A stretch of DNA of 64,000 bases from Halorarum salinum (GCF_013402875.1 NZ_CP058579.1:248001-312000); one strand, 5' to 3'; shown: positions 1-64,000, counted from the first letter of the stretch. Numbers and translations are program-made. Notes: generated from the sequence alone by a model not told the origin.

Positions 1-734
1 TAGGCGGGGCCGACGAGGTGGAGGTGGACGTCGTGGCCGCGCTCCCTGACCCGGTCGACGATGCGGACGCCGTCCTCGACGTTCTTGTACGGCGCGAGGC
101 GGCCGACCGTCAGGAAGCCCCCCTCCCGCTCGTCCCACGGCCGGGGGTCGAACCCCCGCGTGTCAACCGGCGGGTGGACGACCGACGGGCGCACCCCGTA
201 GGCGTCCTGGACGACGTCGGCCATCCACGACGAGTTGGTGAGCAGGCGACTGTCCCGTATCCGCTCGGCGTCGTAGCCGCCGAGCAGGTACGAGAGGCGG
301 TCGTACGCGTGGTCGAGGAAGCCGTCCTCCCCGACCCGCTTCGAGACGACCAGCCGCGCGAACCGCGGGGTGTGGACGTACTGGACGAGCGGACCGGGGA
401 CGCTCAGTTCGTTGTCGGTGGCGACGACGGCGTCGAACTCGTCGGCGTGCGCGGCGACGAACCGGTTGAGCAGCGCGTTTCGCAGGTTGAACAGCGTGAG
501 TCCGGTCGCCCCCTCGACCGCGTCGAGGAGCCGTCGCCGTCGGTCGGCCGTGCGAACCTCGACGCCGGTCACGTCGCTCCGGAAGTAGCCGTTCAAGGTC
601 TCCAGGTCCGGTTCGACCAGCGTCAGGAGCGTGACGTCGTGGTCGTCCTGGAGCGCCTCGAGCACGTTCATGGCGACCGCCTCGCCGCCGCCCTTCGCCA
701 TCAGATCGACGTGTGCGACTGCGACGTAATGCAT
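1..734 (-). CDS. Glycosyltransferase, GT4-like (3' end beyond window)
   Basis: The first 244 codons of a glycosyltransferase read from the ATG at 732-734 and are still open at base 1, so the catalytic C-terminal half lies outside. Residues 9-35 (DLMAKGGGEAV onward) are identical to the start of the glycosyltransferase at 2547, followed by similar blocks: NELSVPGPLVQYVH, a NSSWMADVV segment, HPPVDTRGF and a GRLAPYKN segment that opens the second Rossmann domain of GT-B enzymes. It probably transfers a nucleotide sugar to a lipid-linked or surface glycan in the cytosol. It is divergent from the gene at 1087. The family is clear from the paralog; donor and acceptor are unknown. Confidence 0.85.
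   Translation of the reverse strand, partial: MHYVAVAHVDLMAKGGGEAVAMNVLEALQDDHDVTLLTLVEPDLETLNGYFRSDVTGVEVRTADRRRRLLDAVEGATGLTLFNLRNALLNRFVAAHADEFDAVVATDNELSVPGPLVQYVHTPRFARLVVSKRVGEDGFLDHAYDRLSYLLGGYDAERIRDSRLLTNSSWMADVVQDAYGVRPSVVHPPVDTRGFDPRPWDEREGGFLTVGRLAPYKNVEDGVRIVDRVRERGHDVHLHLVGPA
631..707. repeat. 77-bp perfect inverted repeat, left copy
   Basis: The reverse complement of these 77 bases is identical, without a mismatch, to 2574-2650. Both copies are coding and lie at the same codon positions of two paralogous glycosyltransferase genes in opposite orientation. Identity stops abruptly on both sides, including at synonymous positions, which points to recent local gene conversion and not to protein-level conservation. 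Confidence 0.97.
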
Positions 735-1086
735 GGTCGTACCGGGTTCGTGAATCCGCGGCCGGTCGGCTTCCGTCGTGGGGACGGCGGGGACGCCGAC
801 CGACGGGGGAACGAACCGACGGCCGCTCGTCCGTTAATGAAGGCGCTTGCGAGGGCCGGTCACTTCGCGAGGCATCGCCGACGTCGCCGCCGGCCGGACG
901 ACCGGCCGGTGCGGCGGGCCACCCCGTCCCGGATGCGTCCGTCGGCGGCGTCGGAAACGTCCCCTCCCCGGCCGACCGCCGGGTCGATCCGCCGCCATCC
1001 CGGGCGGGAGTCGGTTGCAAGCGCTCGCATGCACCAGCCTTTGGGCGGCCGAGGGGAACCTACTCGGTCGGGGCCACTCACGGCAC
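735..1086. other. Divergent intergenic region between two glycosyltransferase genes
   Basis: These 352 bp separate genes reading away from each other and must hold both promoters. A CCTACT-type element near 1057-1064 sits about 27 bp before the ATG at 1087, the usual spacing for a leaderless haloarchaeal transcript. A weak element near 755-765 could serve the leftward gene. I see no further gene. Confidence 0.5.
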
Positions 1087-2349
1087 ATGCACCTCCTCAC
1101 CGCGACCCACGACCTCTACCCGGACCCCGGCAGCGGCGGGACCGGCCGGTACGTGTACGAGACCGCCCGCCGCCTCGTCGACCGGGGCCACCGCGTCTCC
1201 GTCCTCACCCGGCGGCGGGGTGACGTCCCCGAACGGGAGCGGATAGACGGCGTCGACGTCCGCCGATACGACGTCGACGTCGCCGGCGAGTCGGCGCCGT
1301 CGATAGCCGCACAGCTTCCGCGCGCCCGCCGGACCGTCGCCGGGTTTCTCGAGGAACTCGGCGCGACCGGTCGCGGGGACGCCGACGTGGACCTCCTGAG
1401 CTTCCAGGGGCCGCTCACGTCGCTCCTCGCACACCGCGCCGCCGCGCCCGACCTTCCCCGCGTCTACACCTTCCACAGCCCATGGTCCACCGAGTACCGC
1501 ATCCGGGCGCGCCACGAGGCGAACCACGGGACGGCACGGCGCCGCATCAACGCCCTGCTCCGCCGCCGCGTCGAGTCGCGGGTGCTCGCCGCGAGCGACG
1601 GGGTGGTGACGCTCAGCGAGTACATGGCCGACCGACTCGCGGCCGTCCACGGCGACGGCATCGACCCGTCGGTCGTCCCCGGCGGCGTCGACGTCGACCG
1701 GTACGCCCCCGACGCGGGCTCGTTCCGGCCCGTCTCCGACGACGAGGGCGTCTCGTTTCTCACGGTCCGGCGGCTCTCGCCGCGGATGGGACACGCGACG
1801 CTGCTGGAGGCGTTCGCGTCCGTCGCGGAACGGCACCCCGACGCGAGGCTGTACGTCGCGGGCGACGGCCCGTTGCGGGACGAACTTCGGAGGAGAGCCG
1901 GACGGCTCGGCGTCGCCGACCGGACGACGTTCCTCGGCTACGTCCCCGACGCGGACCTGCCGGCCGCCCACGCCAGCGCGGACGTGTTCGTCCTGCCGAC
2001 CCGACGGCTGGAGGGGTTCGGGCTGGCGACCCTGGAAGCGCTGGCGTCCGGGACGCCCGTCGTCGCGACGCCGGTCGGCGGGACCCCCGAGGTGCTGCGG
2101 TCCTACGTCGAGGGGGACGACCGTCCCGCGGCCACGCTGGCCGACGGCGCCGACGCCGGGTCCCTGGCGCGGGCGATGAACGCGTGGGCCGACCTCCCGC
2201 CGGAACGGCGGCGGAACGCGGGGCGAGCGTGCCGCGAGCACACGGTGGACCGGTTTCGGTGGGAGCGGACGGTCGACGAACTGGAGGCGGTGTACGCCGC
2301 TCACGTCGAGGGTGAGGCGCCGGCACGCCCGGCGCCCCCTCGCCGGTGA
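1087..2349 (+). CDS. Glycosyltransferase family 4 protein
   Basis: A 420-residue GT-B glycosyltransferase. The N-terminal domain begins MHLLTATHDLYPDPGSGG with a glycine-rich donor loop; the C-terminal GT4 domain shows VAGDGPLRDELRR, a Y-x-P-x-ADLPAAHASADVFVLPT block and the family E-x7-E signature in EGFGLATLEALASG, followed by PVVATPVGGTPEV. It should transfer an activated sugar with retention in the cytosol, for polysaccharide or protein/lipid glycosylation. The ATG at 1087 is chosen because similarity begins there; upstream in-frame codons are alanine/arginine-rich noise. It lies between two mutually paralogous glycosyltransferases to which it is only distantly related. Substrate unknown. 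Confidence 0.93.
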   Translation: MHLLTATHDLYPDPGSGGTGRYVYETARRLVDRGHRVSVLTRRRGDVPERERIDGVDVRRYDVDVAGESAPSIAAQLPRARRTVAGFLEELGATGRGDADVDLLSFQGPLTSLLAHRAAAPDLPRVYTFHSPWSTEYRIRARHEANHGTARRRINALLRRRVESRVLAASDGVVTLSEYMADRLAAVHGDGIDPSVVPGGVDVDRYAPDAGSFRPVSDDEGVSFLTVRRLSPRMGHATLLEAFASVAERHPDARLYVAGDGPLRDELRRRAGRLGVADRTTFLGYVPDADLPAAHASADVFVLPTRRLEGFGLATLEALASGTPVVATPVGGTPEVLRSYVEGDDRPAATLADGADAGSLARAMNAWADLPPERRRNAGRACREHTVDRFRWERTVDELEAVYAAHVEGEAPARPAPPRR

Positions 2350-2546
2350 GGCGGCGGGGCGGGGACGTCGACGACCCGCCGAACGGTCCCGCCGGGGCTG
2401 TGCCGTCGACCCCTCTCGCCTGCCCTCGACCCTCCTTGATTCGACGGAGATCCGTCGAAAAGTCGGGGACGAGCGGGTCGTCGACGGAAAAGCCCCCGGC
2501 CCCTACAAGCGGTCCGGTTAGTGAACGACCGGGCGAACCGACGGCC

Positions 2547-3749
2547 ATGAGCGATATCGGCGTCGTCCACATGGATCTGATGGCGAAGGGCGGCGGCGAG
2601 GCGGTCGCCATGAACGTGCTCGAGGCGCTCCAGGACGACCACGACGTCACCCTCATCACGCTCACCGACCCCGACTTCTCGACGCTGAACGACTACTTCA
2701 ACACGGACGTGGAGTCGATCGCGGTCCGTCGGGCGGGACGGCTCGCGCCGACGATCAACGCGACCTGCGGGCTGAAGTACTACATCCTCCAGAACGCCCT
2801 CCTCGGACGATACGCGCGCCGACACGCCGACGAGTTCGACCTGCTCGTGAGCACGATCAACGAGCTCGGGCTGGGAACGGACTCGGTTCAGTACATCCAC
2901 TTCCCGTTCGACTGGACGGTGAGCCTCGAGAACCGCAAGGCGATCTTCCACCCGACCGTCGAGGACGACTGTCTCTACGAGCGACTCTGCACCCACGTCG
3001 CCGGCGTCACCCGAGAGGACGTCGCGTCGAACACGCTGTTCGCCAACTCGGAGTGGACCGCCGACGCGGTCGAGGAGGCGTACGGCACCCACCCGGAGGT
3101 GCTCCACCCGCCCGTCGACACGTCCGACTTCGAGCCCGTGCCGTGGGAGGAGCGGGAGCGGGGATTCACGACGATCGGCCGCATCGAGCGGAGCAAACGC
3201 ATCGCCGAACTGATCCGGATCGTGGACGGGGTTCGCGACGGGGGCCACGACGTGGACTTCCACGTCGTCGGCCCGACCGTCGACGAGGAGTACTACCGCG
3301 AGGTGGCCGAGATGGCCGCGAGTCGGGGGTACGTGACCCTCGAGGGCGAACTCCCGCGCGGTGACCTGATCGACCTCGTCTGCACCCACCGGTACGGCCT
3401 CCACGGGAAGCGCTACGAGCACTTCGGGATGGTCGTCGCGGAACTCGCGGCGGGCGGCGCGCTCCCGTTCGTCCCGAACGACGGCGGCCAGCACGCCATC
3501 GTCCGCGACGACGAACGGCTGCTCTACGACTCCGTCGAGGACGCCGTCGGGAAGATCGACCGGGTGCTCTCGGATCCGGACCTCCAGCGGGAGCTTCGAA
3601 CCAGCGCGGCGGAGATCGACCGGCGGTTCGGCCGCGACCGGTTCAGGGACGCGATCCGGGCGACGGTTGCGGAGGCCGTCGTGACGCAGGTCGAGGAGGA
3701 GCGGGTCCCCGTCTCGAACCGGAGAAGCGACCCCACCGGCGGGAGCTAG
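2547..3749 (+). CDS. Glycosyltransferase family 4 protein, paralog of the gene at 1-734
   Basis: A 400-residue GT-B enzyme with DLMAKGGGEAV at residues 9-19, a YIHFPFDW segment resembling ALG11-type mannosyltransferases, HPPVDTSDF, GRIERSKRI at the start of the donor domain, and HGKRYEHFGMVVAELAAGG carrying the E-x7-E catalytic signature. It probably adds a hexose to a cytosolic-face lipid-linked glycan. The ATG at 2547 matches the start of the inverted paralog and lies about 28 bp after a GGTTAGTG element. A 197-bp gap separates it from the gene at 1087, so co-transcription is possible. Specificity cannot be read from the sequence. Confidence 0.93.
   Translation: MSDIGVVHMDLMAKGGGEAVAMNVLEALQDDHDVTLITLTDPDFSTLNDYFNTDVESIAVRRAGRLAPTINATCGLKYYILQNALLGRYARRHADEFDLLVSTINELGLGTDSVQYIHFPFDWTVSLENRKAIFHPTVEDDCLYERLCTHVAGVTREDVASNTLFANSEWTADAVEEAYGTHPEVLHPPVDTSDFEPVPWEERERGFTTIGRIERSKRIAELIRIVDGVRDGGHDVDFHVVGPTVDEEYYREVAEMAASRGYVTLEGELPRGDLIDLVCTHRYGLHGKRYEHFGMVVAELAAGGALPFVPNDGGQHAIVRDDERLLYDSVEDAVGKIDRVLSDPDLQRELRTSAAEIDRRFGRDRFRDAIRATVAEAVVTQVEEERVPVSNRRSDPTGGS
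2574..2650. repeat. 77-bp perfect inverted repeat, right copy
   Basis: Partner of the left copy at 631-707, in inverted orientation and in the same codon register of the paralogous gene. The two copies bracket the unrelated-in-detail glycosyltransferase gene at 1087-2349, so recombination between them would invert about 1.9 kb containing it. Confidence 0.97.
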
Positions 3750-3895
3750 GCTGTCACGGAGGTGAGGACGAGCTTCCCACGGGAGCGACAGCTGGGGGTT
3801 CGATCCCTTCGAGGGGTCGATCGGACGGCTCGGGAACCGCGTTCGGGACATTTGCAAGTAGCAGGCTGATGGCGCCGGTGGCGGTACACGTCACC

Positions 3896-4708
3896 ATGGC
3901 CGCCTACGACTTCGACGGGACGGTGGCGTTCGTGACGGGCGCGGCGCGCGGGCAGGGGAGGTCACACGCGCTCTCGTACGCCGAGCACGGCGCCGACGTG
4001 GTCGTCACGGACGTCTGCGAGACGGACGACGCGTCGACCTACGAGCTCTCCGGCCGCGAGGCGATGGAGGAGACGGTCGACCTCGTCGAGCAGCGGGGGG
4101 CGAACGCGATCGGGGTCGAGATGGACGTCTCGGACGCGGCCGAGGTCGAGGCGGCGGTCGAACGGGCCGTCGACGAGTTCGGCCGCATCGACGTCCTGGC
4201 GAACAACGCCGGCGTCGCGCCGGTGTCGGCGCTGATGGACCTCGACGAGGCGACCTGGGACCTCGCGCTCGACGTGAACCTGAAGGGGATGTGGCTGTGC
4301 GCGAAGCACGTCGGCCGGCGGATGATCGAGCAGGGCGACGGCGGCCGCATCGTCAACACCTCCTCGACCGCGGGGCTCGCCGCCTCGCCCGGGCTCGGCC
4401 ACTACACCGCAGCCAAACACGGCGTCATCGGGCTGACCAAGACGCTCGCGGTGGAGCTCGCACCCCACGACGTCACCGTCAACGCCGTCTGTCCGACCGC
4501 CGTGGACACGCCGATGACCGGCGGCATCGTGGAGTCCATCGGCCCCGAGATCGCCGAGATCGCCGAGCAGTCCGGACCGGACAACCTCTTCACCGACATC
4601 CTCCAGCCGGAGGACGTGAGCGCCGCGTTCATGTGGCTCTCCAGCGACGACGCGCGGTTCGTCACGGGCGTCGCGCTTCCGGTGGCGGCGGGCGCGACCG
4701 CGCTGTAA
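3896..4708 (+). CDS. SDR family NAD(P)-dependent oxidoreductase, mycofactocin-coupled type
   Basis: A 270-residue classical short-chain dehydrogenase. Visible are the cofactor motif TGAARGQG (residues 14-21), NNAG (103-106), the structural Asn in DVNLKG, and the catalytic Ser (SST near 156), Tyr170 and Lys174 in YTAAK. The segment GAARGQGRSHA is characteristic of the subfamily described in bacteria as mycofactocin-coupled SDRs, which retain tightly bound NAD. It should oxidise a secondary alcohol. I start at MAAYDFDG because family members begin there; an in-frame ATG at 3869 would add nine residues. No mycofactocin maturation gene is visible nearby, so coupling is not shown. Confidence 0.88.
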   Translation: MAAYDFDGTVAFVTGAARGQGRSHALSYAEHGADVVVTDVCETDDASTYELSGREAMEETVDLVEQRGANAIGVEMDVSDAAEVEAAVERAVDEFGRIDVLANNAGVAPVSALMDLDEATWDLALDVNLKGMWLCAKHVGRRMIEQGDGGRIVNTSSTAGLAASPGLGHYTAAKHGVIGLTKTLAVELAPHDVTVNAVCPTAVDTPMTGGIVESIGPEIAEIAEQSGPDNLFTDILQPEDVSAAFMWLSSDDARFVTGVALPVAAGATAL

Positions 4709-4773
4709 CGTTCCCGGTTCGTCCCGGGTTCCGCGCTCTGCTTCCGGAGCGCGGTTCGAGCGTCCCCGGCCCG

Positions 4774-5961
4774 TCAGGCGACGTTCCGTTCGACCAGTCG
4801 CCCGCCCTCCTCGAACCGTCGACTCGACAGCGGGTCGACGTCGACGAGCGACGCCCCGCCGTCGACGCACAGTTCCGCGACGAGTTTCCCCGTCGCCGGC
4901 GCGTGCTGGAAGCCGTGACCGGAGAAGCCCGCCGCGGTGACCAGCCCCGGGAGCGTCTCCTCGATGACGGGGTGGTGGTCCGGCGTCACCGCGTACAGGC
5001 CGGCCCACCCGCTCTTGATGCGCGAGTCGGCGCCGAAGTAGTCCGCACAGTCCGCCGCTCGTTCGACGGCCGTCGCCGCCCAGTCGAGGTCCAGCGACTT
5101 CGAGTAGCGGTCCGGGTCGACGTCGGGGTCCGCGGCGGCGAAGTGGCCGCCGACGAGCGCGGCGCCCTCCCGCTCGGGGCGGAAGTACGAGCAGGCGTCG
5201 AGGTCGATCGTCAGCGGGACGTCCCCGGGAAGCGTCACGCCCGGTTCGACGACGGCGATCTGCCGGCGACGCGGACGGATCGGCAGGTCGACGCCGACCA
5301 TCGCCGCGAGGCGGGCCGCCCACGCGCCGGCGGCGTTGACCACGCGGTCGGCCTCGATCCGGCCGTCCGCCGTCTCGACGCCCGTCACCGTCGGTTCGTC
5401 GGTTCCCCGCTCCGGGGCCGCCCGCCCGTCGGCCCCGTCCGTGAGCACGTCGGTCACCTCGGTCCTCGTCCGGACGTCCACCCCCGACTCGCGCGCCGCC
5501 GCCGCGTACCCCTGTACCGCGAGGTTCGGGTCGGCGTAGCCGTCGTCGGCGTGGTAGGTCGCACCGACGAACCGGTCGTCGTGGAGTTCCGGACAGCGCT
5601 CCGCCGCCTCGGCCGGCGAGAGGTACTCGCTTCCGACGCCGAGGTCGTTCTGCATCGCGACGTGCTCCCGGAACCGCGACGCGGTCGCCTCCTCGCGGGC
5701 GAGCAGGAGGTAGCCGTGCCTCCGGTGGGCGACGTCGACGCCGAAGTCGGCCTCGAACGCGTCCCACACCTCGCGGCTCGCGAGCGACAGGCGGACGTTG
5801 ACCTCGGTCGAGAACTGCGACCTGATGCCGCCGGCCGAGCGCGCGGTGCTGCGGGTCCCGAGCGCGTCCCGCTCACAGAGGGTCACCTCCGCGCCCGCGC
5901 GTCCGAGGTAGTACGCCGACGACAGCCCGACGATCCCGCCCCCGACCACGACGACGTCCAT
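4774..5961 (-). CDS. FAD-dependent oxidoreductase (DAO / sarcosine oxidase-like)
   Basis: A 395-residue flavoprotein of the glycine/D-amino-acid oxidase (DAO) superfamily. The FAD dinucleotide fold is at the N-terminus (VVGGGIVGLSSAYYLGRAGAEV), with ARSAGGIRSQF following as in sarcosine dehydrogenase relatives. VVNAAGAWA and the C-terminal GFSGHGFQHAPATG close the FAD site. It probably oxidises a secondary or primary amine. The ATG at 5961 is supported by a CTTAATCC element centred about 25 bp upstream. Neighbours are an SDR (convergent) and an ornithine-cyclodeaminase-family enzyme (divergent), suggesting amino-acid or imino-acid catabolism. The true substrate is unknown. Confidence 0.9.
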   Translation of the reverse strand: MDVVVVGGGIVGLSSAYYLGRAGAEVTLCERDALGTRSTARSAGGIRSQFSTEVNVRLSLASREVWDAFEADFGVDVAHRRHGYLLLAREEATASRFREHVAMQNDLGVGSEYLSPAEAAERCPELHDDRFVGATYHADDGYADPNLAVQGYAAAARESGVDVRTRTEVTDVLTDGADGRAAPERGTDEPTVTGVETADGRIEADRVVNAAGAWAARLAAMVGVDLPIRPRRRQIAVVEPGVTLPGDVPLTIDLDACSYFRPEREGAALVGGHFAAADPDVDPDRYSKSLDLDWAATAVERAADCADYFGADSRIKSGWAGLYAVTPDHHPVIEETLPGLVTAAGFSGHGFQHAPATGKLVAELCVDGGASLVDVDPLSSRRFEEGGRLVERNVA

Positions 5962-6068
5962 GCGTGATTCCCGTCCGGGTTCGGATTAAGTCTCCCGCCC
6001 CGGGTGGCGCCGGGACCCACGGTGGGCTCGGGGGAACAGCTAACCCGCCGGGTTCCCTGGCCGCACGC

Positions 6069-7070
6069 ATGGTACTGTTCCTCACCGACGAGGAGGTCCG
6101 GGGCGTGCTCGACCTCCCGTCGCTCGCCCCCGTCGTCGAGGAGGCGCTCGTGAAACAGGCGAACGGCGAGGTCGAGCGTCCGGAGCGGCCCCACTACCCG
6201 GTCGGGGCAGGGCTCGACTCCCCCGAACCGCTCGGGACCGGGCTGGCGATGCCCGCGTACGTCCACGGCGGGGAGTACTTCGCGACGAAACTCGTCGGCG
6301 TCCACGAGGGGAACGAGGCGAGGGGGTTGCCGACGATACACGCCCAGATCGTCCTCGCGGACGCGCGGACGGGCCGGCCGGTCTCGTACATGGACGGGGG
6401 ACACGTCACGAACGCCCGAACGGGCTGTATCGGCGGGCTGGCCGTCCGGGCACTCGCGATCGAACCCGTAAAGCTCGGCGTGATCGGCGCGGGGGCACAG
6501 GCGCGCTGGCAGACCCGCGCCGTCGCCGCGCTGGCCGACGTCGAGCGCGTGTCCGTCTACTCGCCGAGCGAGTCGAAACGCGAGTGCGCGGCGACGCTCC
6601 GCGACGAGGGGCTCGACGCGTCGGCCGTCGACTCGGCGGCCGACGCCGTCCGCGACGCGACCGTGGTCGTCACGGCGACGACCAGCACCGACCCCGTCTT
6701 CCCGGCCGACGCGCTCGCGCCGGGGGCCCTCGTCGTCGCCGTCGGGGCGTACGAACCCGGGATGCAGGAACTCGAACCGGCCACCTTCGACCGCGCGGCG
6801 CGCGTCTTCGCGGACGTGCCCGCGGAGGCGGCGACCGTCGGCGACGTCGCCGCGACGACCCTGACCGAATCCGACCTGCTCCCGCTCGCCGCGCTGTTCG
6901 AGGGGACGGCGCTCGAGGGAACGGCGGTCGACGGAGGCGCCGGTCGGAGGTCGGACGACGAGATCGTCGTCGTCGAGAGCGTCGGCTCGGCCGTGCTCGA
7001 CGTCGCCGCCGCGTCGACGGCCTTCGAGGCGGCCCGCGAGGCGGGCGTCGGCACGGACCTGCCGTCCTGA
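6069..7070 (+). CDS. Ornithine cyclodeaminase / mu-crystallin family protein
   Basis: A 333-residue member of the OCD/mu-crystallin family, which covers ornithine cyclodeaminase, archaeal alanine dehydrogenase and ketimine reductases. Characteristic are KLVGVHEGN with its substrate-binding lysine region, SYMDGGHVTNARTG, the Rossmann motif GVIGAGAQARWQ and the GAYEPGMQELEP block. It would catalyse NAD(P)-dependent amino/imino acid conversion in the cytosol. The ATG at 6069 is chosen because the conserved LTDEEVRGVLD segment follows at once; in-frame codons upstream look non-coding. It is divergent from the FAD oxidoreductase, 107 bp away. Which family activity it has cannot be decided. Confidence 0.88.
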   Translation: MVLFLTDEEVRGVLDLPSLAPVVEEALVKQANGEVERPERPHYPVGAGLDSPEPLGTGLAMPAYVHGGEYFATKLVGVHEGNEARGLPTIHAQIVLADARTGRPVSYMDGGHVTNARTGCIGGLAVRALAIEPVKLGVIGAGAQARWQTRAVAALADVERVSVYSPSESKRECAATLRDEGLDASAVDSAADAVRDATVVVTATTSTDPVFPADALAPGALVVAVGAYEPGMQELEPATFDRAARVFADVPAEAATVGDVAATTLTESDLLPLAALFEGTALEGTAVDGGAGRRSDDEIVVVESVGSAVLDVAAASTAFEAAREAGVGTDLPS

Positions 7071-7248
7071 CGGGCGATCCCGCTCGCGGCGGCGCGGACC
7101 CGGTCCGGCGCCCCGGCACGCCGTCCCGACCGGCGGTCGGCCGGGTCGTGCAACCGGCGGTACGGCGAGTGTCAGCCACCCACAGCCGGAAATCCCGGCC
7201 GGGAAGGCGAAGCACTTGTCGACCCGGTGGTAACGAACCGGCCTCCAC

Positions 7249-8694
7249 GTGGTATCCGTTCCGAACCCCGTCCGCGGGGTCGTCCTCGCCGTCGGTCTGC
7301 TGCTCGCCCGCCTCGGCCTCCTCACCGAACAGCGGGCGCGCCGTATCACGGACCTCGCGTGGCCCCGCATCGTGACCGGCCTCGCGCGGATGTCCAAGAG
7401 CGCGGTCGACGTCGCGATGGTCGGCGTCGCGCTCGGTCCGGCCGCCATCGCGGGCGTCGGCTTCGCCTCCCCCTACTGGGGGCTCGCGTTCTCGCTCGGC
7501 GGCGGGATGGCGGCCGGCACCATCGCGCTCGTCTCCCAGCGGTACGGCGCGGACGCCCACGAGGAACTCGGACAGGCCGTCCGATCGAGCGCGCTCGTCG
7601 TCCTGGTGATCTCGCTGCCCGTCGCGCTCGCGTTCCTCGCGATCCCGGAGCGACTCGTCGGGATCGTCAGCGACGACGCCCTCGCGGTCGCGTACGGCGC
7701 CGACTACCTGCGGATCGTCGCGTTCGGCGTCCCGTTCGCCGGGCTGAACCTCGTCGCCAGCCGGGTGTACATCGGCGCCGACGACGCCTGGACGCCGATG
7801 CTGCTGCGGGCGGGCGGGGCGGTCGCGAACATCGTCGTCAACGCCGTGCTGATCTTCGGGCTCGACATGGGCGTCGAGGGCGCCGCCGTCGGGACGGTGC
7901 TCTCGAACGCGGTCGTCGCCGCCGCCTTCGCCGGCGGGTTGGTCGCCGGACGGCTCCCCGTCGTCGGCGACCTCCCCGTGCGGATCGACCCGCGCGGGCG
8001 GTACGTCCACCGCGGGACGATCCGCCAGATCGTCGAGATCGGCACCCCGGTCGTCGGGCGGAACCTCGTGTGGACGGTCGCGGAGTTCCCGATGCTCGCC
8101 ATCGTGGACGTGTTCGGCCGGGACACCGTCGCCGGTTTCGTCGTCGCCCGGCGGATCTGGGGGCTGATGAACGCGCCCGGCTGGGGGTTCGGGCTGGCCT
8201 CCTCCAGCCTCGTCGGCCAGCACCTCGGCACGGACGACGAGGCGACCGCGGAGGCGTACGGCCGCGAGATCATCCGCTTCGCGGTGGCGACGTACGTCCT
8301 CTCCGCGGTCGTGGTCGGCGTCCTCGCCCGCCCCATCGTCGTCGGCTTCGTCGGCGACCCGACCGCGGGGTCGGTCGAGCCAGCGATCGCGTTGGTGCGA
8401 GCCGCCTGCGTCGCGGTCGTGCTGCAGGGCGTCTCCGGCGGGGCCGCGGGGCCGCTCGACGCCAGCGGCGACACCCGGTGGCCGTTCCTCAGTCAGGCGG
8501 TCGGGATGTTCGGCGTCTCCATCCCGCTGGCGTACCTCGGCGCGACCAGCTCGCTCGGCTTCCTCGGCCTCCAGCTCGCGTTCCTCGCGGAGACGGGCGT
8601 GCCGGCCGCGCTGAACTACCACCGGTTCCGGACCGGGAAGTGGAAGGTCGTCAGCCGGGGGTACCGCCCGGACGCGGCGGTCGGGAGCGACTGA
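7249..8694 (+). CDS. MATE family efflux transporter
   Basis: A 481-residue integral membrane exporter of the multidrug and toxic compound extrusion family, with about twelve hydrophobic helices in two homologous halves. Typical segments are LARMSKSAVDVAMVGVALGPAAIAG near the first helix pair and the matching VVGRNLVWTVAEFPMLAIVDVFG near residue 265. It should export cationic or toxic compounds using an ion gradient. The start is a GTG at 7249; no in-frame ATG gives a complete N-terminal half. It ends 10 bp from a convergent gene. A second MATE gene at 57014 is only distantly similar. Confidence 0.92.
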   Translation: MVSVPNPVRGVVLAVGLLLARLGLLTEQRARRITDLAWPRIVTGLARMSKSAVDVAMVGVALGPAAIAGVGFASPYWGLAFSLGGGMAAGTIALVSQRYGADAHEELGQAVRSSALVVLVISLPVALAFLAIPERLVGIVSDDALAVAYGADYLRIVAFGVPFAGLNLVASRVYIGADDAWTPMLLRAGGAVANIVVNAVLIFGLDMGVEGAAVGTVLSNAVVAAAFAGGLVAGRLPVVGDLPVRIDPRGRYVHRGTIRQIVEIGTPVVGRNLVWTVAEFPMLAIVDVFGRDTVAGFVVARRIWGLMNAPGWGFGLASSSLVGQHLGTDDEATAEAYGREIIRFAVATYVLSAVVVGVLARPIVVGFVGDPTAGSVEPAIALVRAACVAVVLQGVSGGAAGPLDASGDTRWPFLSQAVGMFGVSIPLAYLGATSSLGFLGLQLAFLAETGVPAALNYHRFRTGKWKVVSRGYRPDAAVGSD

Positions 8695-8704
8695 GCCGTC
8701 GGGG

Positions 8705-9367
8705 TCAGCCGCCGTCCTCGGCCGCCTCGTCCGTCGGGGGTCGGCCCGCACCCGCCACGTCGTCGTCGGGCCGCGTGGCGTCCGACCGCGAGTGATCCGC
8801 CAGTTCGTCGCCCAGTCCCCACTCCGCCGCGCGCCGTTTCGCCTCCTCGCGCGCCTCGCGCTTGATCGCGTCCACCCGCTCCTCGTCCGCGAGGAACGCC
8901 GCGAGCGCGTCGTGTTCCGTCCCTGCGTCGCGCCGCCCGTCGGGGGCCCGCTCGCGGCTCCGTTCCGCGAGGTCGTGGTCGGCGGCCAGCTCCCGGGCCG
9001 GGGCGCCGGGGGCGACGCGCAGGGCGTCACAGCCGTGGGCCGTCGACAGCGCGTCGGGGGGGAGCCGGTAGGTGGAGACGCGGATCGGTTCCGACCCCGC
9101 CAGCGCGGCGAGCGCCGCCGGCCCCGTGGCGTCGGCGTCGAGTTCGTACGCCAGCACCGGCACCCCGTCCGCGACCGTGAGCACCCCGTGTTCGGCGCCG
9201 TCGAGCAGCAGCGTCGACGGCGGTTCGAGCTCCAGGTAGCCGGTCAGGTCGCGGTCGAACGCGTCCCGGAGCGGGTCGCCGACGTCGTCGACGACCCGCG
9301 CCGAGAGGAGGTCCCCCTCCGGGATCGAGATCCGGGTCGACGCCGGCCCGGGCAGGCCGCCGCTCAT
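8705..9367 (-). CDS. Conserved haloarchaeal protein downstream of MinD/ParA-like ATPase
   Basis: A 220-residue soluble protein. The first 115 residues form a compact alpha/beta region (TRISIPEGDLLSARVVDDVG, STLLLDGAEHGVLTVADGVPVLAYE), followed by a charged helical stretch (ERVDAIKREAREEAKRRAAEWG) and a disordered acidic tail. Its ATG overlaps the stop of the MinD/ParA gene by 4 bp (ATGA), so the two are translationally coupled and probably act together. The arrangement recalls the accessory gene after minD2 in Haloferax; homology is my inference and was not tested. No enzymatic motif is visible. Confidence 0.8.
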   Translation of the reverse strand: MSGGLPGPASTRISIPEGDLLSARVVDDVGDPLRDAFDRDLTGYLELEPPSTLLLDGAEHGVLTVADGVPVLAYELDADATGPAALAALAGSEPIRVSTYRLPPDALSTAHGCDALRVAPGAPARELAADHDLAERSRERAPDGRRDAGTEHDALAAFLADEERVDAIKREAREEAKRRAAEWGLGDELADHSRSDATRPDDDVAGAGRPPTDEAAEDGG

Positions 9368-10131
9368 GGCCTGTCCGGGACCACCGCGCTCCGGAACCGG
9401 TCCGCCACGCCCCCGGCCTCCCCTGGTTTCGGGTCGAGCCCGGCGGCGGCGTCGCGGTAGGCGGCCGCGGCCGCCGAATCGGGCGCGTGCGCGAGCAGGG
9501 GGACGCCCGCGCTCCGCGCCTCCCGGGCGGCGTCGCTGTCGGGGACCGCCCCCAGCGTCGGCCCGCCGAAGTACCGCTCCGCCTGGTCGGTCACCCGACC
9601 GAGGTCGCCGCGGACCTTGTTGAACAGCACGCCGGCCGTCCCGGTGCCGTACGAGCGGGCGTACTCCTGGACCTTCAGCCCGTCCGACAGCGACGGGATG
9701 GTCGGCTGTAACACGACCACGACCCGGTCGGCGAGCACGATCGGGAGCACCGCCGACTTCGACGCCAGCGTCGCTGGGGAGTCGAGCAGCAGCACGTCGG
9801 CGTCGCTCGCCAGGTCCGCGACCACCTCCCGCAGCCGTCCGGGTTCGGCGGCCTCGAACGCGGCGAGGCTCGTCCCGCACGGCACCACTCGCATGCCGTG
9901 TCGCTCGTAGGTGGCGTCGGCGACGTCCGCCTCCCTCCCCTCGATCAGCAGGTCGTGGAGCGTGAGCGGCGCGTCGTCGAGTCCGGCGTGGAACAGGAGG
10001 TTCGCCATCCCCGTGTCGGCGTCCACCACGGTGACGTCGTACTCCGCGGCGAGGGCCATCCCGAGCGCGAGCGTGCTCGTCGTCTTCCCCGTCCCCCCCT
10101 TGCCGCTCGCCACGGCGAACGCCTCGACCAT
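9364..10131 (-). CDS. MinD/ParA family ATPase
   Basis: A 255-residue P-loop ATPase. It has the deviant Walker A motif KGGTGKTT (11-18), the switch-I region DADTGMANLLFHAGL and a Walker B-type LLLDSPATLAS (the hydrophobic run ending in Asp). Such ATPases dimerise on membrane or DNA and position cellular structures; haloarchaeal paralogs affect archaellum and chemoreceptor placement. A C-terminal amphipathic membrane-targeting helix is not evident. The ATG at 10131 is preferred over 10155 because an AATTATTT element lies about 28 bp upstream of it. It heads a two-gene operon with the gene at 8705-9367. Confidence 0.9.
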   Translation of the reverse strand: MVEAFAVASGKGGTGKTTSTLALGMALAAEYDVTVVDADTGMANLLFHAGLDDAPLTLHDLLIEGREADVADATYERHGMRVVPCGTSLAAFEAAEPGRLREVVADLASDADVLLLDSPATLASKSAVLPIVLADRVVVVLQPTIPSLSDGLKVQEYARSYGTGTAGVLFNKVRGDLGRVTDQAERYFGGPTLGAVPDSDAAREARSAGVPLLAHAPDSAAAAAYRDAAAGLDPKPGEAGGVADRFRSAVVPDRP

Positions 10132-10228
10132 ACGCCGGGTGGCGCCCGCTCGCACAAATAATTTCGGCGTTTCGTCGTCGAAAGGTGGTTCCGCGGCGCC
10201 GCGCGGGTTCGCGCTCGCCGGCGTCGGG

Positions 10229-11323
10229 TCACCCGCCCGCTCGACCGGACCGCTCCCGCGCGGCCGGCAGCCGCATCCGGACCGAGACGCCCGACGGCTC
10301 CAGGTTCCTGAACGTCACCTCGCCGCCGGAGGCGTCCACGACCCAGTAGATGACCCAGAGCCCGAGCCCGGTGACGTGCTGGAGCGGGAGTTCGTGGGAC
10401 CGCGAGAGGACCCTGAGCTCCTCCTCCGGGATGCTCGACCCGTCGTCGACGATCTCGACGGTTCGGAGGCCGTCCGCGTCGACGTCCGACGCGACCGAGA
10501 CCGAGAGGTCCAGCCGCTCGCCCGCGTTGTGTCGGGCGGCGTTGTCGAGCGCCTCCGAGACCGCCGTCGGGAGGTGGGGGTTCGTCCGGACGGGCGCCCG
10601 TTCGGGGACGTCCGCGGAGACGGACACCTCCGGGTTCGACCGCCGAAACTCGGCGAGCTCCCGGCGGACGACGCCCGCGAGGTCGAGGACCTCCGTCCCG
10701 CCGTCCTTCCAGAGTTCCGAGAGCAGCTGGCTCTTCTCGGAGAGCCGGTACACCCGGTCGACGTGTCCGTTGACCGTCTCGAGCGTCTCCCTCGTCTCCG
10801 GCTCCGAGGTCGACTCCGCGAGGTTCTCCCCCAGACCGCGCAGCACCGTCACCTCGTTCCGGATGTTGTGGCGCAACACGCGCTGGAGGATCGTGAGCCG
10901 CTTCGACAGCAGTTCCTGTTCGGCCCGTTCCTGCTCCACCCTGGTGACGTAGTAGCCGACGAGCGTGCCGGAACTCGCCCCGAGCGACCAGCCGATCGAG
11001 AGGACGAACCAGGCCTCCGGCGTCGGCTCCGCCGTGAGCCGTCGGACGACGACGAACAGCGTGGCCAGCAACCCGACGACGACGCCGGCCGCGAGGCCGA
11101 TCGAAACGATCCTGAGCACGTCCCCCGCGGGGACCGACCCGGCACGGACTCTGTGACCCACGGCGAAGCACGCCAGCGCGAACACGAGCAGGATCGACGC
11201 CTCGGCGAGTTCCGAAAGGAGGGGGTCGGCGTCGAGGACGACGTGCAGGCCGGCGAGAAGCAGGATCGCCACCCCCTCGACGTGGATGAGCGAACCGATC
11301 ACGCCCGACCTGGATCGTCCCAT
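10229..11323 (-). CDS. Membrane sensor histidine kinase
   Basis: A 364-residue protein. About five transmembrane helices fill residues 8-125 with no large external loop, so it probably senses within the membrane. The dimerisation/phosphoacceptor helix holds QRVLRHNIRNEV, phosphoacceptor His152. The ATPase domain follows, with N-box EALDNAARHN, a G1-like VDDGSSIPEEEL and the G2 box GLGLWVIYWVV. VDDGSS replaces the usual D-x-G-x-G, so ATP binding may be atypical. The ATG at 11323 is chosen because a TAAATATATC promoter lies about 28 bp upstream; longer in-frame extensions are arginine-rich noise. No response regulator is adjacent. Confidence 0.88.
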   Translation of the reverse strand: MGRSRSGVIGSLIHVEGVAILLLAGLHVVLDADPLLSELAEASILLVFALACFAVGHRVRAGSVPAGDVLRIVSIGLAAGVVVGLLATLFVVVRRLTAEPTPEAWFVLSIGWSLGASSGTLVGYYVTRVEQERAEQELLSKRLTILQRVLRHNIRNEVTVLRGLGENLAESTSEPETRETLETVNGHVDRVYRLSEKSQLLSELWKDGGTEVLDLAGVVRRELAEFRRSNPEVSVSADVPERAPVRTNPHLPTAVSEALDNAARHNAGERLDLSVSVASDVDADGLRTVEIVDDGSSIPEEELRVLSRSHELPLQHVTGLGLWVIYWVVDASGGEVTFRNLEPSGVSVRMRLPAARERSGRAGG

Positions 11324-11348
11324 CGGGAGACGGATCGCGACCCGAGCT

Positions 11349-11358
11349 GATATATTTA
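11349..11358 (-). promoter_or_regulatory. TATA element of the histidine kinase gene
   Basis: On the minus strand the AT-only core TAAATATATC is embedded in very GC-rich DNA. Its centre is about 30 bp before the ATG at 11323, so the transcript should start at or within a few bases of that codon. This decides the start. Confidence 0.7.
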
Positions 11359-11592
11359 CGGGAAGGGCGGTCGAATGATAGCCGGCACGGTCGACGGGGC
11401 GGGCGGACGACGACACCGTGCCCTCGGAGTCCGCCGACCACGTCGCCACACCTGGGCGCCGACTCCACTCGGGCGGCTTCGGCGACTTCCGGAGCGAACC
11501 CCCGCATCGACGTCTCCGGCTATGGCTCCCGAGGCGACGCTCACCGGACCGCACGGTCGAACGGACCGACGACGGAGGCTAGCGACCGGCGA

Positions 11593-11790
11593 TCAGAGCC
11601 GGAACTCCCGCCGCTCGATCCCGCCACATCGGGGACAGACGCGCCGATACACGAGCCGACCGTCGCGGTATCGGGTCGTCCACTCGCCGGCCGCTTCCGC
11701 GGTCCCGCACGCGCCGCAGCGCTCGGTGCCGCGGAGGCGGTCGCGGTAGCGGTCGAGCGGGGTCGTCCCGCGGGTGCCTGCGGCTGCCAT
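11593..11790 (-). CDS. Small zinc-ribbon protein (HVO_0649-like)
   Basis: A 65-residue protein with two CxxC knuckles, Cys25/Cys28 and Cys52/Cys55, flanking a short basic beta-hairpin (TTRYRDGRLVYRRVCPRCG). This is the layout of the small haloarchaeal single-zinc proteins annotated as HVO_0649 family. Such proteins are mostly uncharacterised and are thought to bind nucleic acid or partner proteins. A minus-strand ACTTTTGC element about 26 bp upstream supports the ATG at 11790. The family name is from memory of length and spacing, so the specific assignment is moderate. Confidence 0.75.
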   Translation of the reverse strand: MAAAGTRGTTPLDRYRDRLRGTERCGACGTAEAAGEWTTRYRDGRLVYRRVCPRCGGIERREFRL

Positions 11791-11882
11791 ACGTTAGCAT
11801 ACGTCGTGGGGCCGCAAAAGTCCCTAGGGTGGGTACCGCCGGTTCCCGCCCGCGGCGTTCGCCGCCGGGGACGTCGGGCGGG

Positions 11883-12131
11883 CTACTCGCCGAACAGTTC
11901 GTCGACCGCGTCGCGGGCCGCCCGGGCCGCTTCGTCCGCGACCTCGTCGGCGTCCGCGTCCGCGTCGGCCGGCGGGTTGACGTACACGTCCACCTCGAGC
12001 ACGCCGTCCTCGAACGTAATCGTCACGTCGAAGTCGACGAGGTCGGCCTGCCGGTACCGCGAGAGGACGACGCCCTCCGCGGCCTCGGAGGCGACCTCGA
12101 CGACGCGCTCGTCGGTCGGTTCCGCGGCCAT
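11883..12131 (-). CDS. DUF3194 family protein
   Basis: An 82-residue acidic protein with an alternating strand pattern (ADLVDFDVTITFEDGVLEVDVYVN) and a C-terminal helix rich in Asp/Glu/Ala. Length and sequence match the archaeal DUF3194 family, which is typically encoded directly after prefoldin beta, as here with a 4-bp gap. Function is unknown; the linkage suggests a role with prefoldin or protein quality control. Confidence 0.88.
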   Translation of the reverse strand: MAAEPTDERVVEVASEAAEGVVLSRYRQADLVDFDVTITFEDGVLEVDVYVNPPADADADADEVADEAARAARDAVDELFGE

Positions 12132-12135
12132 CGCC

Positions 12136-12531
12136 TTACGCGCCGCCCGCGCCGCCGGGGCCCATCCCGGCCGGGCCGCCGCCCGCGCCGCCCTGCAGCA
12201 TCTGCTGGAGTTCGGTCTGGAGGTCCTCGAACTGCTCCTGGACGCGCTCCTCCTGCTTCGAGAAGCGCTCGGCCCGCATCTCGAGGGTGTCGACCTTCTC
12301 CTCGAGGTCCTCGTACGCCTCGTCGTACTCCGTCTCCACGAGGAGTTCGCCGACCTCGCGGTACATCGGGGTGCCCTCGTCGATCTCCTCGAGCGCCTCG
12401 AGCGCCGTCTTCGACTCCGTGAGGGAGTTCTCGGTCGCCTGCTTCTGCTCGGCGAGCTGCTGGGCCTGCTCCTGCAGGTCCTGTAGCTCCTCGATCTTCT
12501 CCTGTGCTTCCGGCGGCAGATTGCCCTGCAT
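12136..12531 (-). CDS. pfdB: Prefoldin subunit beta
   Basis: A 131-residue prefoldin beta chain. Two long coiled-coil helices (about residues 8-45 and 75-115, rich in Gln/Glu heptads) flank the beta-hairpin segment [20 protein letters not shown] typical of this subunit. With alpha subunits it forms the hexameric jellyfish chaperone that hands unfolded proteins to the thermosome. The C-terminus carries a Gly/Ala/Met-rich tail. A minus-strand GGTTTTTCAC element about 26 bp upstream supports the ATG at 12531. DUF3194 follows in the same operon. Confidence 0.95.
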
Positions 12532-12679
12532 GGATGGGTACTCGGGCTTCGGCGTGAAAAACCCGGTTATTGCGGGACGCGAGGGGTCGAACGGAGGAAG
12601 GCCGCGGCGTTCGCTCTACCCCTCGAAAACGGGTACGCTCGGCGCCGCGGGCCCGAACCGCCACGCGGCCGGGTCGAAC

Positions 12680-12961
12680 TCACTCCGGGCCCGCCCCGGC
12701 CGCCGCGTCGATCGCGTCCTCGGCGACGCCGACGAGCCGCGCCCAGGTGTTCGTCCCCGCGCGGAGGGCGACGAGGTCCCGCGCGCGGATCCGCACCGCG
12801 ACGGTCGATCCGTCCCGGGAGACGGTCGCCCGCGAGCGGTCGTCGTCCACCTCGCCGACCTCGACGGCGACGGCGTCGTGGACGTCGCGTGCGCGGCGCT
12901 GGTCGGGGTAGGGGAAGCGCAGAACCGCGCCGTGGGCGTACTCGGGGGCGTCCGCGCACAT
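12680..12961 (-). CDS. pcc1: KEOPS complex subunit Pcc1
   Basis: A 93-residue protein matching Pcc1, the dimerising subunit of KEOPS, which makes the universal N6-threonylcarbamoyladenosine at position 37 of ANN-decoding tRNAs. The beta-strand block HGAVLRFPYPDQRRARDVHDAV and the late segment ARDLVALRAGTNTWARLVGVAEDAI (broken by no gaps) are typical. It lies 9 bp downstream of rpoP and belongs to the L37Ae-RpoP-Pcc1 operon, a conserved haloarchaeal arrangement. Confidence 0.9.
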   Translation of the reverse strand: MCADAPEYAHGAVLRFPYPDQRRARDVHDAVAVEVGEVDDDRSRATVSRDGSTVAVRIRARDLVALRAGTNTWARLVGVAEDAIDAAAGAGPE

Positions 12962-12970
12962 CGGCCGCGC

Positions 12971-13105
12971 CTACTCCACGTCGACTTCCTTCACGACCGG
13001 CGCGCGCTCCTTCAGGAGCACGCGGTGGCCGCAGTAGGGGCAGCGGACGCCGCCGTACTCGTCGAGTTCGACGTCTCGCTTGCAGCGGGAGCACTTGTAG
13101 CTCAT
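12971..13105 (-). CDS. rpoP: DNA-directed RNA polymerase subunit P
   Basis: A 44-residue protein beginning [19 protein letters not shown]. It has zinc knuckles Cys5/Cys8 and Cys22/Cys25 and the [16 protein letters not shown] signature of archaeal RpoP (eukaryotic Rpb12), which bridges Rpo3 and Rpo2 in the polymerase core. Full family length. It starts 38 bp after the L37Ae stop and ends 9 bp before pcc1, so all three are probably one transcript. Confidence 0.97.
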
Positions 13106-13143
13106 TGTGTGATGGTGGGGTGGGAGGTACTTGTGTCCCGGGG

Positions 13144-13425
13144 TTACTCGTCGCCCGCCTCGTCCTCGCCCTCGAGGGCAGCGCGGATGGAGCGGCGCAC
13201 GGAGCGGCCGCCCGGCGTCTCGGGTCGGTAGGCGCCGCCCGTGAACTGCTCGCCGGTCTCCTCGTTCACCCAGATGCCGGTGCCGACGCGCTTCACCGAG
13301 TCGCCGTCGACGGTCGCGGACTCCATCTCCGCCTCGATCTCGGAGACGCGCCTGCGGGCAACACGCCCGTATCGGGCGCCGAACCGCCCGGCGCTCCCGA
13401 TCGTTCGCGCCTTGTTTTCAGCCAT
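13144..13425 (-). CDS. rpl37ae: 50S ribosomal protein L37Ae (eL43), zinc-ribbon cysteines absent
   Basis: A 93-residue large-subunit protein: [18 protein letters not shown] is the diagnostic N-terminal rRNA-binding motif, and GTGIW and [13 protein letters not shown] are the conserved later blocks. Classical L37Ae carries four zinc-ligand cysteines around GTGIW. Here the corresponding segments read [11 protein letters not shown] and VNEETGEQ, with no cysteine anywhere in the protein. The fold is presumably kept without zinc. The ATG at 13425 is supported by a minus-strand GGTTTTTACC element about 30 bp upstream; the longer in-frame extension is noise. First gene of the L37Ae-rpoP-pcc1 operon. 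Confidence 0.93.
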
Positions 13426-13569
13426 AGTGGCCGGGGATTCGGCGGACGCGGGTAAAAACCCCGCGAAACGCCGCGACGGCCGACGGACCCGACGACGGGG
13501 CCACGCGACCACGAGCGCCACGCGAGGACGACGGCTTCGGCGAGGCGCCGGCTGCAGCGAGGACGACGG

Positions 13570-14346
13570 CTACGCGAACTCCTCGTCCGCCAGCGCGTCG
13601 TTCAGGTCCTCCCGGACGAGTTCGCCCACCTCGCGCTCGCCAGCGGTCGTCACGACGCGGTTCTCCTGGACGCTCGACCCGTTCCGGAGGAGCAGGCGGA
13701 CGTTGCCGTGCTCGTCCGCGCGGGTCACCTTGGCGCGGACGCCCGTCCGCGAGCCGGACCCGCCGGCGTCGATGGGTCCGGGGATGATCTTCTTCACGTG
13801 CGGGTGCTCCGCCACGGAACGGATCGCCCGCCAGCCCTTCCGCCCGCCGATGAGCGTCGAGTGGGCGCCGCCGAGCTTCTCGGCCGGCGCCGCGTCGACG
13901 ACGTCCAGCGACGGGTCGCCGTGGCGCGCGAGCACCGCCTCGACCGGGTCGTCGTCGGGGACCCGGTAGAACTCGTGGCGGAGCTGTGCGCGGGTCTCCC
14001 GGAGGGGGTCCCGCTCGCCGGCCGCGTACACCGTCTCCGGTCGCTTGCGGCGGATCTCGTCGGCGACGCGGCCGGCGTAGTTCCGGAGCTGCGTCCGGGC
14101 GGTCCGCTCGCCGTCGTCCGGGACGGTCGTCACGGCCGTCCGACCCAGGACCTCCCCCTCGTCGCCATCCGGGGACGCGTTCGACGGGCGTTCGCCCGGG
14201 CCGTCCTCCGCTCGTGTGTCGAGCATCGTGAGCGTCGCCCGGTCCCCCCCGAACTCGACGACGACGACGTCGCAGTTGGCGGTCGAGCAGCGCAGACAGT
14301 AGTCCCCGGGCCGATCGAGGGACGCGCCGCACCGCCGGCAGTTCAT
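13570..14346 (-). CDS. DUF2103 domain-containing putative metal-binding protein
   Basis: A 258-residue protein. An N-terminal zinc ribbon has CRRC (residues 3-6) and CLRC (17-20). It is followed by an alpha/beta domain and the DUF2103 core (KLGGAHSTLIGGRKGWRAI, HPHVKKIIPGPID), then an OB-like tail with RNGSSVQENRVVTTAG. Neighbouring L37Ae and polymerase genes and the basic GGRKGW loop suggest an RNA- or ribosome-related role; no function is established to my knowledge. About 145 bp separate it from L37Ae, so it probably has its own promoter. Confidence 0.85.
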   Translation of the reverse strand: MNCRRCGASLDRPGDYCLRCSTANCDVVVVEFGGDRATLTMLDTRAEDGPGERPSNASPDGDEGEVLGRTAVTTVPDDGERTARTQLRNYAGRVADEIRRKRPETVYAAGERDPLRETRAQLRHEFYRVPDDDPVEAVLARHGDPSLDVVDAAPAEKLGGAHSTLIGGRKGWRAIRSVAEHPHVKKIIPGPIDAGGSGSRTGVRAKVTRADEHGNVRLLLRNGSSVQENRVVTTAGEREVGELVREDLNDALADEEFA

Positions 14347-14463
14347 ACCGGGGGTCAGGCCGCGGGGCCGGATAAGCGCGTCCGTTCGCGGGGATGGATC
14401 GCGCTCCGCGAGACGGAATCGTCGGCTCGGGTCGAGTCGAGCGTCCCCGATCGGGCGCGGCGG

Positions 14464-15423
14464 TCAGGGTCGAACGAACGCGTCGTCCAGCCGGTCGGCC
14501 GCGAGCGCGGCGACCGTGCGGACCGTCGTCTTCTGGAGGTTCAGGTCGCTGTACAGACAGCCCAGTTCGACGAGCGTCCGCTCGCTCCCGTGGAAGTCGT
14601 ACGTGTTCCGCGCGAGCCGTCCCTCCGGACAGCGTGTCGTCGCCACGATCGGCACGTCGGCCTCGCGAAGCCGTTCGAGCGCCGGGACGATCCCCGGCGG
14701 AACGTGGCCCGCGCCGAGCGCGGCCAGACAGACCGCGTCGCCGTCCGCGCACGCGTCGAGGAGGGCGGTCGACGCGTCGAACGTGACCGTGACGGCTTCG
14801 ACGTCGACCGACAGCCCCTCGCGGTCCGGCGAGAGCGTCGGGTCGGGGTTCTCCGCCCGTCGACGCCAGGTGACGCGGTCCTCCTCGACGACCGCGAGGG
14901 GGCCGAACTCGGGCGACCGGAACGTGTCGACGTTCGTGCTGTTCGTCTTCGTCGCCTCCCGTGCGGCGTGGACGCGGCCGTTGAAACAGACCAGCGTCCC
15001 CGCGTCGCGGCCGACGAGGCCGCCCGCGACGCGGACGCTCGCGAGCAGGTTCGCGGGACCGTCCGGCCCCGCGAGCGACGGGTTCCGCATCGCGCCGGTG
15101 AAGACGACGGGCGTCCCGCCGTCGTAACAGAGGTCCACGAAGTAGGCGGCCTCCTCGAGGACGTCCGTCCCCTGGGTGACGACGACGCCCGTGGTCCCGG
15201 GGTCGTCGTCGAACTCCCGGATCCGTTCGACCAGGTCCAGGAGGTCCTCGTAGGTGAGATGCGGGCTCGGCACGGTCGCGAACTCGAGCGTCTCGACGTC
15301 CGCGACGTCCCCGAGGCCGGGGACCGCGTCCACGAGGTCCCGTCCCGAGAGCGACGGGCTCGCCCCGTCGCCGTCGGACGTCGACGCGATGGTTCCCCCG
15401 AGTGAGACGACGACGACTGTCAT
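14464..15423 (-). CDS. L-asparaginase, type I/II family
   Basis: A 319-residue asparaginase. The first catalytic threonine is Thr11 in VVSLGGTIAST, and the second triad is TQGTD (Thr86-Asp87). Further family blocks are FTGAMRNPSLAGPDGPANL and the lysine-bearing ATKTNSTNVDTF. It hydrolyses L-asparagine to aspartate and ammonia, probably in the cytosol because no signal peptide is present. It ends with an intact C-terminal domain. The start ATG is at 15423; the AT-rich block at 15505-15536 lies about 85-110 bp upstream, so a short leader is likely. It is not the GatD subunit: that protein's N-terminal extension is lacking. Confidence 0.92.
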   Translation of the reverse strand: MTVVVVSLGGTIASTSDGDGASPSLSGRDLVDAVPGLGDVADVETLEFATVPSPHLTYEDLLDLVERIREFDDDPGTTGVVVTQGTDVLEEAAYFVDLCYDGGTPVVFTGAMRNPSLAGPDGPANLLASVRVAGGLVGRDAGTLVCFNGRVHAAREATKTNSTNVDTFRSPEFGPLAVVEEDRVTWRRRAENPDPTLSPDREGLSVDVEAVTVTFDASTALLDACADGDAVCLAALGAGHVPPGIVPALERLREADVPIVATTRCPEGRLARNTYDFHGSERTLVELGCLYSDLNLQKTTVRTVAALAADRLDDAFVRP

Positions 15424-15504
15424 GGGCCACCGTTCGCCCGCTCCGTCTTGAACCGGTCGGCCGGCGGCCACCGCCGGAGTTCGAACCCGCCTGACCGGAC
15501 GAGT

Positions 15505-15536
15505 ACACATATAGTATATCGTATTACGCGATACGA
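15505..15536. promoter_or_regulatory. AT-rich promoter with a 6-bp dyad
   Basis: A 32-bp AT-rich island in GC-rich DNA contains a TATA-like run (minus strand TATACTATATG) beside an inverted repeat: TCGTAT at 15519-15524 and ATACGA at 15531-15536, spaced by 6 bp. The position fits the asparaginase promoter with an operator just upstream, though the distance to the ATG (about 85 bp or more) is long for this organism. Confidence 0.4.
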
Positions 15537-15599
15537 AATTCGCCGGTCGGCGGTTCGAGGCAGCTTCCCCGGCCGGCTTCCGACGGGCCGAAAACAGGC

Positions 15600-15885
15600 G
15601 AGGCCTTCGAGGAGCGTACCGACGGTGAATCCCACGGTCGCGGCGAGCATGCCGACCGCGAGCGTCTCCGTCTCGTCGACGTACCACGGCCGTTACGTGA
15701 CTGGACTTCGACTCGCCCACACGGCGAAGAACGCGGCGCCGAGGACGCCGGCCACGACCGCGAAGGTCGCGACGATGCCGTCGTCGCCCCGTGGAAGCGT
15801 TCGGCGAGGTACGCGCCGGACGCCCCGATCTCGTCGCCCGACGGCGCTCCGAGCACGACGTTCGACCCCGCGCCGGCGAGCGTGA
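15600..15885 (-). pseudogene. Decayed small membrane-protein gene
   Basis: Reading leftward, three frames together look like one broken protein. VTLAGAGSNVVLGAP and SGAYLAERFHG lie in one frame. DDGIVATFAVVAGVLGAAFF, a clear transmembrane helix, is in the next and stops in WASRSPVT. A second helix, LAVGMLAATVGFTVGTLLEG, is in a third. At least two frameshifts would be needed, so nothing intact is encoded. I do not recognise the family. It occupies most of the gap between asparaginase and TruD. Confidence 0.35.
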
Positions 15886-15910
15886 CGGCCGTACGGTCGC
15901 TACCGGCCGG

Positions 15911-17305
15911 TCAGAGCCGCTCGGGGTCGGTCTTCAGGTACTCCCGGAGCACCGTCGTCGCGTACGCCCCCGAGGGGAGCGCGAACGAGAACACCGGGTC
16001 GCCGTCCCGCCCGCCGACCGCGAGGTCGGTCGGAAGCGCCACCGCGCGACGCGTCCCGGTCGACTCGAACTCGCCGGGGAGCGCGAAGTCCCCGCGCTCG
16101 ACCCCGAGTTCGGCCAGCACCTCGCGCTCGATCTCCCCCGGCTCCCCGTCCGCGAACTCGGTTCCGGTGCCGACGAGCGGGGCGGTGACGAACGCCCGGC
16201 CGCGCTCGCAGTGGCGCGCGAGCACGTCCACTCGACCCTCGGTGGCGCGCTGGGCGCGGTCGGGATCGGGCTTGGGGTGCTTCGTCTCCCGCTCCGCGAA
16301 GCAGCAGACGTCCCCCTCCACGGGACGGTGGAACGGTAGCCGGCGGCGGAGTCGCTCGCTCACGATTCGGTTGAAGGCGTACGACTGCGCGGCGTTGACG
16401 AAGAGGCGCTGGAGGTTCGACGGGACCGCCTCGAGCGCCTCGCGCCAGCCGGCCCCGTCGGCGAGTCGGTGGAGCATCGACCGCTCGTAGCGGAGCCGTC
16501 CGGGCATCGCGTCGAGGGCGGCGGTCCAGTCCGGTTCGGCGGCGTCGGCCTCCCGTTCGACCACCTCGCGGGCGGCCTGGGAGTCCTCGGGTTCCGTGTC
16601 GTACGGGTTCCCGACGTACGCGAGCACCGCGCCGCGCCAGTCGCCCCGGAGGACGTGGAGGCCGACGTCGTGGGTGACGGGGCGTCGGCTGCCGAACCGC
16701 TGGTGGCCGAAGTAGTTCGGGACGGCGACGGTGACGGGGTCGTCGTCCGACGCCGCGTCGTCGCCCGCGCCACCCGCACCATCGTCGCCGTCGGCATCGC
16801 CGGCGCCGTCACCGCCGCCGGCGAACGCCCGGAGGTCGGCGGTGACGGGCGCGGGGTCGCCCTCCGCGTCGCGGACCCGGACCTCGAACTCGTTGCCGGC
16901 GAGGTCGCCGAAGGTGAGCGCGCGGCCGGTCCGGCCGAGCACCGCCACGTCGGCGTCCGGCACCTCGGGGAGGTCGTCGGGGTCGATCCCGTCGACGGTG
17001 AAAAGCTGGGTCGTCACGGCGTGCTTGTCCTTCGTGCCGGCCCAGGAGACGCGCTCGCGGCTGATCCCCAGGTCGTCCGACAGGCGGCCGGCGAAGTCGT
17101 TGGTGTCCCAGCCCCGGAGCGTGACCCGGAGGAGGACGTGCGGGTAGGAGCCGGGGTCCGAGTCGACGGGTTCGGGGTCCATCCGCTCGCGCTCGCGGAC
17201 GACGAAGTCCTCCGGCTCCTCGCGGAGGCGGCCGCCGATGCCGTCGGCGTCGCTGACGTAGAAGTCGACGCCGACGACCCGCTCGCGGGGGTGGGCCTCC
17301 CGCAT
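15911..17305 (-). CDS. truD: tRNA pseudouridine(13) synthase TruD
   Basis: A 464-residue TruD-family pseudouridine synthase, which modifies U13 of tRNA. The catalytic aspartate is Asp93 in [13 protein letters not shown]; other hallmarks are [29 protein letters not shown] and the C-terminal [14 protein letters not shown]. Residues about 162-190 are a Gly/Asp/Ala-only insertion, a disordered halophile-specific loop between catalytic blocks. The ATG at 17305 overlaps the pth2 stop codon by one base, so the two are translationally coupled. Upstream in-frame codons belong to pth2's shadow. Confidence 0.95.
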
Positions 17306-17643
17306 CAGTACAGCGGCAGGTCGCCGGTCACCTTGTCGACGATGTTGTCCCGACCGGGGCCGACCGCCAGGGCCGTGACCGTGCCCGGGTCGAGCTGGGT
17401 GTGCCCGGCGTCGCGGACGACCGCGTACGGGAGCCCCTCGCGCTCGGCGACGTCGGCGAGTTCGAACAGCTGCGACTCGCTCTCGCCCTTCAGGACGACC
17501 TTCTTCTGCCCCTCGCCCTTCCACTCCTTCCGGGTCCGCCGGTCGGCGTCCTCGTAAGCCGAGAGGGAGGCGTGTGCCACTTGCGCGGCGAGCTTGCCCG
17601 TCCCCATCCCGACGTCGGTCCGGGCGACGATGGCCTGTTTCAT
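17305..17643 (-). CDS. pth2: Peptidyl-tRNA hydrolase, archaeal Pth2 type
   Basis: A 112-residue Pth2, full family length. It has [26 protein letters not shown] with the catalytic lysine/Gly loop, the KVVLKG strand, and [19 protein letters not shown] with the catalytic Asp-Ala-Gly-x-Thr-Gln. It frees peptides from tRNAs that fall off the ribosome. A minus-strand CCTATACG element about 26 bp upstream supports the ATG at 17643. It heads an operon with truD. Confidence 0.96.
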
Positions 17644-17828
17644 GTCCCGTGAGTGGTCGCGGGCGGCGTATAGGTGCTGTCATCCGTACGGTGTGGTGAG
17701 AGCTGTGGGACGGGTATCGTCGGCGTGGTTGCCGTGCGTTTCGGCTCATTGGTCGGTTCGCGCGTCGCGGCTTGGTTTCTGAAAGTCCCTGCAACGCTCG
17801 GCTCATAGCTCGGTCAGGTCTTCGTGGA

Positions 17829-17970
17829 GCAGTTCCCGAAAGCCGCGGGGGCTTTCGGCTCCCGCGACCGCTGCTGCGCGCTTCACGCTCGCTCCGCTCG
17901 CGCTCCAGTGCTTGCAGGGTCGGGGTTCGCCGACAGCCGCGGCCCCTTTCAGTCCCGCCCGGACCGCACC
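17829..17970 (-). repeat. Dispersed intergenic repeat, inverted partial copy with hairpin
   Basis: A 9-bp perfect hairpin (17836-17844 with 17850-17858, 5-nt loop) is formed by the recurring border CGAAAGCC...GGCTTTCG. About 80 bp later CCGCGGCCCCTTTCAGTCCC is the reverse complement of a segment in the direct copies at 18164-18386 and 29365-29580. With the 18164 copy it makes an imperfect inverted pair around 18.0-18.1 kb. No reading frame of substance is present. Confidence 0.7.
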
Positions 17971-18131
17971 CCATCCTCCCCAACCGGCGAGGACCCTCCC
18001 TTCGGTCGTGACCTCGCCTCACCTCGGAGCGAGCCCCTCGGAACTCACCCTCGCTGCGCTCGCGTGAGCCTCGCACGAGCGGCCGCGCTCCGCGCGGCCG
18101 CCGCGCGCCACGTGGACCGGTCAGTGCGGTG

Positions 18132-18169
18132 GCGCGTGCCGGCTGGCACAGAGGCCAGCCGGCACGCGC
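18132..18169. repeat. 15-bp perfect hairpin, 8-nt loop
   Basis: Bases 18132-18146 pair perfectly with 18155-18169 around an 8-nt loop (CACAGAGG). The stem is GC-only apart from two U/A pairs, and an RNA from either strand would be very stable. It lies at the start of the dispersed repeat in a gene-free 870-bp stretch. Confidence 0.85.
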
Positions 18170-18386
18170 GCGAGGGACGAGCACCACAGCGGAGTGAGCG
18201 AAGCGAACGAAGCGAGGAGCGCAGGAGGCTGGGGAGGACGTGGCTGCAGTAGCGGTGGGTGGGACTGAAAGGGGCCGCGGGGCTGGACGAAGGCGCGGAC
18301 CGTCGAGCACCGCAGACGAACGAGCGAAGCGAGTGAGCCGAGGAGCGCGGCGGCCGCACCGAGTCCAGCACCGCGGGGGCTTTCGA
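18164..18386 (+). repeat. Dispersed intergenic repeat, copy A (about 220 bp)
   Basis: The first 74 bp (18164-18237) are identical to 29365-29438, and similarity continues through GTGGGACTGAAAGGG, GGAAGGCGCGGACC-like and GCGGCCGCACCGA blocks to the border CGCGGGGGCTTTCG. The word GAGCGAAGCGA recurs inside. All reading frames are broken or low in quality. It is a non-coding dispersed element; whether it is mobile, structural or transcribed is unknown. Confidence 0.85.
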
Positions 18387-18523
18387 GTCACTATCGGAGG
18401 ACGGAGGCGCACTGAACTGTCGGCACGCCGCACAGGAGACGTTCGAGGCGTTCCCCGTCGCGAAGTACACATCGGAGAACCGATTCCCGAAAACCCATAA
18501 CCCACCCCCGAAAGCAACCACGC

Positions 18524-19252
18524 ATGTCCGGTCCCCGCACGCCCCTCCTCCGCCCCCAGTCGTACTTCGAGTCACACGACGGCTCGCCGCCGCTGGGACA
18601 CGCCGCCCTCGCCGTCGCGGTCGTCGCGGTCGTCACCGCCGGCGGCATCGGCCTCTTCCTCGCGGAGTTCGCCGGCGCCCTCGACGCGACCGTCGAGATG
18701 GAGAACCCCGAACACTCGCCCGAGTGGGCCTGCGAGAACTTCGAGGGGAGCGGGATGTCGACGCCCTCGGGCTGTGACCCCTCCGTCCCGGAGACGGTCG
18801 AACGGGACCTCGGCTCGCTGGTGTACGAGGAACTGTCGTGGCTGCCGTGGGCCGCCCTCTTCATCGTCCCGATCTTCTGGGCCGTCCAGGCGCTCGTGCT
18901 CCACGCGGGCGCCGCCGTGATCGGCGGCGAGGGGACGTTCGCTGACACGCTCGCGGTCGCCGGCTGGGGGATGGTGCCCAGCCTCGCCCGGGTGCTCGCC
19001 CTCGGCGCGCTCCTGATCTACCGGCTCCGGACGACGCCGCTCCCCGGCGACCCGGAGGGCGCAGTCGCCGCCCTGGAGGCCGCCTTCTCGGGGCTCGGCG
19101 CGGCGTCGATGGTCGCGGTGCTGGTCGTCGCCGTCTGGGCCGGGGCCGTGCGGGTGTACGGGCTCGCCGAGACCCACGACGTCCCCGTCGGCGAGGCGCT
19201 CGTCGTCGTCGCCGTGACCACCCTCGTCGGGTTCGTGTTCGAAGCGCTCTGA
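18524..19252 (+). CDS. Yip1-domain integral membrane protein
   Basis: A 242-residue protein with about five or six transmembrane helices: near residues 25-48, 105-130, 145-162, 180-208 and 222-240. It begins with the short cytosolic [10 protein letters not shown] segment typical of haloarchaeal Yip1-family proteins. An external loop at residues 55-95 contains two cysteines (WACENF, SGCDP) that may form a disulfide. Function in archaea is unknown; eukaryotic relatives act in membrane trafficking. It is transcribed alone. Confidence 0.8.
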
Positions 19253-19368
19253 TCGTCCGAACGGGGGGACGCCGGCGGTCGGAGGACGGGGACGCCGACC
19301 CCCGGTGCGGCGCGGTCGGCCGGCGACGAGGAGGTGGGTTTACGTCTCCCCGCGCCGGTCTTCGGCAC

Positions 19369-19989
19369 ATGATACTCGCGGACACCGACATCCTCGCGCG
19401 CCTCGGCGACGGGGACCTCGTGATCGACCCGCTCGCCGACGTTGACACGCAGGTACAGCCGGCGAGCGTCGATCTCAGGCTCGGCCTGGAGTTCCTCGAG
19501 TTCCGCAGGACGAACATCCCCTGCATCCACCCGAACGACGAGCGCGAGGTCGACGAGTACGTGACCGAGACCCACGTGCCCGAGGGCGACGACTTCATCC
19601 TCCACCCCGGTGACTTCGTCCTCGGCACGACCAAGGAGCGCGTCGAGATCCCCGACGACCTCGTGGCCCACGTCGAGGGGCGCTCCTCGCTCGGCCGGCT
19701 GGCCATCGTGGTCCACGCGACCGCCGGCCTCTGTGACCCGGGGTACCGCGGACAGATCACCCTCGAACTGTCGAACCTCGGGAACGCCCCCGTCGCGCTC
19801 TCGCCGGGGATGCGCGTCTCACAGCTCACCTTCACGGAGCTGAGATCGCCCGCCGACAGGCCGTACGGGAGCGAGCGCGGCTCCAAGTACCAGGGCCAGT
19901 CGGGTCCGCAGGCCTCCCGCATCGGCGACGACCCCGAGTTCCTCGGCTCGGGGGCGGCCGAGGACGCCGACGGCACGGCGGTGGAGTAG
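19369..19989 (+). CDS. dcd: dCTP deaminase
   Basis: A 206-residue trimeric dUTPase-fold enzyme converting dCTP to dUTP for thymidylate synthesis. Hallmarks are [10 protein letters not shown], the nucleotide-binding [30 protein letters not shown] with the catalytic glutamate region, and the C-terminal [12 protein letters not shown] lid. A GGTTTACG element about 29 bp upstream supports the ATG at 19369. It is followed after one base by the ThiR-type regulator and then a methyltransferase, so three genes probably form one transcript. Confidence 0.96.
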
Positions 19990-19990
19990 C

Positions 19991-20890
19991 GTGCGCTTCG
20001 TCGAGGAGGTCGTCGTCGACGAGTTCCTCCCCACCGTCCGGTCGATGCTCGCCGGGGAGCTCCGGGAGCGCGGGCTCACCCAGAGCGAGGTTGCCGAGGC
20101 GCTCGGCATCAGCCAGTCCGCCGTCTCGAAGTACGCCCACGGCGAGGTGGGCCGGCGCGAGGAGGTCCTGAACGACGAACGCATCCGCGAGCTGGTCGAG
20201 CGGGTCGCGGACGGGCTCGCCGAGGGCGACGTGAGCCCGGTCGCGGCGCTCGTCGAGTTCGAGGTGCTCATCCGGGAACTGGAGGAGGGCGACCTCCTCG
20301 CGGAGTTCCACGAGGAGGCGATGCCGGCGCTGGCCGGGGCCGAGTACGACTTCACGGTCCACGACCCCGAGAGCCGGCTCCGGGAGCGCGAGCGAACGCT
20401 CGCCTCGCTCAGGCGGGGGCTCCGGACGCTCACCAACGCCTCCGGGTTCGCGGGGCTCATCCCCAACGTCGGCTCGAACCTGGTCGAGTGCCTGCCCGAC
20501 GCGGCCGGCATCGAGGACGTCGCCGCCATCCCGGGACGCATCTTCGACGTGAAGGGCCGGGCGACCGTCCCGGGCGAGCCCGAGTTCGGCGTGAGCCAGC
20601 ACGTCGCCGGCGTGTTGCTCTCCGCCCGGGACGCCGGCGCCGACGTCCGCGCGGCCGTCGACGTTCGGTACGACGCCGACCTCGTCGACTCGCTCGAGGC
20701 GGCCGGCTACGAGTGCGTCGAGTTCGACCCGGAGGCGCCGACCGACCCGGTGAAGGCGGCGCTGTCCGGGTGCGACCTCGGCGAAACGTTCGTCGTCTAC
20801 CAGTCGGGGGGGTTCGGCATCGAGCCGGTGTTGTACGTGCTCGGCCCCGACGCGCCGACCGTCGCGGGCGTCGTCAGGGAGCTGTTGTAG
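19991..20890 (+). CDS. thiR: ThiR-type transcriptional regulator (HTH plus ThiN domain)
   Basis: A 299-residue protein. A helix-turn-helix is at about residues 18-55 (LTQSEVAEALGISQSAVSKYAHG), followed by a central linker and a C-terminal thiamine-phosphate-synthase (ThiN) domain (LTNASGFAGLIPNVGSNLVECLP, IPGRIFDVKG, FGVSQHVAGVLL). In archaea this architecture is the repressor ThiR, which senses thiamine phosphates and controls thiamine genes. The ThiN part here probably binds ligand and is not catalytic. It starts at a GTG one base after dcd, so it is probably translated by coupling. No thiamine biosynthesis gene is in the window. Confidence 0.9.
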   Translation: MRFVEEVVVDEFLPTVRSMLAGELRERGLTQSEVAEALGISQSAVSKYAHGEVGRREEVLNDERIRELVERVADGLAEGDVSPVAALVEFEVLIRELEEGDLLAEFHEEAMPALAGAEYDFTVHDPESRLRERERTLASLRRGLRTLTNASGFAGLIPNVGSNLVECLPDAAGIEDVAAIPGRIFDVKGRATVPGEPEFGVSQHVAGVLLSARDAGADVRAAVDVRYDADLVDSLEAAGYECVEFDPEAPTDPVKAALSGCDLGETFVVYQSGGFGIEPVLYVLGPDAPTVAGVVRELL

Positions 20891-20892
20891 CC

Positions 20893-21570
20893 GTGGCCCC
20901 GCTCGGCGACCGACTACGGCTGGACGCGCCCGAGTTCTACACCGCGTTCGCCGGCCTGTACGACGTCCTGGCGCGCCACGGCCCGGGCGTGGGTCGGCTC
21001 CGCGACGCCATGGTCGACGCGCTCGCGCCCGACCCCTGCGACACGGTCGTCGAACTCGGCTGCGGGACGGGGGCGAACCACGGCCGCGTCCGGGACCGCG
21101 TCGGCCCCGCGGGCCGCTACGTCGGCGTCGACTTCTCGCCGGGCGTGCTCGCGGTCGCGCGGGAGCGGGACCCCCAGGGGTCGTTCGTCCGCGCCGACGC
21201 GACGCGCCCGCCGGTCCGGCCCGGCGGCGCCGACGCCTGCTGTGCGGCGTTCGTCTCCGGGATGCTCCCCGACCCGGCCGCCGCGGTCCGGACCTGGGCC
21301 GACCTGGTCGGCCCCGGCGGCAGGCTGGCGTTGCTGGACCTCGCACGCACGACGCGTCCGGGTTGGCGGGCGCTCAATCCCGGGTTCCGGCTGTTCGTCC
21401 GGGCGGGGTCGCCGCCCGGGACGGCCGCGGCGCTGCGGCGGAGTCCGACCGCCGTACTGGACCGCCGCGTCGCCGCCGCACACCGGGAACTTCGGGAGGG
21501 CTGTACCGACGTGACCGCGGGGACGCTCGCCGGCGGGTTCGCCCGAGTGAGCGCGGGGACCGTACGGTAG
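20893..21570 (+). CDS. Class I SAM-dependent methyltransferase
   Basis: A 225-residue methyltransferase with motif I VVELGCGTGANHG (from about residue 52), VGVDFSPGVLAVARERD as motif II and VRADATRPPVRPGGAD as motif III, followed by the LVGPGGRLALLDLAR block. It resembles the UbiE/COQ5-like group, but the substrate cannot be inferred. It starts at a GTG two bases after the thiR stop and is the third gene of the dcd operon. An internal alternative start would cut the N-terminal helix. Confidence 0.87.
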   Translation: MAPLGDRLRLDAPEFYTAFAGLYDVLARHGPGVGRLRDAMVDALAPDPCDTVVELGCGTGANHGRVRDRVGPAGRYVGVDFSPGVLAVARERDPQGSFVRADATRPPVRPGGADACCAAFVSGMLPDPAAAVRTWADLVGPGGRLALLDLARTTRPGWRALNPGFRLFVRAGSPPGTAAALRRSPTAVLDRRVAAAHRELREGCTDVTAGTLAGGFARVSAGTVR

Positions 21571-21607
21571 CCGTCCCCCCTCGGCCGGCGGCGCCCGTCC
21601 GGGGCCG

Positions 21608-21763
21608 CTACCCCCGCGTCGCGCGCGCCTCCCGCACCTCCGCGCCGTCCCGGACCAGGTCCTCGCAGTTGGGACACACGCGCGGCCCTCGCGCCTCGTC
21701 CGGGGCGAACACCCGGACGTAGCGCTCCGAGACGAGCGACCCACAGTTGTTGCACTCGCGCAT
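21608..21763 (-). CDS. Small zinc-ribbon protein (DUF7563-like)
   Basis: A 51-residue protein beginning MRECNNCGSLVSERYVRVFAP. It has knuckles Cys4/Cys7 and Cys30/Cys33 and the ending DGAEVREARA, which matches a common haloarchaeal single-zinc family. The ATG at 21763 is decided by the TATA element at 21791-21798, about 30 bp upstream; a longer in-frame start at 21808 would lie upstream of that element. Function unknown. Confidence 0.85.
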   Translation of the reverse strand: MRECNNCGSLVSERYVRVFAPDEARGPRVCPNCEDLVRDGAEVREARATRG

Positions 21764-21790
21764 GACGGGCGACCGTTCCGGTTCGGGGAT

Positions 21791-21798
21791 AATAAATT
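21791..21798 (-). promoter_or_regulatory. TATA element for the zinc-ribbon gene at 21608-21763
   Basis: Minus strand AAATTTATT in GC-rich DNA, about 30 bp before ATG 21763. It implies a leaderless mRNA and sets the short start of the 51-residue protein. Confidence 0.7.
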
Positions 21799-21902
21799 TC
21801 GCGGCCACATATCGGAAATATGTTCCGAGAGCGCGGGTCCACGGTCGGGTCCACGGGCCGAGTCCACGGGCGCGGCGCGATCGGCGGAACCGGCCGCCCG
21901 CG

Positions 21903-23717
21903 TTACCACGGGGGCAGCAGACGCTCCACGAGTCCGCGCCCCGACGGACGCTCGGCCAGCAGGACCGAGCAGTCCACCTCGCCGATGACGTCGCAGTGGA
22001 GCGACTCGTGGACGAGCCGGGAGAGGAGCCCGCGTTCGGACGCTCCCATCAACAGCAGGGTGTGGCCGGCCGTCTCGCGGGCGATGGCCCCCTCCACGTC
22101 CCCGGAGCCGTCGACCACGAGCGCGGAGTCCTCCAGGCCGTGCTCGGCGGCCCACTCCGCGAGGAACCGCTCGCCCGCGTCGACCTCGTCCGGGTCGTCG
22201 ACGACGTGCAGGAGCGTGACCTCGGCGCCCACGGCGTCCCGGAGCGCGACGGCGACCTCCGCACTGAGGTCCGAGTGGTTGCTGCCGTTGGTGGGCAGCA
22301 GGATCCGGGAGGCGTCCAGTCCCTGGTCGCCGAAGACGAGCAGGTCGCAGGGGAGCTTTCCGGCGAGCTCCTCGAGCGGGTTGTCGTGCTGTGCGGCGCC
22401 CCACAGCTGGTCGGCGCCCCACCCGAGCAACACGAGGTCAGTGTCCGTGCGCTCCGCGATCCGGAACACGGACTCGAACGAGCGGTGTGAGACGACCGTC
22501 GAGGTCTCGCAGGCGACGCCGTACCCGCTCACGTTCTCCCGGACGTCGGCCAGTAGCCGTTCGGACTCGTCGACGATGCGCTGGCTCTGCCGGGTGCCGT
22601 ACCCGTGTGAGGCGCGTTCGGGCACCTGCACGATGTGGACGACGTGGATCGTGGCGTCCTCCGTCCTGCTCGCGAGCCAGGCGGCGAGCTGGACGACCCG
22701 CGACTCCGTTCGCGGGTTCGCGATGGGCACCAGCACCCGGTACCCGCCGTCCGAGCCCGCCGTCCCCTCGCCGGTGTCGACCAGCGGAACGTACGACCGG
22801 CCGGCCAGCCCGCCGAGCAGCCACTCCCGGACGGAGAGCTGGCGCGCCGCCCCCTCGAACCGGGCCGACGCGAGGCGGTGTTCGGTCGTCTGGAAGTAGT
22901 TGACGACGGTGACGAGGACGACCCCGCCGATGGTGTTGCCGAGCAGGACCGGTAGGACGAACTCGACGAACCCGACGAGGATGGCGAGATCGCCGCGAAG
23001 GACCAGGTACACCATCTCGGTGATGGAGACGACCGAGTGGAACAGCCCGCCGAGCGGGATGGCGAGGAAGGCGAGGTAGACGACCACGAGCCGGGAGATG
23101 GTGTCCTGGGCCGCGTACTCGACCCAGACGACCCCGGCCACGATCAGCCCGGCGAAAGCCCCTCTGGAGAACAGCACCCACCATCCGGTGTCGACCCCGT
23201 GCTGTCCCACCTCCGCCGCGACCGTCGCCGCCTCGGGCGTGAGCACCCCGCCGAAGACGAGCGCGGTCGCCCCGAGGGCGCCGCCGGTCGCGTTCCCGGC
23301 CAGCACCACCGTCCAGTTGCGCAGCAGGGCCGGGACGCTGGCGAGCCGTTCGAGGGTGATCGCGACGGGTGGGAGCGTGTTCTCGGTGTACAGCTGGTAG
23401 CCGCCGATGATGATGTAGATGAACCCGAGCGGGTACAGCATGGCGCTCACCACCGGATTCCCGTCCGTCGTCGCCGACATCGAGACGTACAGCATGAACG
23501 TGATGGTGATCGCGAAGCCGCCCGCGAGCCCGCTGAAGAACAGCTCACGGCTGCCCGAGGTGATCTCCTCGTCGGCCGCCGCGATGATGCGCTGGAACAC
23601 CTCGTCCGAGGAGAAGCGATCGCGGACGACCCGGCCGGCGGCGGGCGCGCCGCTCCGCGACCGTTCGACCGCCTCCCGGACCGCCTCCTCGTTCTCGGAC
23701 CGATCGGGGTCGACCAT
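21903..23717 (-). CDS. FNT-family transporter fused to two universal-stress (USP) domains
   Basis: A 604-residue fusion. Residues about 55-285 are a formate/nitrite transporter channel: six helices, the first with LFFSGLAGGFAITITFMLY, and the pore histidine in GGLFHSVVSITE (His227). Two UspA-like domains follow, about 325-460 (YRVLVPIANP...) and 463-595 (SRILLPTNGSNHSD..., TLLLMGASERG). FNT channels pass small monovalent anions such as formate, nitrite or acetate; USP domains bind nucleotides and probably regulate the channel from the cytosol. A CGTTTTGTC element lies about 28 bp upstream of the ATG. It stands alone. Confidence 0.92.
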   Translation of the reverse strand: MVDPDRSENEEAVREAVERSRSGAPAAGRVVRDRFSSDEVFQRIIAAADEEITSGSRELFFSGLAGGFAITITFMLYVSMSATTDGNPVVSAMLYPLGFIYIIIGGYQLYTENTLPPVAITLERLASVPALLRNWTVVLAGNATGGALGATALVFGGVLTPEAATVAAEVGQHGVDTGWWVLFSRGAFAGLIVAGVVWVEYAAQDTISRLVVVYLAFLAIPLGGLFHSVVSITEMVYLVLRGDLAILVGFVEFVLPVLLGNTIGGVVLVTVVNYFQTTEHRLASARFEGAARQLSVREWLLGGLAGRSYVPLVDTGEGTAGSDGGYRVLVPIANPRTESRVVQLAAWLASRTEDATIHVVHIVQVPERASHGYGTRQSQRIVDESERLLADVRENVSGYGVACETSTVVSHRSFESVFRIAERTDTDLVLLGWGADQLWGAAQHDNPLEELAGKLPCDLLVFGDQGLDASRILLPTNGSNHSDLSAEVAVALRDAVGAEVTLLHVVDDPDEVDAGERFLAEWAAEHGLEDSALVVDGSGDVEGAIARETAGHTLLLMGASERGLLSRLVHESLHCDVIGEVDCSVLLAERPSGRGLVERLLPPW

Positions 23718-23895
23718 CAGCGGGACCGACTCACCACGCGGACAAAACGTTTGGTTCGGTCGGCGGGTGCTTCCCCGCCGTTCCCGAACCCGGTTCCGGC
23801 GCCCACACCCGCGGGAGACGGCGACGGGTCGACGGGGCGAGCGCGGGAGCGACGCGGCTTTTTGTCCGTGGAGTCCCTACGTCCGGGACCCACCA

Positions 23896-24927
23896 ATGAG
23901 CGACGCCACGAACATGCTCGTCGACGGGGAGTGGCGCACCGACGTCCGGCGCGACACGGGCGAGTCCGGCGAGTTCGAGCGGAGCGAGACGAGCTTCCGG
24001 AACTGGATCGACGGCGCGGTCCCCGAGGCGGGCGCCGACCCGGTCGAGAGCCCCGAGTTCCCGCCCGAGCCGGGGCGCTACCACGTGTACATCAACCGCG
24101 CGTGTCCGTGGGCCCACCGCGTCGCCATGACGCGCGCCCTGAAGGGCCTCGAGGACGTCGTCTCCCTCTCGCTGACTCGACCCGAACGCCACGACGACGG
24201 CTGGGAGTTCTCCGAGGAGCAGCTGGATCCGCTGTACGGGGAGGACTACCTCCGGGACGTCTACACGAGGGCCGACCCGGAGTACACTGGCCGCGTGACG
24301 GTTCCGGTGCTCTGGGACGCGGAGCGCGAGACCGTCGTGAACAACGAGAGCGAGGAGATCATGCGGATGCTCGACACCGCCCTCCACGACCTCGGCAACG
24401 GCGTGGACCTCTACCCCGAGACCCATCGCGAGCGGGTGGACGACCTCATCGCGGACGTCTACCCGCGGATCAACGACGGGGTGTACCGCGCCGGCTTCGC
24501 CGGGACCCAGGAGGCGTACGACGAGGCGGTCGACGAACTGTTCGAGGCGCTCGACGAGTACGAGGAGCACCTGAAGACCCGGCGCTACCTCGCGGGCGAC
24601 GTGCTCACAGAGGCCGACGTCGCCATGTTCGCCACGCTGGTCCGCTTCGACCACGTCTACCACACGCACTTCCGGTGTAACCGCCGGGCGATCCACGAGT
24701 ACCCGAACCTCTGGGGGTACGTGCGGGACCTCTACCGGACGCCGGGCGTGGCGGGGACCGTGAACCTGGATCACATCACGCGCCACTACTACAAGTCACA
24801 CGGGAGCCTGAACCCGAAACGCATCGTTCCGACCGGGCCCGACGTCGACTTCTCGGCGCCCCACGACCGCGACGGCAAGCCCGGCGGGCCGCCGGCGGAA
24901 CTGGTCGAGGACGCCGCCGCCGACTGA
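23896..24927 (+). CDS. Glutathionyl-hydroquinone reductase-like GST-fold protein
   Basis: A 343-residue protein of the Xi-class GST/ECM4-YqjG family. The N-terminal thioredoxin-like domain has the active-site Cys70-Pro-Trp (INRACPWAHR), VTVPVLWD and NNESEEIMRML. The all-helical C-terminal domain has VYPRINDGVYRAGFA, LAGDVLTEADVAMFATLVRFD and HITRHYYKSH, all strongly conserved in the family. Bacterial members reduce glutathionyl-hydroquinones. Haloarchaea make gamma-glutamylcysteine instead of glutathione, so the thiol partner here is probably that compound. Start ATG at 23896, about 33 bp after GGCTTTTTGTC. Confidence 0.92.
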   Translation: MSDATNMLVDGEWRTDVRRDTGESGEFERSETSFRNWIDGAVPEAGADPVESPEFPPEPGRYHVYINRACPWAHRVAMTRALKGLEDVVSLSLTRPERHDDGWEFSEEQLDPLYGEDYLRDVYTRADPEYTGRVTVPVLWDAERETVVNNESEEIMRMLDTALHDLGNGVDLYPETHRERVDDLIADVYPRINDGVYRAGFAGTQEAYDEAVDELFEALDEYEEHLKTRRYLAGDVLTEADVAMFATLVRFDHVYHTHFRCNRRAIHEYPNLWGYVRDLYRTPGVAGTVNLDHITRHYYKSHGSLNPKRIVPTGPDVDFSAPHDRDGKPGGPPAELVEDAAAD

Positions 24928-25023
24928 CCGGCGAGGCGGAGCCGCTCGCGTTCACGGCCAACGGTCGCCGCCATCGTTCGCCGCCGAGGCTAGCGTTATA
25001 CCGCTCCGCCCGAACCACGAGCC

Positions 25024-26175
25024 ATGCCATCGCCCACCGCCCGCGTCCGCGCCTGCGACCGCTCCCGCATCCGCGTGATGTTCGACCTGGCCGACGAGGC
25101 CGAGCGCGCGGGGCGGGACCCCGTCCGACTGGAGGTCGGCGAACCCGACCTCGACACCCCCGAACACGTCATCGAGGCCGCCGTCGCCGCCCTCCGCGGC
25201 GGGGAGACCCACTACACCTCGAACGCGGGGCTCCCGGAACTCCGGGCGGCCATCGCGGACGCCCTCGACGCGGAGTACGGCGTCCGACAGGAGCCCGACG
25301 AGGTGGTCGTCACGACGGGCGGGATGGAGGCGCTCCACCTCGCCGTGCTGGCGACCGTCGGGCAGGGCGAGGAGCTGTTGATACCCACCCCGGCGTGGCC
25401 CAACTACTGGACGCAGGCCCGGCTGGCCGACGCGACGCCGGTCGAGGTCCCGATGCCCGCGCCCGAGTACGACCTCGACGCCGAGCGCGTCGTCGACCGG
25501 ATGGGTCCCGACACCGCCGCAGTCGTGCTCTGCTCGCCCTCGAACCCGACCGGCCGGGTGGCCGACCCCGACGAGGTGCGGGCGGTCGTCGACGCGGCGG
25601 CCGAGCACGACGCGTACGTCCTCGCGGACGAGGTGTACGGCGCGCTCACCTACGACAGCGACCCGGAGGGGATCGCGTCGATGGCGGGCAACCCCGAGCA
25701 CGTGCTCACGGTCGGCTCCTGCTCGAAGGCGTTCGCGATGACCGGCTGGCGGGTCGGCTGGCTCGCGGGCGCCGCCGACGTGGTGGACGAGGCGACGAAG
25801 GTTCGCGAGTCGACGACCTGCTGTGCGCCGACGATGGCCCAGCACGCCGCGCTCGCGGCGCTCACGGGTCCCCGCGACCCGGTCGACCGCATGTACGAGG
25901 CGTTCCGCGAGCGGCGCGACTACGTCGCCGACCGCCTCGCGGACATGGACGGCGTCACCGCGCCGCGCCCCGAGGGGGCGTTCTACGCGTTCCTCGACCC
26001 GGAGACCGACGAGGCGAGCCTCCCGCTAGCGAAGCGCCTGCTGGAGGAGGGCGACGTGGTGCTCGCGCCCGGCGACGGCTTCGGCGAGGCCGGCAGGGGA
26101 CAGCTCCGGCTCTCGTTCGCGAACTCGCTGGAACGGCTGGAACTCGGGCTGGATCGGATCGAGGCGACGATTTAG
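25024..26175 (+). CDS. Class I/II pyridoxal-phosphate aminotransferase
   Basis: A 383-residue fold-type I aminotransferase. The Schiff-base lysine is Lys235 in SCSKAFAMTGWRVGW. CSPSNPTG (170-177) and ADEVYGALTYD contact the cofactor, and QLRLSFAN near the end carries the substrate-carboxylate arginine. It belongs to the aspartate/aromatic aminotransferase group, and exact specificity is not evident. The ATG at 25024 lies about 27 bp after GTTATACC. It is transcribed alone. Confidence 0.93.
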   Translation: MPSPTARVRACDRSRIRVMFDLADEAERAGRDPVRLEVGEPDLDTPEHVIEAAVAALRGGETHYTSNAGLPELRAAIADALDAEYGVRQEPDEVVVTTGGMEALHLAVLATVGQGEELLIPTPAWPNYWTQARLADATPVEVPMPAPEYDLDAERVVDRMGPDTAAVVLCSPSNPTGRVADPDEVRAVVDAAAEHDAYVLADEVYGALTYDSDPEGIASMAGNPEHVLTVGSCSKAFAMTGWRVGWLAGAADVVDEATKVRESTTCCAPTMAQHAALAALTGPRDPVDRMYEAFRERRDYVADRLADMDGVTAPRPEGAFYAFLDPETDEASLPLAKRLLEEGDVVLAPGDGFGEAGRGQLRLSFANSLERLELGLDRIEATI

Positions 26176-26611
26176 GCGCGTGCTATCGGGTTGGAGAAGC
26201 GCTCGAAAGTCGGTGAGTCGTCGTACCGGGGAGAGATGCTGCGGGTCCCGCGTTCGGAGTCGTCCTGAAACGACTGCTAGCTACGGGTCAAGCGGATGCC
26301 GAAGCGGCAATCATCCTCCCCGGAAGCCGTCGAAAACGGCGTGTCGAACGCGGAGAGGTACTTTGGAACCGCTCACGGCTGGCCATGGAGAACGCAGCAG
26401 ACGACTACTGAGGAGGGTCACGTCCCGCGTGTGAGTGGTAGTGACGGGGCAGGCGAAACGGCGATCCACGAGGGGGAGATCTCTCTTTGCAGCGGATGAG
26501 CGGTTCGCAGCGTCTGCACGGAAGCCACTCCCTGCAGTCGTGCCACTCGATGGCTATCTTACTTTTAAGCCAGTAGCTGAATCCGCGGCTGCGAAACCGG
26601 AGAGTGGAAAC
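26176..26611. other. 436-bp intergenic region, slightly lower GC
   Basis: No gene is recognised. Short frames exist (for example one with ERYFGTAHGWPW near 26350-26400) but show neither family resemblance nor haloarchaeal codon bias. Near its end, TTACTTTTAAGCC at about 26560-26573 resembles a promoter for the cupin gene. The lower GC than its surroundings suggests relic foreign DNA. Confidence 0.4.
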
Positions 26612-27205
26612 ATGACGACACCAACGAAGGACCGGGAGGAGGAATCAGCGGATCGAACGAGCGACGACTGGCCCGGCGTCGGGCGGCGCCCGCTGCTGAC
26701 CGCGCTCAGTGCTGGCGCCGCTCTCTCCGTGGGCAGTGGCGTCGCAACTGCCGGCGGCGACGAGGCCGACGACGACCGGGTCGACCAGGCGGAGGGCTTC
26801 GAGGCCGAAGTGGTCGCGCCCCATGCGACCTTCCCCGACGACGTGGCTGCGGCGTTCGGCGTCGGCTACGAGGACGGCGCCGAAGACTCGGCAATCCTTC
26901 ACGATGCGTCGACCGTCATCGTCGTCAGGGCACGGCTTGAGCCTGGAGGGACGAGTGGCTGGCACATCGAGCGGGGACCCGCCATCGTCAGCGTCGTCGA
27001 AGGTGAAGCCGACGTCACCTTCGCCGGGGAAGACGGGTGTGTCACCCGCACCTATGCGGCGGGCGAGGCGTTCGTCGCTACCGGGAACCACGCCGACCTC
27101 GTGGAGAACGCGAGCGACGCCGAGCCGGCGATGGCCTACATCATCGTCCTCGGCGTGCCCGACGGCGAGCCGCCGTCGGCCTCCGTCGACCCGCCGGACT
27201 GCTGA
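26612..27205 (+). CDS. Exported cupin-domain protein
   Basis: A 197-residue protein. A Tat-like signal (GRRPLLTALSAGAALSVGSGV) follows an acidic leader, and then a single cupin barrel spans about residues 85-185. GGTSGWHIERGPAIVSVVEGEADV corresponds to cupin motif 1 with one histidine retained, and the second motif region holds GNHADLVEN. A surface location is likely. The ATG at 26612 puts the twin arginine in the usual place after about 30 residues. Ligand unknown; it resembles the exported cupins often annotated as putative quercetinase-like proteins. Confidence 0.8.
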   Translation: MTTPTKDREEESADRTSDDWPGVGRRPLLTALSAGAALSVGSGVATAGGDEADDDRVDQAEGFEAEVVAPHATFPDDVAAAFGVGYEDGAEDSAILHDASTVIVVRARLEPGGTSGWHIERGPAIVSVVEGEADVTFAGEDGCVTRTYAAGEAFVATGNHADLVENASDAEPAMAYIIVLGVPDGEPPSASVDPPDC

Positions 27206-27570
27206 GAACCCGGCCGCGACGCGCCGTGACGGAGCGGAGATCCGCCCCCGAGCCGGGGTGGGTCTCCGTGACGACGCACGGAGCGGTGCGAGAACCCGCA
27301 CAGCAACCGTCCAACTGGTTCAGTGGGCCGGGCTGGCGCCGGGTTTCGTGTTCACGACAGTCGGATGCCACGTGAGGTTCACGACGAGCACGTGCCGCGT
27401 ATTCGGCACGGCTCGATGAACGCTACGGGAAAACGAGGGACCTTCGGCGGTCAATTCGCAGTCCTACCGAGCGTTCGGGCGTACTCGCTCTCGACGGCGG
27501 CCGAACGCCGAACCGGACTTCTACCCCTCGTCGACACGGGCCGATCCTCCGCGGTCGCCACCGCGGAACT
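27206..27570. other. Intergenic region with a start-proximal hairpin
   Basis: In 365 bp I see no gene. The last notable element is a 7-bp hairpin with a 4-nt loop (CCGCGGT at 27549-27555, ACCGCGG at 27560-27566) ending 4 bp before the ATG at 27571. It would overlap the expected transcription start of the molybdopterin oxidoreductase gene and could be an operator or an RNA structure. Confidence 0.45.
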
Positions 27571-28746
27571 ATGTCCGTCCGGTTCCTTCCCTCCTCCATG
27601 TCCGGGGGCGTTTCCGACCGCCTCGCGTCCGCGTCCCGTCGGCTGGAGCCGCCGCCGCGCGTCGTGGACTGGCTGCTCGCGGCGACCGTCGCGTTCCAGG
27701 TCGTCTCGGGGCTGTACTCGTTCACCGTCGGCTCGCCGGGCGGCGAGTGGGTGTTCTGGCTCCACTCCGCCGTCGGGCTGACGCTCGTCGGCCTGCTCGT
27801 GTACAAACTGCGGCGGGTCAGGCGGCGGGTGACGACCCCGTCGGCCTGGGACGGCGCGACCCCCTTCTCGGTGCTCCAGGCGGCCGTCGCCGTCGCCGCG
27901 CTGGCGACGGGGGTCTTCTGGGTCGTGGGCGGCAACGTCCCCGTCCTGGGCTGGACGACGCTGAACCTCCACGTCGGACTCGGCCTCGTGCTCGTCCCGC
28001 TCGTTCTGGTCCACCTCGGCGCGCGCTACCACTCGCCCCGCCGGGTCGACCCGGACCGGCGGGCCGCGCTCCGGACCGGCGCGCTGCTCGTCGGCGGCGC
28101 GCTGGCCTGGCAGGCGAGCGCGGCGGCCGACCGCCTGCTCGGCGGCGCGACGCGGCGCTTCACCGGGTCGAAGCCGACGGGGGACCTCGCGGACGCGGAG
28201 ACCGAGGGTGGCGCCTTCCCCGTCACCTCCTGGGTCGCGGACGATCCGGACCCGGTGGACCGCGGGTCCTGGACGCTCCGGGTCGGAGGGCTGGTCGAGG
28301 CGCCGCTGGAACTCGGCTACGACGAGGTGGACCCGGGGGCGACCGACGCAGACGGCGACGGGGGCGAACCGGCGGCCGCCGGCGGCGCGGCGGAACTCGA
28401 GGCCCTGCTCGACTGCACCAGCGGCTGGTACACCGTCCAGGAGTGGGGCGGCGTCCGCGTCGGCGACCTGCTGCACTCCGCCGGCGCTTCCGAGGGGGCG
28501 CGCTACGTCCGGTTCGTCTCGGTGACGGGCTACCGCTGGTCGATCCCGATCGAGGAGGCCCGTGACGTCCTGCTGGCGACCCGGGTCGGGGGCCGGCGAC
28601 TGAGCCACGGCCACGGCGCGCCGGCGCGGCTGGTCGCGCCCGGCCGGCGGGGCTTCCAGTGGGTGAAGTGGGTCGAACGGGTGGAGGTGCGGCGGCGCGC
28701 CGACCCGGCACAGTGGATCGTGACCCTGATCTCGTGGCTCGACTAG
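27571..28746 (+). CDS. Membrane-anchored molybdopterin oxidoreductase (sulfite oxidase/YedY-like)
   Basis: A 391-residue protein. The N-terminal half (residues about 30-180) has four or five helices with histidines in LHSAVGLTLVG and LNLHVGLGLVLVPLVLVHLG, like a cytochrome b561-type haem anchor. The C-terminal half is an oxidoreductase molybdopterin-binding domain with the molybdenum-ligand Cys282 in DCTSGWYTVQEWGGV and the late SHGHGAPARLVAPGRRGFQWVKW block (discontinuous motif). It probably passes electrons between the quinone pool and an outside substrate. An internal ATG at 27598 is an alternative start. It overlaps the convergent Nudix gene by 4 bp. Confidence 0.88.
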   Translation: MSVRFLPSSMSGGVSDRLASASRRLEPPPRVVDWLLAATVAFQVVSGLYSFTVGSPGGEWVFWLHSAVGLTLVGLLVYKLRRVRRRVTTPSAWDGATPFSVLQAAVAVAALATGVFWVVGGNVPVLGWTTLNLHVGLGLVLVPLVLVHLGARYHSPRRVDPDRRAALRTGALLVGGALAWQASAAADRLLGGATRRFTGSKPTGDLADAETEGGAFPVTSWVADDPDPVDRGSWTLRVGGLVEAPLELGYDEVDPGATDADGDGGEPAAAGGAAELEALLDCTSGWYTVQEWGGVRVGDLLHSAGASEGARYVRFVSVTGYRWSIPIEEARDVLLATRVGGRRLSHGHGAPARLVAPGRRGFQWVKWVERVEVRRRADPAQWIVTLISWLD

Positions 28747-29213
28747 TCGGCCACCGAGACGAGGTGGCCGGTTCCGCCGTCGCCGAACAGGTCGGCCACG
28801 CACCGGGGATAGAACGGTTCGGGCGAGTCCACCAGGTCGTCGAGCGAGCGCCAGGCGGCCCCGTACTCGAACGACCCGTCGTCCTCGACGCCGTGGAAGG
28901 CGTCGCGGTCGTACGGCGACGCGTCGGCGAATCGGGCCTCCCTGACGACCGCGAGGTCGTGGCCCGCCTCGCCGTCCCAGCGGTAGAGGTTCTCCACCGT
29001 CCCGAGGACCGGCCCCGCCTCGACCGCGACGTCGAGTTCCTCCCGGAACTCCCGTTCGAGCGCCTCGTCGCTGGTCTCGCCGAACTCGATGCCGCCGCCG
29101 ACGAACCGGCGGGCGGTGCCCGGTTCGGCCGGGGTCGGGAGGGTCTGGACGAGGTACTCGTCGGTGTCGGGGCGGCGGAGGGCGCCGAGGACGGTCGCTC
29201 TGACCGAGGACAT
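28743..29213 (-). CDS. Nudix hydrolase
   Basis: A 156-residue Nudix protein. The Nudix box runs from Gly40 through Glu46 to Arg54-Glu55 and Glu58-Glu59 (GGIEFGETSDEALEREFREE), matching GX5EX7REUXEE with Asp in place of the final Gly. It hydrolyses a nucleoside diphosphate linked to another moiety, as in mutagenic nucleotide or ADP-ribose cleanup; the substrate is not predictable. It ends tail to tail with the oxidoreductase gene. Confidence 0.92.
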   Translation of the reverse strand: MSSVRATVLGALRRPDTDEYLVQTLPTPAEPGTARRFVGGGIEFGETSDEALEREFREELDVAVEAGPVLGTVENLYRWDGEAGHDLAVVREARFADASPYDRDAFHGVEDDGSFEYGAAWRSLDDLVDSPEPFYPRCVADLFGDGGTGHLVSVAD

Positions 29214-29364
29214 GGACCGGAGGGACCCGCGAGTTCCGTAAATCGGTGTCGGTTCCCCGTCGTAACGCGGTCGAGCCTGGCACGCTCGGGGGCGTTTTCG
29301 GGGTTACGTCGAGGGATCAGCCGACCGGCGCGTGGGACGCGAGCGCCCTCGTGGCGCGAGCACG

Positions 29365-29580
29365 ACGCGCGCGAGGGACGAGCACCACAGCGGAGTGAGC
29401 GAAGCGAACGAAGCGAGGAGCGCAGGAGGCTGGGGAGGGTGAGGAGCGGTCGGGTGGGACTGAAAGGGACCGCGGGGCTCGGGGAAGGCGCGGACCGACA
29501 AGCACCGCAACGACTGAGCGAAGCGAAGGAGCGAGGAGCGCAGCGGCCGCACCGACCCGAGCCCCGCGGGGGCTTTCGGG
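29365..29580 (+). repeat. Dispersed intergenic repeat, copy B (about 215 bp)
   Basis: Same element as copy A at 18164-18386: identical over its first 74 bp, then similar with small indels to the end at CGCGGGGGCTTTCG. It lies between the divergent ends of the Nudix and phosphopantothenate-synthetase genes. Together with flanks the gene-free stretch is 29214-29713, and I see no coding sequence in it. Confidence 0.85.
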
Positions 29581-29713
29581 AACAGCTCCACGACGACCGA
29601 ACCAACGTCGAAGCAGACAGCTGCGAAGGTTATCGGGCACTCCGCACGACAACCGGCTCTACTGCCAAAAGCAGCCGACCGTTTTCCCACAAACGACGAC
29701 GCGACAGCGCCCC

Positions 29714-30541
29714 CTACGTTCCCCCCTTCCCGTCGCGCTTCCCCAAATCGCCCTCCCGGATCGCCCGCTCCGCGTCCCGAAGCGCGGCCTCGCGGTCGAA
29801 CTCCTCGACGACCCGCTCCAGTCCCTCACGCGGAGCATCCCGAAGCTCTCGGGCGTGCTCGGCCACGTTCGGCACCGCGCGAACGATGTTGTCGATCACC
29901 GGGACGGCGGCCATTCGCGGCGAGCGCGACATCGGGTTCAGGTCGATCACGATCTCCGTCTTGCCGAGTTCCCCGAGCGCCTCCGCGCGATCGCCGTCCT
30001 CCAGGGGAACGAGCACCACGTCCGCGGCGCCGATGCCGTCGGCGTCGACCTTCGCCCGCTCGTGGCTCAGGCCCGGGATGCGGCCGTCCGCCGCGAGCCC
30101 CTTCACCTCGTCGGCGCCGTGCTCGCGGAGGTGCTCCGCGATCGCCTCCATCCGCTCCTCGGTGCGGTTGAACAGGTTCACCTCGAGGTCGGCGCCCGTC
30201 GCGTCCGCGAGGCTGACGATCCCCCCGGGGACGAGCGCGGCGACGTTGCCGTTCACCGAGAGGACGGGGTGGTCGGCGAGCAGGAGGTGGGCGGCGGCGG
30301 CGCGGGCGGCCGCGTCGGCGCTCGGGAGTGTCTCCTCGCCGAGGAGGTAGTCGAACGCCTCGCCGCGACCCTCCGCGATCAGCCCCTGGGTCGAGGTGAT
30401 CCCCTTCTCGACCCCCTCCTCGATGCGGTGGCGCGTCAGCAGCGACTGGTAGCGCGGGTGGTCCCGCGGGAGCTCCGACTCGTGAGCGACCTCGGGCGGG
30501 GCGCTCGCCGTCCCCTCGCCGGTCGTCTCGTCCTCGGTCAT
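29714..30541 (-). CDS. 4-phosphopantoate--beta-alanine ligase (phosphopantothenate synthetase)
   Basis: A 275-residue archaeal phosphopantothenate synthetase. It joins 4-phosphopantoate and beta-alanine with ATP on the archaeal route to coenzyme A. Diagnostic are HPRYQSLLTRHRIEEGVEKGI, NGNVAALVPGG, NLFNRTEERMEAI and IDLNPMSRSPRMAAVPVIDNI (split blocks). It pairs with pantoate kinase immediately upstream, the preceding enzyme of the pathway. A minus-strand GAGTTTTCAC element about 25 bp before the ATG suggests its own promoter as well. Confidence 0.93.
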   Translation of the reverse strand: MTEDETTGEGTASAPPEVAHESELPRDHPRYQSLLTRHRIEEGVEKGITSTQGLIAEGRGEAFDYLLGEETLPSADAAARAAAAHLLLADHPVLSVNGNVAALVPGGIVSLADATGADLEVNLFNRTEERMEAIAEHLREHGADEVKGLAADGRIPGLSHERAKVDADGIGAADVVLVPLEDGDRAEALGELGKTEIVIDLNPMSRSPRMAAVPVIDNIVRAVPNVAEHARELRDAPREGLERVVEEFDREAALRDAERAIREGDLGKRDGKGGT

Positions 30542-30569
30542 ACCCGCCGCTCGGGACCGCGGCGTGAAA

Positions 30570-30610
30570 ACTCACTCCGTTTCGGTCGGGTGCGGACTCA
30601 CTCCGTTTCG
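30570..30610. repeat. 15-bp direct repeat at the pantoate kinase stop / downstream promoter
   Basis: ACTCACTCCGTTTCG occurs at 30570-30584 and again at 30596-30610, 26 bp apart. The right copy encodes the C-terminus and stop of pantoate kinase; the left copy overlaps the TATA element of the next gene. It looks like a small tandem duplication. Confidence 0.85.
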
Positions 30611-31497
30611 ACCGGGCGCAACGACGCCCCGGTCGGGTGGACCGCACAGGCCGTCGCGTCGTAGCCCGCGTCCGAGAGCCCGGTGCCGAGCGCGAACGCG
30701 GTCCGGCCGAGCATCGCCATCGAGGCCGGCGACCCCTCGGCCTCCGCGGCCTCGATCGCCTCCGCGACTTCGGGCACCAGCAGCCCCGCGTCGTCGGCGA
30801 ACTCGCGGGCCGCCGCGAGCAGTTCGGGGAGCGACGGGGTCCGCCGGAGCCGCGTCAGCGCCGCCTCGCCCGCCGCCCGCACCGGATCGAGATCGCCGCC
30901 CAGCACCTCGGCGGTCGAGAGCTCCCCGAACGTGACGTACTCCACGCGCGGGCGGGCCGGCAGGCCGTCGAACGCGCCGTGGCCCGGCGCGCCGGGTTCG
31001 AGCCGGATCGGCAGGCCGCCGCGGAACTGCGCGACGACGTCGCCGAGCCCCGTTCCGGCCGCGACCTCCGCGGCGTGGGCGACCCGGACCAGTTCGTTCT
31101 CCGAGCGCGCGAGGTCGAACGCGTCGTTCGCGGCGAGCGCGGTCCCCAGCGCGGCCCCGCCCGAGACGCCGAACCCGGCGCCCACGGGGAGGTCGGTCCG
31201 GATCTCGACGGCCGCGACGCGCGCGTCCGCGTCGCCGTCCGCGCCCGTCCCGGTGCCCCCGACGTGGGGTGCGAGCGCGTCCAGCACCCCCTCCACGGCG
31301 GCCACCTCGACCGCCTCGCCGTCGAGCAGGACCGTAGGGTCGTCGGCCCCGGCGGCCGGACGGACCGTCACCTCGACGCCGTCCGAGAGCGTCACTCCCG
31401 CCCCCCGGGAGCCCGCGACGGCGGGGTCGTCGTCGGGGTACGGGGCGAAGAACGCCGTCACGTGGCCGGGCGCGAACGCGGTCGCCTCGTCGGTCAT
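30598..31497 (-). CDS. Pantoate kinase (GHMP family)
   Basis: A 299-residue GHMP-superfamily kinase. It starts [16 protein letters not shown], has the phosphate-binding loop [19 protein letters not shown] (residues about 106-124) and the late [12 protein letters not shown] segment. Archaeal pantoate kinase phosphorylates pantoate before ligation to beta-alanine, and the adjacency to phosphopantothenate synthetase supports this over other GHMP kinases. The segment upstream (31500-31512) contains TTCCCGAATCGG, part of the palindrome seen at 35332. Confidence 0.92.
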
Positions 31498-31607
31498 CGT
31501 TCCCGAATCGGCCGGCCGGTAGGTATCGGTTGTGGAACCGGCGCGAGCCGGAGTACTTCAATATACTGGCAGAGGTTTACAATGGAAGAGGTCGAAAAGT
31601 GGGGTGC

Positions 31608-31823
31608 ATGTCAGCAACAACTGCCGCGCTGTCGGCCGTCACAGTTGCAGCCACGCCGTTGCAGGCCGGGGGGGACCTGCTCTGGCTCGCAATCGTGTTC
31701 TTCGTGCTCGCGCTGCTCGCGGGGGTGGCCGGCTTCGGCGGCGTCGCCGGCATGAGCATGGAGATCGCGCGCATCCTCGTGTTCGTGTTCATCGTGCTGG
31801 CGATCATCACGTTCCTGTTATAG
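31608..31823 (+). CDS. DUF1328-like small membrane protein
   Basis: A 71-residue protein with two transmembrane helices. The first ([19 protein letters not shown]) runs into [19 protein letters not shown], the glycine-containing linker and second helix of the DUF1328/YtjA family. Function is unknown. A CAATATAC element at about 31558-31565 lies upstream; the ATG at 31608 gives the family length, whereas an extension to 31530 would not. Confidence 0.82.
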
Positions 31824-31917
31824 GCGGCCGGTCCGCCTCGCGGTCCCGGCGCCCGTCGAGGGGCGTCGGGGGCGGTCCGACCGGCGGGTATTTGACCGCC
31901 CCCGACGCCACTCGACC

Positions 31918-32418
31918 ATGGAACGTGTCGCGGTAGCCGACGTGGAAAACGGCGTCCAGCCGGCCGCGGTGCGGAAGCGGCTCACCGACGCGCTCGGCTG
32001 TTCGGACCTCGCGATCAACTACTACGAACTCGCGCCGGGCGACTCCTTCGCGTTCGCCTACCACCGCCACGACGCCCAGGAGGAGGTGTTCGTCGTGCTC
32101 GCGGGGACGGCGACGTTCGAAACGGAGGAGGGGGACGTCATCGTCGGGCCGGACGAGGCGGTCCGCTTCGCCCCCGGGGAGTTCCAGCGCGGGTGGAACC
32201 GGGGGGACGAACGGGTCCGCGCGCTCGCGCTCGGCGCCCCGCTCGCGTACGAGGGCGGCGAGACGCTCGCGGACTGCCCCGGGTGTGAGGAGCGGACGCG
32301 CCACGACGTCGTCGCCCCGGACGACGAGGAGGGGGCGCGGGCGGTCGTCTGTAACGCCTGCGGGGAGGAGACCCAGCGCTGGCGGCGCGGCGAGCACGGC
32401 GAGAACGGGTGGGTGTAA
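31918..32418 (+). CDS. Cupin with C-terminal zinc ribbon
   Basis: A 166-residue protein. Residues 32-108 are a single cupin barrel (YHRHDAQEEVFVVLAGTATFETEEG, with metal-ligand His49, His51 and Glu55 or Glu56). Residues 118-150 are a zinc ribbon, Cys120/Cys123 and Cys145/Cys148. The fusion suggests a metal- or ligand-sensing protein that contacts nucleic acid or a protein. A GGTATTTGAC element about 26 bp upstream supports the ATG. Confidence 0.83.
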   Translation: MERVAVADVENGVQPAAVRKRLTDALGCSDLAINYYELAPGDSFAFAYHRHDAQEEVFVVLAGTATFETEEGDVIVGPDEAVRFAPGEFQRGWNRGDERVRALALGAPLAYEGGETLADCPGCEERTRHDVVAPDDEEGARAVVCNACGEETQRWRRGEHGENGWV

Positions 32419-32580
32419 CGGCCGACCGGATGGACCGCTCCAACGTGTCGGCTCCGACGAGCTGACGACGGACGGTCGGGGCCGAGGCGCTTGCAGTCGC
32501 AAGGCGGAATCCGAAGCGAACGCCGCCCTGTCGTGCGGAACCGCGAAAGCACCTATGTGGCTCCCGGCCGATTCGTCGAC

Positions 32581-33879
32581 ATGGTCGAACTCGCGGTCGT
32601 CGTGCTCACTCTCCTCGGCGTCGTCTTCCTCGGTGCGGCGCTGCTCCCCGAACGGCTTGAGGGAGCCCCCGCCACGCCGGCGATGCTGTACGTCCTCTTC
32701 GGGGCCGCCGTCTTCTCGCTCCCGCTCGGCCTGCCGGCGCCCGACCCGGTCACCTACGGGACCGCGACCGAGCACCTCGCGGAGTTCGTCGTCATCGTCG
32801 CGCTGATGGGGGCGGGGCTGAAGCTCGACCGGCCGTTCTCGGTGCGAGGGTGGTCGGTGACCTGGCGCCTGCTCGCGGTGACGATGCCGCTGACCATCGC
32901 GGCCGCCGCGCTCCTCGGCTGGTGGGCCGTCGGGCTGGCGCCCGCCGCGGCGCTCCTGCTGGGCGCCGTCGTCGCCCCGACCGACCCCGTGCTGGCCTCG
33001 GACGTGCAGGTGGACCGGCCGGACGTCGGGGAGTACAGCCCCGAGGAGGCCGACGACCAGGAGGTCCGGTTCGCGCTCACCTCCGAGGCGGGGCTCAACG
33101 ACGGGTTGGCGTTCCCGTTCACGTACCTGGCCATCGCCGTCGCGACCGTCGGACTGGCGCCCGAAAACTGGCTCCGCGAGTGGCTCCTCGTCGACGTCGG
33201 CTACCGCATCGTCGTCGGCTGCGTGGCCGGCTACGTCGTCGGGTTCGCGCTCGGGAAGTTGCTGTTCCGGCACTCGCCGACGTCCCGCATCGGGAAGGCC
33301 GTCGAGGGGACGGAGGCGTTGGCGTGCACGCTGCTCGCGTACGGCGTCGCGGAGCTGATCGGCGGCTACGGCTTCCTCTCCGTGTTCGTCGCGGCGCTGC
33401 TCATCCGCGACGTCGAGCGGGGTCACGAGTACAACCGGGCGCTTCACGACTTCTCCGAGGTGCTCGAACGGCTCTCGCTGGCGCTGGTGCTGATGCTCCT
33501 GGGCGGGGCGGTCGCGACCGGCCTGCTCGCTCCGCTCACCGCGGAGGCCGCGCTCGTCGCGCTCGCGCTGGTGTTTCTCGTCCGGCCGCTCGCCGGGGCG
33601 GCCGGGGTGGTCGGGCTGCCGCGGTCGGCCGGCGAACGGGGCGTCGTCTCCTTCTTCGGCATCCGCGGGGTCGGCTCCATCTTCTATCTCGCCTACGGCC
33701 TGGAGTCGGCCGAGTTCCCGGACGCGCGGCTCGTCTGGGCCGTCGTTGGGCTGGTGGTCCTCGTCTCGGTGTTCGTCCACGGGGCGAGCTCGCCGCTGGC
33801 GATGAAGTGGTTCGTCGGCGACGAGGGGGAGGAAGATGAGGAAGCGGAGGGAACGAGTAGCGCGACGGGCGCGGAGTAG
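32581..33879 (+). CDS. Cation:proton antiporter, CPA1 (NhaP) type
   Basis: A 432-residue exchanger with about twelve helices. The motif APTDPVLASDVQV (residues about 137-149) and SEAGLNDGLAFPFTYLAI carry the paired aspartates of the CPA1 ion site; FFGIRGVGSIFYLAYG is the conserved late helix. It exports Na+ (or K+) in exchange for protons, central to ion balance in a halophile. The ATG at 32581 follows a CACCTATGTG element by about 27 bp. The C-terminus is a short acidic tail without a regulatory domain. Confidence 0.93.
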   Translation: MVELAVVVLTLLGVVFLGAALLPERLEGAPATPAMLYVLFGAAVFSLPLGLPAPDPVTYGTATEHLAEFVVIVALMGAGLKLDRPFSVRGWSVTWRLLAVTMPLTIAAAALLGWWAVGLAPAAALLLGAVVAPTDPVLASDVQVDRPDVGEYSPEEADDQEVRFALTSEAGLNDGLAFPFTYLAIAVATVGLAPENWLREWLLVDVGYRIVVGCVAGYVVGFALGKLLFRHSPTSRIGKAVEGTEALACTLLAYGVAELIGGYGFLSVFVAALLIRDVERGHEYNRALHDFSEVLERLSLALVLMLLGGAVATGLLAPLTAEAALVALALVFLVRPLAGAAGVVGLPRSAGERGVVSFFGIRGVGSIFYLAYGLESAEFPDARLVWAVVGLVVLVSVFVHGASSPLAMKWFVGDEGEEDEEAEGTSSATGAE

Positions 33880-33915
33880 GGGGGACTACGGGGCGGGAGA
33901 GGGGAGCGGGGCGTC

Positions 33916-35220
33916 CTACGGGCTCAGCCGCTGGCGGTCCCGCGGGAAGAGGACGGCCTCGCGGATGTTCTTCAGCCCGAGGACGGTCATGACGAGCCGC
34001 TCGGCGCCCATCCCCCAGCCGGCGTGCGGGGGCATGCCGTACTTGAACATCTTCGTGTAGTACTCGAACGCCTCGGGGTCGAGCCCCTGCTGTTCGAACC
34101 CCTCGATGAGGCGCTCGTGACGGTGTTCGCGCTGGCCGCCGGAGACGAGCTCCATCCGGGGGTGCATCATGTCGAAGCCGGTCGAGACCGTCTCGTCGTC
34201 GTCGTGGTCCTTGATGTAGAACGGCTTGATCTCGGAGGGCCAGTCGGTGATGAAGTAGTGCTCGCCGACGTCCTGCCCGAGCGCGTGCTCCGCCTCGGTG
34301 GAGAGGTCGTCGCCCCAGACGAGGTGCTCGTCGATGTCGCCCGTGTCGTTGACGCGCTCGAGCGCCTCCTCGTAGGTGAGCCGCGGGAAGTCGCCCTCGG
34401 GCACCTCGAACTCGTCGGCGAGATCGAGCGCCTCGAGCTGGTCCCCGCAGTTCTCGGCGACGGCCTCGTAGGCCGCCTTCGCGACCGCCTCCGCGGCGTC
34501 CATCGCCTCGTGGTGGTCGCAGAACGCGCCCTCGAAGTCGATGGAGGTCGCCTCGTTGAGGTGGCGGGGCGTGTTGTGCTCCTCGGCGCGGAAGATCGGA
34601 CCGATCTCGAAGACGCGCTCCAGGCCGGAGCCGGCCATCAGCTGCTTGAACAGCTGGGGCGACTGGTTCATGAACGCCTCGCGGCCGAAGTAGGTGATCG
34701 GGAACAGCTCCGTGCCGCCCTCGGTGCCGGTGGCGACGATCTTCGGCGTGTTGATCTCCGTGCAGCCGAGCTCGCGGAACGTCTCTCGGGTCGCGCGGAG
34801 GATCTCGGCGCGGACCTCGAAGACGGCCTTCACGTCGTCCTTCCGGAGGTCGAGCGTCCGGTTGTCGAGCCTGGTGGGCAGCTCCGCGTCGACCTTGCCG
34901 GAGGGGTCGAGCGGGAGTTCGGGGTCCGCCGGGGCGACGACCTCGACCGACTCGGGAACGACCTCGACGCCGGTCGGGGCGCGCGGCTCCTCCGCGACCT
35001 CGCCGGTCACCGAGATGACCGACTCGCGGTGGACGCCCAGTCCCGTCTCGACGAGGTCGTCGTCCATCTCGTCCTTCTCGAACTTCACCTGAATTTGGCC
35101 GGTCGTGTCCCGGAGGATGAGGAACGCGATGCCGCCGAGGTCGCGGGTCTCGTGGACCCAGCCGGCGACGGTGACCTCGTCGCCGGGGTCGGCGTCGGCC
35201 GTATAGGTTCTTCCCTGCAT
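33916..35220 (-). CDS. aspS: Aspartyl-tRNA synthetase (archaeal type)
   Basis: A 434-residue class II synthetase. The N-terminal OB anticodon-binding domain ([19 protein letters not shown]) is followed by motif 1 near [14 protein letters not shown], motif 2 [14 protein letters not shown] and motif 3 [15 protein letters not shown]. In haloarchaea the enzyme is usually non-discriminating, also charging tRNA-Asn for amidation by GatCAB; the gatB gene at the window's end fits that route. A minus-strand TTTTTAAGC element about 28 bp upstream sets the ATG at 35220. Confidence 0.97.
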
Positions 35221-35331
35221 ACGCGTTCCTTCCCGTTCGCGGGCTTAAAAACGGTCGATTCCGGGTCGCCGCGCCCGGCGTGCCGGGTCGACGCGCGGCC
35301 GGTCGGACCCCGCAATCAGATGGTCGGTATG

Positions 35332-35346
35332 TTCCCGAATCGGGAA
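35332..35346. promoter_or_regulatory. Perfect 7+1+7 palindrome (operator candidate)
   Basis: TTCCCGA, A, TCGGGAA is a perfect dyad just upstream of the TATA element at 35358-35364, and also lies in the aspS upstream region. Position and symmetry fit a dimeric regulator acting on the APC transporter transcript. The Lrp-family gene after the transporter (37939) is a plausible but untested partner. Confidence 0.55.
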
Positions 35347-35357
35347 AATATCGACTC

Positions 35358-35364
35358 GTTTATC
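35358..35364 (+). promoter_or_regulatory. TATA element for the APC-transporter transcript
   Basis: GTTTATC lies about 30 bp before the ATG at 35392, not before the transporter's own GTG at 35484. Transcription should therefore begin at the small ORF. Confidence 0.65.
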
Positions 35365-35391
35365 CGGTTCCGACAACGACCCTGAGACACC

Positions 35392-35484
35392 ATGAGTGAG
35401 CCGTTCGTACCGGCGGAAACGGTGGGTCCCCCCGGCTTCGCGGGGGAGCGAACCGTCGACCGTCCACGTGGAGGTGGGACGTAG
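35392..35484 (+). CDS. 30-codon leader ORF before the APC transporter
   Basis: An ATG placed where transcription is predicted to start opens a 30-codon frame (MSEPFVPAET...PRGGGT). Its TAG overlaps the GTG start of the transporter by one base (TAGTG). Inside it TCCCCC and GGGGGA can form a 6-bp stem at about 35432-35450. This layout allows translational coupling or attenuation. The peptide has no recognised family, and it could be a coincidental frame in a 5' leader. Confidence 0.5.
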   Translation: MSEPFVPAETVGPPGFAGERTVDRPRGGGT

Positions 35485-37730
35485 TGCCCAAGGGCCTCGA
35501 ACGCGACCTCGGCCTGTTCTCGGTGCTCGCCATCAGCATCGGCGCGATGATCGGCAGCGGCATCTTCATCCTGCCGGCGCTTGCCGTCGACGTCGCCGGC
35601 CCCGCCGTCGTCCTCGCGTACGTCCTCGCCGGGCTGCTGGTGGTTCCCGCGGCGCTCTCGAAGTCCGAGATGGCGACCGCGATGCCCGAGTCCGGCGGCA
35701 CGTACCTGTTCATCGAGCGCGGGATGGGGCCGCTGCTGGGGACGGTCGCCGGGGTCGGGACGTGGTTCGCGCTGTCGTTCAAGGGCGCGCTCGCGCTCGT
35801 CGGGGGCGTTCCGTACCTGCTGTACATGTTCGACGTCCCGCAGGGCGTCACGACGCCGCTCGCGCTGGCGCTGGCGACGATACTGGTCGTCGTGAACGTC
35901 CTCGGGGCCAAACAGACCGGACAGCTCCAGATCGCCATCGTCGCGGTGATGCTGGCGGCGCTGGGGTGGTTCGCGGTCGGCGGCGTCCCGTCGGTCCAGT
36001 TGACCAACTACGACGGCTTCCTCGCGAGCGGGGCGGGCGGCATCCTCGAGGCGACGGGGCTGGTGTTCGTCTCGTACGCGGGCGTGACGAAGGTGGCGAG
36101 CGTCGCCGAGGAGATCGAGGACCCCGGGCGGAACATCCCCATCGGCATCCTCGGGTCGCTCGGGTTCACGACGGCCCTGTACGCGCTCATCGTGTTCGTC
36201 ATGCTCGGGGTCACCGACACCACGGCGCTCGGCGACACCGAGGCCCCGATGGCGATCGCGGCGGACGCCGCGCTCGGGACCGCCGGCGTCCTGGCCGTGG
36301 TGATCGCGGCGCTGCTCGCGCTGGTGAGCACCGCGAACGCGGGCGTGCTCTCCTCCTCGCGGTACCCGTTCGCGATGGCGCGGGACAACCTGGTGCCGGA
36401 CTCGCTCGGGTCCATCAGCGACCGGTTCAAGACGCCGAGCACGTCCATCACGCTCACCGGCGTCGTGCTGCTGCTGCTCATCGCGTTCGTCCCCATCGAG
36501 GACATCGCGAAGCTGGCGAGCGCGTTCCAGATCCTCGTGTTCGTGCTCATCAACGTCGCCATCGTCGCGTTCCGGCGCGGCACGATGGAGTACGAGCCTG
36601 AGTTCGAGTCGCCGCTGTACCCGTGGGTGCAGGCGTTCGGCGTCGTCGGCGGCGTCGTGCTCCTCACCCAGATGGGGACGGTGCCGTTGATCGGCGCGGT
36701 GGCCATCACGGTCGGCGGGGTCGGCTGGTACCTGGCGTACGGCCGCGGGCGCGTCGACCGGGAGGGCGCGGCCGTCGACGCCGTGCGGCGCGAACTCGGC
36801 AAGCAGGCGGTCGAACGCACCCGTGAGGCGGTCACGCCGACCGAGAACGGCTACGAGGTGCTCGTCGCGGTGCCCGAGGACATGGACCTCTCCCGCGAGC
36901 GCGTGCTGATCGACGTCGCCGCCGACCTCGCGGCGCCCCAGCACGGCGGGGTGTCGGTCGTCAGGTTCGACGAAGTGCCCGACCAGGTTCCCCTCTCGGC
37001 CGCGGAGACGCAGTCGCCGGGCGACCTGGAGTTCGAGGAGCACACGGACGCCATCGCCGCCGAGATGGACGTCCCGATCCGGGTGAGCGAGGTCGTCAGC
37101 CACGACACCCGGCACGCGCTGGCCCACCACGTCGAGGCCGACGACGTGGACGTGCTGATCATGGAGCGGGAACCGGGCGGCCTGCGCGAGCGCCTGTTCA
37201 GTTCGGACGTGGACTGGGTGCTGAACCACACGGACTGCGACGCGGTGCTGGTCGACAGCAGCGAGCAGCCGACCTCCGGCGCGACCACCGGGCGCCGGGT
37301 CGCCGCCGACGGAAACGGGCTCGAGGGCGTGGACGTCGTCTCGGTGCTCACCGACGAGGGGCCGTACGACCCGGCGAAGGTCGCCGTCGCGGACGCCATC
37401 GCGGTCGCCCACGACGCGGAGGTCCGCCTCGACTACACGCTGGACGGGTTCGCCTCGGACGAGCAGCGGCGGGCCATCGACGACTACCACGACGAGATCG
37501 GCGACCTGTTCTCGGCGCCGGTCCGCGCCGGGTACGTCCTCCCGAACGGCGGCGACGGGTTCGCGGACGGCGACGCCGAGTTCGGGAACGGCGAGACGGA
37601 CGTGCTCGTCACGGGCGTCGGCGCGCTCCCGGTCGTCGACGCGGTGGACTGCCCCGCGCTGGTCGTTCGGCCGCGCGAGGAGACGACGCCCGGCCGACTG
37701 GGCCGGCTGCTGGAGCGCCGGCTGCTGTAG
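35484..37730 (+). CDS. APC-family amino-acid transporter with C-terminal USP domains
   Basis: A 748-residue protein. Residues 1-435 form a twelve-helix APC permease: the first helix has SIGAMIGSGIFILPALAVDVAGP, the classic GSGIF unwound site, and later helices have VSYAGVTKVASVAEEIEDPGRN. From about residue 452 a universal-stress region follows (GYEVLVAVPEDMDLSRERV, DVLIMEREPGGL) and a second degenerate USP-like repeat (VSVLTDEGPYDPAKVAVADAIA, DVLVTGVGALPVV). It probably imports an amino acid under nucleotide control. The GTG start at 35484 is the only one preserving helix 1. Confidence 0.93.
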   Translation: MPKGLERDLGLFSVLAISIGAMIGSGIFILPALAVDVAGPAVVLAYVLAGLLVVPAALSKSEMATAMPESGGTYLFIERGMGPLLGTVAGVGTWFALSFKGALALVGGVPYLLYMFDVPQGVTTPLALALATILVVVNVLGAKQTGQLQIAIVAVMLAALGWFAVGGVPSVQLTNYDGFLASGAGGILEATGLVFVSYAGVTKVASVAEEIEDPGRNIPIGILGSLGFTTALYALIVFVMLGVTDTTALGDTEAPMAIAADAALGTAGVLAVVIAALLALVSTANAGVLSSSRYPFAMARDNLVPDSLGSISDRFKTPSTSITLTGVVLLLLIAFVPIEDIAKLASAFQILVFVLINVAIVAFRRGTMEYEPEFESPLYPWVQAFGVVGGVVLLTQMGTVPLIGAVAITVGGVGWYLAYGRGRVDREGAAVDAVRRELGKQAVERTREAVTPTENGYEVLVAVPEDMDLSRERVLIDVAADLAAPQHGGVSVVRFDEVPDQVPLSAAETQSPGDLEFEEHTDAIAAEMDVPIRVSEVVSHDTRHALAHHVEADDVDVLIMEREPGGLRERLFSSDVDWVLNHTDCDAVLVDSSEQPTSGATTGRRVAADGNGLEGVDVVSVLTDEGPYDPAKVAVADAIAVAHDAEVRLDYTLDGFASDEQRRAIDDYHDEIGDLFSAPVRAGYVLPNGGDGFADGDAEFGNGETDVLVTGVGALPVVDAVDCPALVVRPREETTPGRLGRLLERRLL

Positions 37731-37938
37731 GGGGTCGCGGGCCGGACCAGCCGCACGGCGCGCGGCGGCCACGCCCCGGTCACGCGGGCGAGCGCAGCCG
37801 GCCGCAGGGGCCTTCACGGTCGCCCTACCCGATCGTCCCTCGCGACCGAACACCGATCCGGAACGACGCCGACGCGACGACGAAACCGAACCGACGACGA
37901 ATACGAACGCCTTAGAACCCGGAGTCACAGGTCCAGGT

Positions 37939-38427
37939 ATGCCGACGCGCGAACTGGACGAGCTGGACCGGTACGTGATCTACCGGCTCCAGAAGGACGC
38001 CCGGGGGACGTCCGCGGCCGAGATCGCCGAGGACTACGGGGTCTCGCCGAGCACGGTCCGCAACCGGATCAGCCACCTGGAGGAGGACGGAGTCGTCCGG
38101 GGGAGCCACCTCGACATCGACTACGAGATGGTAGGCTACCAGCTGTTCACCATAATCTTCTGTACGGCGCCGATCCCGGAGCGGGAAGAGCTCGCCCGGG
38201 AGGCGATGTCCGTGCCCGGCGTCGTCTCGGTCCGGGAGCTGATGACCGGCGAGGAGAACCTCCACGTCGTCGCCGTCGGGCGGGACGGCGACGACCTCAG
38301 CCGCATCGGGCGGGACCTCTCGGGGCTCGGGCTCGAGATCGTCGAGGAGGAGCTCGTCCACAACGAGTACACGTGCCCCTACCACTGGTTCGACCCCGAC
38401 TGCGGTGACGAATCCGCAGAAAAATAG
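37939..38427 (+). CDS. Lrp/AsnC family transcriptional regulator
   Basis: A 162-residue regulator. The N-terminal winged helix (residues 5-60: LDELDRYVIYRLQKDAR, VSPSTVRNRISHLEEDGVV) is followed by a RAM ligand-sensing domain (VPGVVSVRELMTGEENLHVVAVG) and a C-terminal tail with CPYHWFDPDCG, whose two cysteines may bind metal. Lrp proteins commonly sense amino acids, and this one lies between an amino-acid transporter and an antiporter, both on the same strand. A CCTTAGAAC element about 26 bp upstream supports the ATG. Confidence 0.92.
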   Translation: MPTRELDELDRYVIYRLQKDARGTSAAEIAEDYGVSPSTVRNRISHLEEDGVVRGSHLDIDYEMVGYQLFTIIFCTAPIPEREELAREAMSVPGVVSVRELMTGEENLHVVAVGRDGDDLSRIGRDLSGLGLEIVEEELVHNEYTCPYHWFDPDCGDESAEK

Positions 38428-38460
38428 CTCTCGATTACCGTTTCCGTATCTCATCGCGGC

Positions 38461-38468
38461 TTTTATAC
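38461..38468 (+). promoter_or_regulatory. TATA element for the CPA2-antiporter transcript
   Basis: TTTTATAC lies about 28 bp before the ATG at 38492 and 125 bp before the antiporter's start. As at 35358, transcription is predicted to begin at the small upstream ORF. Confidence 0.75.
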
Positions 38469-38491
38469 GGGTACCCGGGAGAGTTGGGGAC

Positions 38492-38587
38492 ATGCACGAA
38501 CTCGCGAGTCACGTCCGACGGGGCGGAGCGACCGGCGGGGCCGAACGGTCGCGGGTCGAACCGTCGCGGACCGGGCGGGGTGGCTGA
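38492..38587 (+). CDS. 31-codon leader ORF before the CPA2 antiporter
   Basis: The ATG coincides with the predicted transcription start. The frame (MHELASHVRR...PSRTGRGG) is Arg/Gly-rich, ends TGA, and the antiporter ATG begins one base after it. It shares size, position and spacing with the ORF at 35392 but not sequence. It may couple or attenuate antiporter translation; a non-coding leader is the alternative. Confidence 0.5.
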   Translation: MHELASHVRRGGATGGAERSRVEPSRTGRGG

Positions 38588-38588
38588 G

Positions 38589-39869
38589 ATGGTCGAGGCC
38601 GCCGGCATCGACCTGCTGGGCCTGCTGCTCGTGCTCTCGCTCGCGCTGGTGTTCGGCGCGCTCGCCGAGCGGGTGGGCTACCCGGCGATGATGGGCGAAC
38701 TGTTCGCGGGCATCGCCTTCGGCCCGCCGTTGCTCGGCCTGGTCGAGTCGAGCCCGGCGCTCGCGACGTTCGCGGAACTGGGCGTGTTCCTGCTGATGGT
38801 GTACGTCGGGATGGAGGTCGACCTCCACGAGCTGTTCGCGCTCGGGTCGATGGCGCTGCTCGTCGCCGTCGGGGGCTTTCTCGTGCCGTTCGGCGTCGGG
38901 TACGGCATCGGCGTCCTCCTCGGGTTCGACGCCGGGGCGTCGCTGTTCGTCGGACTGGCGATGGCCGCGACGTCGCTGGCGACGAAGTCGCGCATCCTCG
39001 CGGACCTGGATCTGCTCGACACGCGCATCGCGGGGGTGCTGCTCGGCGGCGCGCTCGTCTCGGACGTCGGCGTGCTGGTGGCGTTCGCGGGCGTGCTCGG
39101 CTACGCGAACGCGGGCACCGTGAACCCGGTGGAACTGGGCATCGTGCTCGGACGGGCGCTCGCGTTCTTCGCCGTCGCGCTGGTCGTGGGCGACCGGTTC
39201 CTCCCCGCCGTCTGGCACCGCGTGGAGGTGCTCCGCGAGCGGTACGGGTTCGTGACGGAGACGACGGCGTTCACCGTCGCGCTCACGGTCGCGCTGGTGT
39301 TCGCCGAACTCGCGGACCTGGCCGGGCTCCACAGCATCATCGGCGGGTTCGTCGCCGGGACGTTCATCCGACAGGCGAACCTGGAACCCGGGCTGTACGA
39401 CCACATGGAGCGGGTCATCCGCGACCTGGCGCTCGGGGTGTTCGCGCCAATCTTCTTCGTCACGGTCGGGTTCGACCTCACGCTCGACGTGTTCGGCTCG
39501 GCGCTGGGGACGCTGGCGGTGCTCGTCGGCGCGGCGTTCGTCGGCAAGATCGTCGGCTCGTGGCTGTTCTCGCTTCCGACGGGACTCACCTCCCGCGAGG
39601 GGCTGGTGGTCGGGCTGGGGATGAACGGCCGCGGCACCGTCGAGATCATCATCGCCTCCGTCGCGCTCTCGTCGGGCATCATCGGCCAGCAGCTGTTCTC
39701 GATGCTGGTGTTCGTCGCCATCTTCACCACCGCGATGGTGCCTGTGACGATGACGTGGGGCGTCGGGTTGCTCGAACGGGCGGGGGAGCTGTTCGACGCG
39801 GACGGCTCGGCGATCGCGAGCGCGGACGGCTCGGCGGCCTGGAGCCGTGACGAACCCGGCGGTGGTTGA
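38589..39869 (+). CDS. Cation:proton antiporter, CPA2 (KefB-like) type
   Basis: A 426-residue exchanger with about twelve or thirteen helices. Residues 1-60 hold the start of the CPA2 fold (VFGALAERVGYPAMMGELFAGIAFGP); the ion-site region is SLATKSRILADLDLLD and GGALVSDVGVLVAFAGVLG with its membrane aspartate. The late helix MNGRGTVEIIIASVALSSGIIG is typical. It lacks the C-terminal TrkA-N domain of KefB. It would exchange K+ or Na+ for protons. ATG at 38589; a GTG nine bases upstream is possible. Confidence 0.92.
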   Translation: MVEAAGIDLLGLLLVLSLALVFGALAERVGYPAMMGELFAGIAFGPPLLGLVESSPALATFAELGVFLLMVYVGMEVDLHELFALGSMALLVAVGGFLVPFGVGYGIGVLLGFDAGASLFVGLAMAATSLATKSRILADLDLLDTRIAGVLLGGALVSDVGVLVAFAGVLGYANAGTVNPVELGIVLGRALAFFAVALVVGDRFLPAVWHRVEVLRERYGFVTETTAFTVALTVALVFAELADLAGLHSIIGGFVAGTFIRQANLEPGLYDHMERVIRDLALGVFAPIFFVTVGFDLTLDVFGSALGTLAVLVGAAFVGKIVGSWLFSLPTGLTSREGLVVGLGMNGRGTVEIIIASVALSSGIIGQQLFSMLVFVAIFTTAMVPVTMTWGVGLLERAGELFDADGSAIASADGSAAWSRDEPGGG

Positions 39870-40043
39870 CGGCGACGAACGTCGACGGACGAGCGACTGG
39901 GGCGACGCCGGGCGCGGCGGGCGCGGTGTGGGACGACGCGAATCGGCGAGTTCGGTGCCGGGCGGCACCGCTCGACCGTGGACTACGTCGGCGTGAACGT
40001 CCCTCGTGGGGCGGCTCGATCCGACCGACCGAGTCCGATCCGT

Positions 40044-40919
40044 TCACGCGAAGCGCGTGACCTCGATCTGTGCGAGGAACTGGCGGGTCAGGTCGATCGA
40101 GAACCCGCTGATCGTGATCGTCAGGTCCGTCCCGTCGATGGTCGCGGCCAGCTGGGTCCCGGCGGCCATCGGGTACGGCCAGGGCAGCGAGATACCCGGG
40201 GCGATCTCGTTCGCTGCGTTGAACAGGTTGATCGCGAGCGCCTCCTGGGTGTGCGGATCGACGAGTTCGCCCCTGAACTCGTCCCCGGACAGGAAGTCGT
40301 AGCGCCAGTACTGGAACAGCGCGCTGCCGGCCGTCGTCTCGTGTACCCCGCCGGCGCTGTTCGGCACGGGGTCGCCCGTGATCGGGCTCAGCACCGTCTC
40401 ACCGGGTGACTCCGAGTAGCCGAGCGCGGAGTGGATCTCCATAACCCCCTCCTCGCCGGTGATCGAGGACGGATCGGGGATGACGTACAGGTTGAACGGG
40501 TTCGTCTCCTGGACTCCGCCGGCGACGGCGGGCGTTCCGACCCGCACCAGGACGTCGTGCTGGTACGCCTGCTCGCCCAGCACCGACTGGCCGAAGGCGT
40601 CGAAGTACCTGATGACGTTCGTCGTCGAGCCGGTGTAGTACCCATGCTGGAGCGATTGCCCGGCGGCGACGGACCGCGAACCGACCCGGCCGAGGAGCGC
40701 GGTGCCGCCGAGCGTGACGCCGAGCGCCCCGAGGAACTGACGCCGTCCAGTCCCGCGTCCGTCACCCCCCGTCATCCCGCCCCCTTCGGCGGTCGAATCT
40801 CCCGCACTGGCAGTTCGTTCGGGTTCTACGGGGGGCGCCGCGGGGACGTCGGCCCGGACCGGACCGGAGGTCGACGGACCGTGCTGTACGGGAGCGCGAA
40901 CCGAGTTCGGACTGTTCAT
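40044..40919 (-). CDS. Tat-exported protein of unknown function
   Basis: Up to 291 residues. A twin-arginine signal is clear: GRRQFLGALGVTLGGTALLG. The mature part (about 205 residues) is rich in Thr/Ser/Gly and beta strand, with no cysteines and two Pro/Trp-rich spots (ISLPWPYPMAAG). I do not recognise the family. With ATG 40919 there are about 58 residues before the twin arginine; ATG 40775 leaves 10, a more normal signal. A CGTTTACC element near 40960-40967 favours the longer mRNA, so the start is unresolved. Downstream is a convergent antiporter gene. Confidence 0.75.
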   Translation of the reverse strand: MNSPNSVRAPVQHGPSTSGPVRADVPAAPPVEPERTASAGDSTAEGGGMTGGDGRGTGRRQFLGALGVTLGGTALLGRVGSRSVAAGQSLQHGYYTGSTTNVIRYFDAFGQSVLGEQAYQHDVLVRVGTPAVAGGVQETNPFNLYVIPDPSSITGEEGVMEIHSALGYSESPGETVLSPITGDPVPNSAGGVHETTAGSALFQYWRYDFLSGDEFRGELVDPHTQEALAINLFNAANEIAPGISLPWPYPMAAGTQLAATIDGTDLTITISGFSIDLTRQFLAQIEVTRFA

Positions 40920-41125
40920 GGTATGGTGTTCACCGGTGGTGCAGTCGCTCGGCTGGGAGGTAAACGGATAGTGCCGGATTCGGGGCGGAGCGGTCGCGTT
41001 GCTGGCAGGATACGTGTCCGGCTCCGCCCGCGGAGCGGCGGGACGCGGTGGCGGGGCGAGCGGTCGCTTCGAAAAGCGAGCGGGTGAGGCGGGAGAACCG
41101 GGGAGGGCCGAACGGGACGTCGCCT

Positions 41126-41848
41126 TCAGGCGTCCGGGAGGTCGGCGTGGGCGTCGCGCACGCCCTCCACGGTCTCGCGGACCGCGTCGACGCCCTCGTC
41201 GTGGAGCAGGTCCCCCACGACGATGGTGTCCGCGTGGGCGCCCATCTCGCGGGCCGACTCGTAGTCGTGGATGCCGCCGCCGTAGAACAGCGTCGCGTCG
41301 TCGAGCGCGTCCCGGGCGGCCCCGACGACCTCGACGTCGCCGAAGGTGCCCGAGTACTCGACGTAGACGAGGTCCTGGCCGAACATCCGCTCGGCGACCC
41401 GGGCGTAGGCGGCCACGTCGTCGGCCCCGAGGTCGCAGTCGGCGTCGGTGAGCCGGGCGACGGAGGCCTCCGGGTTCAGCACGACGTACGCCTCGGTGTG
41501 GGTGCGCTCCCAGTCGAGGTCGTCGTCGATGCGGACCCACTCCTTGTGCGCGCCGGTGACCCAGAACGGATCGCCGGCGTTGAACACCGTCGGGACGAGG
41601 TAGCCGTCGAGCGCGTCCGAGTCGATGACGACGCCCGGGTTCGAGGGCTCCTGGTAGAGCGGGACGTCGTACGCCTCGCAGGCGTCGACGACGCGCCGCA
41701 TCTTGTCGGCGGTGACGTCGAGGGTGCCGCCGATCTCGATGGCGTCGGTGCCCGTCGCGCAGACGTCCTCGAAGGTGTCGTCCGCGTGCAGTTCCTTGTC
41801 AGGGTCCACCTTCAGGACGTGGTCCCAGTCGTCCCACGGCGTGCTCAT
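41126..41848 (-). CDS. Geranylgeranylglyceryl phosphate synthase family protein
   Basis: A 240-residue TIM-barrel prenyltransferase of the GGGPS/PcrB family. [15 protein letters not shown] at the start carries the metal/pyrophosphate Asp. [15 protein letters not shown] follows, [15 protein letters not shown] binds substrate, and [16 protein letters not shown] and [14 protein letters not shown] form the phosphate-binding end. It forms the first ether bond of archaeal lipids from glycerol-1-phosphate and an isoprenyl diphosphate. A minus-strand CTTTTTACC element about 28 bp upstream sets ATG 41848. Confidence 0.93.
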
Positions 41849-41949
41849 TCTTGAGTGAGGGTGCGTGAGGAGCGGTAAAAAGGGCGCGGATTGGGGGTAG
41901 TCAGTCAGTAGCTTCATACGACTGGGTGCTACCTGTCACGATAGCAACG

Positions 41950-43476
41950 ATGAGTCAGGTGACGCTTCCCTCCGATCCATATCTCAACTCGAACCTCTTC
42001 TCGGGCTACTATCTCGACGAGCGGGTCGACGACCTGGACGCGTGGGACTGCGACGACGAAGCCGCCGAGGCGTTCGCGGCGCTCCAGGCACGCTGGGACG
42101 GCGAACGCGATCTGGTTGCCGGATACAACGAGGACACGCTGCTCGGGTCGTGGATCGACGAGGTGCTCGCTGCGCTCGGCTACGATACGATTCAGGAGAC
42201 GACGCTGCCGGACAGCGGCGGGTACATCGACCGGGTGCTGTACGACTCCGCGAGTGACCGACGCGACGCGATGGCGATGAAGCAGGACGGCCAGTTGGAC
42301 GGAACGTTCGGGAAGGCGGCGGCCCTGCTCGAAGCCAAGCAGTGGGACGCCGACTTCACCGAGCGGTTCGCCGAACAACGGTCCTACCGCGACGCATCCC
42401 ATCAGGTGAAGTACTACCTCGAACACACGCCCGATTCCCTCAACTGGGGTATCCTGACGAACGGCCGGAAGTGGCGGCTCTACGGGACGAAGGAGATTGT
42501 AATGCCAGACGTATGTCAGCGCTGTGAGTTCACAATCGATGACGAAGGAGGAATTTACCTTCCAAATTCAGCATATGGCATTGTCCTAGAGACTGATTGT
42601 CAACTATCACTTGATTATTCACTTGCTGTGCTGAACAGTAGTCCAACGTGGTTCTACATTTACCACACAAGCCCAGTTCTCAGAGGTGATTTCCGACGAT
42701 TCATGACTTCATATTTATCATCTATGCCGTTTCCGACATGGATGCCTGAGGAAACACGGGACAAGCTACCATCATATGATTCGATACAAAATTCCACTTC
42801 GAACAGCCTGGCTCTTGAACGGAGGCTAGCGGACGCTGCAAGAGTTAATCTTAATCTGCACAGAAAAAATGACTCCCTCAATCTCTCGCTCCTCGACCAC
42901 TTCGGTTCCTATTCGGAAAATTCTACAATCTCCGAAATCGGCCTCACCCAACCCCCGGAGAACGCGGCGGACTCGATCCTCCAACAGACCACCCAGGAAA
43001 AGCCGAACCTCCGCGTCGGCGACGCTACCGTCCACCGCGAATCTACGAACACGGTCGAAATTCGACTCACCGCCCGCTACAAGCCCGACGATGAGAACGG
43101 CCACGAGACCGACCAGTGGGGCTACACCGAAACCGACCCGCTCCCGGCGCTCCGCATCACCGACCTCACCGAACCCGAAGCGGATCTCATCGAGGCATTC
43201 GTCCCCGTTGCCGTCGACGAAGCGGACGGCTTCGCGAACTTCCGTGAAACAGCCACCAAGACGAACTCGCTCGTCGACCGCCTGCGAAAGCTGACGCTTC
43301 CCCGTGTCGAGGACGTGCGCGAGGGGCTGGAGAGCTACGTCGAGACGAAAGCGCGCGCCGAGGAACTGGAGGAAAAGATCGAGCGCACCGACGACCTCAT
43401 CGACGAGATCGTCTACGACCTGTACGGCCTGACCGACGAGGAGATCGAGATTGTGGAGGAGGCGGTCGGCCAATGA
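41950..43476 (+). CDS. Restriction enzyme remnant: N-terminal nuclease joined to TaqI-C-like specificity domain, methylase core absent
   Basis: A 508-residue protein with the two ends of an Eco57I-class (type IIG/BREX PglX-like) enzyme. Residues 55-182 are the N-terminal nuclease-like part: Asp94 in YIDRVLYD and Glu128-Ala-Lys130 in LLEAKQW make a PD-ExK site, ending WGILTNGRKWRLYGTKE. From residue 184 it continues directly with the target-recognition region (MPDVCQRCEF, LPNSAYGIVL, LRGDFRRFMTSYLSSMPFP) and the C-terminal coiled tail. The SAM-binding and NPPY blocks that normally lie between (about 500 residues) are missing without loss of frame. GC drops sharply at the joint, near 42496. Confidence 0.82.
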   Translation: MSQVTLPSDPYLNSNLFSGYYLDERVDDLDAWDCDDEAAEAFAALQARWDGERDLVAGYNEDTLLGSWIDEVLAALGYDTIQETTLPDSGGYIDRVLYDSASDRRDAMAMKQDGQLDGTFGKAAALLEAKQWDADFTERFAEQRSYRDASHQVKYYLEHTPDSLNWGILTNGRKWRLYGTKEIVMPDVCQRCEFTIDDEGGIYLPNSAYGIVLETDCQLSLDYSLAVLNSSPTWFYIYHTSPVLRGDFRRFMTSYLSSMPFPTWMPEETRDKLPSYDSIQNSTSNSLALERRLADAARVNLNLHRKNDSLNLSLLDHFGSYSENSTISEIGLTQPPENAADSILQQTTQEKPNLRVGDATVHRESTNTVEIRLTARYKPDDENGHETDQWGYTETDPLPALRITDLTEPEADLIEAFVPVAVDEADGFANFRETATKTNSLVDRLRKLTLPRVEDVREGLESYVETKARAEELEEKIERTDDLIDEIVYDLYGLTDEEIEIVEEAVGQ

Positions 43477-44225
43477 CCAACGATGCGGAGCTTCACCCGA
43501 CGCTACGTCCCGATTACCAGATCGCAGAGCGGGTTCGAATCCAAACGGAAGTGTTCCCCCAGAAGTTCCGAGAATTGAACGAGGGAGGGCAGTTGCGGAA
43601 CTTGCTCCGTGGCCCAAGAACATTAAAAGGAGCCCGAATGGAACAGGCTCCGGAGGTATTCACTGAGCAGTACTTGATCGAACCAGTACTCCACGGCCTA
43701 GGGTATCTGAACCCAGCGACAGAGGAGTATCAGGGTGAGGGCCCTCATTTCATCAGACGACCGATTACCTACAGCAAAGTCGAACCCAAGCAACCGGACT
43801 ATCTCCTTAAGAACGTCGCCCCGTCGATCATCTGTATTGTCGAAGCGAAGGCGGCTAACAGGGAACAAATGCAGGGTGCAAAGCACGACGCAACGGAGGA
43901 TATCCGACGGTACTTGGAGGAAGACACGTTTTGCAAATACCTTCGAGACATCGACCAGCGTTACCTCGTCGGCATCGGCACTGATGGCCTCCGGTGGACA
44001 CTCTGGATGAAAGATCTCGAAACGGGTGAAACGCTCAGTGAATGCCCAAAAGTCGATATTTCACCGGCAGTCGAACGAGCAGCTATCCGCAATGAAACGA
44101 TCGAGGGAGAGTTACCTGAGAATGATAGACGAACTACGGAACGGAACATCCTTGCGGATGAGTTCGTGCCTGCATTCGGAGCAGTCAATCTGCTAAATCA
44201 CGTCGAATCGAATTTCAGCGATTAG
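43473..44225 (+). CDS. PD-(D/E)XK nuclease-like protein (type I R-subunit N-terminal type)
   Basis: A 250-residue protein overlapping the preceding restriction gene by 4 bp (ATGA). The core has EQYLIEPVLHGLGYL, then QPDYLL with Asp109 and IICIVEAKAAN with Glu124-Ala-Lys126, the PD-ExK metal site seen at the N-terminus of type I restriction subunits. RYLVGIGTDGLRWTLW follows. No helicase motor is attached. It is AT-richer than neighbours, so probably acquired together with the upstream gene. Confidence 0.75.
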   Translation: MTNDAELHPTLRPDYQIAERVRIQTEVFPQKFRELNEGGQLRNLLRGPRTLKGARMEQAPEVFTEQYLIEPVLHGLGYLNPATEEYQGEGPHFIRRPITYSKVEPKQPDYLLKNVAPSIICIVEAKAANREQMQGAKHDATEDIRRYLEEDTFCKYLRDIDQRYLVGIGTDGLRWTLWMKDLETGETLSECPKVDISPAVERAAIRNETIEGELPENDRRTTERNILADEFVPAFGAVNLLNHVESNFSD

Positions 44226-44303
44226 TGCTTACCTGTGAGTCGAACTGTCCAATAGCGAACAGTACGAGAACCTATACCCGAAGCCGACCCAACCCCCACC
44301 GAG

Positions 44304-44831
44304 ATGAAGGAGGAACTCGAGACGGGCGAGGTGTACGTCCGGATCCGGTCCACCCGCGGGACCGACACCCGGGATCAGGACGAGGCCATCGTCGCCGCCG
44401 TGTACGAGGACGTCGACGAGGCCGAGCGCGAGTCCGACCGGCTGAACGCGCTGCTCGAGGAGCGACTCGCGGGCGCGCGGGACGTCCAGCCGGATTCCGC
44501 CGACGCGACCGGGGGCGAGGTCGGACCGTCCGGCGCGGACGCGGCGGGGGTCGCGAAGCCGACGGTCGAGGGAGACGACGAGGTCTCCAAGGTGTACGTC
44601 GGCCAGGGCGGGGGCATCGACGTCGGGAGCTGGATCCCGCTCCCCCGCGAGGTCGCGTTCGAGGAGATCGCGCCGCAGGTCCGGAGCAATCGGGTGAGCG
44701 ACTCGGCCCCGCACGTCAAGGTGAACTTCTCCAGCGACGTGCCGATCAGCGGCTGGACCCAGGTGGACCGGGACGTCGTCAGGGACCAGATCGCCCCGCT
44801 GATCGAGCGGTTCCGTCTGGACGACCGCTAG
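44304..44831 (+). CDS. Uncharacterised haloarchaeal protein
   Basis: A 175-residue acidic protein. Residues 1-52 form one conserved block (ETGEVYVRIRSTRGTDTRDQDEAIV), about 53-92 a Gly/Ala/Asp linker, and 93-175 a second block (VSKVYVGQGGGIDVGSWIPLP, then VKVNFSSDVPISGW). No known motif, signal or membrane segment. A CTATACCC element at 44272-44278 lies about 28 bp before the ATG, so the gene is leaderless and independent of the restriction island. Function unknown. Confidence 0.75.
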   Translation: MKEELETGEVYVRIRSTRGTDTRDQDEAIVAAVYEDVDEAERESDRLNALLEERLAGARDVQPDSADATGGEVGPSGADAAGVAKPTVEGDDEVSKVYVGQGGGIDVGSWIPLPREVAFEEIAPQVRSNRVSDSAPHVKVNFSSDVPISGWTQVDRDVVRDQIAPLIERFRLDDR

Positions 44832-44855
44832 CGGGAACCGACGGGTCGCCGGTCG

Positions 44856-47426
44856 CTAGTCGGCCTTCGCCTGCCAGTCCCGCACCGTGTCCGCCCCGAC
44901 GCCCTCCACCTCGGCCGCCAGGTCGTCCGGCTCGCTGTCCTTCAGCGTCTGGACGTCCTCCACGCCGGCGGCCTTCAGCTTCTCGGCCGTCTTCTCGCCG
45001 ATGCCCTGGATGGTCTCCAGCTCCGAGCCGTTCTGTCGGGCCTGGTACTCCCGGTAGTTGCAGATCGGACAGCCGAGTTCCCACGGCTCGTCGCCCGAGT
45101 GGACGATCAGGTGCGGGAGCCCGTGCTCCTCGCACTCCTCGTCGGTGATCTCGATCTCGCCGCGGCGCGGCAGGGGGAGCGAGTAGTCGCAGTCCGGGTA
45201 GCGCGTACAGCCGACGAGGCGCGACCCCGAGCGCAGTCGCTTGATGGCGAGTTCCCCGCCGTCCTCCTCCCCGCACTCCGGACAGACGCCGATCACCTCG
45301 TCCTCCTCCTCGTCCGCTTCGTCGGCCTTGCACTGCGGGCAGCCGTGGACGAACGTCTTCCGCCCGGCGAGCATCTTCACGTGGCTGAGGCCGTGCTCCT
45401 CGCACTCCTCCTCCAGGATGAGCGGCTTGCCCGTCGAGGGGAGCGGGAGCGTGTACGTGCAGTCCGGGTAGCCGTCGCAGCCGACGAAGTACGAGCCGTG
45501 CCGGGACTTGCGCACGAGCAGGTCCTCGCCGCAGTCGGGACACGGGCCGAGGCGCTTGTCCGCCTTCAGGGACTTCTGGAGCAGGTCGCCCACCTCGTCG
45601 CTCGACTCCGTGAGCCCGTCGAACACCTTCTCGAGGATGTCGCGCGACTCCTCGGTCACCTCGTCGTACCCCTTCTCGCCGTCGGCGATGGCGCGCATGT
45701 CCGCCTCCAACTGGGCGGTCATCTCGTCCGAGACGATGCGGTCGGCGAACTCCTCGCTGGCCTCCACGACCGCCTCCGCGAGCTTCGTCGGGCGCGGCGG
45801 GTCGCTCTCGATGTACCCGCGGTCGTACAGCTTCTGGATGACGTCGTGCCGGGTCGCCTTCGTCCCGATGCCCATGTCCTCCATCGTCTCGATGAGCCGC
45901 GACTGGCCGTAGCGCCGCGGGGGCTGGGTCTGTTTGGCCTCGAACCGCGTGTCGGTCACGCCGAGTTCCTCGCCCTCGGTGACGTCGGGCACGTAGCTCT
46001 CGTTGGTGGAGAAGTACGGGTAGACGGCGTGGTACCCCTCCTCGACGAGCCGCTTCCCGTTCGACTTCAGCGAGAGCGGGCCGTCGTTCGGGCCCACTCC
46101 GCCGTCGGCGGCCACCTCGCCGGCGTCACCGTTGCCGGCTCGGGCGTCGACTTCCGTCACGACGCGCAGGTGCTCCCACTCGGCGTCCTCCGCGACCGTC
46201 GCGAAGAAGCGCCGGACGACGAGTTCGTACACCTCCCACTCGGCGTCCGAGAGTTCGGACGCGGAGGGGAGCTCCCCGGTGGGGTGGATGGGCGGGTGGT
46301 CGGTCGTCTCCTCGTCGCCCTCGGTGGGTCTGAGCTCCTCCAGTTCCAGCAGCGCGTCGGCGTCCTCGCCGAACTGCCGCGTCCCGGAGAACTCCGACAG
46401 CAACTCCCGCTCGTCCAGGTCGTCGGGGTACACCGTGTTGTCCGTCCGCGGGTAGGTGATGAACCCGGCCGTGTACAGGTCCTCGGCCATGCTCATCGCC
46501 CGCTGGGCCGAGTAGCCGAGCGACGACGCGGCGCGGATGAACTGCGTCGTGTTGAACGGCGCCGGCGGCTCGTCGGTCCGGGTGCGCCGGCGCACCGAGT
46601 CGACCGTCGCCGAGTCGGCCCCCTCCAGCACCTCGTAGACGGCCTCCGCGGTCGCCTCGTCCCAGACGCGCTCGGCCTCGGTGCCGTCCTCGTCCTCGTA
46701 GAAGTACTGGGCCTCGAACTCGGCGTCCCCGCCGTCGTCGCCGACGTCGGCCTTCAGCAGGTCGGCGAACAGCTCCCAGTAGTCCTCCGGGTCGAACGCC
46801 TGGATCTCCCGCTCGCGGTCGACGATGAGCTTCAGCGTCGGCCCCTGCACCCGGCCGACGGAGATGAAGTCGTCGCCGAGCTGGCGGGCCGAAAGCGAGA
46901 GGAACCGCGTCAGCGCCGCGCCCCACACGAGGTCGATGACCTGCCGTGCCTCGCCCGCCGCCGCGAGGTCGAAGTCGATCTCGTCGGGGTTCTCGAACGC
47001 GTCGGTCACCTCCCGCTTCGTGATCGAGGAGAAGCGCACCCGCTCGACGGGGGCGTCCTCGTTCGCCTCGCGGACGAGCTCGTACGCCTCCTTCCCGATG
47101 AGCTCGCCCTCGCGGTCGTAGTCGGTCGCGATGACCACGCGGTCGGCCTTCCGCGCGAGCAGGCGGAGCGCCCGGACGATGTTCTCCTGGGTCGTGCGCT
47201 TCTGGATCGGCGCGTCGATGAGTTCGACCGGCTCGACGTCGCGCCAGTCGTCGTACTCGGGCGGGAAGTCCACCCCGACCACGTGGCCCGAGAGCCCGAT
47301 GCACCGGGTCCCGCCCCACCGGTAGACGTTGACACCGGCCCGGCGCTCGGTGTCGAAGGACTCGCCCGAGAGGATCTCGGCGATCCGCCTCGCGGCGTTG
47401 TCCTTCTCGGTGACGATGAGTTCCAT
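44856..47426 (-). CDS. topA: DNA topoisomerase I (type IA)
   Basis: An 856-residue type IA topoisomerase. The Toprim domain starts MELIVTEKDNAARRI, and Asp102-x-Asp104-x2-Glu107 (TDYDREGE) bind magnesium. The catalytic tyrosine is Tyr325 in GFITYPRTDN. From about residue 625 three or four zinc-ribbon units follow (CPDCG...CDGYPDC; CPQC...CPECG; CTRYPDC; CEEHG...CPIC). A helix-hairpin-helix pair (TIQGIGEKTAEKLKAAG) ends the protein. It relaxes negative supercoils by single-strand passage. A minus-strand CCTTTAGAA element about 28 bp upstream sets the start. Confidence 0.96.
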   Translation of the reverse strand: MELIVTEKDNAARRIAEILSGESFDTERRAGVNVYRWGGTRCIGLSGHVVGVDFPPEYDDWRDVEPVELIDAPIQKRTTQENIVRALRLLARKADRVVIATDYDREGELIGKEAYELVREANEDAPVERVRFSSITKREVTDAFENPDEIDFDLAAAGEARQVIDLVWGAALTRFLSLSARQLGDDFISVGRVQGPTLKLIVDREREIQAFDPEDYWELFADLLKADVGDDGGDAEFEAQYFYEDEDGTEAERVWDEATAEAVYEVLEGADSATVDSVRRRTRTDEPPAPFNTTQFIRAASSLGYSAQRAMSMAEDLYTAGFITYPRTDNTVYPDDLDERELLSEFSGTRQFGEDADALLELEELRPTEGDEETTDHPPIHPTGELPSASELSDAEWEVYELVVRRFFATVAEDAEWEHLRVVTEVDARAGNGDAGEVAADGGVGPNDGPLSLKSNGKRLVEEGYHAVYPYFSTNESYVPDVTEGEELGVTDTRFEAKQTQPPRRYGQSRLIETMEDMGIGTKATRHDVIQKLYDRGYIESDPPRPTKLAEAVVEASEEFADRIVSDEMTAQLEADMRAIADGEKGYDEVTEESRDILEKVFDGLTESSDEVGDLLQKSLKADKRLGPCPDCGEDLLVRKSRHGSYFVGCDGYPDCTYTLPLPSTGKPLILEEECEEHGLSHVKMLAGRKTFVHGCPQCKADEADEEEDEVIGVCPECGEEDGGELAIKRLRSGSRLVGCTRYPDCDYSLPLPRRGEIEITDEECEEHGLPHLIVHSGDEPWELGCPICNYREYQARQNGSELETIQGIGEKTAEKLKAAGVEDVQTLKDSEPDDLAAEVEGVGADTVRDWQAKAD

Positions 47427-47605
47427 TGCCGAGGGATAGGCTCATTCGCCTTCTAAAGGTTTCGCGGTGGTTCGTGCGGCGTGCTATCGTGGGCTGGTAG
47501 GGCGGTTTCGCGTCGGGACGGCCGCGAGCGCCCCGGCTTCGGCGGACCGTGCGGTCGCCGATCGGGCACACAAGAGTTATGCGCCGCCCGTCGGGAGCCG
47601 GCGGT

Positions 47606-48822
47606 ATGTCCCCCCGCTCGACGCGTCGATCCCTCCTGGCCAGCGGCGCCACGACAGGTCTCGCCGGGCTCTGCGGCTGTCTCGGTCGCGTCCGCCGGGC
47701 GGTCGCCGGGCCGCTCGAGGCGTCCGGCGACTGGCCGCGCCCGGAGTTCGACCCCGCCGCGACGGGATGTGACTCCGGGGTCGAGGGTCCCGCCGAGGCG
47801 CCCTCGGTCCGTTGGAGGGGAGGGCCGAGACGCCGGTCGACGGCCACCAGAAGCCGGCCGTCGCCGTCGTGGACGGGACCGTCTACCTCGCCGGCGGGTC
47901 GGTCGTCACCGCGCTGGACGCCGCCGACGGAGGGCGCCGGTGGTCGACGCGGATCACGCCCGAGCGGGACCCCGGAAGCGGGGCTGGCTACACCTGCTCG
48001 CTGGCGGTCGCCGACGGGCGCGTGTTCGTCGGCACGCACGACGGCCTGTTCGCGCTCGGGACCGACGGCGAGGAGCGCTGGTCCCGCGCCGTCGAGGCGG
48101 TCGACCCGGGGTACAGCGGGGTGTTCCGCTCGCCCGCGGTCGTGGGCGGGACCGTCTACTTCTGTACGGCCGAAGAGCGCGCGCTGCTGGCGTACGGCCT
48201 CGACGGCGAGGAACGGTGGCGGCGCCCCCTCGACGGAGTGCCCCTTGGTGGTCCGGCGGTCGGCGACGGCCGGGTGTACGTCGGCGACGACGAGGCGGGC
48301 GTCCACGCCATCTCCACGGACGGGAGTCACCTGTGGACCGCGTCCGTCGGGGACGTCCGGACGACGCCCGCCGTCGCCGACGGGACGGTGTACGCCGCCG
48401 GGCGGGCCGAGGAGGACGGGGGAGGCGGGGAGGACGGGGACTACCTCGCGAGTCTCGACGGGGAGACCGGCGACCGGAACTGGGTGACCGACCGCGGACC
48501 GAACGTCGTCGGCTCCCCCGTGGTGCTGGACGAGGACCTGCTCGCGTGCGTGTCGTGGCTCGGGAGCGTGTTCACCTACAGGCGCGACGACGGCGCGCTG
48601 AACTGGGGCGCCCCGATCGGTCCCTCCGGCCCCACGATGGCGCTCCCGGCGGCGGACGGCCGGCGCGTGTTCGTCGCCGGCGAGGACGGGGTCGCCGCCG
48701 TCGCGCCGTGGCGGGAGCGGTCGTGGCGGGTCGCCGTCGACGGCGCCGAGGGGGGCGTCGCGCTCGCGGACGGCGCGCTGTTCGTCGGGTCCGGTCGCGG
48801 CTACTGCTACGCGCTCGCGTGA
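47606..48822 (+). pseudogene. PQQ-type beta-propeller lipoprotein gene with a frameshift
   Basis: The 5' part (47606 to about 47815) encodes a Tat lipoprotein signal: RRS at residues 7-9 and lipobox LCGC with Cys25. Its frame is then lost in a G-rich run (47814-47822), and the propeller continues in the frame one base back: repeated AVVDGTVYLAG, ALDAADGGRRWSTR, VGGTVYFCTAEERALLAYG, GVHAISTDGSHLW and so on to the stop at 48822. Adding one G in the run would restore a protein of about 405 residues. It may be a sequencing error, phase variation or a pseudogene. A GAGTTATGC element supports ATG 47606. Confidence 0.8.
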
Positions 48823-48877
48823 GACGACGCCGGCGGTTCGAGTCGGCGTGAGACGACGAATCGGGGACCCGTCCGGG

Positions 48878-50263
48878 TCACTCGCTCGACGCGGCGTCGG
48901 CGACCTTGTGGAAGCGCCACCGGCCGTACAGCAGGTCCACGTCGCCCGACCCGTCGTCCGCCCGGAACTCCGCGGGCTCCCGGTTTCCGGCGTCGTCGAG
49001 CGCGTAGAAGTCGTGGGGGCCGCCGTCCTCGACGGGAACCAGCGGGGTGCCGGTCCCGCCGAGCGCGCCGCCGAGTTCGAGCCTGAGGGTGCCGCCGTCG
49101 CGGGCGACGACCGCGCGCTCGATTCCCTTGTACGAGGCGTACTCGCCCGTCAGCCGGTCGAACCGGGCGCGGCGCTCGAAGAACGGGACTGCCTCCGCGG
49201 GGTCCTCGCCCAGCGCGGCGGCGAAGACGCCCATCCCGAGGTGCGCGAGCGGGTACTCCGGCGCGGCGTTCGCGGCGACCGCGACGCCGATCCCCTCCGC
49301 CGGGCAGAAGCCGACGTAGGCGCTGGAGACGGCGATGGACCCGGAGTGGCCGACGAGGTCCCGGTCGCCGACCCGCCGGATCCGCCAGCCGAAGCCGTAG
49401 GGGCCCGAGGGGGTGTCGACCCGGCCCTCGTGGAGCGCGCGGACGCTCGACTCCGGCAGCAGGCGCGTCCCGTCCACCTCCCCGGCGTTCAGGTGGAGCC
49501 GGAGGTAGTCGCCGAGTTCGCGGACCGAGGTGAGGATGCCCCCGGCGGCGCGGGAGCGCTCGCGGACGGGGAGCGAGGCGGCCACGAGCTCGCCCTCGTC
49601 GCGGAGGTACTGGGTCATGTGGTCGTCGTCCATCGCGAACTCCGTGTCGTCGAACGTGGCGCGCTCCATCCCCAGCGGGTCGAACACGTGCGAGGCGACG
49701 TACTCGTCGAACGGCCTGCCCGTGCACGACTCGATCACCTCGCCGAGCAGGGTGTAGCCGCTGTTGCAGTAGGCGAAGCGCTCGCCCGGCGGCGCCGCGC
49801 GCTCGTCGGCCGCGCCCGCGAGGTGTGCGTGGAAGTCGGACTCGTCCGAGAGCGGGAGCGTGTCGGTCCCCCGGCGCAGGCGGCGGGCGATGAGCGCCTC
49901 GCTCACCCCGAGCGACGGGTAGCCCGAGGAGTGGGTGAGCAGGTGGCGCAGGCGGACGGGTTCGGCGGCGTCCTCGGCGAGTTCGACGTCGAGGTGGTCG
50001 GTCACGGGGTCCTCGACCGAGAGCATCCCGGACTCCTGCAACTGGAGGACCGCGAGCGCGGTGAACGACTTGGTGACCGAGCCGACCCCGTACAGCGTGT
50101 CGGGCGTCGCCGGGCGGTTCCCCGCGAGGTCGCGGGAGCCGAAGCCGTCCGTGAAGGTGACTGAGTCGTCCTCGACGACTGCGACGCTGACGCCCGGGAG
50201 TTTGTCGCGGCGCATCGTCCGGCGGACGAGGTCCCCCACGGCCCGCTCGGCGTTCGTGTCCAT
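48878..50263 (-). CDS. Serine hydrolase, class C beta-lactamase-like
   Basis: A 461-residue penicillin-binding-fold hydrolase: SxxK motif Ser62-Val-Thr-Lys65, YxN motif Tyr165-Cys-Asn167, and HSG at His306-Ser-Gly308. Residues about 370-460 form an extra C-terminal beta-rich domain, as in archaeal and bacterial D-aminopeptidase/esterase relatives. No signal peptide, so it acts in the cytosol. The likely substrate is an ester, amide or D-peptide; archaea lack peptidoglycan. A minus-strand ATTCAAGCC element about 27 bp upstream supports ATG 50263. Confidence 0.91.
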   Translation of the reverse strand: MDTNAERAVGDLVRRTMRRDKLPGVSVAVVEDDSVTFTDGFGSRDLAGNRPATPDTLYGVGSVTKSFTALAVLQLQESGMLSVEDPVTDHLDVELAEDAAEPVRLRHLLTHSSGYPSLGVSEALIARRLRRGTDTLPLSDESDFHAHLAGAADERAAPPGERFAYCNSGYTLLGEVIESCTGRPFDEYVASHVFDPLGMERATFDDTEFAMDDDHMTQYLRDEGELVAASLPVRERSRAAGGILTSVRELGDYLRLHLNAGEVDGTRLLPESSVRALHEGRVDTPSGPYGFGWRIRRVGDRDLVGHSGSIAVSSAYVGFCPAEGIGVAVAANAAPEYPLAHLGMGVFAAALGEDPAEAVPFFERRARFDRLTGEYASYKGIERAVVARDGGTLRLELGGALGGTGTPLVPVEDGGPHDFYALDDAGNREPAEFRADDGSGDVDLLYGRWRFHKVADAASSE

Positions 50264-50345
50264 GCGTGTGGGTCGTGGTGGGACGGCTTGAATTCCCGGC
50301 TCTCGGGGCGCCGGATTCGATACTGGCTCGGGTGTCGTGACGACC

Positions 50346-50418
50346 GCCTCGAAAGCCCCCGGCTGGCTACGCTCCCGCGGACCGCGCCGTCGCCGAGCGC
50401 CGCGGCCCCTTTCGAGGC
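50346..50418. repeat. Dispersed intergenic repeat, remnant copy
   Basis: GCCTCGAAAG (50346-50355) and CTTTCGAGGC (50409-50418) are perfect 10-bp inverted arms. Between them lie GCCCCCGG and GCCGCGGCCCCTTT, matching the borders of the repeats at 17829-18386 and 29365-29580. The core of about 150 bp is missing. No gene lies in 50264-50526. Confidence 0.65.
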
Positions 50419-50526
50419 AGTCTTTACCACCCAACCTCAGCAGAAATCAAATCAGCAGATCAAAACCCCAAGAAGCACCGTTCCGGTACCCGGACCGTTT
50501 TCACCGCACCCCACCCCAACCCACCC

Positions 50527-51270
50527 ATGCCCGAAACCGAGTCAGACCTCTTCACGATGACGTGGGAGGACGCCGGCGAGTCGCTCCTCACGGCCGACTG
50601 CGCGATACTCCCGACCGGCAGCGTCGAACAGCACTCCGTCCACCTCCCGCTCTCGACGGACACCCTGCGGGCGGACCACCTCACCGCGGAGCTCGTCGAG
50701 GCGGCCGACGACCACGGCCTCGAGTTCGTCCGCCTCCCGACGCTCCCGTACGGCTACTCCGAGCACCACATGCGCTTCCCGGGGACCGTGACGCTCTCGC
50801 AGGACACGTACAAGTCGGTCCTCGTCGACGTGGGGGCGTCGCTCGCGGAACACGGCGCCGACCGCCTGCTGTTCCTGAACTGCCACGGGGGGAACAAGGA
50901 AGCCCTGGCGCTCGCCTCCGACCGGCTCAACCGCGACACCGACCTGACGGCCCACTTCGTCCACTGGACCGACTTCGCCCGCGACGAACTGCGGGAACAC
51001 TTCGGGGAGGGCTGGGGCCACGCCGGCGACCACGAGACGTCGTTCGTGGAACTGTACCGCCCCGACCTCGTGAAGGAGGGGAAGAAGGAGCCACAGACCG
51101 TCGAGGAGATGCCCGAGACGAGGTCGTACGACTACTTCGACGACGTGACCGAGCAGGGCGGCCTGGGCGACCCGACGAACTCCGACCCGGAGGTGATGGA
51201 GGGGGTCGTCGCGAACACGACCGACCGCATCCTGGAGTCGTTGAAGGCCGACGTCGACGCCGGCTGGTAA
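50527..51270 (+). CDS. Creatininase family amidohydrolase
   Basis: A 247-residue metal-dependent amidohydrolase. Metal ligands are visible: Glu34 and His36 (GSVEQHSVHLPL), Asp45, His120 (NCHGGN) and Glu170 (AGDHETS). The family includes creatininase, mycofactocin peptidase MftE and the FAPy/ArfB amidohydrolase of archaeal riboflavin/F420 synthesis. This protein has no feature that picks one, though in archaea ArfB is the obvious candidate. A CGTTTTCAC element about 27 bp upstream supports the ATG. Confidence 0.9.
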   Translation: MPETESDLFTMTWEDAGESLLTADCAILPTGSVEQHSVHLPLSTDTLRADHLTAELVEAADDHGLEFVRLPTLPYGYSEHHMRFPGTVTLSQDTYKSVLVDVGASLAEHGADRLLFLNCHGGNKEALALASDRLNRDTDLTAHFVHWTDFARDELREHFGEGWGHAGDHETSFVELYRPDLVKEGKKEPQTVEEMPETRSYDYFDDVTEQGGLGDPTNSDPEVMEGVVANTTDRILESLKADVDAGW

Positions 51271-51300
51271 CCGGGAGACGACGGCGCGAATCGGAGGCGA

Positions 51301-53157
51301 TCAGACGTGTTCGTCGAGGAACCCGGCGATGGCCTCGAACTCCTCGACGAGGTTCTCCCGCGAGGTGGTGTGGTGTCCCTCGTCCTCGAAGATCAGCTTC
51401 TCGACCGGGACGCCCTGCTCGCGCACCGCCTCGACCACCTGCTCGGCCTCGCCGACCGGAACCCGCGGGTCGTTCGCGCCGTGCTGGACGAACAGCGGAC
51501 AGCGGACGTTCTCGACGCGCGAGAGCGGCGAGATCGACTTCAGGAACTCGTAGTCGTCCTCCAGGCTGCCGTACTCCGCCTCGCGGTGGCTCCGGCGCCA
51601 CTCGCCCGTGTTTTTCAGGAACGTCGTGAAGTCGGCGATGCCGACGAAGTCGACCGCGGCGGCCCACAGGTCGGGGTACTCGGTGATGGCCGCGAGCACC
51701 ATGAACCCGCCGTACGAGCGGCCGTAGGCGACGACGCGGTCGGAATCGACCTCGGGTCGCCCGTCCAGCCACTCCACCGCGGCGGCGACGTCCGCGACCG
51801 AGTCCATCCGCTTTTCCACGTCGTCGAGGCTGGCGTAGGTCCTCCCGTAGCCCGAGGAGCCGCGGACGTTCGGCTCCAGCACCGCGTACCCCCGGTTCAG
51901 GAAGAACTGCTTGGTCGGGTGGAACCACGGCCGGCGCTGGTGTTCCGGGCCGCCGTGGACGTCGACGACGACCGGGACGGGGGCCTCGGCGGACGCGCCC
52001 TCCGGAAGGGTCCAGTACGCCGGGATCTCCCGCCCATCGAACATCCCGTAGCGGATCGTCTCGGGTTCGCGGAACGACTCCGGCGGGACGCCGTTCGTCC
52101 CCACCGGCGTCCAGTCGGTGGCCTCCCGCTCGCCCCAGGCGGCGACGGCGACGCCGTACGGCTCGGTCGGCGCCGTGTGGGTGAACGCGACGCGCTCCGC
52201 GTCCGGGCCGAAGACGAACTCCGACGCGATGCCGTCCACGTCCGGCGACGCCGACGGCTCGAACTCAGTCCCGCGGAGGGTACCCGCGCGCACCGCGGAG
52301 TAGCCGTTCTCGTTGCGGGCGAAGACGGCCCGGCCGGCGTCCCGGTCGTACGCCAGCGCGCCCACGTCCCAGGCGTCGGTTCCGGGTTCGCCGCTCCGAT
52401 TCCCGTCCCCTCCTGCGACTTTCTCGAGTTCCCCCGATTCGAGGTCGAACCGTCCCACGTGGGCCGTGTCCGCGCCGCGGTTCGTGACGCAGTACAGCCC
52501 GCCGTCCCCGTCGAAGTGGAGGTGCGAGTAGGTCGCCGCCTCGCCGTCCGAGAGCGTCCGGCGGTCGCCCGACTCCAGGTCGAGCAGCGACAGTTCCACG
52601 TCGTAACTGGAGCGGGGCTTCGTGAGCGCGAGGCGGTCGCCGCGGGGGCCGAACGTGGCGACGTTCAGCCAGCCCCCGGGGCCCTCGTGGACCTTCGTAG
52701 GCTCGCCGTACCCGTCGCCTCCGCCCGCGCCGACGCGCTGGACGTACACGTCGAACCGGCCGTCGTCCTCCCGGTTCGCGGCGTAGGCGATCCGGTCGCC
52801 GTCGGGGTCCCACGCCCCCCACGCGTGTTTCGAACCGGGGGCGTCGGTCAGCGGCGTCTCGGCCCCGGTCCGGAGGTCGTGGTGGAACAGCTGGTCCCGT
52901 TCGTCGCTCCCGCTGTCCATGCCGAAGACGAACGCCTCGTCGGTCGGGGAGGCCGCCACGGTCGAGACGCGCTCCTCGTGCGGGGTGAGCCGCTCCGGCC
53001 ATGCGCCGGCCGCGTCGACGGTCCACACCTGCGGCGTGCCGGAGGCGTCCGAGAGGAACAGGAGCCGGCCGGCGGGCGTGAACGTGGGGGAGTCGACGTG
53101 CTCGACGGCGAGATACCTGGCCACGCCGTACGTCGGCTCCGAGTCGGTGTCGCTCAT
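51301..53157 (-). CDS. S9 family peptidase (prolyl oligopeptidase/acylaminoacyl-peptidase type)
   Basis: A 618-residue serine peptidase. Residues 1-340 are a beta-propeller of WD40/TolB-like repeats (GTPQVWTVDAAG, DPDGDRIAYAANRED). Residues 370-618 are the alpha/beta-hydrolase domain with nucleophile Ser481 in GRSYGGF, then HGANDPRVP with the catalytic Asp and EDEGHHTT with the His. No signal peptide, so it trims short peptides or N-acylated residues in the cytosol. Complete at both ends. Confidence 0.94.
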   Translation of the reverse strand: MSDTDSEPTYGVARYLAVEHVDSPTFTPAGRLLFLSDASGTPQVWTVDAAGAWPERLTPHEERVSTVAASPTDEAFVFGMDSGSDERDQLFHHDLRTGAETPLTDAPGSKHAWGAWDPDGDRIAYAANREDDGRFDVYVQRVGAGGGDGYGEPTKVHEGPGGWLNVATFGPRGDRLALTKPRSSYDVELSLLDLESGDRRTLSDGEAATYSHLHFDGDGGLYCVTNRGADTAHVGRFDLESGELEKVAGGDGNRSGEPGTDAWDVGALAYDRDAGRAVFARNENGYSAVRAGTLRGTEFEPSASPDVDGIASEFVFGPDAERVAFTHTAPTEPYGVAVAAWGEREATDWTPVGTNGVPPESFREPETIRYGMFDGREIPAYWTLPEGASAEAPVPVVVDVHGGPEHQRRPWFHPTKQFFLNRGYAVLEPNVRGSSGYGRTYASLDDVEKRMDSVADVAAAVEWLDGRPEVDSDRVVAYGRSYGGFMVLAAITEYPDLWAAAVDFVGIADFTTFLKNTGEWRRSHREAEYGSLEDDYEFLKSISPLSRVENVRCPLFVQHGANDPRVPVGEAEQVVEAVREQGVPVEKLIFEDEGHHTTSRENLVEEFEAIAGFLDEHV

Positions 53158-53507
53158 GCTCCCTCCGGGTGGCGGGGGCGGCTAAAGGGTTGGCCTGCCG
53201 GCGAGCCGCGAACGGGGGCGGGACGAGATCGGAAACCGGGAGACTGCGGGGCGAATCGGAGACGCTCCCGAGCCGAGTGCTCTCGCGTCGACTAGCCCTC
53301 AGTTCGGGTGAGACTCCCGGGTTCCGTTCCGGGAGACGGTTACCCAGGGTGAACCTTGATCCGATATCCGGGCCGGCGGACGGTGGCCCCGCGACGAACG
53401 TCGTTCGACGATTCGACGGTCGGGAGCGCCCAGAATCGGGGCTGAACGACCCTACCACGCGTATTCAGGCCCAACCCCTTACGGTGTAGCTCCCGTGTTT
53501 CCCGATT
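53158..53507. other. Divergent intergenic region upstream of the acidic operon
   Basis: In 350 bp there is no gene. A minus-strand CCCTTTAGCC near 53180-53190 is a possible S9-peptidase promoter. A hairpin with 7-bp arms (53314-53320, 53329-53335) and an 8-nt loop is in the middle. CCCTTACGG near 53477-53485, 25-30 bp before ATG 53508, is a weak promoter candidate for the acidic operon. Confidence 0.45.
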
Positions 53508-54344
53508 ATGCGTTTTCCCAGCTGTCAGGAGCCGGAGAACGACCCCGAATCGCGGGAGTCGGCGGGCGTCGAGACGCGAGACGGAGTGCGCGTTCTGTCG
53601 GACGAAGGAACTTCGTCGAATCGCTCCCGCCGCCTCGTGACCGACGGCGGAGCGGACGAGGAGGCCGAGGGCGACGAGGGTGGCGATGAAGGCGGCGACG
53701 AGGGCGAGGAGGATACCGAAGAGGAAGGCGGTGAGGGCGCGGCCGAGGGTGATGAGAGTGACGAAGAGGATGAAGGGGAGGACGAGACAGCCCAGGAGGA
53801 AGGTGAGGAGGGCGCTGAAGAGGAGGAAGAAGGCGAACAGGGCGCCGAGGAAGGTGCCGAAGAGGAGGAAGGCGAAGAGGAGGGTGAGCGCGCGACCGTC
53901 CTCCACCTCGACCTCGAAGGGTTGTTCCTCGACCTGCTCGGCCTGGAGGTCGACCTGGACGAGGTGGTCCTCGACGTGGACGCGGTGAAAGGGGAGAACA
54001 ACCTGCTCGGTAACCTCCTCTCCGGGGTCGCGGGCCTGCTCAAGCCGATGTCCGGCGGCGGGTTGGGCAGTCTCCTCGGCGGACTGCCCGGCCTGGGCGA
54101 TCTGCTCGGCGGCTCCGGCGGCGAGGGCGAAGGAGAGGAAGGCGAGGGAGGAGGCGGCGTGTCCAAGCGGGTCTCCTCCGTGAAGGAGTCCATCTCGGGG
54201 ACGGCCAGTGACGTGCTGGAGGACGTCGACGTCAACGCCATTCTGACCCAGGTCCTGAAGGAGTTCGTCTCCGAGCTGTTCGGCGGCGACGGCTCCGAGA
54301 AGTCGAGCGAATCGAGCGAATCGAGCGGGGAGTCCGGTTCATGA
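53508..54344 (+). CDS. Acidic glycine-zipper protein A (first gene of four-gene operon)
   Basis: A 278-residue protein with no recognised family. Residues about 47-128 are almost only Glu/Asp/Gly/Ala. Residues 129-178 form a conserved-looking hydrophobic/acidic block (LHLDLEGLFLDLLGLEVDLD, then LLGNLLSGVAGLL) resembling domains in uncharacterised haloarchaeal and actinobacterial proteins. Residues 181-202 are a glycine zipper with Gly183, 187, 191 and 195. An amphipathic helix (220-258) and a Ser/Glu tail end the protein. No signal peptide. The stop overlaps the next start by 4 bp. The first 45 residues look less certain; the true start could be later. Confidence 0.7.
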   Translation: MRFPSCQEPENDPESRESAGVETRDGVRVLSDEGTSSNRSRRLVTDGGADEEAEGDEGGDEGGDEGEEDTEEEGGEGAAEGDESDEEDEGEDETAQEEGEEGAEEEEEGEQGAEEGAEEEEGEEEGERATVLHLDLEGLFLDLLGLEVDLDEVVLDVDAVKGENNLLGNLLSGVAGLLKPMSGGGLGSLLGGLPGLGDLLGGSGGEGEGEEGEGGGGVSKRVSSVKESISGTASDVLEDVDVNAILTQVLKEFVSELFGGDGSEKSSESSESSGESGS

Positions 54345-54754
54345 GTGGGAGCGAGAACGGCAACGGGGACGACGGTGGAAGCGGCGACGGGAACGGCGAC
54401 GGCGGGCAGTTAGAGATCGCCCAGTCCTTCAAGGGGATCGACTTCGAGGAGGTGTTCGAGGGGACGCCCCTCGAGGGATCGCCGGAGGAGGGTGAATCGA
54501 CGGCCGAGTACGTCGGCGGCCGCATCGGGGCCTTCCTCGGTCGGAATCTCGGCGCCTGGTTGGGGGGACTCATCGTCGCTTCGCTGACGGAGGCGCTGGC
54601 GGGCGATGAGGAGGAAGAAGGTGAAGGGGAGGAGGAAGGTGAGGAAGGCGAAGGGGAAGAAGAGGAGGAAGGTGAGGAAGGCGAAGGGGAAGAAGAGGAG
54701 GAAGGGGAAGATGATGGGGACGAAGATGAGGCCGAGGGGGACGACGAAGAGTGA
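54341..54754 (+). CDS. Acidic glycine-zipper protein B
   Basis: A 137-residue protein. A Gly/Asp/Asn leader (1-22) precedes FKGIDFEEVFEGTPLEG, then a glycine zipper with Gly59, 63, 67, 71 and 75 (GRIGAFLGRNLGAWLGG) running into LIVASL, long enough to insert in a membrane or self-associate. The last 50 residues are nearly pure Glu/Gly/Asp, coded partly by a perfect 33-bp tandem duplication. Translationally coupled to protein A. The zipper resembles that of protein C. Function unknown. Confidence 0.72.
   Translation: MSGSENGNGDDGGSGDGNGDGGQLEIAQSFKGIDFEEVFEGTPLEGSPEEGESTAEYVGGRIGAFLGRNLGAWLGGLIVASLTEALAGDEEEEGEGEEEGEEGEGEEEEEGEEGEGEEEEEGEDDGDEDEAEGDDEE
54632..54697 (+). repeat. 33-bp perfect tandem duplication in the Glu-rich tail of protein B
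   Basis: Bases 54632-54664 and 54665-54697 are identical, and a partial third unit follows. Each unit codes eleven Glu/Gly residues. The surrounding 54597-54754 is almost purely purine on the plus strand and uses GAA about as often as GAG, unlike neighbouring genes, where GAG dominates. Confidence 0.92.
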
Positions 54755-54802
54755 ACGTGTCGTTTCCCACCACACGAAACCGCCGACGGCGGGTGACCGG
54801 CG

Positions 54803-55600
54803 ATGAGTAACGCGTCGGACCCGAAGGAAGCCATGGTCGAGGAGGTACGCGAACAGACCGACGTCGGCGACCTGCTGGCAGGCGACGATATCGAGGACCA
54901 ACTGGACGGCGAGTCGCTCGGCCGCACGCTGGGCGGGTCGCTCGGCGCCCTCGCGGGCCGACAGTTCGGCCGGCGGATCGCGCGGAAGATCCGGGACTGG
55001 TTGCCGTTCGTCAGCGACCCCGACCGGGAACGGTCGCTGCCGGGCCGTGTCCTTCGAGCGCTCGTGGTCGCCGTCGGTCGGACCCTCTCGAAACCGCAGT
55101 TTCAGGAAGCCTTCGGCGACGCGCTGGAGGGGATCGCCGAGCGTCGCGAGGAGGCACAGGAGGCCGCCGAGGAGACCGCAGAAAGTGCCACGGAGACCGG
55201 CGAGGAGGCGGCCGACCAGGCGACTGACACGGCCGAGGGGGTGGCGGACGAGACGACCGATACAGCCGAAGGGGTAGCCGACCAGGCGACCGGAGCAGCC
55301 GAAGGCGCGGCGGACGCCGCGGGAGAGGCGGCCGACACCGTGACGGAGACGGGCTCCGACGCCGTGGAGGCACTACCGGACGACCTGGACGACGTCAAGC
55401 GCGACACGTACCGGGAACTGCTGGAAGTGCTGTCGTACTCGGACCTCCAGTCGGTCGCCAAGTCCGTCGGCGTGAAGGCGAACCTCGGACGCGAGGAGAT
55501 GACCGACGCCATCGTCGAGGAGTTCTCGGAGGAGGAAGCGGAGGAGTCGGACGACGGGGAGACGGGCGACGAAGATACGGACGACGGGGACGAAGAGTGA
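54803..55600 (+). CDS. Acidic protein C: glycine zipper, 11-residue repeats, SAP/Rho_N-like domain
   Basis: A 265-residue protein in four parts. (1) An N-terminal helix is followed by a glycine zipper with Gly40, 44, 48, 52 and 56 (GRTLGGSLGALAGRQFG). (2) A helical segment with RKIRDWLPFV. (3) Four tandem 11-residue repeats, residues 137-180, of the Ala/Asp/Thr/Glu/Gly type known from LEA proteins and synucleins. (4) YRELLEVLSYSDLQSVAKSV with EEMTDAIVEEF (about 203-241) resembles the helix-extended-loop-helix of SAP or Rho_N nucleic-acid-binding domains. An acidic tail ends it. It lies 48 bp after protein B. Function unknown. Confidence 0.75.
   Translation: MSNASDPKEAMVEEVREQTDVGDLLAGDDIEDQLDGESLGRTLGGSLGALAGRQFGRRIARKIRDWLPFVSDPDRERSLPGRVLRALVVAVGRTLSKPQFQEAFGDALEGIAERREEAQEAAEETAESATETGEEAADQATDTAEGVADETTDTAEGVADQATGAAEGAADAAGEAADTVTETGSDAVEALPDDLDDVKRDTYRELLEVLSYSDLQSVAKSVGVKANLGREEMTDAIVEEFSEEEAEESDDGETGDEDTDDGDEE
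55211..55342 (+). repeat. Four diverged 33-bp tandem repeats in gene C
   Basis: Four consecutive 33-bp units encode ADQATDTAEGV, ADETTDTAEGV, ADQATGAAEGA and ADAAGEAADTV. Units differ mostly at third positions, so the repeat is maintained at the protein level. Eleven-residue periodicity favours a long amphipathic helix on membranes or in desiccation-protective proteins. Confidence 0.9.
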
Positions 55601-55604
55601 CGCC

Positions 55605-56369
55605 ATGAGCACGTCAACGTCCGACGCGGACGACCGCGGGGAGGAACTCGCGCGAGGGCTCGAGGAGACGACCGACCGGGTCACGTCGTTGCTGGTGGAC
55701 GGGGACCGATCCCCGGAGGACGAGGCGGCCGTGTGGGATGCGGTCGAGGAACTGGCGGACGACGTTCGGGCGGCGGGGTTCGACGACCTGCTCCGTGCGG
55801 CTGGCTTCGAGGACCTCCCCCAGGAACCGTCGCCGGCCGACCTGCCGGACCTGGTCAGGCGGGCCGACGCCGGCGAACTCGAAACGGTCCGTCGGCTCCT
55901 CGCGCTCGAAGAGCTCTCGGAGGAGCGGGGCGAACTCGACGACGAGGCGGGGACTGGCAGGCTCGAGGACCTGTTCGGCCTGGGCGAGGACCGGGACGGG
56001 GAGGAAGGGGAAGAGCAGGAGACGACGGAAACCGACGAGGGAACGTCGGGGACTGACGAGGATGAAAAACCGGAGACGGACGACGAGGGGGAGGAGGTGA
56101 CGGGTTCCGACGCGGAATCCGAGGGGCTCGGGGCGATCACGAGTCGACTCCGTGAGGCGACCGATCGGCTCTCGGAACCCGCGGACGAGGACGAGGCCGA
56201 CGGGACCGCGGACGGCGAAGCCGCGGCCGCCGACGCGGGGGCCGACGGGGCCGAGGACGGGTCGGAGCGTGAACGCGGGCGGCGACGTGAGCGCTTCTCC
56301 TCGATCCCCTCGAAACGGCCCGACATGAGCGCGGTGGCCCGGCGGTCGACGATGCCGCGTAAGCGGTAG
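55605..56369 (+). CDS. Acidic protein D with basic C-terminal tail
   Basis: A 254-residue protein starting 4 bp after protein C. Residues 10-112 are helical, with a short internal duplication (RAAGFDDLL, RAAGFEDLP) and LETVRRLLALEELSEERGEL. Residues about 113-220 are a disordered Glu/Asp/Thr/Gly stretch. The last 30 residues turn strongly basic (RRRERFSS, SAVARRSTMPRKR), which is unusual in a halophile and could bind nucleic acid or the acidic tails of proteins A-C. No recognised family. Confidence 0.75.
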   Translation: MSTSTSDADDRGEELARGLEETTDRVTSLLVDGDRSPEDEAAVWDAVEELADDVRAAGFDDLLRAAGFEDLPQEPSPADLPDLVRRADAGELETVRRLLALEELSEERGELDDEAGTGRLEDLFGLGEDRDGEEGEEQETTETDEGTSGTDEDEKPETDDEGEEVTGSDAESEGLGAITSRLREATDRLSEPADEDEADGTADGEAAAADAGADGAEDGSERERGRRRERFSSIPSKRPDMSAVARRSTMPRKR

Positions 56370-56415
56370 TTCCGGAGCGGACGGGGAGGCCGCCCCGGGG
56401 TCGAGCGTCGTGTTC

Positions 56416-56745
56416 TCAGGCGTCGACCGTCGTCCCGGCCCTCGCGATCCGTTCGAGCGCCGCCTCGGTCGTACGGACCCCGTTCTCGAAGCGGTCCGGG
56501 TCGAGGTGCTCGTTCGGCGAGTGGTTCCCCCGGTCGGCGTTCGCGTACGGGACCGCACCGACACGTCGGCCAGCGCGTCCTGATCGGCCCCGTGGCCGGG
56601 GTATCGATCGGCGTCTTCATCGGGGGAACGCGGTTCTCCTCGTCACCGTCACGTCCGGGTCGACGTCCGCGACGTGCTCGCGGATGCGGTCGAGGACCGC
56701 GTCGTGTCGGGACTCGCGGCGAACGTGTCGTATCGGGGAGCCGCC
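56416..56745 (-). pseudogene. M20 peptidase C-terminal fragment, frameshifted
   Basis: Reading leftward, the pieces HDAVLDRIREHVADVDPDVTVT, then (after a frame change) ENRVPPMKTPIDTPATGPI, then (another change or deletion) VPYANADRGNHSPNEHLDPD and FENGVRTTEAALERIARAG up to a stop at 56416 are recognisable as the dimerisation and C-terminal catalytic parts of an M20 (ArgE/DapE-type) peptidase. The N-terminal catalytic half is missing. It is a decayed remnant. Confidence 0.7.
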
Positions 56746-57013
56746 GGTTCCGGATCCGGGCCGACCGCGGGAACTGCTCGCCCGGCGCCCCGATCGCCGA
56801 TTCGGGATTAAAAGGCGGAGAGAGCGACCCTAGATGGATTTTTCTCATTTTTCCAATCGAAATATATCCCCGCACCTCCGCCGCCGAGGAATTTGATATA
56901 GCGTTATTCAATTTATCGGGGCGGGAGTCCCGGCTCGACGTGACGGGGCGAACCGCACGACGGCTTCCGAATTCACAAGAATTACCCGCGCACCCGTCGC
57001 AGGAGCGACCCAC
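56746..57013. other. AT-rich intergenic region before the MATE gene
   Basis: About 56805-56935 is unusually AT-rich, with several A/T runs (GATTAAAAG, TCATTTTTCC, AATTTGATATAG, TTATTCAATTTATC). It may mark an old insertion boundary. AGAATTACCC at about 56979-56988 lies 28 bp before the GTG at 57014 and is the likely promoter of the MATE gene. Confidence 0.5.
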
Positions 57014-58441
57014 GTGGCGAACCAGGACGCGCGCGTGGACATGACGACCGGCCGGATCGGCCCGCGGCTGTTCAGACTGGCGTGGCCGCTCGTCCTGGGA
57101 AACCTGCTGCAGACGCTGTACAACCTCGCGGACATGTTCTGGGTCGGGCGCGTGAGCCCCGAGGCGGTCGCGGCCGTCTCGCTGATGTTCCCGCTATCGT
57201 GGATGTTCGTCTCGACGGCGATGGGGCTCACCGCGGCGACCATCGCGCTCGTCTCCCAGCACGTCGGCGCCGGGGAGGACAGGACCGCAGACCGGGTCGT
57301 CGGCCAGACCACCCTGCTCGCGGTCGGCGTCTCGCTCGCCCTGACCGTCGCCGGCTTGCTCGCTCGCGTGCCGCTGCTGGAGTGGATCGGCGCCGAGGGG
57401 CAGGTGTTCGTCGAGGCGCTCGCCTACATCGAGGTCATCTTCCTCACGCTCCCGCTCACGTTCCTCTTCTTCGCGTTCCGTGCCTCGCTCCAGGGCGCCG
57501 GCGACACGCGGACCGCGATGTGGCTCGTCGCCGTCTCCGCCGGGTTCAACATCGTCCTCGACCCGTTCCTCGTGCTCGGCTGGGGCCCGTTCCCCGAGTG
57601 GGGCACGCGCGGGGCCGGCGTGGCGACGTTCCTCTCGCGGGCGCTGGCGGCTGGAGTCGGCGTGTACATCCTCCTTCGGGGCGACTGGGGAATCCAGCTC
57701 CACCCGCGGGACCTCCGTCCGGACCCGGAACTCCTCGGCAGGTTGGTGGACGTCGGCTACCCGGCGACGCTGGACGGCTGGGCGCGGTCGTTCGCCGCGG
57801 TCGCGATGGCCGCGCTGGTCGCGCGGTTCGGCCCGGCCGCGACGGCCGCGTACGGCATCGGCGTCCGGCTGATGTCCGTCTCCTGGACCGTCTCGGGCGC
57901 GGTGGGGCAGGCGACCGCGACGGGTGTCGGCCAGAACCTCGGCGCGGAGACGCCGGCGCGCGCGACCCGGGTGACCGCGACCGCGACCGGCGCGACCATG
58001 GCGCTGCTGTTCGCGGCCGGCGGGCTGGTGTGGCTGTTCCCCGCCGCCGCCATCCGGGTGTTCGTCGGCGACCCGGCCGTCGTCGCGGAGGGCGTGACGT
58101 TCCTCCGGGTCGTCGCGCTCTCGTGGGGGTTCTTCGGCGGCCTGATGGTGGTCCAGGGGGCGTTCCGCGGCGCCGGCGACACCCGCGTCGCGATGGCGCT
58201 GTCGCTGTGCTCGCGGTGGCTGTTCCGCATCCCGGTCGCGCTCGTGCTCGCGTTCGCCTGGACCGTCTCCGTGCCGGGTATCGGCGTCGTCTCGGGGATG
58301 GACGTCGGCGTCGTGGGGCTCTGGTGGGCCTACGCGCTGAGCGCGGTCGCCTCGTTCGTCGTCGGCGTCGCGTGGTTCCTGCGCGGGACCTGGAAGGAGG
58401 GCATCATCGAGCGGGACGCCCCGGCGGCCGGCGACGATTGA
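57014..58441 (+). CDS. MATE family efflux transporter
   Basis: A 475-residue multidrug exporter with twelve helices in two halves: LFRLAWPLVLGNLLQTLYNLADMFWVGRVSPEAVAAVSL (split motif) opens the first half, and VDVGYPATLDGWARSFAAVAM opens the second. It is of the DinF/NorM-like archaeal group and exports organic cations by an ion gradient. The GTG start at 57014 fits the promoter spacing; ATG 57041 would remove ten cytosolic residues. Only distantly related to the MATE protein at 7249. Confidence 0.92.
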   Translation: MANQDARVDMTTGRIGPRLFRLAWPLVLGNLLQTLYNLADMFWVGRVSPEAVAAVSLMFPLSWMFVSTAMGLTAATIALVSQHVGAGEDRTADRVVGQTTLLAVGVSLALTVAGLLARVPLLEWIGAEGQVFVEALAYIEVIFLTLPLTFLFFAFRASLQGAGDTRTAMWLVAVSAGFNIVLDPFLVLGWGPFPEWGTRGAGVATFLSRALAAGVGVYILLRGDWGIQLHPRDLRPDPELLGRLVDVGYPATLDGWARSFAAVAMAALVARFGPAATAAYGIGVRLMSVSWTVSGAVGQATATGVGQNLGAETPARATRVTATATGATMALLFAAGGLVWLFPAAAIRVFVGDPAVVAEGVTFLRVVALSWGFFGGLMVVQGAFRGAGDTRVAMALSLCSRWLFRIPVALVLAFAWTVSVPGIGVVSGMDVGVVGLWWAYALSAVASFVVGVAWFLRGTWKEGIIERDAPAAGDD

Positions 58442-58674
58442 AAGGACGAAGGGGGCAGTCGATGATGGGAGCTCGAGTCGCCCCTCCGGTGGGTAGTCCG
58501 ACCCCGGGCGTTTCATCGGGGGAGCAGGTAGCTTCGACGGTGGGGACAGTTCGTCTCCCGCCGGCGGACCGTTCGTAAGCCTACTGTAGCGTATGTATCG
58601 GTCGATGCGCGGGCCTCCATAGTGGCTACCGCGACCGAAACGGTGGGGAAACCACCCGAGCGAGCGAACGCCGC
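58442..58674. other. Intergenic region between convergent genes
   Basis: These 233 bp between the ends of the MATE and Sensor-domain genes hold no recognisable gene or strong hairpin. Confidence 0.4.
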
Positions 58675-59367
58675 TCAGGTCGGGCTCTCGGCGCCGGACG
58701 CCTCGCCGCCGACGGCGAGGAGCGCGGCGGTTAGCGCCCCGCCGAGTCGGGCGAGGAAGTTCAGCGCGTGGAGGGACGCTAGCGTCAGCAGGAGCCCCCC
58801 GACGAACAGCGTGATGGCGTGGGGGAGGGTCGTGACGGTGAGGTCGTAGATTCGGTAGGTGACGTGAGGATCGTCGTAGAGGACCGGCGCGGCGAGCAGC
58901 GCCCCTGCGAGGCTGCCGGCGGTGACGAGCACGGTGAACGCAGCGACGCCGAACACGAACTTCACGCCGACTAGGACGAGGCTCGTCCACGTCGTGGGGG
59001 CGAGCAGGAATCGTTCGAGCGACGCCAGGATGCCGTCATCGGGACGGGTGGTGGCGGCGTCGGTGCCCGTTCCGCGAAGGGCTCGGGGCAGGTCGACGTC
59101 GGTACCGAGGAGCCGTCGTGCGAGCGTCGCCTCCACGCCCGCGATCACGGTGGCGCCGACGAGCGTCAGCACGACGATGGGGAGGCCGAACCAGGTGACG
59201 AGCAGGCCGGCGCCGAGCGAGAGACCGATGGAGACCGTGACGAAGTACACGAGTCCGAGCGGGAACGCGAGCGCGAGATACGCGAGGTTGCGGTACGTTT
59301 GGCGACGGAGCGGGACGCCAGCGAATCGCCGAATTCGGTCACGGTGTGTGGCTGTCTGCGTGGGCAT
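58675..59367 (-). CDS. Sensor-domain (PF13796-type) membrane protein 1
   Basis: A 230-residue protein with four helices. GVPLRRQTYRNLAYLALAFPLGLVYF (residues 18 on) and the following LGLPIVVLTLVGA-like stretch are the conserved start of the bacterial/archaeal Sensor domain, normally the input part of histidine kinases; no kinase is attached here. The loop between helices 2 and 3 carries charged residues. It is clearly paralogous to the gene at 61994. A minus-strand CCTATACGG element lies about 35 bp upstream. Probably senses envelope or membrane state. Confidence 0.82.
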   Translation of the reverse strand: MPTQTATHRDRIRRFAGVPLRRQTYRNLAYLALAFPLGLVYFVTVSIGLSLGAGLLVTWFGLPIVVLTLVGATVIAGVEATLARRLLGTDVDLPRALRGTGTDAATTRPDDGILASLERFLLAPTTWTSLVLVGVKFVFGVAAFTVLVTAGSLAGALLAAPVLYDDPHVTYRIYDLTVTTLPHAITLFVGGLLLTLASLHALNFLARLGGALTAALLAVGGEASGAESPT

Positions 59368-59594
59368 GGAACGGCGGGTGAGTCCACAGCGTCTCCGACC
59401 GTATAGGGGGGATCAGGGTCGCCGAGCCGGCGAGTGAGGGAAGGACTTATGCTGGATGAAGGGCCGGTGTGGCGGTGCGAGCGGGAGAAACTGCTTCGGA
59501 CCCAGGTGCCGGACGGCCGTCGCGGGGTTCGGATGAGTTCGTCGCGTCGACCGGGGACCTCGCGCTCGAAGATGCTGCACACCCGCACCGGCCC

Positions 59595-60506
59595 TCACCA
59601 CTCCGTCGGTCCGGACAGGGTGACGCCGCCGTTTGCGGCTTCGACGCGGAGCGTGTGGGTTCCCTCGCCGATCGTTCCCTCGACGTACGAGTCGGAGACC
59701 GTCGCGTCCGAGAGCGACGCGTCGGTGACGTCGACGCCGCCGTTCTCCGTGCTGGCGACGCCGCCGTTGACCGTCGAGAGCTCCGTGTCGCCGCGGAGGG
59801 CGGTCACGTCCGCCTCGATGCCCCCGTTCGACGTACTCGCACCGTCGATGCCGTCACAGCCGTACACGGCGGCGGCGCCGTTCCTGGACCGTGCGGTGAC
59901 GAAGCCCGCGACGTCCTCGGCGACCGCTCCGCCGTTCCCGGTCGAAATCGCGAGGTCGCCCTCGACGCGGCGGGCCACCGCGCCGCCGTTCTCCGCGTGT
60001 ATCTCCCCGTCGGCGTGGACGCGCACGTCCTCGAGGAGCACTCCGCCCGCCTCCACGGTCGCGGTCGCGACGCCGACCCCGGACGGAATATCGACGTCGA
60101 CGGTCACGTCGGGACCGTCGACCACGCCGACGAAATCCAACCCGTCGGCGGTCGATTCGACGACGACCGCGTCGCCCTCGCGTCGCGCGGACACGTCGAC
60201 GCTCGCCAGCGACGAGAGCAACGACCCGGACTTCTCGACCCGGACGTGGACGGCGTCGTCGTCGGCCGGCCGAACCCTGAACTGGCCGTAGTCGGCGTCG
60301 ATCCGGAGGCTGCCGTCCGCGAGGTCGAACGTCGAACTGGATTCGTCGCGTTTGCCCATGACCACGTTCGGGTCGCCCGCGCACCCGGCGAGGGAGGCGA
60401 GCGCGGCGGCGCCACAGCCGAGCAGCGCGCGTCTGGAGGTCGGTCGACGGGAGGACTCGCCCGCGTCCGCGCGGGCGGGCGCCGTGGGGGAGCGATGATC
60501 GTCCAT
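59595..60506 (-). CDS. DUF4097-like beta-helix lipoprotein
   Basis: A 303-residue lipoprotein: twin arginine Arg25-Arg26 and lipobox LAGC with Cys42 (Tat lipoprotein signal). The rest is a repeated beta-strand array of the DUF4097 type, where short N-G-G turns recur (ENGGAVARRVEG, TGNGGAVAEDVAG, TSNGGIEADVTAL, VNGGVASTENGGVDV), giving a parallel beta-helix. It is anchored outside the cell. Bacterial relatives occur with PadR and DUF1700 in envelope-stress operons. A minus-strand TATTATAGG element about 30 bp upstream supports ATG 60506. Confidence 0.85.
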   Translation of the reverse strand: MDDHRSPTAPARADAGESSRRPTSRRALLGCGAAALASLAGCAGDPNVVMGKRDESSSTFDLADGSLRIDADYGQFRVRPADDDAVHVRVEKSGSLLSSLASVDVSARREGDAVVVESTADGLDFVGVVDGPDVTVDVDIPSGVGVATATVEAGGVLLEDVRVHADGEIHAENGGAVARRVEGDLAISTGNGGAVAEDVAGFVTARSRNGAAAVYGCDGIDGASTSNGGIEADVTALRGDTELSTVNGGVASTENGGVDVTDASLSDATVSDSYVEGTIGEGTHTLRVEAANGGVTLSGPTEW

Positions 60507-60811
60507 CTCGTCCCCACCTCGTGTCGGACGACCTATAATACGGGGGTCCGAGTTCGCGATGCAGCGACTCGCCCCCGCATTTATATCCTAGGAACGGAGC
60601 GCCGCGAACGTGCTTCGACGGACGTGTCGCACGGTCAGTCCGTCACGGTGGGATCCGGATTCCCGGCACTGCCCGGTACACTCCCCGGCTGGTTGGTCCA
60701 CACGACCCGTGAAGCTCGGCCCCTCCACCGAATTCTCCACGCTTACCTCGGCGAGCTACTTCACGTCCACCCGTGCACCGTCCGCCGATGGCCGTCGTGG
60801 GTCGACCGCCG
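60507..60811. other. Intergenic region within the Sensor/DUF4097 module
   Basis: In 305 bp the minus-strand TATTATAGG promoter of the lipoprotein gene is at about 60532-60541, and a plus-strand CATTTATATCC is at about 60579-60589. The latter points rightward, toward no recognised gene; an unannotated small RNA or transcript antisense to 60812-61787 is possible. A plus-strand frame at 60610-60858 lacks coding character. Confidence 0.45.
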
Positions 60812-61084
60812 TCAGCCGAGCGACCGATAGATCGCGAGCAGGCCCACGGCCTGTGTGAAGAGGACGCCGACGAGCGTCTGCGCGTCGGTCAGTTGCGCGA
60901 GGCCCGCGAGAACCTCGGTGATCAGGGCGGGGGCGACCGTGATGATGACGATGCCGACTGCGAGCGCACGCATTCTGCTGCTGTCGTTCCGCCGGTACCC
61001 GCGGTAGGCCTGCCCGGCGACGAGCAACCCTGCGAGCGCGGTGAGCGCCGTCGTCGTCAACGCCACGAGTTCGATCGCTGTCAT
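60812..61084 (-). CDS. Small three-helix membrane protein (DUF7521-like), second of pair
   Basis: A 90-residue protein with three hydrophobic helices (about residues 3-24, 38-62 and 68-88) separated by the charged loop YRGYRRNDSSRM. This is the layout of small haloarchaeal membrane proteins encoded after winged-helix genes. Its ATG overlaps the stop of the preceding gene by 4 bp. It is a diverged relative of that protein (both have a helix, a RGY-R-x2-S loop, then two helices). Function unknown. Confidence 0.75.
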   Translation of the reverse strand: MTAIELVALTTTALTALAGLLVAGQAYRGYRRNDSSRMRALAVGIVIITVAPALITEVLAGLAQLTDAQTLVGVLFTQAVGLLAIYRSLG

Positions 61085-61425
61085 TGGTGGATCGTGTAGA
61101 GTATCGTGAGCAGGCCGGCGAGTTTCGCGGTCGTCACGAGCACCATGCGGTGGGCGCTGGGGGCGGCCAGCGCGTTCAGGAACCCGAGCTGGACGATCGT
61201 CGGTGCGGCCGTCAGGAGGAACAGCCCGACGGCAAGCAGTAGCAGCGGCCGTGCGCTCGTCCGAGCGTACCCGCGGACGAGTCGAACCGTGATGAGCAGG
61301 GAGAGGGCCATCGTGACCGCGAGCAACGCGAAGACGGCCGCGACGGTCGGCGCCGACCCGCCGGTGACCTCGATCTGGAACGGCAGCGTGACGGCGCCGA
61401 CCGAGATGGGGGGAAGCGTGCTCAT
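61081..61425 (-). CDS. Small three-helix membrane protein (DUF7521-like), first of pair
   Basis: A 114-residue protein. A polar N-terminus (TLPFQIEVTGGSAP) that may be outside the cell is followed by three helices, with RGYARTSARPLLLLAVGLFLL resembling the RGYRRNDSSRM segment of the next gene. It starts within the last codons of the winged-helix gene (ATGA overlap) and overlaps the next gene likewise, so three proteins are made in coupled translation. Function unknown. Confidence 0.78.
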   Translation of the reverse strand: MSTLPPISVGAVTLPFQIEVTGGSAPTVAAVFALLAVTMALSLLITVRLVRGYARTSARPLLLLAVGLFLLTAAPTIVQLGFLNALAAPSAHRMVLVTTAKLAGLLTILYTIHQ

Positions 61426-61787
61426 CGGTTCGACAACTCCTCGTAGAGGTTCGTGAAGCGGTCCGCCGCATCCGCCGTCGTGGTCCGGTCGACGTCGATC
61501 TCGAACCCCGTGGCCGTCAGTTCGACCGTGACGCGTTCCAGGCGGGCCGTGTACACCTCGTGGTGGTGTCCGTCGGGGTCGAGGCGGTGTTCGCCTTCGA
61601 CGAGGCCCTGGTCGCGGAGTCGTTCGATGCGGCGATACACGGTGGACGGCGAGGCGCCGACGACCTCAGTGAGGTCGTCCGCGGATCGGGGGCCGTCCCT
61701 GATCTCGACCAGGATGGCGCGGGCGTACGGGTCGTCGAGGAGCGCGAAGAACTCCTCGTCGTCCACGGACTCGTCCCCGCCAGTCAT
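61422..61787 (-). CDS. Winged-helix transcriptional regulator (ArsR-like)
   Basis: A 121-residue regulator. The wing-helix domain spans about residues 10-75 (FFALLDDPYARAILVEIRDG, SADDLTEVVGASPSTVYRRI, LRDQGLVEGEHRLD). A C-terminal strand-helix region (TARLERVTVELTATGFEID) probably dimerises. The ATG at 61787 is fixed by the TATA element at 61811-61820; an extension to 61889 would precede the promoter. It heads the three-gene operon and is divergent from the Sensor gene at 61994, which it may control. Confidence 0.88.
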   Translation of the reverse strand: MTGGDESVDDEEFFALLDDPYARAILVEIRDGPRSADDLTEVVGASPSTVYRRIERLRDQGLVEGEHRLDPDGHHHEVYTARLERVTVELTATGFEIDVDRTTTADAADRFTNLYEELSNR

Positions 61788-61810
61788 CGCGGCGACGTTT
61801 CCCACGTCCC

Positions 61811-61820
61811 GATAAAAACC
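61811..61820 (-). promoter_or_regulatory. TATA element for the winged-helix operon
   Basis: Minus strand GGTTTTTATC, about 28 bp before ATG 61787. It implies a leaderless transcript and decides that start. Confidence 0.75.
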
Positions 61821-61960
61821 TGCATATGTGCGCGGCGGTCGCAGGACGGCGTCGTTCGGGATTCCTCGCTCCAGCGCCCGTTCATCCACTGCCGGCGACT
61901 GGCGTCCCCGCCACCGTAAGGACGGGAGGACGGTCGCAGGCCCGGCGAGTGACCCCCGAG

Positions 61961-61968
61961 GTTTATAA
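61961..61968 (+). promoter_or_regulatory. TATA element for the Sensor-domain gene at 61994
   Basis: GTTTATAA is a strong box. The predicted transcription start is near 61989, which lies after the in-frame ATG at 61979 and just before the ATG at 61994, so the latter is the likely start. Confidence 0.75.
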
Positions 61969-61993
61969 GCAATACGGCATGACGAGTCACACG

Positions 61994-62752
61994 ATGCAGG
62001 CCGATGACCACCGACGCGTCCCCGCCGTCCTCCCGGCCCCGACGCTCAGGTCGATCATCGGGGTGCCGTTGCGGCTGCAGACGTATCGGAACCTGCTGTA
62101 CCTGTTGCTGGCGTTCCCGCTCGGGCTGCTGTACTTCACGTTCCTCGCGGTCGGCCTCTCGGTCGGGATCGGGCTCGCCGTCACCGTCGTCGGCGTCCCC
62201 GTCCTCCTCGCCGTCCTGGCGACCGCGGTCGGGCTGGGGTCGGTCGAACGGGAACTCACGGCGCTCCTCCTCGGCATCGACATCGACCCGCCCGCGGACT
62301 CCCCCCTCTCGCTCGCCGACGACCGGCCGTTCCTCGTCCGGGTGAAGGAGCTCGTCGTGGGTCCGGCGACGTGGAAGGCTCTCACCTACCTCGCGACGAA
62401 ACTCGTGTTCGGAATCGCCTCGTTCGTGCTCATCACGTCGTTGCTCGTGACGGGCGTCGCCCTCCTGTTCGTCCCCTTCGTGTACGACCTCCCCGGCGTG
62501 TACGTCGGCGTGCTGTTCGACCGACCGACGACGGTTCAGTCCGCGCTCGCCTACGGCTGGAGCGACCTCCTCGTCGGTGTTCGCGGCGTCGTCGAGCTCA
62601 CCTCGTGGCAGGTGACGACGCTCCCGGAGGCGACCGCGGTCGCGCTCCTCGGCGTCGTCGTGATCGTCCTCTCGCTCAACGTGTTGAACGGGCTCGCGTG
62701 GCTCTCGGGCCGTTACGCCAGGGTCATGCTCGGCGGGCCGGCGGCCGCGTAA
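61994..62752 (+). CDS. Sensor-domain (PF13796-type) membrane protein 2
   Basis: A 252-residue protein paralogous to the one at 58675: GVPLRLQTYRNLLYLLLAFPLG matches GVPLRRQTYRNLAYLALAFPLG, and the following helices align. Four helices in two pairs, with a charged loop (ERELTALLLGIDIDPPAD) after the first pair and a longer loop before the last helix. No kinase or output domain. The promoter at 61961 and divergence from the winged-helix regulator suggest joint control. Confidence 0.85.
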   Translation: MQADDHRRVPAVLPAPTLRSIIGVPLRLQTYRNLLYLLLAFPLGLLYFTFLAVGLSVGIGLAVTVVGVPVLLAVLATAVGLGSVERELTALLLGIDIDPPADSPLSLADDRPFLVRVKELVVGPATWKALTYLATKLVFGIASFVLITSLLVTGVALLFVPFVYDLPGVYVGVLFDRPTTVQSALAYGWSDLLVGVRGVVELTSWQVTTLPEATAVALLGVVVIVLSLNVLNGLAWLSGRYARVMLGGPAAA

Positions 62753-62995
62753 CGACGTCGGAGCGGCGTGGACGTCGTCCCCGCTCGCGGGTCGCAACCG
62801 TCGGTTACCCCGTACCACCTCTCGACTCCGTTCCGTCGATGTTCTCCGATGGCATCGAAGCCCACGGGATCCGGTCGCGGTGAGATCCCGTCCGATCGAA
62901 TCCTCTCCCGCCCCGGTGGACGCGGCTTCGTCGAAACCCTCGACCGACGATGGGTTTCGACGTCCCTTCGGTGATACGGAGGGTTAGAGCGCCCG
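62753..62995. other. Intergenic region between convergent genes
   Basis: Between the ends of the Sensor gene and gatB lie 243 bp with no gene, no strong hairpin and no T-run terminator that I can support. Confidence 0.4.
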
Positions 62996-64000
62996 TCAGC
63001 CGTCCAGCCGTTCGCGGAGCAACCGGTTCACCGTTCCGGGGTCCGCCGACCCGCCGGTGGCGGCCATCACCTGGCCGACGAGGAAGTTGACCGCGCCCTC
63101 GTCGCCGTCGTGGTAGTCCTCGACGGCGTCGGGGTTGTCCTCGATCGCCGCGTCGACGGCGTCGGTGACCGCGTCGTCGTCGGCCTTGCCGAGGCCCTCG
63201 CGCTCGATGACCTCGTCGGGGTCGAGTTCCTCGTCGAGCATCGTTCGCAGCACCGTCTCCTCGGCGTTCTTGGTCGTCACCTCGTCCTCGGCGACGAGTT
63301 CGACGAGCCGTTTGAACTCGTCGAGCCGACCGATCACGTCCTCGACGGCCATGTCGCGGTAGTTGAGTTCGCCGAGCAGGTTGTCCGCGACCCACGTCGC
63401 CGCGAGGTCCGGGTCGAACTCGGCGGCGACCTCCTCGTAGAGGTCCGCCACGGCCTTGCGGGATGTGAGCTTCGAGGCCGCCTCCGCGTCGAGGCCGTAC
63501 TCCTCGCGGAAGCGGGCGCGGCGGGCCTCCGGCAGTTCGGGGATGGGAATCTCCTCCTTCCAGTCGGAGACCTGCAGCGCCGGGAGGTCCGCCTCCCGGA
63601 AGTAGCGGTAGTCCTTCTCCTCCTCCTTCGAGCGCATGGAGACGGTGTTGCCGTGGGTCTCGTTGAAGTGGCGCGTCTCCTGCTCGACGGCGCCGCCGGA
63701 CTGGATGAGCCGGCGCTGGCGGCTTTCCTCGTAGGAGAGCGCCTTCTCGGCGCCCCTGTGGCTGGAGATGTTCTTCACCTCGGTCCGGTTGGCGGACTCG
63801 AGGGTGGAGTCGGCGATGGAGCCGTCCTCGCCGATCTCGTCGGCGGGGACCATCGAGAGGTTCGCGTCGATGCGGAGGCTGCCGTCCCGCGCGGCGTCGA
63901 AGATGCCCAGGTACTCGAACACCTCCTCCAGTTTCTCGAGGAAGGCGCGGACCTCGCCCGGGTCGCGGAAGTCGGGTTCGGTGACGACCTCCATCAGCGG
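62996..64000 (-). CDS. gatB: Aspartyl/glutamyl-tRNA(Asn/Gln) amidotransferase subunit B (5' end beyond window)
   Basis: The last 334 codons of GatB. The reading starts inside the conserved PLMEVVTEPDF motif and continues with LRIDANLSMV, TEVKNISSHRGAEKAL and ETRHFNETHGNTVSMRSKEEEKDYRYF, all GatB hallmarks. The C-terminal YqeY-like helical domain (about the last 150 residues: NLLGELNYRDMAVEDV, VNFLVGQVMAATGG) recognises tRNA. GatB activates misacylated Asp-tRNA-Asn for amidation, which fits the archaeal AspRS at 33916. Partner subunits A and C are not in the window. Confidence 0.96.
   Translation of the reverse strand, partial: PLMEVVTEPDFRDPGEVRAFLEKLEEVFEYLGIFDAARDGSLRIDANLSMVPADEIGEDGSIADSTLESANRTEVKNISSHRGAEKALSYEESRQRRLIQSGGAVEQETRHFNETHGNTVSMRSKEEEKDYRYFREADLPALQVSDWKEEIPIPELPEARRARFREEYGLDAEAASKLTSRKAVADLYEEVAAEFDPDLAATWVADNLLGELNYRDMAVEDVIGRLDEFKRLVELVAEDEVTTKNAEETVLRTMLDEELDPDEVIEREGLGKADDDAVTDAVDAAIEDNPDAVEDYHDGDEGAVNFLVGQVMAATGGSADPGTVNRLLRERLDG

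Follow-up and report, generated by a model that had tools for sequence, protein, structure and literature searches.

What do four closely packed genes for unusually acidic proteins do in Halorarum salinum? The genes lie in a stretch of 64,000 nucleotides (GCF_013402875.1 NZ_CP058579.1:248001-312000; hereafter the window), and a sequence-only reading had proposed them as a candidate undescribed system in which none of the four products belonged to a recognised family.

The A-B-C-D operon and its distribution

Genes A (53508..54344, 278 aa), B (54341..54754, 137 aa), C (54803..55600, 265 aa) and D (55605..56369, 254 aa) are all on the plus strand, with a 4-bp overlap between A and B, a 48-bp gap between B and C and a 4-bp gap between C and D, as first described. 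A consists of an acidic N-terminal block, a conserved 54-aa core and C-terminal helices; B is a glycine-zipper protein with an acidic tail; C combines a glycine zipper, a variable middle, a SAP-like domain and an acidic tail; and D is a GvpI paralogue by sequence. A codon model for which long acidic ORFs served as the training set chose exactly these four genes, every overlapping ORF scoring lower, and dN/dS against two congeners was 0.20-0.51 (A, 0.30-0.45; B, 0.20-0.26; C, 0.28-0.41), indicating purifying selection. These two results identify A-D as genuine genes.

The acidic blocks reported for the four proteins are real, Asp and Glu making up 28-39% of the residues compared with a median of 17% for the 60 ORFs called in the window, and the basic tail of D was also borne out (13 Lys/Arg vs 6 Asp/Glu in the last 40 residues). 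For A-D and their aligned orthologues alike, all Pfam and NCBIfam matches fell short of the cut-offs, and no signal peptides were evident in A-D. Sub-threshold matches to Phasin_2, Mitofilin, Apolipoprotein, YtxH and Gly-zipper_Omp were attributed to composition of the low-complexity type and not to homology.

Recurrence of the A-B-C-D order in other haloarchaea, suggested earlier as a check, was observed. C has matches in 17 of 60 relatives, and the order recurs in the 19-kb stretches around them. When the A core was used to scan named genomes, 72 loci were obtained; A was called in 69 of them, and in 57 of these 69 the four genes are in order. Measurement of 67 A-B-C-D sets (all loci read, a few duplicates included) gave an A/B overlap of 4 bp in 48, with B-C and C-D gaps mostly below 100 bp. 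Strong matches to A are present in 136/392 genomes of the order and, in a phylum-wide sample, in 17/295 genomes, all within the order; A was absent outside the order in that sample. One genome negative for A (G267) has good matches to B and C and probably carries the set. A possible GCTTGCnAnnnnAGGCnnAAnC-like element 5' of A is common to some genomes (window positions 53430-53470, L025, L030, L031 and L096), and by-eye inspection revealed no convincing element common to the promoter regions of A and gvpA.

Conserved segments of A, B and C

The Gly-rich stretch of A is unconserved. The conserved part is a separate core, unnamed in the sequence-only reading (residues 128-181; 53889..54050, plus strand), in which 19 of the 54 columns are invariant and a beta-hairpin followed by a helix is predicted. 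An AlphaFold model of 65 aa starting at 53868 (mean pLDDT 72, moderate confidence) places strands at residues 8-23 and 26-40 and a helix at residues 46-58. The alternation of leucines and acidic residues in both strands would leave the hairpin hydrophobic on one face and charged on the other. Foldseek searches with this core model and with a 151-aa model of A (pLDDT 62) gave nothing at E<1, PDB sequence searches with the A and C profiles gave nothing significant, and neither D nor the A core had a match in a plasmid collection.

The A core is also found in a 195-aa protein with a signal-peptide-like start from Salipaludibacillus (Bacillota) (L123:7638-8225, where it reads ILFLDLGPIFLDLLGLELDLSQIVLDLSAVPGPGNLLGNLLSAVAGLLDG, and L143), with no gvp genes nearby. 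As this protein carries it, the core is not exclusive to gas-vesicle genomes. Motifs resembling the A core occur in other secreted bacterial proteins.

The glycine-zipper segment of B (residues 52-88; 54494..54604, plus strand) has near-invariant glycines with a period of 4, and that of C (residues 37-62; 54911..54988, plus strand) has invariant G44, G48, G52, R53 and G56. B is homologous to the first 70 residues of C, and the two zipper segments are paralogous. Zippers had been noted in A, B and C: that of C is clear, with four GxxxGxxxG motifs vs 0.2 expected and none of 200 shuffles having as many, whereas those of B and A are modest and only slightly exceed the shuffled expectation (p about 0.03). 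D has none.

The 11-residue repeats of C (residues 119-182; 55157..55348, plus strand) are present in this species and its close relatives but, in the orthologue alignment, are absent from many orthologues. A GvpC-like coat helix formed by these repeats was rejected as a general mechanism, since the repeats are unconserved. The assignment of C as a phasin (PF09361, 17.2 bits vs a cut-off of 24.9) was likewise rejected, the match lying in the repeats.

The SAP/Rho_N-like domain of C (residues 196-245; 55388..55537, plus strand) is well conserved, with invariant Y212, L215, Q216, A219, K220, A226 and N227, but all of its family matches are sub-threshold, including DUF7440 (E 0.004, 17.8 bits, cut-off 25) and the Ku70 chain 1jjr (E 0.09). 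The same tail is found on ribosomal protein S3 (Rho_N, E 0.05). Its fusion partners in other haloarchaea include ribosomal protein S3 and an Hsp20-like protein (L037:9223-10170, L033:9033-9551 and L036, flipped, 9105-9686), and the domain is also attached to B-like proteins there. Its presence on unrelated proteins makes it a mobile add-on and weak evidence for a nucleic-acid role. A, B and C apparently represent three undescribed families.

D, GvpI and the gvp clusters

In many other haloarchaea the position between gvpH and gvpJ, the gvpI slot, is occupied by a gene for a long acidic protein annotated as hypothetical. D matches this family with an hhalign probability of 99 and an E value of 5e-18 over 233 columns, which the acidic bias may inflate. 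The claim of no recognised family stands for A, B and C but not for D. The gvpI-slot proteins have the tail NPTAxSTxPxxR...RFSTVPxxxRYSxAxxRRRxYGxR, and the annotated GvpI of Halobacterium salinarum has a tail of the same type (NPAAHSTMP...HSTVPKTPKYSDVTARERLYGQRL). The basic GvpI-type tail of D (56295..56366, plus strand; SSIPSKRPDM...RRSTMPRKR) has the signature common to the annotated H. salinarum GvpI; the STxPSxRxDMxxVxRxSTMP part is shared and the likeness ends there. Set against the GvpI tail NPxAxSTxP...STVPxxxxYSxxxxRxRLYGxRL, the D of the window has both STxP units without the YS...RLYGxR end. A strict two-STxP pattern is present in 17/68 D proteins, 12/20 GvpI proteins and none of 1682 other ORFs; the other D tails are mostly looser (e.g. 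STMAPPPSxRADMxxxxRHSTMP), and the RLYGxR end of GvpI is missing from most of them. D itself does not lie between gvpH and gvpJ, and because that slot in its own genome holds another gene (L041:12871-13734), D is, as judged from sequence, a paralogue of GvpI and not GvpI itself. Thus one of the four proteins is connected to gas-vesicle proteins by sequence, and A, B and C are connected by genomic context only.

That context is seen in about 14 loci, in which A and B (and C and D) adjoin or sit inside a complete gvp cluster. A-B-C-D adjoins a gvpO-A / F-G-H-I-J-K-L(-M) cluster in L029, L032/L087, L108, L120 and L122 and lies directly after gvpO in L097; A and a zipper gene are located between gvpH and gvpI in L035, L074, L079 and L093; and A with zipper/SAP genes adjoins the cluster in L034, L098, L102 and L115. 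Within the flanks read, 52 of the 57 complete A-B-C-D sets have no gvp linkage. In the window genome the gvp cluster is ~250 kb from the operon (G000:C1, about 552-562 kb) and contains O and A on one strand and F, G, H, I, J, K, L and M on the other, with neither GvpC nor GvpN.

Two asparagine-synthase-like genes (TIGR01536, E 3e-28 and 2e-6, under the cut-off) lie between gvpA and gvpF of this cluster (L041:7333-10937; G000:C1, about 553.3-556.9 kb). In a gvp cluster on a plasmid of Haladaptatus halobius, gvpO is present twice and a B/C-related zipper protein is encoded between gvpO and gvpF (L145:7306-8867).

The 392 genomes of the order comprise 135 with both A and gvpA, one with A only (70% complete), 28 with gvpA only and 228 with neither. 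gvpA is therefore present in 135 of the 136 A-positive genomes (Fisher p 2e-75, a value in which related genomes overstate independence). At the genus level, 53 of 95 genera are gvp-positive and include all 42 that are A-positive (p 4e-17, again with independence overstated by relatedness), and the pattern holds across nine families. As a gas-vesicle accessory system should, A-D both occur together with gvpA and show synteny with gvp genes.

Clear GvpC was found in none of the 135 A-positive vs 11 of the 28 A-negative gvp genomes (p 6e-10); all 11 genomes with clear Halo_GVPC repeats are gvp-positive and none is A-positive. Single weak Halo_GVPC matches in G080, G087 and G102 are doubtful, and counting G102 and G087 as GvpC gives p 7e-10. 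In two genera (g51 and g55) some species are of one type and some of the other. About 16 gvp-positive genomes have neither clear GvpC nor A-D (G008, G055, G079, G087, G095, G114, G116, G121, G124, G133, G138, G145, G191, G248, G296 and G299), so that a genome without clear GvpC does not strictly require A-D in its place. GvpC and A-D are mutually exclusive, yet they do not cover every gvp genome.

Proposed role and relation to known systems

Gene content and synteny suggest that A-B-C-D is probably an auxiliary gvp operon of the GvpC-less cluster type, working alongside the main gvp cluster at another site in the genome, and a gas-vesicle function for the operon is likely. The A-D products may have the GvpA shell as their target while it grows. 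With its amphipathic hairpin and helix, A would rest on a hydrophobic surface or on that of the shell, glycine zippers would mediate oligomerisation of B and C, and D, like GvpI, could bind acidic partners via its basic tail and affect shape, clustering the acidic A, B and C much as GvpI would. Together the four proteins might shape or stabilise the shell, the job of GvpC elsewhere. That A-D truly replaces GvpC is a tentative proposal. Similarly speculative is a division of haloarchaeal gas-vesicle systems into two types that exclude each other: the one studied so far, with GvpC, and a commoner GvpC-less type in which a separate undescribed A-D operon replaces GvpC, perhaps building a different GvpA-based compartment in species called gas-vesicle-negative.

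Species with the gvpC-less cluster type have been reported as Vac- (PMC4390858), and the expression of gvpC-less clusters was left open in a review. A-D loci were found in all of the gvpC-less genera so reported (Natrinema, Natrialba, Haladaptatus and Halopiger). These reports would be explained, with the same gvp associations, if the GvpC-less cluster and A-B-C-D built a different GvpA-based nanocompartment that is tiny, non-buoyant or not gas-filled. This is unlikely: the Vac- phenotype may just reflect genes that are silent in the laboratory, and the GvpA of the GvpC-less clusters is well conserved (65-73% identity to the window-genome GvpA, H. salinarum GvpA included), in keeping with an ordinary shell.

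A separate acidic surface or storage-granule system, merely co-inherited with gvp in a floating lifestyle, is improbable. The mostly unlinked position of the complete sets, the secreted Salipaludibacillus relative of the A core with no gvp genes nearby and the weak phasin-like match of C are consistent with such a system, but D is related to GvpI, four loci have A-B inserted between gvpH and gvpI, signal peptides are not evident in A-D, and the phasin match is both under its cut-off and confined to unconserved repeats. Least probable is the independent self-assembling condensate, pore or nucleic-acid-touching complex of the sequence-only reading, for which the acidic low-complexity blocks, glycine zippers and basic tail are real but nothing was found in support of a condensate scaffold, a pore or, given the SAP-like tails on ribosomal protein S3 and an Hsp20-like protein, a nucleic-acid role, and against which stand the near-perfect gvpA association with gvp-cluster synteny, the GvpI-like D and the hydropathy of the B zipper, which peaks at 1.44 across 19 residues, under the usual membrane-span threshold.

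As an auxiliary gvp operon, A-B-C-D is a new accessory to an organelle already known; one of its products is a paralogue of a known protein, and the other three apparently belong to undescribed families. The operon is conserved and no described family was found for A, B and C, but it is not unconnected, being tied by D, synteny and gvpA to the gas-vesicle genes. A search of the open-access literature found no description of A-B-C-D. Of the 392 sampled genomes of the order, gvpA is present in 163 and clear GvpC in only 11; A-D, tied to exactly the GvpC-less clusters and usually unlinked, is a concrete candidate for a missing part of these cryptic clusters. A, B and C apparently add three undescribed families to gas-vesicle biology, which is also of practical interest given that engineered gas vesicles serve as ultrasound reporters and antigen carriers.

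No similarity of A, B or C to any known Gvp protein was found. The A core resembles that of GvpA in its beta-hairpin followed by a helix and its alternating hydrophobic pattern (PMC9994262) but has no sequence, profile or fold match to it, and the GvpA/J/M family model (PF00741) has no match in A-D; A was thus rejected as a GvpA relative despite the same predicted order of elements. GvpI of H. salinarum (WP_010890525.1, WP_010904102.1) has the C-terminal STxP...STxP signature in common with D, and the longer gvpI-slot proteins of other haloarchaea share the N-terminal region as well. The H. salinarum protein, which is short and basic (pI 10.75), binds GvpH, GvpF and GvpL and causes other Gvp proteins to oligomerise; when it is lost, the vesicles become extremely long (PMC7688916). 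By contrast, D is longer and acidic, has only a short basic tail and is encoded in a separate operon.

GvpC (Halo_GVPC, PF05465) is an outer shell stabiliser, the loss of which results in fragile, misshapen vesicles (PMC4390858). Its likeness to A-D is in a possible job only, both being acidic accessories tied to gvp clusters. They have no sequence similarity: the 32-40-residue GvpC repeats (PF05465) have no Pfam match in A-D, and no Halo_GVPC match was found in the window genome. In the sampled genomes GvpC never occurs with A, except for one doubtful single-repeat match.

A further close counterpart is the gvp cluster of Natrialba magadii and its relatives, which, according to PMC3403918, has no gvpC, a GvpI with a long N-terminal extension and one extra gene; the gas-vesicle passage of that paper describes neither A-B-C-D nor a second unlinked operon and makes no mention of a second GvpI copy in a separate operon. 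A table in PMC9501494 lists gvpC for Natrialba magadii and its relatives, which conflicts with PMC4390858 and PMC3403918. The annotated cluster of Natronorubrum bangense (L146) is O-N-A with no gvpC, in agreement with the earlier papers, and the chromosome of this species carries A-B-C-D (L126).
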